A stretch of DNA of 64,000 nt from Daphnia pulex (taxonomy: Eukaryota > Arthropoda > Branchiopoda > Diplostraca > Daphniidae), in the NCBI RefSeq assembly GCF_021134715.1, contig NC_060027.1:1178001-1242000 (forward strand), written 5' to 3'. The notes beneath the pieces are model-generated. The model did no database searches, was not told the DNA's origin, and saw nothing but the letters and a program-made list of their open reading frames with translations. The translations under genes and the position numbers were made by a program. Positions 1-64,000 of this stretch are shown here, piece after piece (position 1 is the stretch's first letter; each line of letters opens with the position of its first letter).

Positions 1-1210
1 GGAGCTACGTGAACAGGAGCTGCGTGAGAAGGAGCTGAGGGAGCAGCGTGTTGTCCACCATAGCCTCCGGAAGCCGGAGCAGATGCTCCAGCACCATATC
101 CTCCGGAAGCCGGAGCTGCGTGAACAGGAGCTGCATGTTGTCCACCATAGCCTCCGGAAGCCGGAGCTGGAGCGGGGCGACTACCGTGTCCTCCAGCAGA
201 AGGAACACCACCATAGCCTCCAGCTGAGGGAGCTGCATGTTGTCCACCATAGCCTGCAGAAGGAGCGGGAGCTACATGCCCAGCAGATTGTCCACCATAT
301 CCACTTGCTGCGGGACGAGCTGCGTGACCTGCAGACTGACCACCGTAACCGGCTGGACGAGGAGCAGCTGGAGCTACAGCGGCATGGCCACCTCCGTAAC
401 CAGTTGACGAAGCAGCGGCCTGCCCCCCGTATCCTCCAGTCATCGGACGAGATTGGCCTTTACCTTTTCCCGATGGACGAGGAGCAGCTGGACGAGGAGC
501 TGAACCGTATCCACCTTGGGAGCTTCCATATCCGGAACTAGCTAAAGTGGGACGAGGAGAATGCCCACCGCCCCCGTAACTGTTTCCGGTCATCGGACGA
601 GCTGGTTGACCACCCCCGTAGCCACCCCCGTGACCACCACCCGATTGCATCGTGTTGTACCCGCCACCACCTCCTAAAATCAGGTAATATCCGTCAATTT
701 TTATTACAGATATTTCGGGATTATTTGGTATTGTTAATTAATTACCTCCGCACGGTACCATGCACATCACCTGTCCGTAGACTTGGGATGACTGAACGTA
801 GGAACTCATCATGCTACTACCGCCTGAATGAATCGATTGAAATTAAATAACTAAAGTGAAAGTCTTACATGCGCTGATTATAGATTGTTTAGTAGTTTCA
901 GCAGTTGTGTTACCATAGCCACCACTTCTGCCTCTGCCTCTTCCTGCATCGACAAACATTAGGGTTTTTATTAGATGATTAGTTTGACAGCAGTTACAAT
1001 TTGAGCGGAATTAATTCTTAGTAATAAATTAGCGCAACAACGAATAATATCTTCACTTACCTTTTTTGGTGGCGTCAATCGACGACACTAGAACCGCCAC
1101 CACTGCCACTGCGCACTGAAAAACGAAAAGAAAAATGAGGATATAAAATCCTGGCGATCCTAGTCGAAAATCTATATAAAACCCACCAGAATCTTTGAAA
1201 AGGCAAGCAT
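1..1210 (-). CDS. secreted glycine-rich repeat protein (5' part, runs off the window)
   Basis: Five exons read on the minus strand: 1187-1210, 1061-1115, 869-943, 746-823 and 673 down to the window edge. All junctions are GT/AG and in phase. The start at 1210 gives a 23-residue signal peptide (MLAFSKIL then a hydrophobic AVAVVAVLV core ending SSIDA). The mature protein begins with an RGRGRS stretch and a Ser/Met/Cys segment (VMCMVPCGG). It then becomes a long low-complexity region built from GGYGG, QHAAP and RPA modules, for example SGGYGGQHAAP repeated many times; the frame stays open to base 1. Composition and secretion suggest an extracellular structural protein such as a cuticle, egg-shell or silk-like matrix component. 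No chitin-binding R&R motif is visible, so the exact class is unknown. The 3' end lies outside the window. Confidence 0.85.
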
Positions 1211-1239
1211 TTTCTTTCACGTCGCTCTTTTGATCTGCA

Positions 1240-1275
1240 ACTGAAGACCCAAACATCATCCGTCGCCTTTTTATA
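1240..1275 (-). promoter_or_regulatory. TATA box plus initiator of the glycine-rich gene
   Basis: On the minus strand TATAAAAAGG (1275-1266) is followed 33 bases later by an arthropod initiator TCAGT (1244-1240, putative +1 at 1242). The start codon follows at 1210, giving a 5' UTR of about 32 nt. The spacing is that of a strong core promoter, which fits an abundantly expressed secreted protein. Confidence 0.6.
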
Positions 1276-3296
1276 GACCCACCATTCACGCTATTTGAGA
1301 ATAGGGAGGAGCAAAAAGTCAACTAGGAAAAGTTTTCATACCTTTCTCGTCTTGCTGTGTGTTCCCTCCCACCTTTTCTAGTATCGGGTAGAAGGAAAAA
1401 TCTGAAGAAACTTTTTGTTTTTTCTCGAGAGAGAAAATAAAGAGAGAAGCGCTTCGCCTCTTCACGGCCGCGTTTCGTGATCAACCTTCAGCTCACTCTC
1501 TCTTTTCAACGCGCGTTTTGTTGTCTCCCTGCAAAACGAATGTGTATAGATGCGCGCTCGGTATCTATACGTGCCGTATTGTTTCCCACGCGTGCGGGGG
1601 CTGCGGCCAACGAGAACCTTATTGTCTTGATAGCGCGGGCCCCGCGTCATCACTTATTATGACAACGAGAAGGTGTGCTGCTGATGGCCCGCTATGACCC
1701 GCGTGAATTCTTTTTTTCTTTTTTGTCCCGCTAGATTCAATAACTGTTATTTATGTAACCTATAGAGTCGGTGAACAGGAGAATCTTGATATTGACGCCA
1801 CACCTGGAAAATAGTAAATGTCTAGATTTCATCAGGCGGGTAATTGAACGTTATTCAACGTTGGAAAGTGGAGATTATTACGTGAGCGCAGCGCTGACCT
1901 GTCGTCTTGGCCCCATACAATTCGTGCAGGGGACCATGGCAACACTTTTATTGCGAGAGAGGTGGATCATCATCAACGGCACGACATTTATATACACACG
2001 TATAATTTGCGTCAGAATAAGGGGAAGTCACGATCATCCTGGAAATATTTACGCCTACGAGTCGAAATAACCGAAAAACCGAATTTTGACGAATGGGATT
2101 TTCTTTTCCTCGGCGGAACGAGACTCGTCTAAGTGGCCTCACCGCGATATATGAGCGAATGATTCCAACAGAGTTAATTGACAACATGTGAGAGTGCCAA
2201 AACTTTACCCAAGCTACAAGTATAGGATTTTCTGTAATTACAAACAACTGATTATTATATACTGGTAAAGTCTGTTGGAAAAAGCACGCTTGCTGGTGTG
2301 TAGATTTCTCCATTCTCCCACGTCTTTCAACAGCCGGCAGGTCGGATGGAAACACACACACACAAAAAAAGAGAGAATTAAAGATGAGACGACTAACAGC
2401 GTCCAAGATTATAGGCGTCGACTCTTCTCTTTTCTCGTTTTTCTTTCTCTCTCGTTGCGGATGAATCACGTAAGACTTTCACTCAATGCAGATAACGTTT
2501 CGCGGTTTTAATTTAAATTTACTTTTCAGTTTGCAATGCTAATCGGTCGAATGTATCCGATTCGCAATACGTTTCAAATTTTGTTGTTTTTGACCGTAAA
2601 ACTATTAGCACGACAATACTGAACTTATCGAATTTTGTTATGAATTAAATTTTTTATTAGTTTCAATTCTGACTTGATTCATATGTGTAATGATTGCGCA
2701 AGTTTCTCATGGATCAATTCCGCACGGACGATATGAGCGACCCGAGAGATGAATAATGCTCCTTTCTCTTTTCTTTTGATCGACACATGCACGCAATAAT
2801 CAAGGCCTTCGTTGTTGACTCCTACAGCTTTAAAAAAACAACAAAAATTATTCAACCGACTCAAATTTTATTGGCGAAAGTGTCCACATGGAACAAGCAA
2901 CAGCAGATCTCCGACTGATAAAACGGCCGTCAGAAACAAAAAAACAGATGTTGCATCATTAACCTACATTTCTTTATTACAGCCAACTTTGATGATTTAA
3001 AGAAGAGGCCTTTTACTCTACAATAAAACACATTTTTGACAACTCTGAGTGAGAGAAAATTGCATGAAATGAAAATTAAATGACATATAAATGAAAATGA
3101 AATTTCAACTCCAAAAAATTAGTCGACTAATTTCGCCATTCGAAAGCTCTGTCATTATACTTATCATTTCACGTATAATTATAATCATTATCAAATCGCA
3201 AAAAAGACGAAATTAATGTACTTGAGTTAGTTGAATTCAGATACGGTCTAATTTTTCAAATGCTATACTATCATCCTTCAACAGGTTTCAAACACT
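1276..3296. other. intergenic, no supported gene
   Basis: This is the upstream region of the glycine-rich gene. It has a short CA run near 2355 and AT-rich stretches. Open frames here are short, overlap on both strands, and lack recognisable domains or a convincing exon structure. Confidence 0.5.
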
Positions 3297-3564
3297 ATGG
3301 TCACCTGTACACACGCAATTCACCTGAGGACTCTTTTGCGTGTCACCAGAGTAGGCGGCGATGAGGCGCGACAGAGGCTGCGGAGAGACCTTGAGTACAC
3401 CCAGCCCAAACTGGCACATCCTATATACTGTGCGGAGAAAGGTGATTTATACGTTTTACGAGTAACAACACGCAACTCTGTTAATTCTTTCTCTCTGAGT
3501 TATCTTTTTCTAAACAGGCGATTGCACCTGGTGCCAGAGGGAGTGCTCAGCAGTCTGCCAATAA
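3297..3564 (+). CDS. possible small two-exon cysteine-rich protein (weak)
   Basis: An ATG at 3297 opens an exon to 3441. A GT (3442) to polypyrimidine-AG (3517) intron of 76 nt follows, and the frame continues to a TAA at 3562-3564, for 63 residues in all. The splice is in phase and brings cysteines together (C-AEKGD-C-TW-C-QRE-C-SAV-C) at the C-terminus. No signal peptide is visible at this ATG, so a further upstream exon may exist. No family was recognised. The intron signal and the Cys spacing are the only support. Confidence 0.2.
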
Positions 3565-5106
3565 ATCAGTATTTTCTGATTGAAAAAGAAACTAAGCGGA
3601 ACCCATTCCGATTTCCAATAACCACCGGAATGATTGAACTGTCACCGAAAAAGTGGAATAAGACTGATGGATTGAAATGTGTCAAATCTCCAATACCACA
3701 AGGAATAATTATATAGAGCGAAACTGTTTTGACGTCCAGCCAAGTGGAATCAAAATCCAACCGCCTCCGTATGTCGCCATCCGTTTGCATCCATCCAAGG
3801 CTGCAGTGTAAACAGATCGGAACTTGAGTTGCACAGTGTTTCTTTGAGCAAGTTAACTCGAGGACGTCACGGATCCCATCTTTTGACTATACAACAATGC
3901 CCTACAAGACGTTGAAAAGTCACGAGAGGGCCCCCAGAATGCAAACAAGCTCACCATCACGCCGAAGGCACTTGCGGGATTTCTGATCGTTGCCCTGTAC
4001 AGCCGAAATCGACGTCATGTGAGATCACGAAATTGTTCCATTTCACAATGATTACGCTGCTAAACGACAGCTCAGGTCATGAAAAACATCTGCTACAAGA
4101 GAGGACTACTACGTATACAGGAGATGTAACATCTTATACGCATCATGATGAACTGCACTATGCAAATTAAAGGTAAGGAAAAAACCTTCGAGGATGCAGA
4201 AGTGCCTATAGAAAAGACGAAAGGGTTAATGGCACACACATCACTGCTATAGGCGCATCTCGGAATTTTTTCTTTCCGAGAAAACTAGCGGTGTAATTTT
4301 GGTGGGGTCGTGATTTCATACTTTCACTTTTGCGCCGACACGCCAGCAGATAGAGAAAGAATTTCGAAAAGAAACAATAGCTGGATGTAGTATATGTATG
4401 AACTTAAACATTGGGCGGTACTATACTGCGTAGATTTGTACATATGACCTTTTCTCCAACTGATGCGGTTTTACCCGTTTCAAATCGAGGGATGTAGTTT
4501 ACACGTCAATAATAAAAGCTCGATTCAATAGAAAAGTTTCATTAGATTCTGTCAACATTTTTATTCTGTCCGCTGATTTTGCTTTTTACAAAAATATCAC
4601 ACACCCACGCTCCATTCACTTTTATTCCCTTTTTTAGCAGGAATCCATCAACCTTGTACGCGGATCACATTTAAAATGACCGTAACCCCATTACTTTGGC
4701 TATGAATAGTTGAAAAACTCGTCGGCTAGTGCATTGTGGTACTTACAGAGGTAACTAGGTACGCATCTTTCAATGCCGTATTAAATTACAATCTAATCAT
4801 CGTTCCATCTTTCCAAAAAAAGGTAGAATACTAAGCAGGCTACGTGTGCAGCCAACTTTACAGGACAGCAAGAAGCATATAAGTCATCATAAATTCGAGA
4901 CGTGGAAACCGCCATCAATGCGTATAACCGTGACCTCATAGAAACCCAAAATAGACGCCTGTAGGTGTCACCGATTAGGCCTAACAGTAAACCCGCGTAC
5001 ACTTTCACCTTTCAGCACTCCCACGTTTTGTACTGTAAGTAATTCTTCATCTTTTATGCTGGGACGATGGCGTCCTTGATGTTTCCGTGCCATTTTTTCT
5101 TGATGA
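3565..5106. other. intergenic, no supported gene
   Basis: AT-rich single-copy-looking sequence. I see no convincing exon, RNA gene or repeat. Confidence 0.5.
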
Positions 5107-5170
5107 CATAGTTTTAAACATGGTTGTAGATATAATGGTTCCCACTGTCTGTGTTATAAGGTCCCATAAG
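5107..5170 (+). repeat. left arm of inverted repeat flanking the THAP gene
   Basis: These 64 bases are an almost perfect reverse complement of 6746-6810, with one substitution and a small shift around TTTAAA. Weaker complementarity continues inward for about 60 bases (for example AGCAACCA...AAAGATCA). The pair encloses 1.5 kb holding a single THAP gene, as expected for terminal or subterminal repeats of a DNA transposon. Confidence 0.8.
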
Positions 5171-5321
5171 AAAAAAATTGAAAGTTCTCCGTCAATGATC
5201 TTTCCTCAGGGCATGGTTGCTACGAAAGTGCTGCCATCTGCCCACACAATCTCTAACTGAATGGCTTACTGCAGAAACGAAGAATTCACGTTTTAATGGC
5301 GGAAATGCAGATTAATGTAAA

Positions 5322-6466
5322 ATGTCACGCAAACCATGTTTCGTTTTTAATTGTAAATCTTCTTATAACAAAGAAAATGAAAGTCTTGCGTTTTTCCATC
5401 CACCGAAGTTGTGTCTAAATTCCTGGCAGGAAATTATTAAAAAGCCAGGACTCACTTGCCAGTCCAGAATTTGCAGTATTCATTTTGAAGAGAACGACAT
5501 ACTCAAAGGGAGAGAAATTCAAGGCGTGTTTTACAGTTATCCGAAATGGAAATTAAAATCAGGTGCTCGGCCCAGTAAATTGCTAGGTATTCTCAAATTT
5601 TAATTATCCATGACAATGTTAAGTTATACTAATACTGCTAATTCTGTATGTTTCTAACAGGAAATGATGTCAGCGTACTCGAAAGACCTGCTGCAAAGAA
5701 GTATGTTCACAGTGATAGGTTTAAGTCACCATATCGAAATATAACAGCAAAGTCTAAAGCTGCTAATCCTAAGCTGCAGTTGGACAATCAATCGTTTTTG
5801 TCGAATAACAACACCAATGTATTGATCCCATCACATGCAAAGAAGTCAACGTCAAATAGCATAGGTAAATTAAAAACTAAGTGTAATAAGATATTTTTTA
5901 AAAACATGACATGTTATGTTACAGCTATACACCAACTTGACGCTGAAAAAGGAAAAGTAAATGATATGGAAGCAGCTGAACCTGTGGCATTACCATGTGT
6001 AACAACAGAAGACATGTTCCAGGAACCTACTACTGAAACACTCCTACACATTCCACCAATATCTTGCCAAGAGTGTAAAGAAACAGTTGTTTGTGAGGAG
6101 GCTGATTTGCCAGACGATTTCACTGCAAAGCAGTACACAGCTTTTCGCAATAGAGGAGGACTAATTTTTGTTACAATCCCAGTCTTTCAATCAATACGGG
6201 AAGTGGAAAAGATTATTTCGTCTCAATTTGAAGATGACGGTCATTATTTAGTGAGAGATAGTTACGAAATTTGTATGTCAAAAATCAAAGTACTCAATCT
6301 TTGTCCTTTTTTTTGTGACACACACCGTGCTGACTCGTATCCTTATTTAATAATGGAATTCGTACAAGTTAGATATCATTTTGAATCAAAGCGTTTTCAA
6401 GAACGTAATTTGGCAGAAGTTGATAGTAACGTGCGACAAAATTTCAAGATGGCAAAACTTGCTTAA
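5322..6466 (+). CDS. THAP-domain protein, probably transposon-derived
   Basis: There are two exons: 5322-5586 and 5661-6466, with a 74-nt GT/AG intron in phase, for 356 residues. The N-terminus (about residues 5-85) is a THAP zinc finger. It has a C-x4-C pair (CFVFNC) soon after the start, an FF-H-P-P segment, a conserved W (WQEI), and the later C-x2-H pair (CSIHF). THAP domains bind DNA and occur in P-element transposases and host regulators. The middle is low-complexity and Ser/Asn-rich. The C-terminus contains FRNRGGLIF followed by an E-rich helix, which resembles the C-terminal block of P-element/THAP9-like proteins; this is an inference. The catalytic core of such a transposase is not present. 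Together with the flanking inverted repeats this suggests a non-autonomous or captured element carrying only a DNA-binding protein. The frame is intact. Confidence 0.8.
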
Positions 6467-6745
6467 TTTTTTTTTTCTAAATGTAAATTGTATGTATGTT
6501 AATACACATTACAAGTTATAAATTGAACCAATGAAATCTATTGTTATCATCTGAAATTAATCTTAATTAGAAAATCGTCAATCAATCTGTTTAACGGATG
6601 CGCAAAGCCGCAAAGTACGCATAGCTCTGATTTGTTTACGAGGGACTTGGAAAATTTCTGTGTTGTTTCAGTGTAAGCTTCCACCCTTCCAACACCAGGT
6701 CGCGGGGCTGTCGCAGCAACCAAAGATCACAAAAAAATCAGCTGC

Positions 6746-6810
6746 CTTATGGGACCTTATAACACAGACAGTGGGAACCATTATATCAACAACCATGGTT
6801 TTAAACTATG
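6746..6810 (-). repeat. right arm of inverted repeat flanking the THAP gene
   Basis: Reverse-complement partner of 5107-5170 (about 95% identity by eye). It lies 280 bases beyond the THAP stop codon. I could not identify a target-site duplication outside the arms. Confidence 0.8.
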
Positions 6811-9430
6811 AAATGGGCCAGTGTGATGTTCTGTCTCGATTTATTCACCGAGTCTGAAACCATCGCTCGTTTTCTATGTGAAACTAGGAGACGAGAAATG
6901 CGAAAGTTGATTTTTCATTATTAAAAAACTCTGGTAATTGTTATCAGATGGATTGCCATCTAAGATATAATGGCTAATTTATATTATAAGTAAGTCTTTT
7001 CATATTGGACGTTGTTTTGGACTTGATCGTCTTCCAAAAGAGAAAGGTTGCAATCGGATGATCAATCCCACGTCAACTGCCTACGGAGATGTATACCTGC
7101 TGCTGTTATTTTATTGTTTAAAGCGTGGCTTACATCCAATTGGTTTAGACGGCAAAGTGGTTCTAGCAAACATAACAAATAATTGTAACGTTCTGCTGGC
7201 TAATAATAGAAAATTGTGTCATTATTTCTCTTTAAATGTAACAAGTGACAACTTTTGGAACTGGTTTTTTTTATTACCTGTGAGCTGTGACTTATGATAT
7301 TTTTGTTTTTGTTTTTTCTTATTCTACAAAATATAATATAATTCTGATTATTTTGGTCTATTAAATGTAAGGTCAGTTTAAGAAAATTATGCATCATTTT
7401 TGAAAAAAACCGCGTCATTATTGTTTTTCAGACACCTAGTAGAGGAATTTTGTACTGCTTTGTGGAATCATGCTGTCGACTGCGTACCGCGTGGGTTTCA
7501 CATGCACATCACAAGTGAGATTGCTTTTCTTATAACTGTTTATGAAATATTTGTTATTTAGACTGTTTTAAATGGAGAAGAAACAAAAAACTGCCAGGAA
7601 CGGTTTTTGAGGAAACAGCAAATTGAACATGGGCAACTCTCGAATCGAAATGCTGTTTCATTATACCTTACTGTAAAACTAAATCTATCTTTTTTGTAGG
7701 TATGTACGTCATTTCTGATTTACCCATTCTCCAGCTGACAGAGATCAACAGGCAGTGAAACTGCAACATAAATATTCAAAGTAGGAGAAGATGCTCACAA
7801 TCATTGGTAGATCACTTTACGAAAACTGAAATTTTGATACATACATTGAAAGTTGAAACCTTTTCATTCTGACTTTCAGACGAGAAAACATGTTGCTTGA
7901 ATTACAAATTAAAATTTACTGGCATTACATTAGCTGGCACCCTTTCAACAAGCAAAAGCATCCCAAAGACAAACAGCTTTTGGAGACACAAACTACTTCA
8001 GTGCAACTACCACGTTGCTAAACTGAGTTAAAATCAGAAACCAAGACTCGAAATATTCCATATCATCAAGGCGTTGATGCCAGTATTTGAGGTAAACCAA
8101 GAAAAAGATAAACCAGGATCATGCACATTCAACATTTCCTGAAAACTATTGTAACTGTAAAACTTTATCAGATTGGTCCTAGTTCACCCTCAGTTAATCT
8201 GGCTGAATAAATTGAGTCACAACAGGAAACTTCTTAGGTTTATCCCATGAAAATAGGTGAGTGCAAATACTACGTATCGGAACTTCATATACTCTTATTT
8301 TATTTTTGATGCTATAGATATGGAATTTGAAGTGTTTGGATCGTGGACCGAATCATTCATTCGGCTGAAGATCTCGGTTCTCTGGGATGACTCGGCGTAA
8401 TAACTCACACATCTTGTTCAGGAGCAACTCACTCCCCTCATTTGGTTATTCACAATTTCGCTGAATTCATGTAGAATAAGGATCGGTAATCCACAGCCGT
8501 AAGGATACGTAATCGAAAGGACCCATTAAAAAACAAACAAATGTCATTCAGTTTTCTCTAAATTCAGATGCGAACGTTGTTCACCCTTTCATTCGTGGCG
8601 CCATTCCCATTCGTGAATATCAATTACTTCGTTCTCAATCCGTTTTCGTGTACAGGACGAGATTGATGCTTTGCACGAAAATTCATGATGTGCTTTCATT
8701 TCTTTGCTTTCATTTCAAAAGTCGTTATAGTGGACACTAGACAGTGGAAGAATTAGCCAAATGAGGCAAACCTCCAAGGGAAAACATCAAACATGAAGAG
8801 AAAACAAATCGTATTGTTGGAATGTCTAGTGACTGTATTCTGGGTAATTGCATTTGTGTAAATTTTTAAGCTAATAAAACTATCTTTATCTTTTGTGACA
8901 AGGAATAAGTCCGGTGCATTATTTACGTTACCTCCAAACAACCTAATTAGATTATGAAGATGATTTTGAATTGATTGCCGTCATTTTGGCATTGGCTTTC
9001 TCCCCCTCCGCATGAAATTGAATGAAGCAGCATTTAAGGTGAACACTTCCACTTATTTACATGAGTTGACTTGCATAATAGGGAGATGATGTTGTCAAGC
9101 CAGTGTCTTCACAAAGATTAAAGGGGAGGAGAGACAAAATAACTTTCAAGGCTGTTCGCTACCAAACGATGTTGAGTTCAAATTGGGTCAATAAAGGATA
9201 CTCCTCCCTTATTCAATTTGCTCTATTTTCATCTGACCTCGAATACAAAAAAATACCTCCAGCGTTGTTGCTGCGGGGAATCGACGTGCCGGTGGGCATT
9301 CTAGGAGCCCAAAAATGCTCAGTAGTCCACGTATTCGCACGGTGTGCACTTGTCTCTAGTTTGTTGCCGTAGTGTTGCATCTCTTCGCCTTTGCACTTGG
9401 ATTAATTTGGAATTATGCACTGCCTACACA
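6811..9430. other. intergenic with one orphan exon-like block
   Basis: No complete gene was recognised. At 7431-7515 a good acceptor (TTGTTTTTCAG) is followed by an open frame reading HLVEEFCTALWNHAVDC and on for about 28 residues. Another open stretch at 7058-7290 lies upstream. Neither matches a family I know, and they may be relics of one decayed gene. Confidence 0.35.
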
Positions 9431-9933
9431 ATTTGTCGTTCGTTGCTGGTTTCTCTGTAGTGTTTTTTTTTCGTAGATTTCGTTTTACTATCTGATCACT
9501 ATGTCAGCACAATTGCACTGGAATAGTCTTGTAGTGTTCGTAGATTGATTCACCTTATTTGTTGTCCACACTTTGTTGTCCAGTTACTTAATTAGAGTAA
9601 GCCAATCTAGATAAGGTTAAAGTTAAGCATAAGTTAAGATATTGTAGGTTAAGCCGTTTAGCTAAGCTAAGGCTATTGTAGGTTAAGCTAAGTTTAGGTT
9701 TAAGTTCACGATAGAGTTAGTTGCCAATTTACTGTGGTGCCTCTGTGGTGTAGAAAATTCGTCTTTAGCAATCCCCAACCCTAACGTGTCAACTAATAAC
9801 CCTTTTTCTTTCAGGAAATTGTGAATCTAAATTGAATGTTTTAGCTGTATATTTTCTATTTTTGCTTAATTGATTGTGGTTTAAAAAAACTATAAAGTTT
9901 TATCCATCATTTGTCGTTGATCAAATTAGGATC

Positions 9934-10562
9934 ATGGACCGGAGAGGATCGCCGCCGCCACTACAAGATCGTCGCTTCAAGATAGGACCCTGGCCCACGG
10001 GTCGAAGGTACATTTCATTTGATTTTAAATGCCTTCAACTTCTTTTATTAATGTTTTTGGATTTTCTTTAGACTGGAGAGGATCGCCGTCGCCGCCGCCG
10101 CCGCCACCCCACCGGAGCCGCTTCAAGATCGTCGCACGCTAGGACCTTCGCCAATGGATCTCAGGTATATTTTTTAATTCTAAGTGTCTAACCATACTTT
10201 TTTTATGTACTCTAGATGGGACCCAGGACCAAGGAGGATCGCCGCCGCCACTACAAGATCGTCGCTTCAAGATAGGACCCTGGCCCACGGGTCGAAGGTA
10301 CATTTCATTTGATTTTAAATGCCTTCAACTTCTTTTATTAATGTTTTTGGATTTTCTTTAGACTGGAGAGGATCGCCGCCGCCGCCGCCGCCACCCCACC
10401 GGAGCCGCTTCAAGATCGTCGCACGCTAGGACCTTCGCCAATGGATCTCAGGTATATTTTTTAATTCTAAGTGTCTAACCATACTTTTTTTATGTACTCT
10501 AGATGGGACCCAGGACCAAGGAGGATCGCCGCCGCCACTACAAGATCGTCGCTTCAAGATAG
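9934..10562 (+). CDS. candidate ORF from the leader exon of the cassette array
   Basis: If every intron is removed, the ATG at 9934 reads through the leader (9934-10007), A1 (10072-10164), B1 (10216-10297) and A2 (10362-10451) into B2, where TAG at 10560-10562 ends it after 132 residues. The product would be Pro/Arg/Ala-rich with LQDRR and GPWP motifs. Block B of 82 nt shifts frame at each passage, so later units could only be translated through exon skipping or from internal ATGs. No homologue was recognised. The array could equally be a spliced non-coding transcript or a spliceable satellite. Confidence 0.25.
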
Positions 10563-13500
10563 GACCCTGGCCCACGGGTCGAAGGTACATTTCATTTGAT
10601 TTTAAATGCCTTCAACTTCTTTTATTAATGTTTTTGGATTTTCTTTAGACTGGAGAGGATCGCCGCCGCCGCCGCCGCCACCCCACCGGAGCCGCTTCAA
10701 GATCGTCGCACGCTAGGACCTTCGCCAATGGATCTCAGGTATATTTTTTAATTCTAAGTGTCTAACCATACTTTTTTTATGTACTCTAGATGGGACCCAG
10801 GACCAAGGAGGATCGCCGCCGCCACTACAAGATCGTCGCTTCAAGATAGGACCCTGGCCCACGGGTCGAAGGTACATTTCATTTGATTTTAAATGCCTTC
10901 AACTTCTTTTATTAATGTTTTTGGATTTTCTTTAGACTGGAGAGGATCGCCGCCACCGCCGCCGCCGCCACCCCACCGGAGCCGCTTCAAGATCGTCGCA
11001 CGCTAGGACCTTCGCCAATGGATGTCAGGTATATTTTTTAATTCTAAGTGTCTAACCATACTTTTTTTATGTACTCTAGATGGGACCCAGGACCAAGGAG
11101 GATCGCCGCCGCCACTACAAGATCGTCGCCAAGATAGGACCCTGGCCCACGGGTCGAAGGTACATTTCATTTGATTTTAAATGCCTTCAACTTCTTTTAT
11201 TAATGTTTTTGGATTTTCTTTAGACTGGAGAGGATCGCCGCCGCCGCCGCCGCCGCCGCCACCCCACCGGAGCCGCTTCAAGATCGTCGCACGCTAGGAC
11301 CTTCGCCAATGGATGTCAGGTATATTGTTTTATTCTAAGTGTCTAACCATACTTTTTTTATGTACTCTAGATGGGACCCAGGACCAAGGAGGATCGCCGC
11401 CGCCACTACAAGATCGTCGCTTCAAGATAGGACCCTGGCCCACGGGTCGAAGGTACATTTCATTTGATTTTAAATGCCTTCAACTTCTTTTATTAATGTT
11501 TTTGGATTTTCTTTAGACTGGAGAGGATCGCCGCCGCCGCCGCCGCCGCCGCCACCCCACCGGAGCCGCTTCAAGATCGTCGCACGCTAGGACCTTCGCC
11601 AATGGATGTCAGGTATATTGTTTTATTCTAAGTGTCTAACCATACTTTTTTTATGTACTCTAGATGGGACCCAGGACCAAGGAGGATCGCCGCCGCCACT
11701 ACAAGATCGTCGCCAAGATAGGACCCTGGCCCACGGGTCGAAGGTACATTTCATTTGATTTTAAATGCCTTCAACTTCTTTTATTAATGTTTTTGGATTT
11801 TCTTTAGACTGGAGAGGATCGCCGCCGCCGCCGCCGCCACCCCACCGGAGCCGCTTCAAGATCGTCGCACGCTAGGACCTTCGCCAATGGATGTCAGGTA
11901 TATTTTTTAATTCTAAGTGTCTAACCATACTTTTTTTATGTACTCTAGATGGGACCCAGGACCAAGGAGGATCGCCGCCGCCACTACAAGATCGTCGCCA
12001 AGATAGGACCCTGGCCCACGGGTCGAAGGTACATTTCATTTGATTTTAAATGCCTTCAACTTCTTTTATTAATGTTTTTGGATTTTCTTTAGACTGGAGA
12101 GGATCGCCGCCGCCGCCGCCACCCCACCGGAGCCGCTTCAAGATCGTCGCACGCTAGGACCTTCGCCAATGGATCTCAGGTATATTTTTTAATTCTAAGT
12201 GTCTAACCATACTTTTTTTATGTACTCTAGATGGGACCCAGGACCAAGGAGGATCGCCGCCGCCACTACAAGATCGTCGCTTCAAGATAGGACCCTGGCC
12301 CACGGGTCGAAGGTACATTTCATTTGATTTTAAATGCCTTCAACTTCTTTTATTAATGTTTTTGGATTTTCTTTAGACTGGAGAGGATCGCCGTCGCCGC
12401 CGCCGCCGCCACCCCACCGGAGCCGCTTCAAGATCGTCGCACGCTAGGACCTTCGCCAATGGATCTCAGGTATATTTTTTAATTCTAAGTGTCTAACCAT
12501 ACTTTTTTTATGTACTCTAGATGGGACCCAGGACCAAGGAGGATCGCCGCCGCCACTACAAGATCGTCGCTTCAAGATAGGACCCTGGCCCACGGGTCGA
12601 AGGTACATTTCATTTGATTTTAAATGCCTTCAACTTCTTTTATTAATGTTTTTGGATTTTCTTTAGACTGGAGAGGATCGCCGCCGCCGCCGCCGCCACC
12701 CCACCGGAGCCGCTTCAAGATCGTCGCACGCTAGGACCTTCGCCAATGGATGTCAGGTATATTTTTTAATTCTAAGTGTCTAACCATACTTTTTTTATGT
12801 ACTCTAGATGGGACCCAGGACCAAGGAGGATCGCCGCCGCCACTACAAGATCGTCGCTTCAAGATAGGACCCTGGCCCACGGGTCGAAGGTACATTTCAT
12901 TTGATTTTAAATGCCTTCAACTTCTTTTATTAAAGTTTTTGGATTTTCTTTAGACTGGAGAGGATCGCCGCCGCCGCCGCCGCCGCCGCCACCCCACCGG
13001 AGCCGCTTCAAGATCGTCGCACGCTAGGACCTTCGCCAATGGATGTCAGGTATATTGTTTTATTCTAAGTGTCTAACCATACTTTTTTTATGTACTCTAG
13101 ATGGGACCCAGGACCAAGGAGGATCGCCGCCGCCACTACAAGATCGTCGCCAAGATAGGACCCTGGCCCACGGGTCGAAGGTACATTTCATTTGATTTTA
13201 AATGCCTTCAACTTCTTTTATTAATGTTTTTGGATTTTCTTTAGACTGGAGAGGATCGCCGCCACCGCCGCCGCCGCCACCCCACCGGAGCCGCTTCAAG
13301 ATCGTCGCACGCTAGGACCTTCGCCAATGGATCTCAGGTATATTTTTTAATTCTAAGTGTCTAACCATACTTTTTTTATGTACTCTAGATGGGACCCAGG
13401 ACCAAGGAGGATCGCCGCCGCCACTACAAGATCGTCGCTTCAAGATAGGACCCTGGCCCACGGGTCGAAGGTACATTTCATTTGATTTTAAATGCCTTCA

Positions 13501-13681
13501 ACTTCTTTTATTAAAGTTTTTGGATTTTCTTTAGACTGGAGAGGATCGCCGCCGCCGCCGCCGCCGCCGCCACCCCACCGGAGCCGCTTCAAGATCGTCG
13601 CACGCTAGGACCTTCGCCAATGGATGTCAGGTATATTTTTTAATTCTAAGTGTCTAACCATACTTTTTTTATGTACTCTAG

Positions 13682-13762
13682 ATGGGACCCAGGACCAAGG
13701 AGGATCGCCGCCGCCACTACAAGATCGTCCCCACCGCCGCAAAGGACTTCGAAGATCTTTAA
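13682..13762 (+). other. distinct terminal exon of the cassette array
   Basis: The last block B keeps the first ~48 nt of the unit and then switches to unique sequence. In the frame that starts at its own ATG it reads MGPRTKEDRRRHYKIV followed by PTAAKDFEDL and TAA. Read backwards, this frame stays open through A13, B12, A12, B11, A11, B10 and A10 (from 12667), if all introns are spliced. It closes in A9. A coding end for the 3' third of the array is therefore possible. Confidence 0.35.
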
Positions 13763-14022
13763 ATGGTACGGTATAATTTTTTCCTACCTAAGGTTGTGTG
13801 AGTGTATTATCGTGTTAAATGTGTGTGTGTAAGTATGGATTTGTTGTTTATTCCCTCTCCAATATAACCTTACCTTCACAATTACGGTATATAATTATGG
13901 TCTAGAAACAGTATTCTCACTCCCGTATCATAATCCTATTTTCCATTCGCATCACTCTTTTTTTGGTTAGTCAAAGTATACATTTAGTTTTGCTGCTGGT
14001 CTAGTTTTTTAGTTTATTCATA

Positions 14023-14096
14023 GTTTTAGTTTAGTTTTAGTTTAGTTTTAGTTTAGTTTTAGTTTAGTTTTAGTTTAGTTTTAGTTTAGTTTTAGT
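14023..14096 (+). repeat. minisatellite of TTTAGTTTTAG units
   Basis: About seven tandem copies of an 11-nt T/A/G unit (AGTTTTAGTTT) lie 260 bases downstream of the cassette array. It is not the arthropod telomere repeat TTAGG. Confidence 0.9.
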
Positions 14097-14585
14097 TCTA
14101 ATTAGTGTTTTAGTTGGTGGTTTAGTATTATTACAGTAGATATTCGGTAACAATCTAGGTAGTTGGTATTGTAGTTTATTTTTAGCTTATTATTATAAAT
14201 ATCAACGCCGTTATTAATAGTGGAAATTGGACCAATTTCCTTTTTTAATTACGGCCAATTTAATTGGTAAACAATCCACGTTGACCAAGGGTAAGGAAAT
14301 TCAAAATTCATCGGCGTTTCTGTTCGTTGTTTGATTAACCAGAGGGAACATTGACATTGAGGCAATATACACTACTGCGCCTACTTTTTTCGCTGAGCTG
14401 TGTTAGTCTTTTTGTTATTATTATTTTTTTTCGAAATTTTGAAAGACACATATCTGGAATCTGAATTCTGATCATCACAATATTTCATCACATATCTGAA
14501 GTATTTTTGTTTGGCAACGTCTTATGGATCGCATGTTCGGATTGTTCGCATCATTTGTCATTTCGTCTGTGGCGTGGTCTGATCT

Positions 14586-14611
14586 GTTCGTTCGTTCGTT
14601 CGTTCGTTCGT
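14586..14611 (+). repeat. (TTCG)n microsatellite
   Basis: About six uninterrupted TTCG repeats. No gene context is visible. Confidence 0.9.
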
Positions 14612-17600
14612 ATTGTTTCTCAATTGGGAAGAGTGAGTGTGAGTGTCTGAGTGATCCACGCTGCGTTGAACAATAGAAGGCAATTAATCATTTTCAAAAT
14701 AACAATTATTTCAAGGTTCTATGTAGTAGGAAAGTTTGTATCTGGTTCAAACATGGACACGTTAAATTCCAAAAGTTGTTATGAAACTAGGTAAGTTAAA
14801 CCAGCCTTCACATTCAAATTGTCCTCAATGCTTATTGAAATTTTGTGTTGGTCATATCATGTGGAGGAAGAGCTTGTGGGCTGGGCAGCCTGGGCTACAG
14901 GTGTAAAAAGAAATCAGAATAATGGTATTGAAAAAATTTGCAATCAGCACCATGATTCAAGAAAATTGATCGAAACATCATCCAAACTGAGTAACAAAAA
15001 TATTTTTGATGATGAAAATTTTCCCCTGATTTTATGAAACATTTCTGTTTGCAGTCGAAGTTTTAACTTGACAGTGTTAGGGAATAAGTTCATCTTTATT
15101 GAAAGTCAAATCAAGCTTTCGTAAAGTGCAGCTCATGGCAAGGGTGTGTTGACTCCACTCCTCCACACAATTCTGTAAAACCAGAAAAGGAAGATGTCAT
15201 TCTCATGCAGTGGAAATAGTTGAAGAAAAGTTGTCACAAGATCAAATGGACACAGAACTTGACACTTATAACTTCAAGCTACACTTGCACTTAGTTTCAA
15301 GTTTGAAAAGGGTTTGAATGCAGAAAACTCAAAACATTTGAAAAAGAGCTGAATCACGGAAATTCAATGGGTCAATACTTGGAGTTCTCATTCCATGGTG
15401 CCTACCGCAACTTATAGATCTCGCTCTACGAACTACGATGCAACGATGGTGGAAGAAAATGTCGACGATGTAGTTTGGCGTTGATAAAAGTTGCCTTCAT
15501 CCCCTGGCTGGTGAAGAAGAAGAGATCCAGGTCTTTTATTTAATGGCATCGCTTTTACGTGACACGAGTCTTCACAAACTGCTGAATTCGAAGAAGGCAA
15601 ACTACGCAAGCGGACATCAGGCAAGGGGCAATTTTGAAAACACATCTGGACTCAAAAGCCTGCTGAAAAATGAAACTTTGTTCTGGGCCTACGTCAGAAG
15701 AGTCTTTGCAGATCGACCAACTAGAACTCCCCCCCCCCCCCCCCAAAAAAAAAAAAAAAAAAAACTGGCCGACTTTGATTAGTCTCTATACGCTCACGTG
15801 TCCGCTGAAGAAGTCGAAAGTTTTATCTGTGATCACGTTCGGCAGGTAGTGCTATTGCAGAAAATTTTGCACTTAACTTCATCCCCGAATTTGTTCAGAT
15901 GACTTGGAATCGGGGAATTCTCTGGTGGTCCTTGAGCGAAAACCGATAGTTTGGCAGCCATCGTCTCTTCCGCCCCAATTACAGGAACTCATCCTTGCCG
16001 ATCTGTTTGGTATGTCATAATGTTAAATTAAGTGCTTGTTTCTCTTATTAAAATTTACATTTTTAGAATTACATCAGAAAAACAGATGTTTGGCCCATGC
16101 TCGGTCTGTTCTCATTTCTTCCACTACACGTCTTCCCTCGTAATACCGAGCCACTTACCTGTAATCATCAGCAAAGTTGCGAAATTGTTCGCATTCATGT
16201 TCAGATTTCCTAAACTGAAATTAAAAACAAAACATTATAGTCAGGTTAGTACTGGAAGTATCCTTTGTAGCACTTACTTTTACCATCGAATTTTAACACC
16301 ACACGCATCTGCGCTATTAATACCCATTTAAAAAATGCGGAGGGCTTTTTGCCTTTTTCCAGTTCGTTATTTCCAATTGATTAACCGAAAATGTTTTTGT
16401 TTTAATAATTTGTTTAATCCATCTGTTTATATTCATGCAACCCTGCCCACTCCCCCTCGATATCAGTGCAAATTTTTCAACATATTGGCCGTCTGACGTG
16501 TCGATTCCTGTGCTGAACTGTGTTGTGGTGGTGTGATTGTGATGACAATTCTCATTCTAGGCTAAACTGCTGTTGAACAGTTGTCTGTTGTTACCTGTAC
16601 TTCTCATCCCATGTAGAAACACGTCACAGCAGTATAAGTAATTTGTTTATCAATTTCTCTGCAATAATGCAATATATTTATTAGTTTATGTTTAGGGAGA
16701 TGATCCCTTTGCTTAACTACTGAAGAGTTTGAGAACATGCAAAATCTGAATTTGATTGCTGTCTCTTGTCTTTCATGGCTTTTTTGTAGCTGGCTGGTTA
16801 AAGGTGTGGTCAAGTCAAGTTGAGCTGCTGCATGCAGTCTATAGAGCTGATGTTATGAAGTGTGGAAGGGTAACCAAACTGAAAGATGTTCTTGGAATGG
16901 TAATTTAATTGATATTATTGATATCTTTTACATAAAAAATTGTTTTTCTATATTAACATTTTGCTATTTTCCTCTTAGGACCCATGGCAAGGTGATATTT
17001 CAACTTTACAATGGTGCTCAATATGCAGTAGTTTTGTACCTATTTCCAGTTCAAGCTGTTGGATGCCTTCTGTAGTCCTGGTGTTATCCTGGAATGTGTT
17101 GATTGTCAATGCCTTTGTTTCTTGTACTGTGTTATGCCTCTGTGAAGTACCTAGATGATTGGACCCAGTTGAAGAAGTTAATGATGTAGATCTAGACAAG
17201 TGCATAATCTGGGCTCTCTTCTTTTCTGTGGCCCCGTTTCCCTAACTAACCACTAACCAACGCCCGCCGGTGGTCACTCACCCGCTGTGATAACCAGGAG
17301 GATGAGGAGGGCTCTGGTCGAACGGGGACTTGGAAGGCGCATGATCTGATGAAAACTTTTGGAGGGTCATGTGTCTAACCCTGAAGCCTAGTATGACTAA
17401 TCTCTCCCTAGTAAAACTGGCCTCGCACTCTTCTCTCTTCTTCCATGTCCAGGTTATTTCCCTGGGCACAGTCAATCAAGACAGTGTCTCCCCCTGTCTA
17501 GATAGGCTGGACATTGCAAGGGTAAAGTCAAGCAAGGGCTGTTGACCAAATCATCAGCATCAATCGGTAAAATAAAAATTTAAAGCATTTGAAAAAAATA

Positions 17601-18840
17601 ACCTGGGAAAATAATAGTAAATGTAATTAACATAATTTATTTTAATTTATTTACAAATATGTATAATTTATTCAGAATTTTGTTAATTTTATTCTGAATT
17701 ATTTATGTATGCTTGTTATTACCTCAAATAAATATTTAAAAATTTAAATTAATTGAACCAAACTACTATATACTTCCATACGCCGGTTGCTCAGAAAGAT
17801 TTTTGATCTAACAGTCCTTGATTGATTCACTAAAAAAAAATGATCACGTTGCCTCAACCATATAACAAAAAATTACAGACAAAAATAACTACACATAAAT
17901 AGTTAAACCATATCTTGAACTGTGACACCAAGGAGACAGAAGCAGCTATAAGCATTTCTATCACCTTTTCCTCATTGGGCAGAATCTCCATTTACAGGTT
18001 GAACATCAAATGTCCATCGAAACCTACAGGGAAACAGACAGATATAGCTTCAGACAGGAATAGATACATCACAGGCAAGCCGCATTGGAAAATAGAACAA
18101 AAAAAGTTAAAATTCAGTAACCTTACTTTACAATTGCTTCAGCATTAAAATTGTCTGCTGTCATGCTGTTGTGGTGAGACATGGTAGTGTGGAAAGGATT
18201 TTTCATTTTCATTGTCATCATATATGATTGACTCAACATTTGATATTGCCTTGTAGTAAGCGGAAGCCACAATGAATACAAACACATTCTTAATAACTGG
18301 CAGGTTAAGTGTTACCCTTACCAACTGGGTGTTTTTCCTTTCAGTAATCCACTGTCCAAGCGCTGTTTCCCGGGTTTCTGAAACGTCTGGAATCACTTAC
18401 AGATGCCATAGACGTGATAAAGTACATGAACGAATATCACTGCCTACTCCTCATTGTAGAAATTGGACTGGCGCGTCATATCACTTCGAGGATTTCGTCA
18501 GTTGTGTTGTGTGATGTTGCGGCTGCTTGGTGGCTTCTTGGTGACATTTGGAGGGGAGAATAAGAATATTACGTGAGTATGAAATTTATTTTTTACCTTT
18601 GTTTGTTAGTTCCTTCTTTCAATTGTGTCATCAACGGGCTAGAGCAGACATTGTTTTCTTTTTCATGGTACTTTCAATTAAACGTTTCTTATCTCTGACG
18701 CTAGACGGCATAGCCTTTGATCATTTTTTACCTGTCAGTCATCAGTTTAGTTACATGTACTTTGCACATCTCTGAAGAAATTTCTCGCTGCTACTACAAA
18801 GAAATTTTAAGTGATAGCTGTCAGTTTCTGTTAAAGCAAC
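14612..18840. other. gene-poor stretch, nothing supported
   Basis: There are scattered short open frames without domains. A C-run followed directly by an A-run occurs at about 15729-15764. I see no recognisable RNA gene, and no exon chain could be built. Confidence 0.45.
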
Positions 18841-19226
18841 AAAGCTCACTTGTTAGATTTTTAATATTTTGTGTTTTTTTTTTCTACTTCCGGTTTTCTC
18901 ATTTCTGTCAGTAGTTTAGTAAATACTCATCTGACGCACAAAAGAACCACATATTCGTGATCCTCGTCCAATTTTTGGTAAAGTTCATGTTTTTTTTTCT
19001 ACGTACGCGCACTTCCGGTTTTGAGAATTTTCCTGAACTATAGTTCAGGAAAAATCGCGATTTTGACCAAATTTTGGATTTCGTTAAAATTACACGTAGT
19101 CGACCCCAAATTTCACGGAGATCACGAATATTTGGTTTATTTTGTCGGCAGCTCAATGGTTAATGCGCTATCGCTTACTTCCGGTATACTTCCGGAAAAT
19201 TTGCATAAAACTAGCAAGTGAGCTTT
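18841..19226. mobile_element. foldback / MITE-like palindromic element
   Basis: A 386-bp imperfect palindrome. The ends AAAGCTCACTTGTTAG (18841) and CTAGCAAGTGAGCTTT (to 19226) are complementary. An internal pair around ATATTCGTGATC is also complementary, and the centre is a perfect 20-bp palindrome (19031-19050). Several ACTTCCGG motifs recur in both arms. No open frame is present, as expected of a non-autonomous element. No clear target-site duplication was found. Confidence 0.75.
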
Positions 19227-22200
19227 ATTCTCTGTACTATTCTCAAGATTTCAAGCTAGGTTTAGGCAAATAAAAGTGCACCGTTCAAGTTATACAAGTA
19301 GCTAAAGAACTGAATTGCTTTAAGTTACATGGCAGATACAGAACTGCAGCCCGATAGCCAGTGCGGTGAAAACATTTTTGATATCCCATATATGTAATAG
19401 TTTTAATTCAAAGCAATAATGTTTTTTAAGATCTTCAATATCACTAGAATTCAAAAATTTTACGTTGTGTCTCACAAGGCGCGTTTTTGGGACTTGAAGT
19501 GTCAAAGGTGTCCAATAGATGACATAGGTGTTCTTGTTTATCATGTGATGGCGGATTGTTGGGTGGTTGTCGAAAGTTTTCTTTAATTTTTCCATGAAAG
19601 TTACCGATGAATTCATCAGTAAATTCAAGTTTATTTCTGTGCAACTTGTTTGTAATGTGATTTATTCCGTATGTGTGTTGGATCACCTTACATATTTCTA
19701 TTATTACGTGTAGCATGCGTGTAGGAAGGAACGCGAAAGGCAACTGAAACTACAGGTAGCCTACCATCAATTCTTTGATTAAAATCGCCGTTCTGCTGAA
19801 TGCTTTATCCTGTTGATGCAGGTAAAAACCTATAATAGCTTAGTCACAAATCTTTGAATACCTCTTTACATTTTTAGTTCATATTCTATTGGTAATCTGG
19901 ACTCTGGAGTTTCTAATAATGTTGGTAGATCACTAACCCCAGCGTGGACAACACATGTTGTTTTTTCATGTTTTCTACAAATAATGCATTGACACTTGAC
20001 AGACAAGTATTATTCTTCCTTGAGAAATTTGTTACTTTTATTTCATGCTATTTATTATTTGACATAATACAGACCATGGGTAATCTTCAGGTTAATTGCA
20101 GCAACTTGGGACTTGGGAGAAGTCCTGTGAAAAGACACAGGGCACATGACCAGATTTGTGTTTTTCTGAATGTTCTATTCAACTAGTAGGTAACAACTAA
20201 CTTTACCTTATTGCATGAATGTGAATATTAATTGAACTATTTCCTTTGCCAAAGTTAGTTGGAACCCTAACTCAAACACAGACAACACATTGCTGCTGCC
20301 TTACGGCCACAGGCAGGAAAATGATTCTTTTCTTCAGAAAATTGTAAGTTGTATTTGTAGTCTTAAACCCCCCCATACTTTTTGTTACTATTATAGATTT
20401 TTATGTTGAAAAAGTTACGGAAAATGATCGGAAATAGCCAAGTTAATAATTTGTGTGTCGTCTCATAGGGAAAGCTGTTTGAGTAACCTGGTATTCATCC
20501 TCACTTGATTCATTTCGTGCCAGTTAGTGAAAGGCGTGAAGAATTCAAGTTTAGCTGCTGCGTGCTGTCAGCAAGCAAGCAATCCAATTGATGTCCACCA
20601 GGTGGCGCGAGTGTCTTCAAGGCCCAAATTCGGCCATTTTGTTCCTTGACGTAGCAGAAGTGAGATGCCGGTCGTGACGTTTCCAAAAATGAAAAGGTAT
20701 TTCTTGTCAATTAATTAGGTTAATGGAATGTAAAATTTCGATGTGTCAATTTTCAGGTGATTGATCTTACCACTTTGCCATCGGAATTGAAAATGCCTGT
20801 ACATTTGCCGAATTGTCGTGCCTCGTGTGACTCGCTGCCTGTACCCAGTCGTACGTCTCATCCCATGCAACATCAAAAGTAATTATTTTCTTCAGATTTC
20901 CTACAACTATTTGGTTAATATGACACTAGAGATCAATTGGCTTTGCTACTGTAGAAATTTGAATACCTTTCCAACTATTACTTCTTTCGTAAAAATTGCA
21001 GAAACCAAAGCTATTCTGTTTTGTCTTACTCGTTATCTTTTGCCGGAAAAGTCCAGTTAACTTGTGTTTTCTGATGGTAATTTTTTTATTTTCTTCAATA
21101 GGTCTAACAACCACGCTGCAGCCAGATGGTGAAAGGTGTGATGAAGAAAAGTTTACCCGTTGTATGCAGGATGTGGTGCCAGTGTTATCCAGAAGTAGCT
21201 GTGCTGGAGTTATTCCGAAGCAGCTGAGCCAGAATTTTTCCAGATTGCTGACTTCAACTTCAAAATTTTAACTGCTTTCATTTGTGTTTTTTGCTTTGCA
21301 AGTGGTATCTGTGGTGCTGATTTGAAATATTTTATCCCCTTTTATTTGTGGTTTTGCTCTGCCAGTGAGTTTCTGACTTGAATTGGTTTCATCTGTCGTC
21401 TTTTGCGTTTTTACTTGGGCAGTATACGATTGTGGCAAACTGATTCTATGTCAGTTTTGATACAGTCGACAACTGCTAGATTAAATTCCGGCTTTCCGCA
21501 CCAACAAAATAATAACGGCACATGTTATTATCGCGGTTGGGAAAGTCACAGGCCCCCCCCTCCCTGGGGGCCATAAAATATATATGTGGTTGTGTTAAAA
21601 TAAATAAATATGTAAAATAATAAAAAATGGTTTTTAATTTTATAAACAAAAAAAACATGGGGATCAATGAACATCGCCAATTTTTTGCGAAAAAGACTTA
21701 GTAAAATAATAAAATGGTGGTTGTTTTTAGCAAATTTTGAAATTTAATAAAAATTTGGGCTGGATAATATTTAGATTGATGAAAATATTGTGAATAATAT
21801 AATGGTTTCATGATTTAAAAAAAGCAGTAGTCAGTAGTTATGATTTCAATAATTTATTATTTTATAACAAGGTGGTATTATTGATTATGTCAGGTTTGTT
21901 ATGGTAGATGTAAGTTAATCAGTACACATCATTTTTATGGTTTTAACTGAGCTTTCTCACAGAAAATATAAAATCTTATTGCAATTACCCATCCTAAGAG
22001 GAAATTTTGTTTACTTGGGGAAAGAGAGAACAGATATGAATTTGAAAATTTCTAAGACTAAATAATTTATCAATCTCTTGAAGTTCATCAGCACCAAATT
22101 AAGTTCAGCAACCTCTTCTTAGCTTCACCAATGGATCAAGTCCGGAACGGCGCCTTTCGATTGAACTGAAACGAGAATAGAGAATTAGTTATTAATTGAA

Positions 22201-23562
22201 TAAAACTTTTCATCCAGCATTACCTCAACATTGATACAGGTAGCAGAAGAATACACCAACAAATTGCCAGAAAGCCATCAGGCAACACCTATTATTTTGC
22301 GCAACAGCTCAACTCTGCATGGACACCAACATGGTAAATTGAAGTATGATGATGAACTGCAAGTCTGTAGAAGATCCATTTCAGTGCACCTCTCAATCAG
22401 AAAATGACTGCCACACCAAACATCACAACCATGAACAGCTCAAACTTTCGCTAACCAATGAAACCTGCAAAGCAAGAGCCAAAAGTACATTAATAAACCA
22501 ATAAAATTTCAAAATTATAAAATAGATAATTTTAGCTGTTTAATAAAAATTCTCAAATAAACCAAATTGTAAATCTTCTCAATGTGATCAAAATCTTTTC
22601 ACAAATGCTTATTAGAAACAGTTAGTAGTTGTCAAATTGCTTCTAAAACATGAATTTTAGGCCCAACTCGAGTAAATTCTAAACAAACACAAATGGACTA
22701 AAATTTAACAAGATGCTAACCCACTGAAGTTGCCATATTACAAGTAGATTTTACCATTTCAGCTTGCCTAGTGTGCACATTTTCATATCGCAACATGGTA
22801 GAGGCCTCTTCACAGAGGCTTGGCATCTTATCTCATCTTGTTGATTTGGCATTCCACATCGAGAACAATCTCCACCAACCTGTCACAAAATGAACTAGAT
22901 TAGTTATTGACACTTTTCAAATCATTATTAATGAAAGTTCATACCTTCTCAAGCTTAATTCAAGGGCATCTCTCAATTGAAAAAATTCACATAACAAATC
23001 ACAGAAAATATTCACAAATGACATGTAACTTTAGTTTACTAATGTTTGATAATGGGTAATAAAACAGCTCAATTTTCTATCAGAAACCTCACAGAATTTT
23101 AATGTGGAAACAAAGTCATAGAATCATGAAGTTACTCTACATTATTACTTGTACTGTTCTAAAGTACTTTGACAGGACGAAGCGTGCAACACTCAGCAAG
23201 AGACGACATTTTAAACAAGTGTACAACAAGCATGGCCACATTGAACTGGCTAGTATAAATTTAAGGCCATGTTACCCGTAAATTAACAGTAGAAAACGAT
23301 AAGAATTAGAGTAGGAATTACCTTTTTTTATGAAGAACAATTTCAGGAATGAAATTACCCGGCAGTCATGACTGGAGTAACCTTGTCAGTCAGCGTCTCG
23401 GAAGTAAAAGGACGACAAAACGGACAAATGGTTTCTCAACTTTCGTCTCAGTCCGTACATCCCTCTACCAACACAGGCTGAATAGTTCAATCCCTAAACA
23501 CACTGAAATATTTAGCCACCTAGTGACAGCCCTTAGCATCCACGGACGATAGAGTCACATCA
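19227..23562. other. gene-poor stretch with weak open frames only
   Basis: Open frames at 19444-19743 (-) and 20996-21271 (+) have no recognised domain or exon partners. A sequence close to the CTCF consensus lies near 20597-20613. 21590-21850 is strongly AT-rich. I see nothing else. Confidence 0.4.
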
Positions 23563-24812
23563 ATCCTACAGGCTACAGCTGTACTGTAGTATGCCTGTAG
23601 TAGAAATCACAAATTTCATATTACAGAAATCTTACTAATTTTCTTATCTGGTCTTCCAGATGCATGTTTTGTAGATGGTGAATCTCAAGTGAAACTAAGA
23701 ACTTTGAGTCGTCATTACATGTAATTGACTATCGTTTCCAATTTTGATAATGGTGAGATGTCGTTTCAACACATAGACTGAATAACATTTTTCTACATCT
23801 ACAATTCATTGGTTTTGTCTTTAGGTTTTTTGTTCTGTATGATATATTTCAAGTACTCGCCTGAGCTCTCTTCCTTTCTGTGACCCTATCTTATCTATGG
23901 GTTAAAATTGATACATTTAGGTATTTCTTGCTGTCACTGCAATCTTTAATTTTTTTTTTTATTGACAGTTTAATAATCCTGTTGTGCCATAGACCTTATC
24001 CACTGGTGGAATGTCGAGAAATGTTGAACTTGTTCCAGGTATTTACTCCTTATCTTTCTTTTAGCTGTACTCTTAGTTAGTAATTTTATTTCATTTCAGG
24101 TTAATCTTTCGCCATTTTGTTACGATGTGAAGCACTTGAAATGAAAGATAAACAGAAGGTGATGGTTTATTTTTTCAAAAATTGTGTCTGACGACTAAAT
24201 CAATTTTTAATTCAACAATCTCATGCATCTACAAGTTTACTGATGCATATCGCGATCTTAATCATTACGCACATTTTGGCGAGAATAAACGTAATTTAAA
24301 TAATTCATTGCAAGATAATGTAGTAGCAATGCCTGTTTCTGAACCAATTTTTAAACAAAGTGACACCATTTTAATGAATAAATCCTTCTAGTTGACCATA
24401 GTGAAGACCAACTGCGATAATTATGATAGAATCGTAAACAAAGAAATGACTGATAAATTGGGAATTTGCCAACGGGTATAGATTGCTTTATTTAGAATTC
24501 AAATTGCAAAAGAAACCTGGAACTGGAAGGTAAAATGGATTTGGTTTTCACTATTATGTAAAATAATCCTTTGCCCAACTAATAATCAGATGCTGCAAAA
24601 ACATAAGTAAATGCTAACCGAGTCGCAGCTCCTTGGGTTGCGTGTTTCCCAATACGCCGTTACGGTAAATAATCCATTACCCAAATTTCTTTCCTGGCAG
24701 TGTGATAGGGGATTATGGGATGTAAAACTCATTTCTCATGCAAATTTGACAGAAAGTAATTTGTCACCGTAAAAGAAATAAACATCACATAAACATTCTA
24801 CGTAGAATTAAC

Positions 24813-25466
24813 AACTATATAGCACAAGCCATTCTTTGAAAATGAAAAGAAAATCACAAGCTACCGTACTCCATCACTACTCTGCAACCGAACAAAAAAT
24901 ACAAACGGCATTTATCACTTTCTTTTCTTAAAAAAAACAAACAGCATGCAATTCTCTCGACCAACATTCGTTAAAAGTCTTTTGTAACCCAATCAAAAAC
25001 CGCAACCTGGTTCAATAATTCTTGCTGACGCTAAAGAACAAGTTAAGACTCTATATCGAGATAAATCAGCTATAGGAACAGATAACGACAATAGAATAAC
25101 TAAATGTGGGTTGAAGGAATGGTGTCTAAAAAGGGGAGAAACTATATAGCACAAGCCATTCTTTGAAAATGAAAAGAAAATCACAAGCTACCGTACTCCA
25201 TCACTACTCTGCAACCGAACAAAAAATACAAACGGCATTTATCACTTTCTTTTCTTAAAAAAAACAAACAGCATGCAATTCTCTCGACCAACATTCGTTA
25301 AAAGTCTTTTGTAACCCAATCAAAAACCGCAACCTGGTTCAATAATTCTTGCTGACGCTAAAGAACAAGTTAAGACTCTATATCGAGATAAATCAGCTAT
25401 AGGAACAGATAACGACAATAGAATAACTAAATGTGGGTTGAAGGAATGGTGTCTAAAAAGGGGAGA
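24813..25466. repeat. 327-bp direct tandem duplication at the 3' end of TopBP1-like copy 1
   Basis: 24813-25139 and 25140-25466 are nearly identical (both begin AACTATATAGCACAAGCC). The unit includes the last ~40 nt of the TopBP1-like coding sequence and its stop, so a duplicate coding tail lies downstream of the real stop. The 41-47 kb copy has a single unit. Confidence 0.9.
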
Positions 25467-28400
25467 AATTCTGGCAAAACACATTCCGCCCACTGGCACT
25501 TATTGTCTTTGGCGAGGATCAAGTCCCTGAGATAATTGGGTGGGACGCAATAGATACCTTTACTGGCGTATAAACGAAGTTTAATTTTGTTGATTTCACG
25601 ACTATCCAGGACACAGAGGTTGGTCTTTCCATTCTCCAAAGCCAATCTAAAACAGAGAAAATGAATCGAAGGCAATTACATATTGTTTCGTTTGTGGTTT
25701 AATAAGTTGAAATGGATATCTTACTCGGGAGCAATCACTTCTCCTCCGCCGGCTTCAATTAACTGCTGGAAGGCATCGTTCTTCTTGCGGAGGTAAAGTA
25801 CGGCCTTAATGCCTTGGAAAGGGCCGGTAGAAAGGCCACGGTTTCGAATAGTGCGCCAGTAATAAGCAGCGGCGGAAATCCTGGCTTCCTCTTTGGAAAT
25901 GGAATCATTGGACGTAGGATTGCCCCACTCGAATATTCGCTCATCGACAAAGTGATAAGTTTGCTCGCTCTTTGCGATCCATCCAGGATGAACAATCCAT
26001 TTTCCTGCAGCGATAGATGTCATCAGCTTGTCGTTACACTCAAGTTTGGCAACTACAAGGTGAGTGCATGTTGAATCGTAATGTTTGCCATCGATGGCAA
26101 TCCCGCCTAGCACTTCGATTATTTGAACACAGCTGTCACGATCTTCTTGTGACATACCAGAGAACATGATCCGGAAAGAATGGCCACTGTACCGTGAAGC
26201 ATTTAGCCTCTTCGACTCGTTTAGTCTCTTCGATGCATTTGGCCTTTGTGAAATCCGGCTAACTGCATCTGGTGAACACGGTGGTGGTGCCAAACGTACA
26301 GGAACATTTTCCAACTGGCTAGCTACTGGATCGTTTGGCAAGGAAATCTCCTGAGTTGGACGAGGGAGAACTTGCTCGGCCTGCAAGGGTTTTTCTTCTT
26401 CAGCTAGACTGTTGGGAAGGCTTTGCAGTTCATGTGTGGTTTCCAGGGGACCGGAAGAGACGGGCGCAACATCTGGTAATAAAACTGTTTCAAAGTTTAG
26501 GGACGGTTGATAGCAAGTTGCAGCACGCAAACGACTTCCAGCATATTCGCAGTCTACGATCCACTGAGGCAAGACGAACAGTTGATTCCATTTTCTGGCA
26601 TTCTGCATATCTTCGGAAGGGGTCAACTCGCCCTGACATATGAAATGAGTTACTTCCTGGGAGTGCTGGAGAATAACTTGACCGCCCAGAGTTGTGATGA
26701 ATTCCTCCATCTCGAGTCGTCTGTCTTCTTCGATCTCCTGGCCAATAAAAATCCTCGCCTCGTGTAACGGAGGAAGATTCGGATCCGGCAAAGGCGAAGC
26801 TTCTGCATTTGTCACCTCATCTGTAACTTCCCAATTGCAGTTTAACAATTTTTCAGTTAGATTTGCAAAATAATCCTCGGCGAGGGAAACCAAAGTTTCT
26901 CTTTCACTCTTGATTGGAGACGTAGTGGTCGGTGAATCTTCTGGTCTGGGCGTCAAACGGACGCGGTTATCCAATGCATGTTTCCACAGTTTTCGAGTAT
27001 TTGGTGATGGATCCGGCTAAAAAGAAATGGAATTTAGAAATTAAGAAATACAAAGAAGAAATCAATTGTTAATAGTTTACAGTAGGGCGACATTACATTT
27101 AATAATCGTCCGTATGGAGTGTCGGGTGTACGCATATTACTAAGAGCTGGTCGAGGTGTGGGGGATATACCGAAAGATTTTGTACCATGAGAAGTCTGCA
27201 GTAAAAAGCCCTCTGAAGCCGAGTCAGTCAGGACAGGGAGTATCACAGGAATCGTTGGTTGCCCCATCTAGATAAAGAAAAATTATGAAGTTAAGCTGAA
27301 TGATTAAGCACAAATTTAAGCACAAAATACTTGAACAGGCGTGGGGGCATCAAAAGTAATTGACGAAAATGAAACAGGAGCTGAGAGTGTTTGATCACCA
27401 GGTGGTCGAAAGATCCCGAAATCTGTTTCCTTCAGTCGAGTACTAGAAGTGGCGGATGCAATAATCCATTCAGCGTTAACGACAGGGACTCCCCACTTGA
27501 TGGCTTTTTCATATTTCCTTCCTTCAGCTTCGGGGCATACAAGATGTGTGGAAGGGTAAACGTCTTTAGCTTCGACCATTTTGCGAGAGAAGAACTCTTG
27601 TTGTTTGCCTCCAAGATGTTCGACCAAGTACTTAAGGAAATCTCTCAGTCGACCTTGAATCCCACTGAACGACACCACACATCCTGCAAATATTTGACTG
27701 TTCTGGAATTTGATTGGTTGATGATAGATTTCAATTTCCACTAGACAATCCTCATCGATGCAGTCCTCGATCCAAAATGTGTTGATCGCAACAGCTTGCC
27801 CAACTGGATCGTCTGGGAGCAATTCGGCATGGACGACGGGTGTAGTAACCTTGTATTTGGCGCCGTTTGACACTACGCGACCTCCGTTACTTTCGATGAG
27901 ATCTGTCGTCCAATACATCCAATTCGCATCCATGGAACCAACGAGTTGAAAAGTGAGATCGGAAAATAGGGCATCGACAGGACGAAATTTCAACAATACT
28001 GACACATCTTCTTCCATTTCTGTTTCGTCAGCTGTAGTCAAGTTCTCAAAGATCGTTTGCAGGTCTTTTTCTTCAGGGCAATTGTTGTTTTCTTCAGTTG
28101 TGACATTTTTGGCGGTGCTCTGCTTACTGAGAGTCCGTACGTACTGCACGTCGTCTTGGGAATCCCCCGTTGCCATCGATACAAGCTCAGGCGTAGGCTC
28201 CTTAGAGAAGCTGCTTATAGTGAAGAGGTTCTTGTAAATAGGATGCAGATACTTGGCTTCGGGAGCTGGTGCTTTTCAGGACTCGCCTGTAATGAAACAA
28301 GATAAAATAAAATAAATCAAAATTTTAAAACACTGGACAGTCTTGCTGCAAGAGGTTCTTGCTGAAAGAGGTTCTTGCTGCAAGATTGCTTTGACAAGAA

Positions 28401-28679
28401 TGGGATTGCAATTGTATATGGAATCGAGAAGACACAGTGGACCAACAACTGTGCACTCGTAACTTTGAAGAAATTCAATTAACAGACTGCTGAATTCAGA
28501 CAAGATAAATACATGTTCTTTGATGGGTTTCAACTCCAAACATTCATTTTCTGGAATCCACACAACATTTAAGCCATGGTCCTTGCAACACTTGTAAGCA
28601 AGAGTCAAGTTCTTATTACATGTAGCCTCGTTTGAATGGAAAGGAATAACGCAAAATATTTTTTTACAAAGCTGGCTAT
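25427..28679 (-). pseudogene. topbp1: TopBP1-like gene, copy 1 (start lost, BRCT1-3 missing)
   Basis: Minus-strand exons are 28679 down to about 28320 (BRCT0), about 28260-27331 (linker, BRCT4, BRCT5), 27267-27097 (linker with a TPDTPYGRLL motif), 27016-25725 (BRCT6, BRCT7, start of BRCT8) and 25646-25427. All later junctions are clean and in frame. TopBP1 is a BRCT scaffold that activates ATR and is needed for replication initiation. BRCT0 is followed directly by the linker before BRCT4, so BRCT1-3 (the RAD9/Treslin-binding part) are gone. The junction intron has no good GT donor, and an in-frame TGA (28276-28278) lies just after the apparent acceptor. A 17-nt deletion removed the ATG seen in copy 2, leaving TGA immediately upstream in frame. 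It is probably non-functional, or a truncated paralogue using another start such as 28176. A full-length parent gene elsewhere is inferred. Confidence 0.8.
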
Positions 28680-29742
28680 TTCACACATCAGCAGTTTGAT
28701 CTTACAAGAGGCTCTGGAAACTAACTAATAAAATATATAAGTTTGTGTTGGCAGAATAACAAAGCTAACAAGATTAATTCCCATTTACTTATAAATACCA
28801 GAATAAAAATTGTACCTGTCGCTTTAAGATGACAAAATATTAAGAAGGCTGTCGTCACTCAATCGCCCTGACGTGCACGTGTCAACTGATTTTAGACAGC
28901 AGGGCAGCCGAATTATTACGACTCGTTGCTATAGCCACCAACCACCATTTGCCAATTTTCTTAATTCAAAGAAAAGCATATTTAAAAAAAATAAAATTAA
29001 TTTAAAAATCGTTATTTTGGTCTCTGGTTCGGCTACCACATGGCTACTGCTACAAAACTAAATTAATTTTCACACAATCCAATTGGTTTCTTTATTAAAA
29101 AGCAAGCACGATTCCATCTTTCATTGGAAAACACGATTAGCAAAATTAAAACAAAAACTTTAAGCCAAGAATATAAATGAACGGAAGAAAATCGGAATTC
29201 GACAAAAAAAATAACAAATTAAGTTTAACAGGTTAATTTTTCGTTGAGCATGTGCAGTACATAGAAATTTAGGTCTCTTAAAGCCAACAAAAAAGAATAA
29301 ACTAACTATTAAACGATGAGAAGTTTATTGAAACGACGAGTCTTAAGTCATAACCAGTTAACCGCCAGCAATTATCATATTTTAGTGCACATCAACACGA
29401 TGCGACAGCGTGTTGTTTTTGTTTGTTAGTTCTCACGAAAAGCACTCGCGCCACCTATTGGATATATTTATACATTAAGTGACAGCGGGATTGCATTGCA
29501 AATGGTAGCAAATCACAAAAGCAGACAAAAAACCAAATAAATCAAAACATCCAACACACTCCAGGATAACAGCGGCATCAAAGACTCCATGTAACAGCTC
29601 AACTCAATCAAAGAATAGTTGAAAGGAAAATACAAACCGCGGCTCTCGTGAAAGTAAACAGGTAAATAATGCAGACGAAAACTATCAATCAAATGGCTTG
29701 ATACGCAATTGTTGATTACAATACGATAAACGATTCCAAGTA

Positions 29743-30689
29743 GGAAAAAGATTTCACCACGAAAAATTCGATTCCAACTTGGAATTAACGCCACGAGAAA
29801 ATGACAAAGATTTGCTCAACAAGTTGAAAAATGTTTTGAATGACTTGCAGTTCAACGTTTGCGTCTGCGAAGACTGGACTTACAAACAAATCGAGAAGAA
29901 AATCACAAAATGTAAGTGATTGAAGGACCCTAGTTCTTTTTAAAAATAGAAAAGCTCAATGATTCTCTCTCTCTTTCTAAATTGCACTACCTTGCAGTGG
30001 CCACCAAGGAAGATCATAGGAAGAGCGACTGCATTCTGTTCGTGTTCATGACTCACGGTTACAACGGCAAATTGTACGCAAAAGACACGCATTACAATCC
30101 AGATCCGTTGAGATTGCTTTTTACATCGGACAAATGCCCCAGTCTCGCTGGGAAACCAAAGATTTTCATCATTCAAGCGTGTCGAGGAAACAGTCCTGAT
30201 TTGGGAACTTCATTGACTCCTCGCCCAAAGCACTCTTCTCATCGCGTTAGCTCATCCGACGAGACCGACGGACACAAACGGACACAAAAGTGAGCCGTTC
30301 AAGATGGCAACACACGCAGATTTTTTAATCGCAAACTCTACAGTTTCAAGTACTACAAACAGTCAAACACTAGCTGATAGCCAACTTACCTCTATTGCTT
30401 TTAAAATGACATTTTGTTGCACGGCAGACTTAACCTCCTACCGAACATGGTTCCTTGAAGCTTTCTGTGACGTTTTGCCGTCTGAAGAATACCACAAAGA
30501 TGACTTCCTCTCCATCATGACCACCGTCCAAAGAAAAGTCGCCATTTCCTTCGCAAACGAACTCGGCGATAAGCAGATCCCATCCTTAACCCCATGCTCA
30601 CCCGAAAACTCTACTTCACTTCCAAAAAAACAAAACACTTCTTCAAAAGAAAAAAACCCCTCAAAGGCACGCTAGAATGTCTTGTATAA
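29743..30689 (+). pseudogene. caspase fragment 1, disabled
   Basis: Exons 29743-29911 and 29998 onward encode caspase large-subunit sequence. This comprises HEKFDSNLELTPREND, the catalytic His motif (FMTHGYNG, SHG-like with T for S) and the intact catalytic pentapeptide QACRG. A small subunit (THADFLIANSTVS, then a TWFLEAFCDVL block) follows. Frameshifts near 30290 (large/small junction) and 30592 (before the usual C-terminal strand) break the frame. The intron that interrupts Q|ACxG in the two neighbouring caspases is absent. The 5' end coincides with the end of segmental duplication copy 1, so the N-terminus has been cut off. Caspases are Cys/Asp proteases of apoptosis, but this locus cannot make a complete enzyme as read. 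Confidence 0.85.
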
Positions 30690-30796
30690 GTTCAAATGTT
30701 TCAGAATAATTAAAGATTTATTATCACATTTACGTGACCGCAATAAAGATGTGAATAAGTACCATGGGGGAGGGGGCTTCAAACGTTCATTTTCGG

Positions 30797-31888
30797 TTAG
30801 AAATAAACGCGACGGATGGGCTGGCTAGTGACGCACGGTATTTGCGCGTAATCCTTGCCGAGAGTTGCAACCTTTAACAGGACCATGGTCATCATCGAGA
30901 GCAAATCTTCATATTTACCGTACTCTTTGAAAATGTGACAAAGGGATTGAATGAACCAGGAGCCACTCTCGGTGTTGCGCCAAGACGCGTAGCCTATAGC
31001 GAAAATGTTATTCATTTGAAAATAATTCAAGGGCTTCATTCAATCATTACCTGGAACGGTGGAATATGCAATCATAAAATCCGCCAATGTTGGAATGGAG
31101 TATTCCTCAACGACAGAATCCCTCTCTTTGGCCGAGTCGCATTGCATCAGTGTTCCCTTATCCATTTGGCTTCCTTGGCATGCCTGTGAGAAACACAGTA
31201 AAGGCTGGATTCTTTCAATTAGTAAATATTGTTACAATGGCAATTGTTACCAAAATGAAAAACAGTTTGGGCTTTCCGGCCAAAGATGGGCATTTGTCAG
31301 GTAGGAGGTAAAGGGAAACCATAACTCGTCCGAGTGATAAACCGAGTCGTATGTGTAAATCATGCCGTTCTCGCCGTGTGACAGTACAACGACCATGACG
31401 CAATCACACTCACTGTGATCTTCGTTTGCAACTGACAAATAAAATTTAAAAAAACAAAAATTAATTAATAAACTGTGCAGAACGAAGAAATGCAAACCAA
31501 AATTACATTCTTGGATAATTTTACGGACGTCACATACTCCGCGATCGTTGACATAAAACACCTGGAAACCCAATCCATGTAATGCAATCTGAAGATTCGA
31601 AACGTCCGTACTTGATCCGACTCTCCTGCTCAGCCCCAACGATGGATCGAAACATTCGTGGTTGAAAATGTAAGCTTTTCCTCGGCGTCGGTGTTTCATG
31701 TTGTACACGGGTGAATCACGATCAACTGGACATTCAGCCCGACTTGTCTTCCTTCTGTAAAATTGTAAATGTATAATGAATTAATGATCAAAAGTCAGCA
31801 AGAAAACGATTGAGGAAAAGTCAAACCTGGGAGCCTGAACTGGAGTTAGAAGTTGGTTTCCAATAGGATTTGCGTCGGTTAAATCCAT
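30797..31888 (-). pseudogene. caspase-like gene 2 (frameshift before the active site, Q-to-L change)
   Basis: Five exons: 31827-31888 (MDLTDANPIG start), 31507-31754, 31251-31431, 31051-31183 and 30797-30993. The large subunit has RRRGKAYIFNHE and the catalytic His in LSHGENG. In exon 3 an extra 5 nt (CTACC, near 31304) relative to the caspase consensus moves the rest out of frame. The product would stop before the cysteine. After the shift the order would be CPSLAGKPKLFFI-L|ACQG, so the S1-pocket Gln that normally precedes ACxG is Leu at the exon edge. The small subunit (LADFMIAYSTVPG, then WRNTESGSWFIQSL) is otherwise intact to TAA at 30797. Prodomain: very short. It is most likely a recent pseudogene, and a sequencing indel is the alternative. 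Confidence 0.8.
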
Positions 31889-32203
31889 TTTCTTCTCTGT
31901 CGTGTCGTCTGCGTCCGATTAAACCATTTCTCTATCTACTGTATCATGTTATAGCTGAAACAAGCATTATCACTGTACGTTTGTTAAAAGTCTAATCAAA
32001 CATTAAGTCGAATACGAGATACTCTGGCTGGCCTTTGACGTATTCCTGCGTGGGTAAGGTGTTTTGACTAAACAAAGCGCAAAGTGATAACATGGTAACT
32101 ACGTACGCGGTGGGCGTAAACGACGCTTTTATTCGGTAATATTTCTTTAAGGATGTTGGAACTTGGAAGGGATATCGAATAAAAAAATAAATAATAAAAC
32201 TAA

Positions 32204-33540
32204 TTACGACAGGCAGCAGCGCTTTGCAGGTGTACTGACTGTGGGTTTTGGCGGAAAATAAACCTGACGGATAAGTTGAGAGATGAAGCAAGGCATCTGA
32301 CATAATTCTATAATCGTTTTCTTCACTTCATCCTTCCCATATAATTCCTCGACAGCCACTTTTCGGAGAAAGACAGTCATCATCGAGATCAAATCGTCAC
32401 GTCACCCTCGTTGTGACAGAACATCACAGAGAACTTGGATAAATACTGCGCCGTTTTCTTCCGAACGGTACGATCCATAGCCTGTCAACAAGGTCGCAGG
32501 ATTGGCATTTGCTGACTAAACAAAAGAACCGGCCTTTTTTTTTTTTAAGAATACCTGGAATCGTGGAATAAACAAACAAGAAATCGGCCTGCGTCGGATG
32601 CGTCGGGTCCATCAATTGTCGTTGACGAGTAACTCACTTCGGTCCCGCCATCTCGCAATAGCTCCTGTTCATCGAATCCTCGACAAGCCTTTGAACGTGA
32701 AGAGCATAACAATGAATTTCTCCTAAAAATTAATCAAATAAAACACCTGGATGAAAAATAGTTTGGGTTTGCCGACCAACGTGTCGCATCGGTCGGAACT
32801 AAAAGGCATCCAGACATCTTCAACGTCGTACATTGTATCGAACGCGCATATTTTGCCATCTTGGCCGTGCGACATCACAACACCCAAAAGGCAATCGTGG
32901 TCCGTGTGATCGGCTTTTCCCGCAACTGAAATAACACAAAAAGAATACTGCGATCAGATCAACTGCTTTTTTAAGGAAACAAAAGAAAAATATTTGACTA
33001 TTACGTTTCGCAATTTCTTTTCGAACTTGATCTGCCGTAAGCTTATCAAAAGATTTGACTTCAAAATCCAACTGCCTCAGCGTTCGAGTGAGGTCATCTC
33101 TATCTTTACTTGAACCCGGACGATCGGAGGGGATTCGGTCAGCCGGCCACGTCTTTTGATGGAACTTGTCATGGTTAAAGATGCAAGCTGTTCCTCTACG
33201 GCGATGGCCCATATTATAATGGGGAAAGTCTCCAGGAATTTTCGCCGAACTTTAAATAATTGCCAAGAGTTATGAAAATTTTGTAATTTCAAATCAAACA
33301 AATTTGATCAAACCTGGTTGTATCCTCATTTTCTATAGACTCCCGAGGCCATTCCGATCCATTAGCGATAGCATCCGATTCCTTGGCCAGGCCGACTAAC
33401 AAACTAACGCAACCTTCACTTTCGAGCAATTTAAAACTTGTGGCTTGGGCGGCATGCACTGACGTAACATTATCAGTTTCAAAATCGCTCAGGGAACGCC
33501 CACCGAGGTTTTTACGAGTGAATAAAATAAAACTTGTAAG
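32204..33540 (-). pseudogene. caspase-like gene 3 (frameshift and premature stop in the small subunit)
   Basis: Exons from about 33540-33314 (prodomain-like, first exon not resolved), 33005-33249, 32747-32925, 32553-32688 and 32204-32481. The large subunit is well preserved: PGDFPHYNMGHRRRG, the His motif MSHGQDG, and Q|ACRG with the intron between Q and A. In exon 4 the frame of the p20/p10 linker (DEQELLRDGGTEVSYSS) and the frame of the small subunit (PTQADFLFVYSTIPG) differ by +1. In exon 5 a TGA at 32402-32404 interrupts SQRG*RDDLISMM. Both the linker shift and the stop must be undone for an active heterodimer, so I call it a pseudogene. A truncated p20-only product is possible. Confidence 0.8.
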
Positions 33541-34294
33541 ATTAGTACACTACTGTCAAGGCAGATATAAAAAATAGGAAGTCCGCTAAGACATAAAGGC
33601 ATTCGGCGGTTGTTTTCTGTTTCAGACACGAACTCAATTTTGTTGTATTTACTTGTTAAATGATTTATGTACAAGGGACTGTTAAAATCATTGACACTAC
33701 ATCGAGATGATGAGATAGCTATTTAAAAAATAAAAATTCTGTGAATCGCCAATATTTATATCGATCAATGTGTGCGGGGAGGGGGGGGGGGGAAAAGTGG
33801 ACGAAAACAAATGGGCGCGATGTGGAATCACGTTTCTTTCTTTTTAAAACTTTCTCTTCTTGAGCTCGAAAGGAATAAAAATATATCTACAGCAGTGAAT
33901 TAGGGTTAGTGTCACACTGAAACGCGCACTCAATGACCGAATGAACAGCGCGTCCCTCTCTTTCACTTTCCTCCCCGTTAACTTTAAAATCACGAATATA
34001 ATCTATGCATATTTAATTACACCTAACACAACATGGGTGGGGAGATGGGAGAGAGAGGGGAATTCGACAGTATAAATTCGACTTAAATAGACTCGTATAA
34101 ATTAATTAAAAGTGTACACAATATATGAACCTTTGTCTCATTTCAATCTCAACGACTCGTTGGTTTGCGCGAGATCACTACGTCACACACTCAATCAGAG
34201 CCGGGTCACGAAATCGAATGGGGGTATAACATAACAAAGGCACATGGGGAAGCTGCTAGCTCACCTCTCGCGTCAACGTCGTCGTCGTAAAACA
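33541..34294. other. intergenic; contains a G-run
   Basis: AT-rich spacer with a G-rich tract around 33776-33793. No gene was seen. Confidence 0.5.
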
Positions 34295-36193
34295 CTAAGA
34301 AAAGTATTCACCGTTGAGCTCCTTGTCTTTCTGGAGTAGACTGCCCTTCAGAGTGGGGTCGGGCCGATAGCGCTTGAAGAATCCCAGTCTCCAGAGCAAG
34401 AGGATGACTAGCAGCAAAATTCCGGCCAAAACGCTGACGATGATGATCCACAGAGGGACGGACGGTGACTCGCCAGTGTCCAACCGATCCGGGTACACCA
34501 TCGTTTCAGCCTTGGGAGTGAAACAAAAATTCATATCATTAAAACAATCATTCATGTTATGATGAAACATCGGATGCAATCTCACATAATCGAGATCATC
34601 TTCCATCCGCTGTGTGATTTCCAGGGAAGGATCCAGGGAAATGTGGGCTTTGGAACGTATCTTGACGGTGTGAATGCCTGGGAAATCCTCGACAAGGGTC
34701 GCATTCCACAATCTGAAAAGCAATCAAAAAGCCAAGCCATAAGTTACGAGACGTCAACGCCGGCCCACTCGTCCAAAAATTAATGCGGCCTGCTGCTCAA
34801 CTGACCTGGCTCGGATTTTAATCACGGCCCATTGCTTGCTCTGCAGATTCCTGATGTTGCACCGAAACATGAAGTACTCGGCCGTCCCGCGATCGCAGTC
34901 CTAAACGGGCATTAAAAAGAAACGTAAGTTTAATTAGATTGGGGCGGCGCAGTTTTTCATTTCAGATTGGTGGGCAGATTTCGGGGTTTTAATTTACCAT
35001 AGTGACGACGTGGCGGGTCTTGCCCTCGTTATCGACGATAGCCTAGGGCAGAATGACGACGCCCACTTGCCGTTTCTGACGGGTTGAATTGACCGGCGCG
35101 GAATCCATTTCAACAATCTCGTTCTCGTCAATGTCGCTGATGGTCGGAACGGGCAAATGTCTGGCCAAATGCTCGATGGGAGCCTCGACGAATCCGGGCC
35201 GCTTGGGGAGATCGAGCACGTTCACTTGCTTGGGATCCATGATACACTCGCCATCACCTGCACGAGTCAAACCACGACAGTGAAAAATGTTTAGGGCCCC
35301 AGTTGATTGTCTTTCCGGACCAGAAATTCAATTTCGAAACGCTCATCAGCGTCGGCCTTTTTACGGCTCCTAAAAGACTTGGCTAATGAAAGGGGTGGGT
35401 TATTTACCGTCGACTTTAGGGGTCTCGTCCATGTAGAGGAGCCATTTGCCGATGGGTTTCCCGTTCTCGACCTGGTAGGGCCACGAAAAGATGACCGACA
35501 GGAACGGCACCTTCCACGGTCCCGCATTGTAGATTTCGTAGCAGTGAAGCAGGGGCTGGCCGATTTCGTCACGGTACTTGATGGTGGATTGAACCTCGCC
35601 ACCGAAAAAAACCTGCTCCGATCGGCCCAATCTAAAGAAATCAGCCCGCCACGAAAAAGTTATGATCATGATTATTTTGTGTCTCTTTACTTTTTTGCTG
35701 CCAAGACTTTGTTTAGTTGTAGTTGCCATACCCTTTGATTGAGATTTCGGCTCATTTGACCACGTTGGCGTAGACGGGAATGTTGCCTTCGGGTTCGAGT
35801 TCTTGACACGTCGTGTTTGTAAAGATGAGGAAAGCCAGACGGGCTTCGGAATCCTCGACGTTGCTGGGATTGAACCGCAGTTTGACGTATCCAGATCTGT
35901 CGAACGGTAGGGCAACAAACTTTCAAGTTTTTTGGCTTTTTGGGAAGAGATTCAAGTAGCGTCCACTTACCCGTGTTTGAAAGGGTTGCCCAGCGAGCAC
36001 GTGACCATGGTGGCGTTAAACGAGTTGCAGAGCAGTTGATTGGCCTCCGAGACTCGGCCGATGAAGCTGAGCGATCGCGGGTGGGAGACGTAGAGACCGG
36101 CCTCGTATGCCGACTCTCCAGTGTTGGTAACGGATATGTCCAGGACGACTTCCTGGAGCTCACCCAGTTCCAGAATGGAAACGCCATCTTCGC
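34295..36193 (-). pseudogene. integrin alpha, C-terminal part only, two in-frame stops
   Basis: Seven exons (36193-35971, 35896-35732, 35631-35408, 35257-34998, 34900-34806, 34712-34586, 34510-34295) join in perfect phase. They encode thigh/calf-like beta domains, an RQKRQ furin-type cleavage site, a transmembrane helix (VPLWIIIVSVLAGILLLVIL) and the GFFKR cytoplasmic motif. This is the hallmark of an integrin alpha subunit, which pairs with beta for matrix adhesion. The N-terminal beta-propeller is missing; upstream lies unrelated coiled-coil sequence. TGA at 35752-35754 (VVK*AEISIKG) and TAG at 35043-35045 (VVILP*AIVDN) interrupt the frame. Each fits a single C-to-T change (CGA, CAG). I see no frameshift. 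It is probably a truncated, fairly young pseudogene. Confidence 0.8.
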
Positions 36194-36740
36194 CTGAAGG
36201 GGAAGGATCTTATTTCTTCTGGCCCCAGCGAAACTCCCCAAGTGCGTTCTGAATCTGAACTGACAATTTCTCAACAAGCAATGCTCCCTCCTAGTCGTAC
36301 TGTTCAGTCAGAGCAGCGAGTTGAGCATCAGTCTGCACCTGAAATCCTTAGTAAAAATTTCTATGACAAAAGTTACTCAAAAGTAAGTATGTTGTACCTA
36401 CCTGAAGTACAGCGATGTCATCACGAGCAGCATCTCTCTCTTCGACCACCCTTCCGATTTCCTCTTTCGTCTGATGGAAGCTCGATACGAATTTCTTGTA
36501 AAAAAGTCTCGAACTCTTCCACATATTTTTTATTCTGTTCAGTTAGTTGGGACATGATGCTCGTTTCACGTTGAATCCATTCGTCAGCCGTCTCCTTCTC
36601 ACTACGTCGAAGAGTTTCACCAAGATGTGAAACTCACACATACTCACACATCTTGATGAAACTCTTCGATGTCGTGAGAAGGATTCTTTGTAACTGTTTC
36701 TTGAATCTGCAAGCTCCTTGGCATGCGCCTAATGCACCCC
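36194..36740 (-). pseudogene. fragment of a coiled-coil gene, degraded
   Basis: Minus-strand reading gives strongly helical heptad sequence. LRRSEKETADEWIQRE and SQLTEQNKKYVEEFETFL are followed, one frame away, by HQTKEEIGRVVEERDAARDD. After a GT/AG intron (about 36349-36397) comes TDAQLAALTEQYD*EGALL, where the star is TAG. A frameshift and a stop are therefore present. It then runs into the integrin alpha fragment. The parent family was not identified; kinesin-tail or SMC-like coiled coils are possible. Confidence 0.5.
36599..36678. repeat. hairpin-forming inverted repeat
   Basis: CTCACTACGTCGAAGAGTTTC (from 36599) is complementary, with two or three mismatches, to the stretch ending near 36678. 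The loop is about 12 nt. It lies inside the coiled-coil fragment and duplicates part of its coding sequence in inverse orientation. Confidence 0.8.
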
Positions 36741-37378
36741 TAAAAAAAGATTAAGATTGAATTCAAAAACACAAAAATCTTAAATAAAACACAAGACCAG
36801 CTGGCTGCAACGAAAGCATCTGCATGACAGCAACTAAGCTCAGACTTTGCCATGTTCTCAATTTCTTCGATAGATAAGAATATGAATCTCCTAACTGAAC
36901 ATAGAGAATTAACAAGATCTATTACATTATTGCAGAGAAATTTACCAACTAATTTACTTTGATTGCTCTGAAGTATCTTCATGGGATGAATTGCAGCCAA
37001 TCCGTACAAGTCACACTAGACGAAATTTCGGCCAAATGCACAGCAGTTTTGACCCACGTATTCAGATGATTTCGCCAACTGGAAATTACAGGCTAGATTA
37101 CGGATTTCTAAATCTAGGCAGCAAGACACACGAGGCCAGCACGAGGCACGACATTTCGACACAATGTAAAGGTATTTTCAATTCCGAGTTGGATGATTCG
37201 GAAAGGTGTACATGCTGAATCACCTGTAAATTTACACATCGATATTTCACATTCAATAACCATGAGAAATTAACCAGAAATACCTTTCACTTTCATCATG
37301 GGGAACGTCACGACCATTAAAACCAGCCTCTGCTGCGTCTTGAAACAAAATGGCCGAGCTACATTCTTCTGTACTCGG

Positions 37379-37915
37379 TAGATGAGTACTTCTGTCCTCA
37401 CCCTGAAAACAATCCCGCCATCTGGTGGACATCATTTTAGTCCACCTAGCGACAATTAAACCGATGAGCAGTTCACTAACTGACCGTCAGGTGGCAAACG
37501 GAGGCGCCAACAATGCTTTCTTTGAATAATATTCGAATCAGCCTATCAAAAATCTCTTTTCCAACGGACTTAAAACGGATTGCCATAAGTATGTTAACTA
37601 AATGTTCTCATGTATATTTACCAGTCCATTTGTCATAATTTGACACGTAATGACGCCCATTGTTGAAGCAAGCCACTTAGCCAGGAATTCTAAGCTGTCA
37701 TCAATCCTACAGCTGTACTGTAGTATGCCTGTAGTAGAAATGGAATCACAAATTTTTATATCACAGAAATCTTACTAATTTTCTTATCTTGTCTTCCAGA
37801 TGCATGTTTTGTAGATGGTGAATCTCAAGTGAAACTAAGAACTTTGAGTCGTCATTACATATAATTGACTATCGTTTCCAATTTTGATAATGGTGATATG
37901 TCGTTTCAACACAGT
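37379..37915. repeat. direct repeat left of the F-box/LRR gene
   Basis: It matches 41036-41555 in the same orientation with a few substitutions. It begins TCCTCACCCTGAAAACAATC and includes GGTGGACATCATTTTAGTCC. Its right ~220 bases also match 23563-23780. Confidence 0.95.
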
Positions 37916-38992
37916 TAACATCACATTAAATCAAGTATTTCACTATTTTTGCCAATGTAATAATTGACCTTTCATTTTTTTTTAGTAATCCACAACAACA
38001 CAGCTATGCGTTCAACACAGCATTCACTCACTCACAACACAGCATGCTGGTTCAACAATTATAGCGGGCAATCCACACGCCATGGAACAAATGGTGGAGC
38101 TAACCTGTGACGATTAACTTTTAATTCATTTTCCCGTGTAACGAAACCCACACTTTGATTTCTCTACTCCTTCTGTGAACACCACGTGTGAAGTGGTGGA
38201 ACTGTAATTTAAAAATGTAAAAGCATTTACCCTTAAATAAATATTTTCATTTGAATTTACCGTAATTTCCACTTAAGTTCTTAACGAATATGCATTCAGC
38301 TTTCAGTGGTGCATGCCACACACATAATTAATGACTGAAAAGCAATAACCACATGATTTCTGTTTTCTAATTTCTACCATGCATCTCCTGCAGCTCTCCT
38401 GTCTCTATACCGACAACCGTCACAGCCATGACACCCGGGTCAGCGTAATCGGGTTGATAAACAATTACTGATGCCATCTAATGGTGAAATGAAAAAATAC
38501 TCGATAACTCGACAAGTAAAACGTAACATACAACTCACGATGACACGATCTCCACTCGATCTGTCTTACCTCATGACCGTGTTCACTAACTTCACTTGTC
38601 AGTCTGTCACCAGCAGTCTCATGCGTGACATGACAGAAAAAAAAGACGTTCTGACCTTCGGGTAATCGGGACAGGGGGGGGGGGTGGAAACCCCACCAGC
38701 ACGTTTAAATCTTGTCCGACCTTCTTCGGCCAAATCCATTTGCTGAACCGTAGCGGAGGCGCTAATAAGAGGCGCTTTCCTGTAAATTGAAACACCTACC
38801 GGAATTTGGACAGCAATGAAGAAATTCCAGACAACCTGGCTGTTAACGCTACTGCAAAAAAAAAAAATCAATTCAACTGTACCGTAGGAGCCACCTCCTC
38901 AAATTGTGTAGTTCTTGACTCGAAAAGGCTTTTTCAAATTCCGTTTAGTTTACAAATATATTTAGTTTTACAACATCTTCAACTACTACACA
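37916..38992. other. intergenic, no supported gene
   Basis: Contains a G-run at about 38676-38687 and the 3' flank of the F-box/LRR-like gene. Nothing else is supported. Confidence 0.5.
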
Positions 38993-40778
38993 CTACTGAT
39001 CATCAGCATCATCATCATACTGTTCGAACTCGATCAATATTTGCCAATTGTTCATTTCAGCTTGCTTTTTCCAACATTCAATATTGCTCTTCGTTATTTG
39101 ACGACACATACGTAACGTGATCTTCTTAAGAGTGTTTTGAGCATTCATGAAGATATCAATTCCTTTCTCAGTCACATTGTGGCATTCTGTAAGTTCAAGA
39201 TTTTCGAGATAATGGAACTTTTGAAGTCGAGCTGCCTCTTGGAGAACGTCGTCTGTTAGCGTAAAGCAATAAACGATAGCTATGTCCAAAAGTTGAGGCG
39301 CAGACAATAGCAAGATTAAATGTTGGCGCGGAAACAGTTTCAGTTCTGAGATGTTATAGCTGAACCCATGAATCATCAGCTTTTCAAGTTTCTTCAATAT
39401 TTGAGACTCAGTCTTAAATCCTTCTTCATTGAATTTTTCGTCAGAATATATCTGCATCCCCAAGAGGTGAAAGCATTGAAGGTTCGGGCAAAGCTGTGTG
39501 ATTACCGGAATATTGACATGATAAATCGATCCGGACAGAGAAAGTGTCTTCAGTGATGAATTTCCAAATTTTTTTAAAATTGGAATCACACCACCATGAA
39601 ACGTGACATTAGAATGAATAAAATTTCCACCCAATTTCAGTTCACGGAGTTTTACCAGGGATAACAAACTTAGCATTTCACTATCGTCCATTCCTACGTC
39701 GATATCGATTTCTAACTCAATCACAAAGGGACACAGAGACAAAACCAATCCAAAAGTTTTAGGGATGTAGTCATAATTGCAAGTGAATCCCAAATGCATC
39801 AGGGAATACAAGTTCTGAATCTCCGAGGATGGATTCAAGAAATCTTCTTCGTGAATTTCCGCCAAGAAATTTCCAGTTACCATATCCCAGACTATAAGAC
39901 TATGGAAAGTTTCCAAGCCCAACCGTATTCCTGTGTTGGTAATTTTAGTACCAGACGAACTCAATTTAAGAAGAGATTTATGCAGTCCCAATTCATCACC
40001 TTCCCTTCCTAGATTGCGCGCACTATTAACACACAGCATTCCTACTCCAAAATCTGTAATATTCTTGCAGTCAATAATTTCCAGTTCTCTACAAAAGAAA
40101 ACAAAATTTGTATGTAAGAAAATCTAGCATCAAACTAACTAGTTTACCTCAAATATCTGCAACAAGTTCCTATAACTTTCAAGCTCTTGTCCCCAGCTGA
40201 AGAATTCGAAATCACCAGAACTTGTAATTTTGCAAATGTAGGAATGATGGAAGTCAAGAAGATGTCATTAATATGAACTGATGACCGGAGATGTAGGTTT
40301 CTTAAGTACTGAAATCAAAAGTGTAAATTTTTGGTTCATTACAGAAATATAAAAATATGACATCTTACTACACATCTCAGTGAATTGACGAAATGAACAG
40401 AATATTCTTCCTTTGACAAAACTTCCAGATATAAGGTCCCAAGTTGTGGAGCTGCCAACAAACTAAGGAATTGTTTCAGACATCCTTTGGTTTGGAGAGT
40501 GCTGATCATTTCTTCCAAAAACTTTGAAGCTAAATCAAATTAAAAAAATTTGATAAACTTGTTTTAATAATTTTGGTAACTACTATTTAATACTCAAAAG
40601 CATATAACATGGTCAATACCATGGTTGGCAACTTACGTAAGTGATCAAAATAACTTTGGTTTGTTGTATTGCTAGTTATAGCGGTGCTTGATGTCTTGTC
40701 ACACATTGAAGCCATCTTATTTGTTATCAAATTGAGACATGTTTGGGACAGTGGTTTCACTCCAATCAATTGTGGCAT
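38993..40778 (-). CDS. F-box/LRR-like protein
   Basis: Four exons: 40637-40778, about 40369-40529, 40148-40308 and 38993-40088, all in phase, about 519 residues. The start at 40778 gives MPQLIGVKPLSQTCLNLI, an F-box-like opening helix. The remainder is a series of leucine-rich repeats, for example LRELKLGGN, LKTLSLSGS and LENLELTECHNVTEKGI. These are of the cysteine-containing FBXL type with ITD-G and VTEKG turns. The tail is acidic (YDDDADDQ). FBXL proteins are substrate receptors of SCF ubiquitin ligases, and this role is inferred. The donor of exon 2 is ambiguous by one codon (GTAGTAAG). No lesion was found, unlike its decayed neighbours. It lies between direct repeats at 37.4-37.9 and 41.0-41.6 kb. 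Confidence 0.75.
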
Positions 40779-41035
40779 CGTGGATGTTTCATTAACTATT
40801 CAAATATCAAGATCTTCTTAATTATCCTCAATATGTTTAAATTTGAAATCCTGTTTCAATGTAAATTTAATGTCAAAATTATTACCTTAGCTGTAAGTTG
40901 TAACTTAAAGGAGGATAAAGTGGGATAAGACCATCGACGCTGCTGTAAAGCGGTTTTCGACGAAAATTCGTGCCGTAAAAGCAAAAGGCATGAAGCACCC
41001 ACCACTCGCAAGTTGCGACTATTGCTCGTAATCTG

Positions 41036-41555
41036 TCCTCACCCTGAAAACAATCCCGCCACCTGGTGGACATCATTTTAGTCCACCTAGCGACAATTAA
41101 ACCGATGAGCAATTCACTAACTGACCGTCAGGTGGCAAACGGAGGCGCCAACAATGCTTTCTTTGAATAATATTCGAATCAGCCTATCAAAAATCTCTTT
41201 TCCAACGGACTTAAAACGGATTGCCATAAGTATGTTAACTAAATGTTCTCATGCATATTTACCAGTCCATTTGTCATCATTTGCCACGTAATGACGCCCA
41301 TTGTTGAAGCAAGCCACTTAGCTATCATTTCTAAGCTATCATCAATCCTACAGCTGTACTGTAGTATGCCTGTAGTAGAAATGGAATCACAAATTTTAAT
41401 ATCACAGAAATCTTACTAATTTTCTTATCTTGTCTTCCAGATGCATGTTTTGTAGATGGTGAATCTCAAGTGAAACTAAGAACTTTGAGTCGTCATTACA
41501 TGTAATTGACTATCGTTTCCAATTTTGATAATGGTGAGATGTCGTTTCAACACCA
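41036..41555. repeat. direct repeat right of the F-box/LRR gene
   Basis: Same-orientation match of 37379-37915. Its right part merges into segmental duplication copy 2. Confidence 0.95.
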
Positions 41556-42559
41556 AGACTGAATAACATTTTTCTGCATCTACAATTCATTGGTTTTGTC
41601 TTTAGGTTTTTGTTTCTGGATGATACATTTCAAGTACTCGCCTGAGCTCTCTTCCTTTCTGTGACCCTATCTATCTATGGGTTAAAATTGATACATTTGG
41701 GTATTTCTTGCTGTCACTGCAATCTTTAATTTTTTTTAAATTGACAGTTTAATAATCCTTTCAGTTTAATCTCTCAACGTTGTGCCATAGACCTTGTCCA
41801 CTGGTGGAATAGGATTATGGCGAGAAATGTTGAACTTGTTCCAGTTATTTACTCATTATCTTTCTTTTTGCGGTATTCTTACAAGTTTACTGATGCATAT
41901 CGCGATTCTTAATCATTAGGCACATTTGGGCGAGAATAAACGTAATTTAAATAATTTAATGTAAGGTAATATAGTAGCAATGCCTGTTTCTGAACCAATT
42001 TTTAAACAAAGTGACACCATTTTAATGAATAAATCCTTCTAGTTGACCATAGTGAAGACCAACTGCGATAATTATGATAGAATCGTAAACAAAGAAATGC
42101 CTGATAAATTGGGAATTTGCCAACGGGTATAGATTGCTTTATTTAGAATTCAAATTGCAAAAGAAACCTGGAACTGGAAGGTAAAATGGATTTGGTTTTC
42201 ACTATTATGTAAAATAATCCTTTGCCCAACTAATAATCAGATGCTGCAAAAACATAAATAAATGCTAATCGAGTCGCAGCTCCTTGGGTTGCGTGTTTCC
42301 CAATACGCCGTTACGGTAAATAATCCATTACCCAAATTTCTTTCCTGGCAGTGTGATAGGGGATTATGGGATGTAAAACTCATTTCTCATGCAAATTTGA
42401 CAGAAAGTAATTTGTCACCGTAAAAGAAATAAACATCATATAAACATTCTACGTAGAATTAACAACTATATAGCACAAGCCATTCTTTGAAAATGAAAAG
42501 AAAATCACAAGCTACCGTACTCCATCACTACTCTGCAACCGAACAAAAAATACAAACGG

Positions 42560-42707
42560 CTCGAAAACTGTGGAAACATGCATTGGATTTGCGTCCGTTT
42601 GACGCCCAGAACCGATGACTCACCGACCACTACGTCACCAATCAAGAATGAAAGAGAAATTTCGGATTCCCTCGCGGAGGATTATTTTGAGAATCTACAT
42701 AATTGTT
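42560..42707 (+). pseudogene. inverted fragment of a TopBP1-like exon inserted downstream of copy 2
   Basis: About 145 bp matching the start of the big BRCT6-8 exon (readable VRLTPRTDDSPTTTSPIK), but on the plus strand, opposite to the gene beside it. It differs from both local copies at roughly one base in eight, much more than they differ from each other. It therefore came from a more distant paralogue, perhaps the full-length parent. In copy 1 the insertion site reads straight through (AAACGGC-ATTT-ATCACTTTC). Confidence 0.85.
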
Positions 42708-42895
42708 CCCATCACTTTCTTTTCTTAAAAAAACAAACAGCATGCAATTCTCTCGACAAACATTCGTTAAAAGTCTTTTGTAACCCAATCAAAAACCGCA
42801 ACCTGGTTCAATAATTCTTGCTGATGTTAAAGAAGAAGTTAAGACACTATATCGAGATAAATCAGCTATAGGAACAGATAACGACAATAGAATAA

Positions 42896-45800
42896 CTAAA
42901 TGTGGGTTGAAGGAATGGTGTCTAAAAAGGGGAGAAATTCTGGCAAAACACATTCCGCCCACTGGCACTTATTGTCTTTGGCGAGGATCAAGTCCCTGAG
43001 GTAATTGGGTGGGACGCAATAGATACCTTTACTGGCGTATAAACGAAGTTTAATTTTGTTGATTTCACGACTATCCAGGACACAGAGGTTGGTCTTTCCA
43101 TTCTCCAAAGCCAATCTAAAACAGAGAAAATGAATCGAAGGCAATTACACATTATTTCGTTTGTGGTTTAATAAGTTGAAATGGATATCTTACTCGGGAG
43201 CAATCACTTCTCCTCCGCCGGCTTCAATTAACTGCTGGAAGGCATCGTTCTTCTTGCGGAGGTAAAGTACGGCCTTAATGCCTTGGAAAGGGCCGGTAGA
43301 AAGGCCACGGTTTCGAATAGTGCGCCAGTAATAAGCAGCGGCGGAAATCCTGGCTTCCTCTTTGGAAATGGAATCATTGGACGTAGGATTGCCCCACTCG
43401 AATATTCGCTCATCGACAAAGTGATAAGTTTGCTCGCTCTTTGCGATCCATCCAGGATGAACAATCCATTTTCCTGCAGCGATAGATGTCATCAGCTTGT
43501 CGTTACACTCAAGTTTGGCAACTACAAGGTGAGTGCATGTTGAATCGTAATGTTTGCCATCGATGGCAATCCCGCCTAGCACTTCGATTATTTGAACACA
43601 GCTGTCACGATCTTCTTGTGACATACCAGAGAACATGATCCGGAAAGAATGGCCACTGTACCGTGAAGCATTTAGCCTCTTCGACTCGTTTAGTCTCTTC
43701 GATGCATTTGGCCTTTGTGAAATCCGGCTAACTGCATCTGGTGAACACGGTGGTGGTGCCAAACGTACAGGAACATTTTCCAACTGGCTAGCTACTGGAT
43801 CGTTTGGCAAGGAAATCTCCTGAGTTGGACGAGGGAGAACTTGCTCGGCCTGCAAGGGTTTTTCTTCTTCAGCTAGACTGTTGGGAAGGCTTTGCAGTTC
43901 AGGTGTTGTTTCCAGGGGACCGGAAGAGACGGGCGCAACATCTGGTAATAAAACTGTTTCAAAATTTAGGGACGGTTGATAGCAAGTTGCAGCACGCAAA
44001 CGACTTCCAGCATATTCGCAGTCTACGATCCACTGAGGCAAGACGAACAGTTGATTCCATTTTCTGGCATTCTGCATATCTTCGGAAGGGGTCAACTCGC
44101 CCTGACATATGAAATGAGTTACTTCCTGGGAGTGCTGGAGAATAACTTGACCGCCCAGAGTTGTGATGAATTCCTCCATCTCGAGTCGTCTGTCTTCTTC
44201 GATCTCCTGGCCAATAAAAATCCTCGCCGCGTGTAACGGAGGAAGATTCGGATCCGGCAAAGGCGAAGCTTCTGCATTTGTCACTTCATCTGGATCCTCC
44301 CAATTGCAGTTTAACAATTTTTCAGTTAGATTTGCAAAATAATCCTCGGCGAGGGAAACCAAAGTTTCTCTTTCACTCTTGATTGGAGACGTAGTGGTCG
44401 GTGAATCTTCTGGTCTGGGCGTCAAACGGACGCGGTTATCCAATGCATGTTTCCACAGTTTTCGAGTATTTGGTGATGGATCCGGCTAAAAAGAAATGGA
44501 ATTTAGAAATTAAGAAATACAAAGAAGAAATCAATTGTTAATAGTTTACAGTAGGGCGACATTACATTTAATAATCGTCCGTATGGAGTGTCGGGTGTAC
44601 GCATATTACTAAGAGCTGGTCGAGGTGTGGGGGATATACCGAAAGATTTTGTACCATGAGAAGTCTGCAGTAAAAAGCCCTCTGAAGCCGAGTCAGTCAG
44701 GACAGGGAGTATCACAGGAATCGTTGGTTGCCCCATCTAGATAAAGAAAAATTATGAAGTTAAGCTGAATGATTAAGCACAAATTTAAGCACAAAATACT
44801 TGAACAGGCGTGGGGGCATCAAAAGTAATTGACGAAAATGAAACAGGAGCTGAGAGTGTTTGATCACCAGGTGGTCGAAAGATCCCGAAATCTGTTTCCT
44901 TCAGTCGAGTACTAGAAGTGGCGGATGCAATAATCCATTCAGCGTTAACGACAGGGACTCCCCACTTGATGGCTTTTTCATATTTCCTTCCTTCAGCTTC
45001 GGGGCATACAAGATGTGTGGAAGGGTAAACGTCTTTAGCTTCGACCATTTTGCGAGAGAAGAACTCTTGTTGTTTGCCTCCAAGATGATCGACCAAGTAC
45101 TTAAGGAAATCTCTCAGTCGACCTTGAATCCCACTGAACGACACCACACATCCTGCAAATATTTGGCTGTTCTGGAATTTGATTGGTTGATGATAGATTT
45201 CAATTTCCACTAGACAATCCTCATCGATGCAGTCCTCGATCCAAAATGTGTTGATCGCAACAGCTTGCCCAACTGGATCGTCTGGGAGCAATTCGGCATG
45301 GACGACGGGTGTAGTAACCTTGTATTTGGCGCCGTTTGACACTACGCGACCTCCGTTACTTTCGATGAGATCTGTCGTCCAATACATCCAATTCGCATCC
45401 ATGGAACCAACGAGTTGAAAAGTGAGATCGGAAAATAGGGCATCGACAGGACGAAATTTCAACAATACTGACACATCTTCTTCCATTTCTGTTTCGTCAG
45501 CTGTAGTCAAGTTTTCAAAGATCGTTTGCAGGTCTTTTTCTTCAGGGCAATTGTTGTTTTCTTCAGTTGTGACATTTTTGGCGGTGCTCTGCTTACTGAG
45601 AGTCCGTACGTACTGCACGTCGTCTTGGGAATCCCCCGTTGCCATCGATACAAGCTCAGGCGTAGGCTCCTTAGAGAAGCTGCTTATAGTGAAGAGGTTC
45701 TTGTAAATAGGATGCAGATACTTGGCTTCGGGAGCTGGTGCTTTTCAGGACTCGCCTGTAAAGAAACAAGATAAAATAAAATAAATCAAAATTTTAAAAC

Positions 45801-46161
45801 GCTGGACAATCTCGCTGCAAGAGGTTCTTGCTGAAAGAGGTTCTTGCTGCAAGATTGCTTTGACAAGAATGGGATTGCAATTGTATATGGAGTCGAGAAG
45901 ACACAGTGGACCAACAACTGTGCACTCGTAACTTTGGAGAAATTCAATTGACAGACTGCTGAATTCAGACAAGATAAATACATGTTCTTTGATGGGTTTC
46001 AACTCCAAACATTCATTTTCTGGAATCCACACAACATTTAAGCCACGGTCCTTGCAACACTTGTAAGCAAGAGTCAAGTTCTTATTACATGTAGCCTCGT
46101 TTGAATGGACAGGAATAAATCAAAAGATTTTTTTACAAAGCTGGCTATTTAAAACTTCCAT
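42896..46161 (-). pseudogene. topbp1: TopBP1-like gene, copy 2 (early TGA, BRCT1-3 missing)
   Basis: The structure is as in copy 1, shifted by 17469: last exon 42896-43115, then 43194-44485, 44566-44736, about 44800-45730, and the BRCT0 exon up to 46161. This copy keeps an ATG at 46161 (MEVLNSQLCKKIF), which fits the family N-terminus. Codon 14 is TGA (46120-46122), where copy 1 has TGC. BRCT1-3 are absent and the junction is equally poor, so that deletion predates the duplication. Only a handful of residues differ between the copies (for example EVTDE/DPDE, HEARIF/HAARIF, EHLGG/DHLGG). The BRCT4-8 exons are open throughout, so an internally initiated protein cannot be excluded. Confidence 0.8.
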
Positions 46162-47241
46162 TTTCAAAACACATCAGCAGTTAGATCTTACAAGAGGCTC
46201 TGGAAACTAACAACAAAAATATATAAGTTTGTGTTGGCAGAATAACAAAGCTAACAAGATTAATTCCTATTTACTTATAAATACCAGAATAAAAATTGTA
46301 CCTGTCGCTTTAAGATGACAAAATATTAGGAAGGCTGTCGTCACTCAATCGCCCTGACGTGCACGTGTCAACTGATTTTAGACAGCAGGGCAGCCGAATT
46401 ATTACGACTCGTTGCTATAGCCACCAACCATCATTTGCCAATTTTCTTAATTCAAAGAAAAGCATATTTAAAAAAAAAAAATTAATTTAAAAATCGTTAT
46501 TTTGGTCTCTGGTTCGGCTACCACATGGCTACTGCTACAAAACTAAATTAATTTTCACACAATCCAATTGGTTTCTTGATTAAAAAGCAAGCACGATTCC
46601 ATCTTTCATTGGAAAACACGATTAGCAAAATTAAAACAAAAACTTTAAGCCAAGAATATAAATGAACGGAAGAAAATCGGAATTCGACAAAAAAAATAAC
46701 AAATTAAGTTTAACAGGTTAATTTTTCGTTGAGCATGTGCAGTACATAGGAATGTACTCAATGTAGGTATCTTAAAGCCAACAAAAAAGAATAAACTAAC
46801 CATTAAACGATGAGAAATTTATTGAAACGACGAGTCATAACCAGTTAACCGCCAGCAATTATCATATTTTAGTGCAAAAGCAACACGATGCGACTGCGTG
46901 TTGTTTTTGTTTGTTATTTCTCACGAAAAACTCTCGCGCCACCTATTGGACATGTTTATACATTCAGTGACAGCGGGATTGCATTGAAAAATCACAAGCA
47001 AACAAAAAACAAAATAAATCAAAACATCCAACACACTCCAGGAAAACACCGGCATCAAAAACTCCATGCAACAGCTCAACTCAATCAAAGAATAGTTGAA
47101 AGGAAAATACAAACCGCGGCTCTCGTGAAAGTAAATAGGTAAATAATGCAGACGAAAACTATCAATCAAATGGCTTGATTCGCAATTGTTGATTACAATA
47201 CGATAAACGATTCTTGGAAGATACAAACGATTCCAAGTAGG

Positions 47242-48830
47242 TGCTAATATGCCAGAATACCATATAGCATGCCAGAATGGAAGACGATTCATTTTTACCT
47301 TGAGTGACCATGCAGTCCATCAAAAATGAGATTCCCTCTCTCCTTAAGTCAATATATAGAAGGTCAGGTATGAGTTTCCGTTTCCGGGTTTAAAAAAAAA
47401 AGAAATGAATCATGCGAATATTTCCGATATTCGATTGACAGGAGTGCCCAGCATATTCCGGACATTACGACATATCTGTATAACAGATAGAAAGTGCCGC
47501 TATACATGGGATTTCTGACAAAGTATCGAATTATAGTGTTGCCCAATAACTAAATTTACATTCACCTTTTTAGACAAGTCAGCAGAGTGACGTTGCTGGG
47601 CGTGATACTGGCTGTTTTGTGCGTGATGGTGTAATTTCTTTTCTATACAGCAAAAAAAAGGGAAAATCTAATTTTTCTTGTTGACTGGCTGCACTAACAC
47701 CAGCATTTATTATTTCCTGAACGGAAACGATCAACATTTTTCAAATCTGATAAAAGAAATTTACAAAACAAAAAAATTAAATTACGAACGTAATAAAAAA
47801 CTGGTTATTCTAATCAATTATTCCCGCAAAAAATAGATGCGCTTCGTTGAACCGAGAGCACATTTTTCTTCATTCTCAGATAGTTGTTGTTGGTGTTTTT
47901 GTTTCATCTTCGTGGAGGTATTTTCTGCTAATTATTGTCTCCGGAAGAACATTATCCCGTCGAATTTTGACTTTGCCACGAGGAAAAAGCTGAAGGTCAT
48001 ACGAAAACGTTATTTAGCCAAAGAAATGTTCCGGGAGTCTAACCTTTTTTTTAATCACCAGTTTTACAGTGAAGCTACTGTTATTTTCACGTGAAAATCG
48101 GCGCTGGGCGAATCACGATTATTTTTTGGAAACGAGATCTTTTCGTGCTGTTTTTATTTTATACCGTCGTGATGATGTAGCACCGCGGGGTTCTTCTTCT
48201 TTCTTTTTTTAAATCCGCCCGTGCTCATTTGCACACACCGCCCACTCGGAGACAACGCCGGAAGCCAATTTTCAGGTTTCCTTGTATATTCGCACAAAAA
48301 CTCTCATCAGCAGTTCAATTCGTTGGCAGCTTTTTCCACACACACACACTCAATGGTCGTCACGAAAAACAGAAAACTGATGATGACATCCAATCCACTC
48401 AAATACGGTTGAAGAAACAAAGAGCATCGGGTATCTTATCAACGTTGCCAGCAGCCAAAAAGATCTAATTACAATTCGAATGCAAATTGCAAACAGATAT
48501 CTCAGATCAACATGTGCATGATAACAATTCAATATTTATTTCGACACTTGATTGCAAGAAGGAATATCTGGTTATGACATACGTATTACGTATAGGAGAG
48601 TGACGATCATTTTTGAATCTCGAGCCTGTTATTGGTCAAGTTAATTTAAATGAGATTTTTTCGAAAAATATAGCATGACGAGTACCAATACATTATTTAG
48701 GTTGGACTTGTGTGTGTGTGTTGGAGATGGGAATTCTCACGACTGTGAAGCCAGCACGAAACGAGTATTTATATACGCTTTACACGTTTCGTTTTGATTG
48801 TGCACTTTTTTTTTCTTCTTTCGTTGCAGA
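47242..48830. other. intergenic, no supported gene
   Basis: Unique AT-rich sequence right of segmental duplication copy 2. It has short CA/GT runs near 48340 and 48710 and no exon chain. Confidence 0.5.
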
Positions 48831-49963
48831 TCAATTGTTCCTTGAAATCACGCCGGATGCGCCCCGCGAATCCGGTTCTTTATCAGCGCTGCCAATCTCT
48901 GAATAAAGTATTTGTCTTGAGGCATCTGATGTTCCGTCGCTGCTGTTGTTGCCAAGCTTCTCTGCTGGCCCGACGACGACCCGCATCACCAACGCCTTCA
49001 CATTCTTCATAATGATGGACTCTGCTGTACTGTTGTCAGCGGGAGCCGTGACAGGTCGTCCGATGTAGCGTGGATGGCGCAGCTCGGTCGCTGATAAAAC
49101 TACATTGTTGTTGTAAGCATCCTCATCCATCTGCTGCTGTCTCGTGCTGTTCCGCGCTTGAGACGCCACGGTCACTACCAACACGGCCACGATGCAAACC
49201 ACTAACTGTGTGTATAACAAGAATCAATCAAATAACTGCGTAATAGTCATGTTATTAATAATGAGCACTTACCACACTGAAAACGGCGACCAGATATTTG
49301 GGTTTTCGATTTGTCGTCGTTGTCGTCGTCAATTCTGTAGCTGTTGGCTTCACCGGTTTCCCGCTCACGATCGTCATGGTCTTGATGTCGGATGTGGAAT
49401 GATTGGTAGGAAACATCGACTGCCGGCTTCTATAGGCGAGAAACTTGCGTTCGTATCTTTATACGACAAAACAAAGGTGCAATGAGTCAGCCAAAATAGG
49501 AAACAACAACAACACAGCGAGAGGGTCCACAGTTCACGTCGTGGGTGGAATTTCGTTCCCCATCGGAAAATTTTTAAGCTCCGGCACGACACTTCCGGGC
49601 ACACTGAGTCACCAGCACGCGAGAGAGATTTCTATGTGAATCAACCCGCGACCGAATAACACGCGATGTGCACGGCAAACCAAACCGAACAAATCAAATC
49701 CTTAACTCATTTTCGGGAGTAGACATATGATTGTCTTATAAATTATTAAATGAGATAATGAAAGGATGTGAATCATTGGTTTGAATAGCTTTTTAAACAG
49801 AAAAACGATTCGCCAAAAATTATTTTAAAAGTTGCAATCAAAATTGAATTATCACTTACCGGCGTGAATTGAAATTGTCACGAATAGATTTTTTAAAAAC
49901 TCCGTCACCGGGAGTGGTGTGCTTGAAAAGACTGTTGGAGGTCGAATGGATCGTGTCGTCCAT
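48831..49963 (-). CDS. small type II membrane protein, family unknown
   Basis: Three exons: 49860-49963, 49273-49429 and 48831-49205, in phase, 211 residues. The first exon (MDDTIHSTSNSLFKHTTPG) is too short to stand out alone. It joins by a split Arg codon to the second, which has an open frame upstream of a second ATG at 49377. About 80 polar residues with a Thr run precede one hydrophobic span (YLVAVFSVLVVCIVAVLVVTVA), followed by an N-glycosylation-rich segment (NST, NSS). No signal peptide and a basic flank before the span suggest an N-in, C-out orientation. No family was recognised. The residues after the span could also be shed. Confidence 0.65.
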
Positions 49964-50727
49964 CAGACGCTCTCTTTATTTCTTCCTTTGAAAGAGAAAC
50001 ACAAAAAGTATCAATAAGAAGAAGGAAACAAAAAACCTGTTCTTTCATGGGCGCTCCAGGACAAAGGGGAAGACCCTGGAGAGGGGTTCACATATTTCTG
50101 CAGGTATGAAGAAGAAGAAGAGATAAACGAGGCAGAGCTGGCTGGAGGATATCAGCCTCGAAGGCTTTTTAAGGGTATCGTGAGAAGAAAAACTTTCTTT
50201 TTGACAGCAGGATACTCATACATATAGCGCCCACTGGTTGCCTTCCCTTCCATCAATCTTACCTAAAACTCGCCCACCCGTTTTCTAAGCTTTCACTATT
50301 TACCAGGGGATTTCGTCACTAGTTCCGGAAAATTTCTCAGAAATACCAAAAACAGTTCACCCGATCAATAATTGTTCTACAGGGATTTCCGTCTAATCCT
50401 TTCAAACTGCTACGGTCAGACATTTTTTAAAAACAAGGTTTAGTAATACTGAGTTCTTTTTTATTCGTTTATCCTTTACCGGCAGCAAAAAAGACACAAA
50501 AATAAAAAAAAATTAACCTGACTGGATTGTTATGCATGAAAACTTTCGAAAGGCCATGTCCAACTAATTAACACGGGGGGCAAACTGAGGGGAAGGCGTT
50601 TTTAAATATACAACTGCTTAATGAAGAGATCGTATTGAGAACAAGAAGGAAAAAAAAAATAGCCAACTGTTGAGAAAATAATCGGACCACAGCCTCTCTG
50701 GAGAAAATAATAAAGAAATTTTTCTTA
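49964..50727. other. intergenic between the membrane protein and CHK2
   Basis: Promoter side of the membrane-protein gene and 3' flank of CHK2. No gene was seen. Confidence 0.5.
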
Positions 50728-52474
<1,747 letters not shown>

Positions 52475-52946
52475 CTTTAAACAGATGATATAACCAGTTG
52501 TGAAAACCCTTGTCACACATCTAACATAAGAAACTTGGTGAAATATACGATCACCACGTTTGAAATTTTTTATTTGAACGTAGTCTGTAATATGTCCTTG
52601 AATCACTGTTCTGAGACTAAATTTTTTTTTTCACAACAAGACGTTGTCAATTTTTCAATTCAAGGCATTTTGGTCGAGACTTAACCTTGACTTTTTTAAA
52701 TGGCTTAAAATTTTGATAAAAAATTATAGATCTCTTTCCCAAATTATTTATCTTAATTTAATCATCTTTTATGTCAATTCGTTAAAAAATAATCAAAAAT
52801 CCGGATATTATTGTTTGACCGACCATTAGAGCCTCCCCTTTGTAGAAGGGCATTGGTTTTTCATTATTGTCATTTTTTTTCTTAATTAATCGTCTTCAAT
52901 TGAAGATTGGAGATTTATCGCAAATTAATATTGACTGTGGGGAAGC
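52475..52946. promoter_or_regulatory. shared divergent promoter region, CHK2 / REXO1
   Basis: The two start codons point away from each other across 472 bases of AT-rich sequence. No TATA box stands out on either side. Shared regulation is an inference from spacing. Confidence 0.4.
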
Positions 52947-55900
52947 ATGCTTCCGTCAGTTGGATACTTCAAAAGTATCGTCTGTCCTTATTTCGAAAAT
53001 GAGTCGTGTGAGAGGCCACATTGTCAATTCCGACACGAACACTTGCCTGTTCGAGCACCTAAACCAACTGTGGTCCTCAGAAGTATGCATGTTTTTGTCT
53101 ATTATGCAACACAAAAGAGCAATACTAACTGCTTTTATACCTTTGCAGCTCATGATCCTGGCCCATCTCAAGGATCTCAAGAAGGAGAAAATTCTTCGTC
53201 AATCGAGCAGATAGTGTCTGAAGCTGTCAAACGGGTCCTAAAGGAAAATGGACAGCTTTTGGAGAATTTTGATGCCTCCAAAATTATGGAACTTGTTGGC
53301 CAGCAGAAGCTGGTTGAGAAGGTTGTGGAACATCTTGCCCCTCCTGTCAGTCCCAAGAAAGTTGAAGGAAATCCTAGAGAATCTAGCCATAAAAGCAAAA
53401 GTCACAAATCCTACAACATACCTGTCGGAACCCCCGCCTATACTCCTACGCCCATTGCTGTTCTCAAGAAAGGCATAACAACCCCTTCGAAAGTGGAAAA
53501 TTATGAACCCACAAAACCATCTTCTGGACGGGTAGCCACTTACAAACCCAGCAGTAAGGTTGCTGCCAAATCAGAAGAGACCTATACACCATCCACTTTG
53601 GAAAGCACTTCAATCCCGTCTAGAGTAGATAATTATGTGCCTAGAAACTCATCCACTAGTTCAACTGCCACCTACAAGCCTAGCAAAGTCGTCTCAATTA
53701 AAACAGAAGAAGGTTACACCCCTCCCTCCACGTTAGAAAACACTCCCGACGTCAACTACACACCGAGTAGTAGGGATTCAGATAACATCATCAGTGATCG
53801 CTACACCCCTCCGTCCAATTTGAACTGCGACGTCGACTACCAGCCAACCACTCGAGAATTGAGCTCTGTTGAACCGTCGTATTCTCCCAGTTGTTCAACA
53901 TTCGAATCTGGAATCGCCGATTACTCGCCCAGCTCTATCTCGACTCTATCCACCGAGCCGAGTTACAGTCCAGCACCGACCAGTAGCAGCGTTTCGTTCG
54001 AAGTTGACTACACGCCCAGCTCTTTGGCCAGCGGCCAGCAGCTGACACCTGAAAAATACCTCGAACTTTTCGAAGATGCGGAAGAGGCCAGCGAGTCCGA
54101 GTCGAAGAAGAAACACCGAAAGACCAAAGAGGAGGAAAGGCGGAAAAGGGAAAAGGAGAAAGAGCGTGAAAGAGAAAAGGAACGACGCCGGCGGAAAGAG
54201 AAGGAAAGAGAAAGGGAAAAGGAAAAGAAGAAAAGTAGTCGTTCAAGTTCAGATCAAGATTCCAAATCAAAACATTCAAGCAATAAAAAATCGGGTAGTT
54301 CCAGTTCCAGTCCCAAGAAGAGCAAATCTTCAGAATCTAAAAAATCCGAGTCTAAATCTGAAGAATCTAAGTCATCTAAACACGATGTGGAAATGGAGTC
54401 GGACTCTGACGTGGACGAAGAGTGCTACCGAATATTCAAGGTAAGATTTAAAAAATTGTGTACGTAAAACTCGTTTAGGTTTTAATTACTGCCCAATTTA
54501 TTTAGGAATACAAACCGAGTGCAACTAGCAGCAGCAACGGACAAGCTGACGATCACAAGAAGCGGAAATCGGAAGATGTGCCTCCCGTTTCAGAGGCGAT
54601 TATTCCCGTGAAGAAGCAGCGGGTAGCTCATACTCATGTCGACGCTCCAGTCCGACCGTCCAGCCTTGTTCGTGCCAAACCTGCACGCCTTACTCCGGGC
54701 ATGATGATGATTGACCGTTTCAAAAGCTTCCAAGAGGCCAAAGCGGCGAGCGGAGAGCAATCTTGGCCACAGCTTTCGTCCACTTCACAACGGATTGCTG
54801 CTCCACGTCCATCGCCTTCGTCGTCATCCGGTGGAGCAGAAAAGAAGCGCATCGCCCATGTTCCTAACGTGATGGGTATGCTTACCTCTAGACCCAAAGC
54901 TGCTGCTCCGGCGACTGTTACGCCTGGTCTTCCGGCTGGTTCGGGATTGCCGACCAACCAGCAACAACCAACGACGCTGCAGAGAGCCGCCTTACCTGGA
55001 AACAACGCTTTCCGGCGACCTGTTCCCAACAAAGCAGCTGGGCCACCCGTTCCGGCAGTGAAAGCTCCGCCGCCCAAACTTCCACGTCCCATGATAGCGA
55101 TTGAACTGGGCTGTCGGGTGCCGGCCAATATTCGACAAAAGTATCTCAACATCCTGGTGGACGAAACGCTCAAAATTTACGACCGGGAAGAAGATGCTTA
55201 TGAAAGAGCCGTCGAAGAAGAAAGGCAGTCCTATGCCAAGTGTAGCAGTAGGATCGTGTACGCCAACGTCATCACCAACGTAGTCCAGCGCATCCGGCGA
55301 GAAGCTGAAAGTAACAGCAATCCGAGTTCCACTATTCAAAGTATGAAATTCATTTTCCCCCATAATTTGGTTATCAATTTAAATTTTTCCTTTTTCACAT
55401 CCAGATGACAAGAAGATGATGTCCCACTCGGCTGTATTGGCTGGCAAAGGAGGAGCCACCGTGTCTTGGAGTATTGAAAAGCCAAAATCAAGCAAGATCG
55501 ATTCCAGTCTCTTGAAAGGAGCAACCCTGTACAAACTGATGGAACGACACCTCCTCACTCTGGAGCAACAGGATTTCAATGGGTTTCCACGACCGGATCC
55601 CAATGAAAGAGGTCGAGCCCTCGTCAATCCCATCAACAAATTCCGCACAAAGCCGAGTGTCCACCTAGCACCTGACGAGCGCAATTGCGATCGATGTAGT
55701 AAAGTTTACAAAGTCAACAGTAAAGGCCTAGCCGTCAAACAGTTGAGTCGACAATTTCATCATTATCTTTTATGATAGTTGTTGTAAAACTTTTTAAATT
55801 TTTATAGGGACGACACCTGTTCCTACCATTGGGGCAAACCCTTCGCCCGTCGCGGTGAGACTCGTTATACCTGCTGCAAAGGGGAGGCCAATTCCGACGG

Positions 55901-56638
55901 TTGTTCCGTGGGAAAATGGCACGTAAGTGATACCGGAAGTCTGATCAACCTCAAGGGATTTGTGCGGACGATGTCCAAAACGCCGCCACCCGACGGCAAC
56001 TACGGCGTCTACGCGCTGGATTGCGAGATGTGCTACACGACGGAAGGGCCTGAGCTCACGCGAGTCACCGTTATCTCGTCTGATTGCAAAACGGTTTACG
56101 AGACGCTCGTCATGCCGGACAATCCAATTCTCGATCACAACACGCGATTCAGTGGCATCACCGAAGAGGACTTGCTTAACGTCAAGACGACCATCCGAGA
56201 CGTCCAGGCCGTTCTGCTCAGCAAGTTTTCCGACAAGACCATCCTGATCGGACACAGTTTCGACAGTGATTTACGAGCCTTGCGGGTATAAATTAAGGCC
56301 GAATCCGGGTTTCCGTTTGTCCGTTATTAATCATTCCAATTGTTGTTTTCTTTCCAGATGATACACGACACAGTCGTCGACACTAGCGTCGTGTTTCCGC
56401 ATTCCAGAGGCCCACCTTACAAAAAAGCTTTACGGACATTGTGCGGCGACATTTTGCAAAAGATCATCCAGAACGATGGTATTTTACATTTGACCGTTTT
56501 CTTAGACTCATCGGTCTTAGAAACTTGACATTTCTTAATTTGATTTTAGTTGGAGGTCACGACAGTGCAGAGGACGCTATTGCGTGCATGGAACTAATGA
56601 TGTGGAAAATCAAACAAGATTTAAAGCAACTCAAGTAA
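52947..56638 (+). CDS. rexo1: REXO1-type RNA 3'-5' exonuclease
   Basis: Seven exons (52947-53082, 53149-54440, 54506-55340, 55405-55741, 55808-56285, 56358-56478, 56550-56638) encode 1095 residues. The start MLPSVGYFKSIVCPYF opens the REXO1 CCCH finger (C-x9-C-x3-H, ending FRHEH). Then comes a region of about 13 repeats of the form (D/S/T)Y-x-P-(S/T), a very charged KEKERERE/Ser-rich stretch, and an Ala/Pro linker. Next is a Cys-rich knuckle (CDRCSKVY, YTCCKG) and the DEDDh exonuclease: D938/E940 in ALDCEM, HSFDSDLRAL, and the final GGHDSAEDA. REXO1 homologues bind Elongin A and trim RNA 3' ends in the nucleus. AATAAA lies at 56665, 27 nt after the stop. The 55741 donor (GTTGAG) is unusual. 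Confidence 0.92.
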
Positions 56639-57281
56639 AAAAGAAAAGGAGCTTAAGTCGCCAAAATAAATGACCGGACCTGGAGAAATAACAAAAAACA
56701 AATCGTCGCCATTGTTTTGATGTTTTTCTCTTTCCTTTCTTTTTCTGTTTGATTTGTTTCCTCCCCTAAAATTACGGCGTTTAATCAAATGCAGGGTTTA
56801 TCACTACTTCATCATTTCGCAGCTCATTACCTCCTCATTTATGATTTATTTCCTTCTTCTTCTTCTTCGACTTTCTCACTCAAAATTCAATGCGCTTCTG
56901 AAATTTAGAGCCGTTTTCTCTCTGTTTCCGTGTGTTTCTTTCCCTCCTTTGTTTGTTTCCAGTATCGATCTCCCTCACATCGTATCGAGATTGGGAGGTG
57001 CTGTTTTGTTTGTTTTTTTCTCGTAAACCTAATTAATACTTCAATAATTTATAATTTCAAACAAAAATGTACTGCCCGTCTGCTTATCGCTTTGGGTTGG
57101 AGTAAGACAAGTGATCGGTCCAATTTTCTATTCGTAGGACACAACAAGCTTTGAATTACGAGGATAATAAAATTATGTTTGTTACAAACGTCTCAACGAA
57201 TGGAAAAAAGTGAAGAGCAAATAAAATAATGTTAAAAAAGTCAAAACAAGTAACAAGAAATCTCATATTGGTTTTTAAATA
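56639..57281. other. 3' flanks of convergent REXO1 and CLIP genes
   Basis: Holds the REXO1 polyadenylation signal AATAAA (56665-56670) and pyrimidine-rich spacer. No separate gene is supported. Confidence 0.5.
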
Positions 57282-60200
57282 TTATTCCGGTTTGATTAGC
57301 GTAGCCCCATTGATCCCTCGGACGGTCACTGATGACGGTCTCACCATAATCCCGCGATTAGCTATTACATAACAACAGCAATTGGTAATCGGGTAAAAGT
57401 GAATCACAAAAATAAATATTTTACCTTTGCAGTTAAAATAGCGATGGCCCTGGACACAGCCATCATGCCTACCAACGTGATCGCGCATTTCAAGACCTAA
57501 TTTAGACATTGGAATTTCAAACGGTTACATTTAAAATGTTATTGGCCAAAGTAGGGAAAAAAATAATGTGGGAATCAATTATCGATTGTTTTACCCAACC
57601 AGATGCCTTCGGCGAATTGCACACGACCGATGTATTTAATAACGCCCACCTGGTGGTTAAAGAGGACATTCATCCCCAGGTCCAGCCAGTGCTGATTGGC
57701 CTTTTTCTTGGTCGGTTTGATTGTTTCGATGAGCGTTATGCTCTGCCATCCCGGTTTGTTGCTGTCGATTCTGAAATAGGACGACATCCAAACGATTAGC
57801 GCTGCTAAACATCCGGAACGGCGTGGGGGGGAAATGATTTATTACTTTGAACCAAGCGACCGCGGACCCTGGCCAGCTGATGACGGGGAATTGGAAAATA
57901 ATGATTCATTGGCTCGGTGCTGGGTGGACAGGCTGCGCCGCATGGTAGACGGAGCGGAGCTGGGTGCAGGTTTGGCCGGTAAATTCAAACTCGAACGACG
58001 GGTAAGTGTCGTCGCCCTGCGCGGCGGTTCCGGTTCAACGTGTATCCTAGTGGACAAAACAAAAGTTAATTTTTTGTTACGTGTGTCTGCTGAACCGAAA
58101 TCATCAATTTATCATTTTACTTTTGGAGTTTGCTTCCAGTGGCGAAAACGCCGTGCTTTTCTGGGCAGCTGAAATAGCGGACACCTTGCACTGATCCGCT
58201 GTTGCGCCCTTCCGGTTTGTCCAGCTCAACACCATACCACAAGCCGCTGGCAAATTTGGTCTCTCCGCGAAATCGGACGACTCCTCGGTGGCGAGTTCCG
58301 TTCAGAGTCGTCACCATCACTTTGTCGCCGACGTTGATCTCTTCCACCTTGACGGGCGTCTTGGTTACATCTGAAATTTTATAAAATAAACGTTAGACAA
58401 ATTTTATTTTGAATATTAGAAAAAGTTCTAAAATAGTTACTGGTGGGACTTTTTGACACATTCAGTTGGCGGATGCTGGATGCCTTTAGGGTGATGGTTG
58501 ACTGGTATCCGCTGGAAGAACTGGGGTATTTAGAAACGCGATTTAGAGGTACAAACAGGCCTGGAGGTAATAATAACCCAAAGGGAGCAATTAAAATTTA
58601 GTATTTGGAAATAATAGGAAATATGTTTACCGTGATTGGGTGAACATTTGAAGTAGATGGTGTCCTGGATAATACCGTCGTTTTTGCCTTCCGGCGTATC
58701 CAGCTCTACACCAACCCAAACTCCGGAAGCAAAGTCCACCGTTCCGCAATATCTGCAATGACAATTACAAACTGTCAGTACTTTTGTATCGAATAACTTG
58801 TAAAAATTATTACCTTAGCGTAGCTCCTTTGGCTTTGTCCACCAATATTCGATCGCCAACGTTAAGCCACATGGTTTTAAGCATAGCTCTTCCGGCCACA
58901 CTCTCAGCTGCTTTCTTGTAGCCATTTCTGCCCGGCGACTTGTTGCCGGACTTGCTTTCTCTTGACAGAATGTCTTGCAATTGTCCGATAATCTGCTCCG
59001 TGTGTGGAATGTGCTCGTACTTGGATCCATCCGGAATACATTCTGCAATGGTTTGACATAAAAAATTGGTCTGGCACTAATAAGTAATAACTGTTTAATA
59101 CCTAACGGAGTGCGTCCAAGATTATCCTTCAACTTGGTATTGGCGCCAAATTCAACCAGGACGAGTGCGCTGTTGACGGCTAAATTATGAGCGGCGATGT
59201 GGAGTGCGGAGCCGTTCTCGTATTCGTTACAAGGACTGTCAATATCAATCGCCTGATTGGCGTTGAGCAAAATCTTGGTGATGGGCTCCGAGTCGAACAG
59301 GGCGGCGTAGTGCAACGGCGTCATCTGGGTCCACCTGCAACGGGCGTAAATATCTGCCCCACGGGATATCAAATCTTGGACCACCTTTGAAAATAAATAG
59401 AAATTTAATTATGTGGTCTCGTTAAAAATAAATAAAGAAATAACCTCAGCGGCCACTTGGGGATCTCCAATACCAGCGGCCCCGGCCTTACAGGCGAAAT
59501 GGAGCAGCGTCATGTCTGATAAGGAGTCACGGTCATTGACATGGCCGTTCCGCTCCAACACCTGTCAACAATTGATTTGGATTGTCTTTATTACCCACCA
59601 ATAGAACCTGATCTACCATTCAGAAATATCCACAATTGTTGTCTCTGTGTGACAATTGAGGTCTCTGAGCTACGGCCACGGACCGGTGCGGCTAACAAGT
59701 CTCAACAACCAGTACACGAAGGAGAGAGAGAAGTTTATAATTGGGTTTCCCCCTCCTTCACGTTTTGGGGGTCCCGTTAGGAGGGAAACAAACAAGACAA
59801 GTCCGACAGGAAGCGGAAGACATAAGAATTAATGGTTATCTTTCTTGCAAGGGGAAAACTTGATATATTCAAAAGTGTTTGTGTCTTCTTCAAAAGTCCG
59901 TTGGAAAACGATAAAAGTTTACGACTTGATGATGGCCGTTTCGTCATTTCTCACCTGTTGAATGCAGAACTTGATGGATCGCTGAGTGTGTGGGTTCCAC
60001 TGGCGCATCACGGCGAATATTTGCGAAATGCTCGTTTGCGGATTGACAAACACCTGCAGACATTTCAAGCAGCTCAGGTCGAAATAGGCAGCATCCGTCA
60101 GCTGACATTGCGTGCAGAGTGGAGCCTCCGCCGGCGGATGGGTCACTGGATACGATCTCGTTTGATCCGCCTAAGAATTTAATTCCAAATTAATTTCCTA

Positions 60201-60325
60201 ATCGATTTAAAAATATTTTTTAAGAATAATAATAAAAATCAACGTACAAACATTACCTCGCTGTCAAATGACGAATCTCCGTCGTAATCCAGATGAAGTG
60301 ATGAACGATCAGCCGGAATGATCAT
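57282..60325 (-). CDS. CLIP3/4-like protein: ankyrin repeats and three CAP-Gly domains
   Basis: Twelve exons (60257-60325, 59955-60170, 59445-59561, 59102-59384, 58814-59042, 58631-58752, 58441-58560, 58121-58370, 57846-58046, 57595-57770, 57425-57496, 57282-57361) give 644 residues. The N-terminus has a CTQCQ/CLKC cysteine pair. Ankyrin repeats follow at about 100-230 (MTLLHFACKAGA, MTPLHYAALFDS, GSALHIAAHNLA). CAP-Gly 1 lies at about 288-345 (GKNDG), CAP-Gly 2 at about 398-462 (GRNSG, FASGLWYGVELD) and CAP-Gly 3 at about 565-630 (GRHDG). A Ser/Pro/Arg linker separates 2 and 3. CAP-Gly domains bind the EEY tail of tubulin and EB proteins, so a microtubule or Golgi-trafficking role is expected. 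Three CAP-Gly domains fit CLIP4 better than CLIP3. Confidence 0.92.
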
Positions 60326-62086
60326 TTCGGGAGGATGGAAGGTGATTTTGGTTGGTTTGAAAACGCTCGACGTCGAGTGACGGTGTGAACGAGATTCCGG
60401 CTAGTGGCGCCTCAATATATACAGGGGGGGGGGGGGGCGAAAAATATCGAACGGCGCTGCAGTCAGTGGAAAAAAGGTCCGTTGCAGCTGCTTCTAAAAT
60501 AATATTTCAAGTGTACAACAACACTACATTATAAGGCAAAGAAAAAGGGACAGGACAAGGAAGAATGCACACTTTCAGACTGCTTCCGCCGCCCCGAGCC
60601 CTCTGATTGTCTTACACACCGACCCAGGTGTTTGTGTCTTCCTCCTCCGTCCTATAACATTTACAATGCCCAGGTGGATGGAACGATTGTGTAGTTTGTA
60701 GGAAAAACAAAAAAAGGCGTTCACATTTTTCAGGTGGCAAGAGCCTGGGCAATGTCAAAACGGAACAAGAAACTTTATTGTTTCGACCACTGAATTTTTT
60801 AAAAAATGTTTTCTGGGGGATTCTTATCTTGTACTGCACAGGTTTGGCTTGATGTTTGTGACCTTAATGGTTGGGAATCAGTAATGCATGCGTCATCACG
60901 TAACAAGCAGACGAAAGGAAACAATTCAGCCACTTGTTGTGTACTTAATAATAGAAAGAATGCATTGAATCACGTACCAAGTCCTCATGACTGCAGAGCT
61001 CGATGCACGAACAGCACTGTTGGGAGATTAGAAAAACATTTAAAACTTTGTGGAGAAGAGGTTAACATACAACTAAATGGCCGCAGCCCACTGAGCTGAG
61101 GAGAATAAGACCGTGAGAGACGAGGAATCGAATGAGCAGCTAGTGAATGTAAACACCACAGTGGACAAGGGTGTACACTGCACAACAAGTCTCTCTCGGC
61201 AAAAGTTTCTACACGGGTTCGGCCATTCCCAAGGACGTCCGGGCGGGCCCGGCTTTCCAAATTTGACTACACTACGAGTCGAGCCAATATGCGTGCTGCG
61301 CTGATATTTCGTTTGGAATAAAATGGGCGGGAGTGTTGGGGGAAATTTGAAACGGGTCAGTGGAATACTTGAGAATCAAATCACCGTCACCAACATGACA
61401 GTTCATTATCTTAAGTCGTTTTTGTTATTGAAATTTAAAAAAAAAACGAGAATTTTTTAGTAGGATTTTACGAGTTAGCAGTTAGATTTACAGAAACCAG
61501 TCAGTAACAAATTCTGCATTTTGCACGCTTTATCAACTGACTGAAGTTTTCAATAAGAGACAATAGATATTATATTGCCGGGGTACGATTATTCCTGAGC
61601 TATGAGACTGGAACTGTTTTCTCTTTTGTCGTTTTCTGTTGTCTCAGTCAGGGTTAGGGTTTATTCAGTAACTCATTTATCGAACAATTCAGATCAGGTC
61701 CGGTTTTTTACTCACAACCTTGTCTGTGGAGTAAACAAATAAATCCAAAAATAATTAAATTTTTCCTCATTCGAAGCAAAGTGCAAGTAGAACATTTTAC
61801 CAAGACGAACTTGCCGCCACACTTGCATTTGCTCGTAAATTCGATAGATGGCGGCCGTTGTCGTTTTTTTTTCAATCACCTGAATTACGAATCGTGTTAT
61901 CGTGAGTGACCGATTTACGGTACCTATTATCGGGATTCATTAAAATTGATTTGGTCTCGAGCAAAACATTGATTTTATTTTCTTTGTCTACAATCACAAA
62001 AATGGGAAACGTAATTTGAGTTAGAATAAAGGGCGAAAATATTCTTGTCTGGGTTGGACAGCAGTTCCAGGTTTGGGTTGAGCGTT
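60326..62086. other. intergenic; G-homopolymer near the CLIP start
   Basis: A run of 14 G lies at about 60424-60437, 100 bases upstream of the CLIP start codon. An open frame at 60806-61099 (+) has scattered Cys/His but no recognisable finger and no exon partner. Otherwise nothing is supported. Confidence 0.45.
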
Positions 62087-63320
62087 TCAATTGTTTGTCG
62101 ATTGCGGAGGACAGGTCGATACTAAACTGGAAAGAAGCTCACTATTTCCCATAGTGCTAGAATTTTGCTTTTCTATTTCTCGTGTTGCCTCCGCTCTCTC
62201 CTCGTTGTATATGTCCTGAATGCCTTTAGTTGCTTCTTCACATGATGCCATCAATTTGATTTGAGCTCCCTCGACCTCGCTGAGAGGAATCGAAAGCATC
62301 GAGTGCATGAGATTGATGCTCTTCATGATGTGCTTGTCTGAGACTCGGACGTAGAGTTTGGCGGCCGAGTGATGCGTCTTGTAGCAGGATTCCAAATCTT
62401 TTAGGGACTTGTTCAGTTCACCCATTAAAAAGCTGGAATATGCATCCACCAGCGTTTCTCCGGCAACAGTTGTAAATTCGTTCAGTCTTGGAAATGTTAC
62501 CTTCATAAAGTGATTTCTGATGGTATTGAAAAAGCGATGGATGCTCGAACACTTTGCAAGTAGATGACCGAGATCATTCAAAACTTTTCGAAGCGTTTCA
62601 TTTTGATCTGAAATTATATCCAATTGACAAAGGTCGAATCCTTTCTGCATTTTCTCATCTTCTTTGATTCCCCCTTTTTCTTTTACTTCCATCTTCATCA
62701 ATTGCTCAAAATCGACGAAAGCACGCTTTTTCTCTATTTGACTCATGGTTAGCGATGAGGCTTCAATGACGTGATTGATCAGCTGCTCCAATAAATCAAA
62801 AGCATCACAGACTTGATTTGTCAGCCTGGCTCCATCGTCGGCCGCTTCTTTGATCTTGACAAGGCGTTCGCCCAACAATTTCTTCAAATTTTCTCTGTTT
62901 ACATTCAATGCGTACATTACGCAATCTTTGGCGTAGCCAGGGACTTGGTCCGTCTGCAACAGAAAGTTTTCCATGATGTTGTGAGCTTTGGCGAAGGTTT
63001 CGTAGGATTCTTTGGCGATTTGCCACATAGTTGTGCGGAAACTGTCTGGGACTCTGATTACATTGAAGCGCTCTTTGTCATCGCTGTGCTGGACGAATGC
63101 GAAATCACTTTTCAACTGAGATGCGTAGATCAAGAGTTGACTCACGATGGCCACTCCCACGGGAGCCGGAGCAAGAAGCTCATCCCAGTCGGGTAATCCA
63201 GCTATGCTCGGCAGTGCGTCAACATTGGCTGCATTTGTCAATACAAAAATAAAACTGGAAATTAGAAGAAATTTAACCAAACAAAATTTGATTCGTTCTT
63301 ATTTCATTCCACTTAATCAT
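62087..63320 (-). CDS. secreted helical protein, family not recognised
   Basis: The main exon runs from 63254 down to the TAG at 62087. It opens with hydrophobic FIFVLTNAANVDALP, and no ATG lies in frame upstream. A tiny first exon at 63313-63320 (ATGATTAA) with a GTGGAA donor and an ATTTCCAG acceptor (58-nt intron) restores a start in phase: M-I-N-FIFVLTNA, a signal peptide. The mature part has about 375 residues and is predicted by eye as almost all helix. An early Gly/Pro/hydrophobic patch (APVGVAIVSQLLIYASQL) is followed by long amphipathic helices with five or six scattered Cys. No catalytic motif is visible. It may be a lineage-specific extracellular protein; I cannot assign a role. Confidence 0.6.
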
Positions 63321-64000
63321 TTGAATAATTTACGACTATTCGATTTAAAATAACAAGTCACCCAATAATTTCAGCAATTTATATTAAAACCTATACACAT
63401 TCAAACTCTATTCATTTACATTTAGCGAAGATTGCGTCGACGTCTGATTGGGATTCGGTAAAATTCTTGGAAGGATAGAGCCCGACATTGCACAGAATGA
63501 ATTAAAATCCAGATCACATTTGTCGTTCAATGAACAATGTTCATACAACGAAATTACAAATACCTCACTTAAAATTAAATAGCATTTTACTTTTATTCTC
63601 CTTAAAACGTGGATGGATTTGATGTCTAAAGTGTAAAAGAGTAAAGTGACTAGACTTTTAATGTTGTTGTTCCATGGGAAAAAAAGCAAAATGATAGTGC
63701 CCCTTATTACTCAACCCCTTTTATTTCCCTATTTTTTTAAGACTTTGAATAGGAAATTTGGCATCAAAAGTCGTGTCGCCTTTACACAAACGATTCGCAG
63801 AGTAAGGCAAATAAAACTCTAACCTGCACATATTCAACGAAGGTGAAAATAGCCCAGTCAAGAATATTTTGCAAACAAGTAGAGTATTAAAGTAAATTTT
63901 AATGAAATCACGACTATTGCATTTCTCTTTTTTAAAATGTGAGGGAATATTTCCAGTAAAATAGTTTAGTTGTAAGTATTAATTAGTAATTGTAATATTA
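63321..64000. other. upstream flank, no supported gene
   Basis: AT-rich. An open frame at 63408-63689 (-) lacks any domain or splice partner. Confidence 0.45.

Follow-up and report, generated by a model that had tools for sequence, protein, structure and literature searches.

In some MaSp2 silk genes of Argiope, two exons together with two small, near-identical, alternating introns form the repeated core unit (PMC9779670). These introns are homogenised within a gene and divergent between genes, and several paralogues exist; the MaSp genes lie mainly in one genomic cluster and their units are protein-coding (PMC9779670). The repeated introns of silk genes have been proposed to keep the repeats in register, and the authors state that they know of no other eukaryotic gene in which two homogenised introns alternate (PMC9779670). 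Repeats that carry exons or splice sites are described in several other genes as well. In the spliced non-coding RNA FIRRE, the repeat RRD, a nuclear retention signal, coincides with 7 of 13 exons in human and 11 of 23 in mouse; FIRRE is a single locus with known expression, and its repeats are rare elsewhere (PMC4820808). LPA KIV-2 is a two-exon tandem unit present in 1 to >40 copies (PMC6314250). In the Schistosoma SmPoMuc genes, the repeated unit of ~1 kb carries a single 27-bp exon that codes for 9 amino acids (PMC2576457). In the polyubiquitin gene UBC, splice sites lie inside coding tandem repeats, and one site serves as both donor and acceptor (PMC10809524). A literature search for repetitive introns, identical or homogenised, in tandem arrays or non-coding RNA found Argiope MaSp2 (PMC9779670) as the one relevant case, and a search on Daphnia exon-intron tandem repeats gave no such array among the matches listed, as judged by titles and the beginnings of abstracts.

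The window (the whole stretch of Daphnia pulex DNA analysed here, 64,000 nucleotides) contains an array on the plus strand that opens with an ATG (9934) and closes with a TAA (13762). Tandem Repeats Finder reports the interval 9944-13729 with a period of 287, 13.1 copies and 97% matches (score 7156). Direct parsing bore out the initial annotation, which had read 13 units with two complete GT...AG introns of 64 and 51 nt each. The introns alternate strictly, intron A always being 64 nt and intron B always 51 nt long, and all 26 carry their own GT and AG (for A and B alike, 13 donors and 13 acceptors), i.e., the splice signals are indeed inside the repeated unit, as had been proposed. They are flanked by 27 exons, and the description of these as GC-rich exon-like blocks was correct as well: in one representative copy, the GC content is 0.62 in exon A and 0.68 in exon B versus 0.23 and 0.24 in the introns. 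The 12 internal exons A are 82 nt (eight copies) or 80 nt (four copies) long, the first exon A measures 74 nt from the ATG, the last one 81 nt to the TAA, and the 13 exons B have 87-96 nt. The proposed unit of ~288 bp thus stands as a repeat, but not as a fixed length: units measure 282-293 bp, and most of the difference lies in a GCC tract of exon B. Exon A aligns with exon B better than any of 300 shuffles (z 6.0), and the same is true of intron A and intron B (300/300, z 3.3), one copy of each being compared. Because both the exons and the introns align above all shuffles, the unit is a dimer derived from an older exon-intron monomer.

Unit 1 occupies positions 9934-10215 (exon A, 9934-10007; intron A, 10008-10071; exon B, 10072-10164; intron B, 10165-10215) and unit 2 positions 10216-10502 (exon A, 10216-10297; intron A, 10298-10361; exon B, 10362-10451; intron B, 10452-10502). 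Direct parsing places the following units, with the same succession of exon A, intron A, exon B and intron B and on the same strand, at 10503-10789 (unit 3), 10790-11079 (unit 4), 11080-11370 (unit 5), 11371-11663 (unit 6), 11664-11948 (unit 7), 11949-12230 (unit 8), 12231-12520 (unit 9), 12521-12807 (unit 10), 12808-13100 (unit 11), 13101-13388 (unit 12) and 13389-13681 (unit 13); the 80-nt variant of exon A is found in units 5, 7, 8 and 12. The last exon (13682-13762) consists of 48 nt of exon A followed by a unique tail.

Three of the genes mentioned above resemble this array in some respects. LPA KIV-2 shares the tandem two-exon unit and differs in belonging to one gene, in the size of the unit (5.6 kb, with a 4-kb intron) and in encoding kringle domains (PMC6314250). 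SmPoMuc shares an exon-containing repeat, the presence of several loci and the concerted evolution of the repeats (PMC2576457), and differs in its ~1-kb unit with a single 27-bp coding exon. These two are coding relatives, by analogy of layout only. UBC has splice sites within tandem repeats in common with the Daphnia array; however, it uses one dual-purpose site, whereas each Daphnia unit has two full introns.

With one unit as query, the window's own genome (133,188,837 bases, 13 contigs) gave 139 matches, which form dispersed clusters. Complete arrays could be parsed in eleven of these clusters, located on seven contigs, with 13 (window), 18, 9, 12, 14, 10, 24, 8, 2, 9 and 8 units, 127 in total, and the order ABAB... 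is kept in all of them. Together they contain 254 introns, 253 of them GT-AG; the sole exception is the acceptor of one intron A at locus c7b. The B donors read CAG/GTATAT in 127 of 127 cases, and the A donors differ only at +4 to +6. The ATG of the first exon A is present at all 11 loci, and a last exon of the same kind, with TAA at ten loci and TTA at one, closes every array. A 25-nt piece of exon A, searched with up to 3 mismatches allowed, had 67 + 53 genomic matches against 0 for the control, and, among the matches listed, all fall in the arrays. Since the 11 separate loci carry different unit variants, an artefact confined to the window locus is unlikely.

The resemblance between the loci goes beyond the arrays. 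An upstream block, the 5' core (9083-9933, plus strand), is present at all 11 loci, the other ten copies being 85-93% identical to that of the window. At near full length (~850 bp) it was found in at least 11 places, always next to an array, and furthermore as at least one partial copy and at least one extra piece; weaker homology 5' of the core extends back to ~7383. Downstream, the arrays have a 3' core in common (13763-14480, plus strand), which is partly deleted at the loci c4 and c6 and beyond which identity falls to ~70-80%. In the window copy of the 3' core, Tandem Repeats Finder detected an exact 11-bp repeat, TAGTTTTAGTT, present seven times (14021-14097). Two further places were kept outside the 11-locus counts. 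One is a truncated extra copy at C9:8090584-8090941, a piece of the 5' core beside a piece of array, ~10 kb from the array C9:8101392. The other, c7d (C7:4015419), is a decayed relative in which a 152-bp monomer, one exon plus a B-like intron, is present in 1.9 copies and one acceptor AG reads GG; it was set apart as monomeric and because its flanks match none of the other loci at E 1e-10.

If the predicted exons and introns are real, they should differ in conservation. Changes between loci were counted on the tree of the 5' core, with one majority sequence per locus and leaving out sites with fewer than nine loci present. Exon A had 2 changes in 82 sites and intron A 35 in 64; counted as changed sites, the difference is 2/82 versus 17/64 (Fisher p 2e-5), and the step in variability from exon A to intron A sits at the predicted donor. 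In exon B, 27 changes in 91 sites were found, mostly in the GCC tract (7 in 51 sites of its 3' part), and in intron B 8 changes in 51 sites. In the surroundings, there were 165 changes in 797 sites of the 5' core, 146 in 388 sites of the 3' core and more than one change per site in the outer flanks. Exon A is slower than the 5' core (2/82 versus 138/797 changed sites, p 1e-4). No significant difference was found between intron B and exon A (5/51 versus 2/82 changed sites, p 0.11) or between intron A and the 5' core (p 0.09). The exon/intron partition is probably biological, because exon A has 2 changes in 82 sites and the adjoining intron A 35 in 64, and with this contrast a chance occurrence of GT and AG is unlikely. 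The earlier exon/intron reading is supported for the A half of the unit, where the exon is kept and the intron drifts between loci, and is much less clear for intron B. Note that the single-copy last exon has 13 changes in 81 sites, much above the array exon A. As this exon changes faster, part of the uniformity of exon A may be due to homogenisation rather than selection, and homogenisation within, perhaps also between, arrays may help to keep exon A uniform.

Two other candidate splice signals lie outside the arrays. A possible leader intron at 9597-9814 (plus strand) starts with GTAAGCC and ends with CTTTCAG in the window, and both GTAAGCC and AG/GAAATTG are present in 11/11 loci. It shows no contrast with the adjoining predicted exon (0.196 versus 0.197 changes per site), so that it counts as a candidate. 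On the 3' side of the last exon, a possible donor, GTAAGTAT (13829-13836, plus strand), is likewise present in 11/11 loci, with 0.18 changes per site before and 0.32 after it and without an established acceptor.

Units tend to resemble others of the same array. The nearest neighbour of a unit belongs to the same locus in ~109 of 127 cases for intron A, 99 of 127 for exon B and 62 of 127 for intron B, where 13 are expected. Correspondingly, intron A diverges by 4.2% within a locus and 10.4% between loci, and intron B by 0.7% and 4.1%. Outside the cores, upstream homology extends over ~2.2-3.5 kb at ten of the 11 loci (~1.8 kb at c7c), and downstream homology over up to ~4 kb within the flanks fetched. 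The identity of the flanks is mostly ~70-80% between distant pairs, with many insertions, and recent pairs share more. In particular, c4 and c6 represent a duplication of >12 kb, mostly ~94% identical and with a sharp 5' start. Despite this identity over most of the shared flanks, c4 has 24 units and c6 only 8, which implies a fast change of unit number. From these sequence comparisons, the loci look to have spread by repeated segmental duplication with fast array turnover, and not clearly by a transposon. A DUF4789 gene, whose product by eye looks secreted, is located downstream of the c6 array (L030:662-2092, C6) and the c4 array (L031/L033, C4). It has no match in the window and the 50 kb downstream of it, and beyond c4 and c6 there was one weak match (43% over 28 residues, E 0.006), in the flank of c7d. 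A link of this gene to the arrays was dropped as unproven, the coverage elsewhere being just ~3-5 kb downstream.

The arrays could represent a non-functional satellite, i.e., an old gene-derived exon-intron monomer that underwent amplification and was spread, flanks included, by segmental duplication. Its uniformity would then be due to unequal exchange and gene conversion only, and the splice signals would be passengers. Much of what is described above would fit: the tandem units and their strong homogenisation within a locus, the outer flanks common to the loci and the long c4/c6 duplication, the decayed 152-bp monomer at C7:4015419 with its GG in place of an acceptor AG, the last exon evolving faster than the array exon A, and the lack of an open frame at 11/11 loci under canonical splicing. 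However, if whole units were converted, exon and intron should be copied as one, yet 35 changes accumulated in intron A and 2 in exon A, and the splice dinucleotides are intact in all but one of the 254 introns. Conversion in short tracts limited to exons could produce the same contrast. The contrast between exon A and intron A (2/82 versus 17/64 changed sites) argues against a plain satellite, but the p value of 0.11 for intron B versus exon A and the faster last exon leave room for homogenisation. On balance, we regard a non-functional satellite as rather unlikely.

The second question is whether the arrays encode a protein. Exon A is 82 nt long in 105 of the 116 internal copies at the 11 loci; exon B has 3n+1 nt at ten loci, except for one 84-nt copy in c5, and 3n nt at the window locus. 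Because these lengths keep no phase, the frame rotates from unit to unit. Read from the ATG with canonical splicing, it meets a stop at codon 39-132 in 11/11 loci, and the TAG that closes one of the frames is invariant in the internal exons A (116/116) and in the exons B (127/127). Irrespective of an ATG, the window copy has a stop-free stretch of up to 316 codons, and the other ten have at most 148. A protein made by canonical splicing was therefore rejected, the frame being closed at all loci, and so was an antisense protein, as the antisense of the spliced exons is stop-free over at most 79 codons. Synonymous changes were evaluated over 82 columns in exon A and, in exon B, over alignment columns 56-123, its 3' part. 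In the three frames, 3, 3 and 4 of 11 variants in exon A were synonymous (expected 3.0, 3.2 and 3.2), and in exon B, with most of the GCC tract excluded, 8, 5 and 5 of 21 (expected 6.4, 5.4 and 6.2). Among the distinct variants of exons A and B, no frame has a clear synonymous excess, the largest being 8/21 versus 6.4.

A repetitive protein gene of the silk type could nevertheless be read with splice sites other than those predicted. In fact, of 108 uniform combinations of alternative GT and AG sites, 11 leave 6 or 7 of the 11 loci open, and the length differences of exon B are mostly multiples of three. However, about one ninth of the combinations (12/108) are expected to be in phase by arithmetic alone, such a reading needs other GT and AG sites near the conserved ones, and the window locus is closed in all of the best 6 of the 108 combinations, while the canonical combination is open in 0/11 loci and a clear synonymous excess is missing. 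A silk-type protein therefore appears improbable. Like Argiope MaSp2, the Daphnia arrays have an alternating exon pair and intron pair and are homogenised within a locus; unlike it, the MaSp2 genes being coding and clustered, they are frameless at every locus and occur at 11 loci on seven contigs. We do not place the family among the silk-type iterated-intron protein genes, because layout and homogenisation fit and the reading frame fails. The initial annotation knew of no described family with this layout; in view of the two alternating homogenised introns of Argiope MaSp2 (PMC9779670), this claim has to be given up. New here are the lack of an open frame, the 11 dispersed loci and the far higher conservation of exon A than of intron A.

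Alternatively, a short arginine-rich protein of 39-132 codons could be made from the conserved ATG, the remaining array staying untranslated. The ATG is found at every locus, and the frame ends at a TAG of exon B where the first exon has 60 nt, which is the case at eight loci, while a TAG of exon A closes it at the other three. Yet the length and sequence of such a protein would shift with the GCC tract, and many exon junctions would follow its stop codon, an arrangement that normally triggers mRNA decay. We consider this explanation quite improbable.

As to mobile elements, neither transposase nor reverse transcriptase domains were found in the selected stop-free ORFs of the flanks that were scanned, and a self-tblastn of flank ORFs was uninformative, giving, among the matches listed, many frames and both strands. 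A large mobile element carrying the array as cargo, suggested by the upstream limits of homology and the one sharp point at which c4 and c6 begin, is very improbable, as the recent pairs share more flank and the limit may be no more than the end of what is still conserved, the scanned flank ORFs hold no transposase-type domain, and neither termini common to the loci nor target-site duplications of the array unit were established.

Several searches concerned known RNAs and foreign origins. The window has no Rfam match at the gathering score and no tRNA. Copies of the spliced exon junctions (both junctions) had 0 matches in the genome at up to 3 mismatches, so a processed copy as proof of splicing is absent. 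Shuffled versions of the unit 2 exons fold better than the exons themselves (exon B, z +3.45; exon A, z +1.14), i.e., there is no sign of a structured RNA. A phage origin was dismissed, as no match in phages was found, and exact patterns had 0 matches in viral, bacterial and archaeal contig collections.

The rest of the window contains several other features. A plus-strand ORF at 5642-6466 has 43 matches in the genome, the best of them 96-99% identical, and is a multi-copy element; it has no Pfam family, and we take it to be a THAP-like transposon. Exon-like blocks are present at ~7384-8433, several of which recur elsewhere in the genome without an array. Two ORF clusters of nearly the same lengths on the minus strand (25721-28680 and 43190-46119) are apparently duplicates of each other; BRCT domains were found in those of their ORFs that were scanned, which are TopBP1-like by a weak match below the cut-off. 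At 24813-25468, Tandem Repeats Finder detected a 327-bp unit repeated twice with 100% matches. Furthermore, a minus-strand ORF at 35400-35951 has an integrin alpha Ig-like domain, and a plus-strand ORF at 54506-55408 an Elongin A binding-protein 1 domain.

We favour the explanation that the arrays are a family of spliced, modular non-coding RNA genes over that of a repetitive protein and, judging from the sequence, put the probability of this whole explanation at roughly 0.5. The array would be the body of one member of a dispersed family of 11 genes. Its transcript would start in or above the common upstream core and run through the array, and the spliceosome would remove the mini-introns, 26 here and 4 to 48 at the other loci. 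The mature RNA, ~2.3 kb at the window locus, would then consist of alternating, near-identical A and B exons. This RNA would encode no long protein and would most likely work as a non-coding RNA, the repeated exons providing many copies of one binding module. Unequal exchange would gain, lose and homogenise units within a locus, with the repeated introns as matched sequence.

FIRRE is the functional analogue that we would test first. As in FIRRE, the repeat coincides with exons, which in Daphnia are predicted ones only, and a long ORF is lacking, the ORF from the ATG having 39-132 codons. FIRRE differs in being one locus, compared with 11 here, and in its known expression. Furthermore, to our knowledge, FIRRE repeats form no tight exon-intron tandem array. 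More tentatively, with a chance clearly below even from the sequence, the loci may be dispersed non-coding genes of 2-24 exon-intron pairs with up to 48 near-identical introns, whose product would be a spliced RNA polymer with a length set by the unit number and by chance splice pairing. The choice of splice partners would be a matter of chance, as the donors of each type are all alike and so are the acceptors.

If the non-coding explanation is true, the Daphnia family would, within the literature searched, be the first non-coding case of two homogenised introns that alternate. A frameless family with 11 natural replicates of 2-24 units would separate the pull of a protein sequence from that of recombination and splicing. 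This would make testable whether repeated introns keep repeats in register, as proposed for silk genes, and whether the repeat number sets the dose or size of an RNA. The pairing of identical sites by the spliceosome would become testable as well, and a family of RNA polymers, if real, would be a natural test bed for it.
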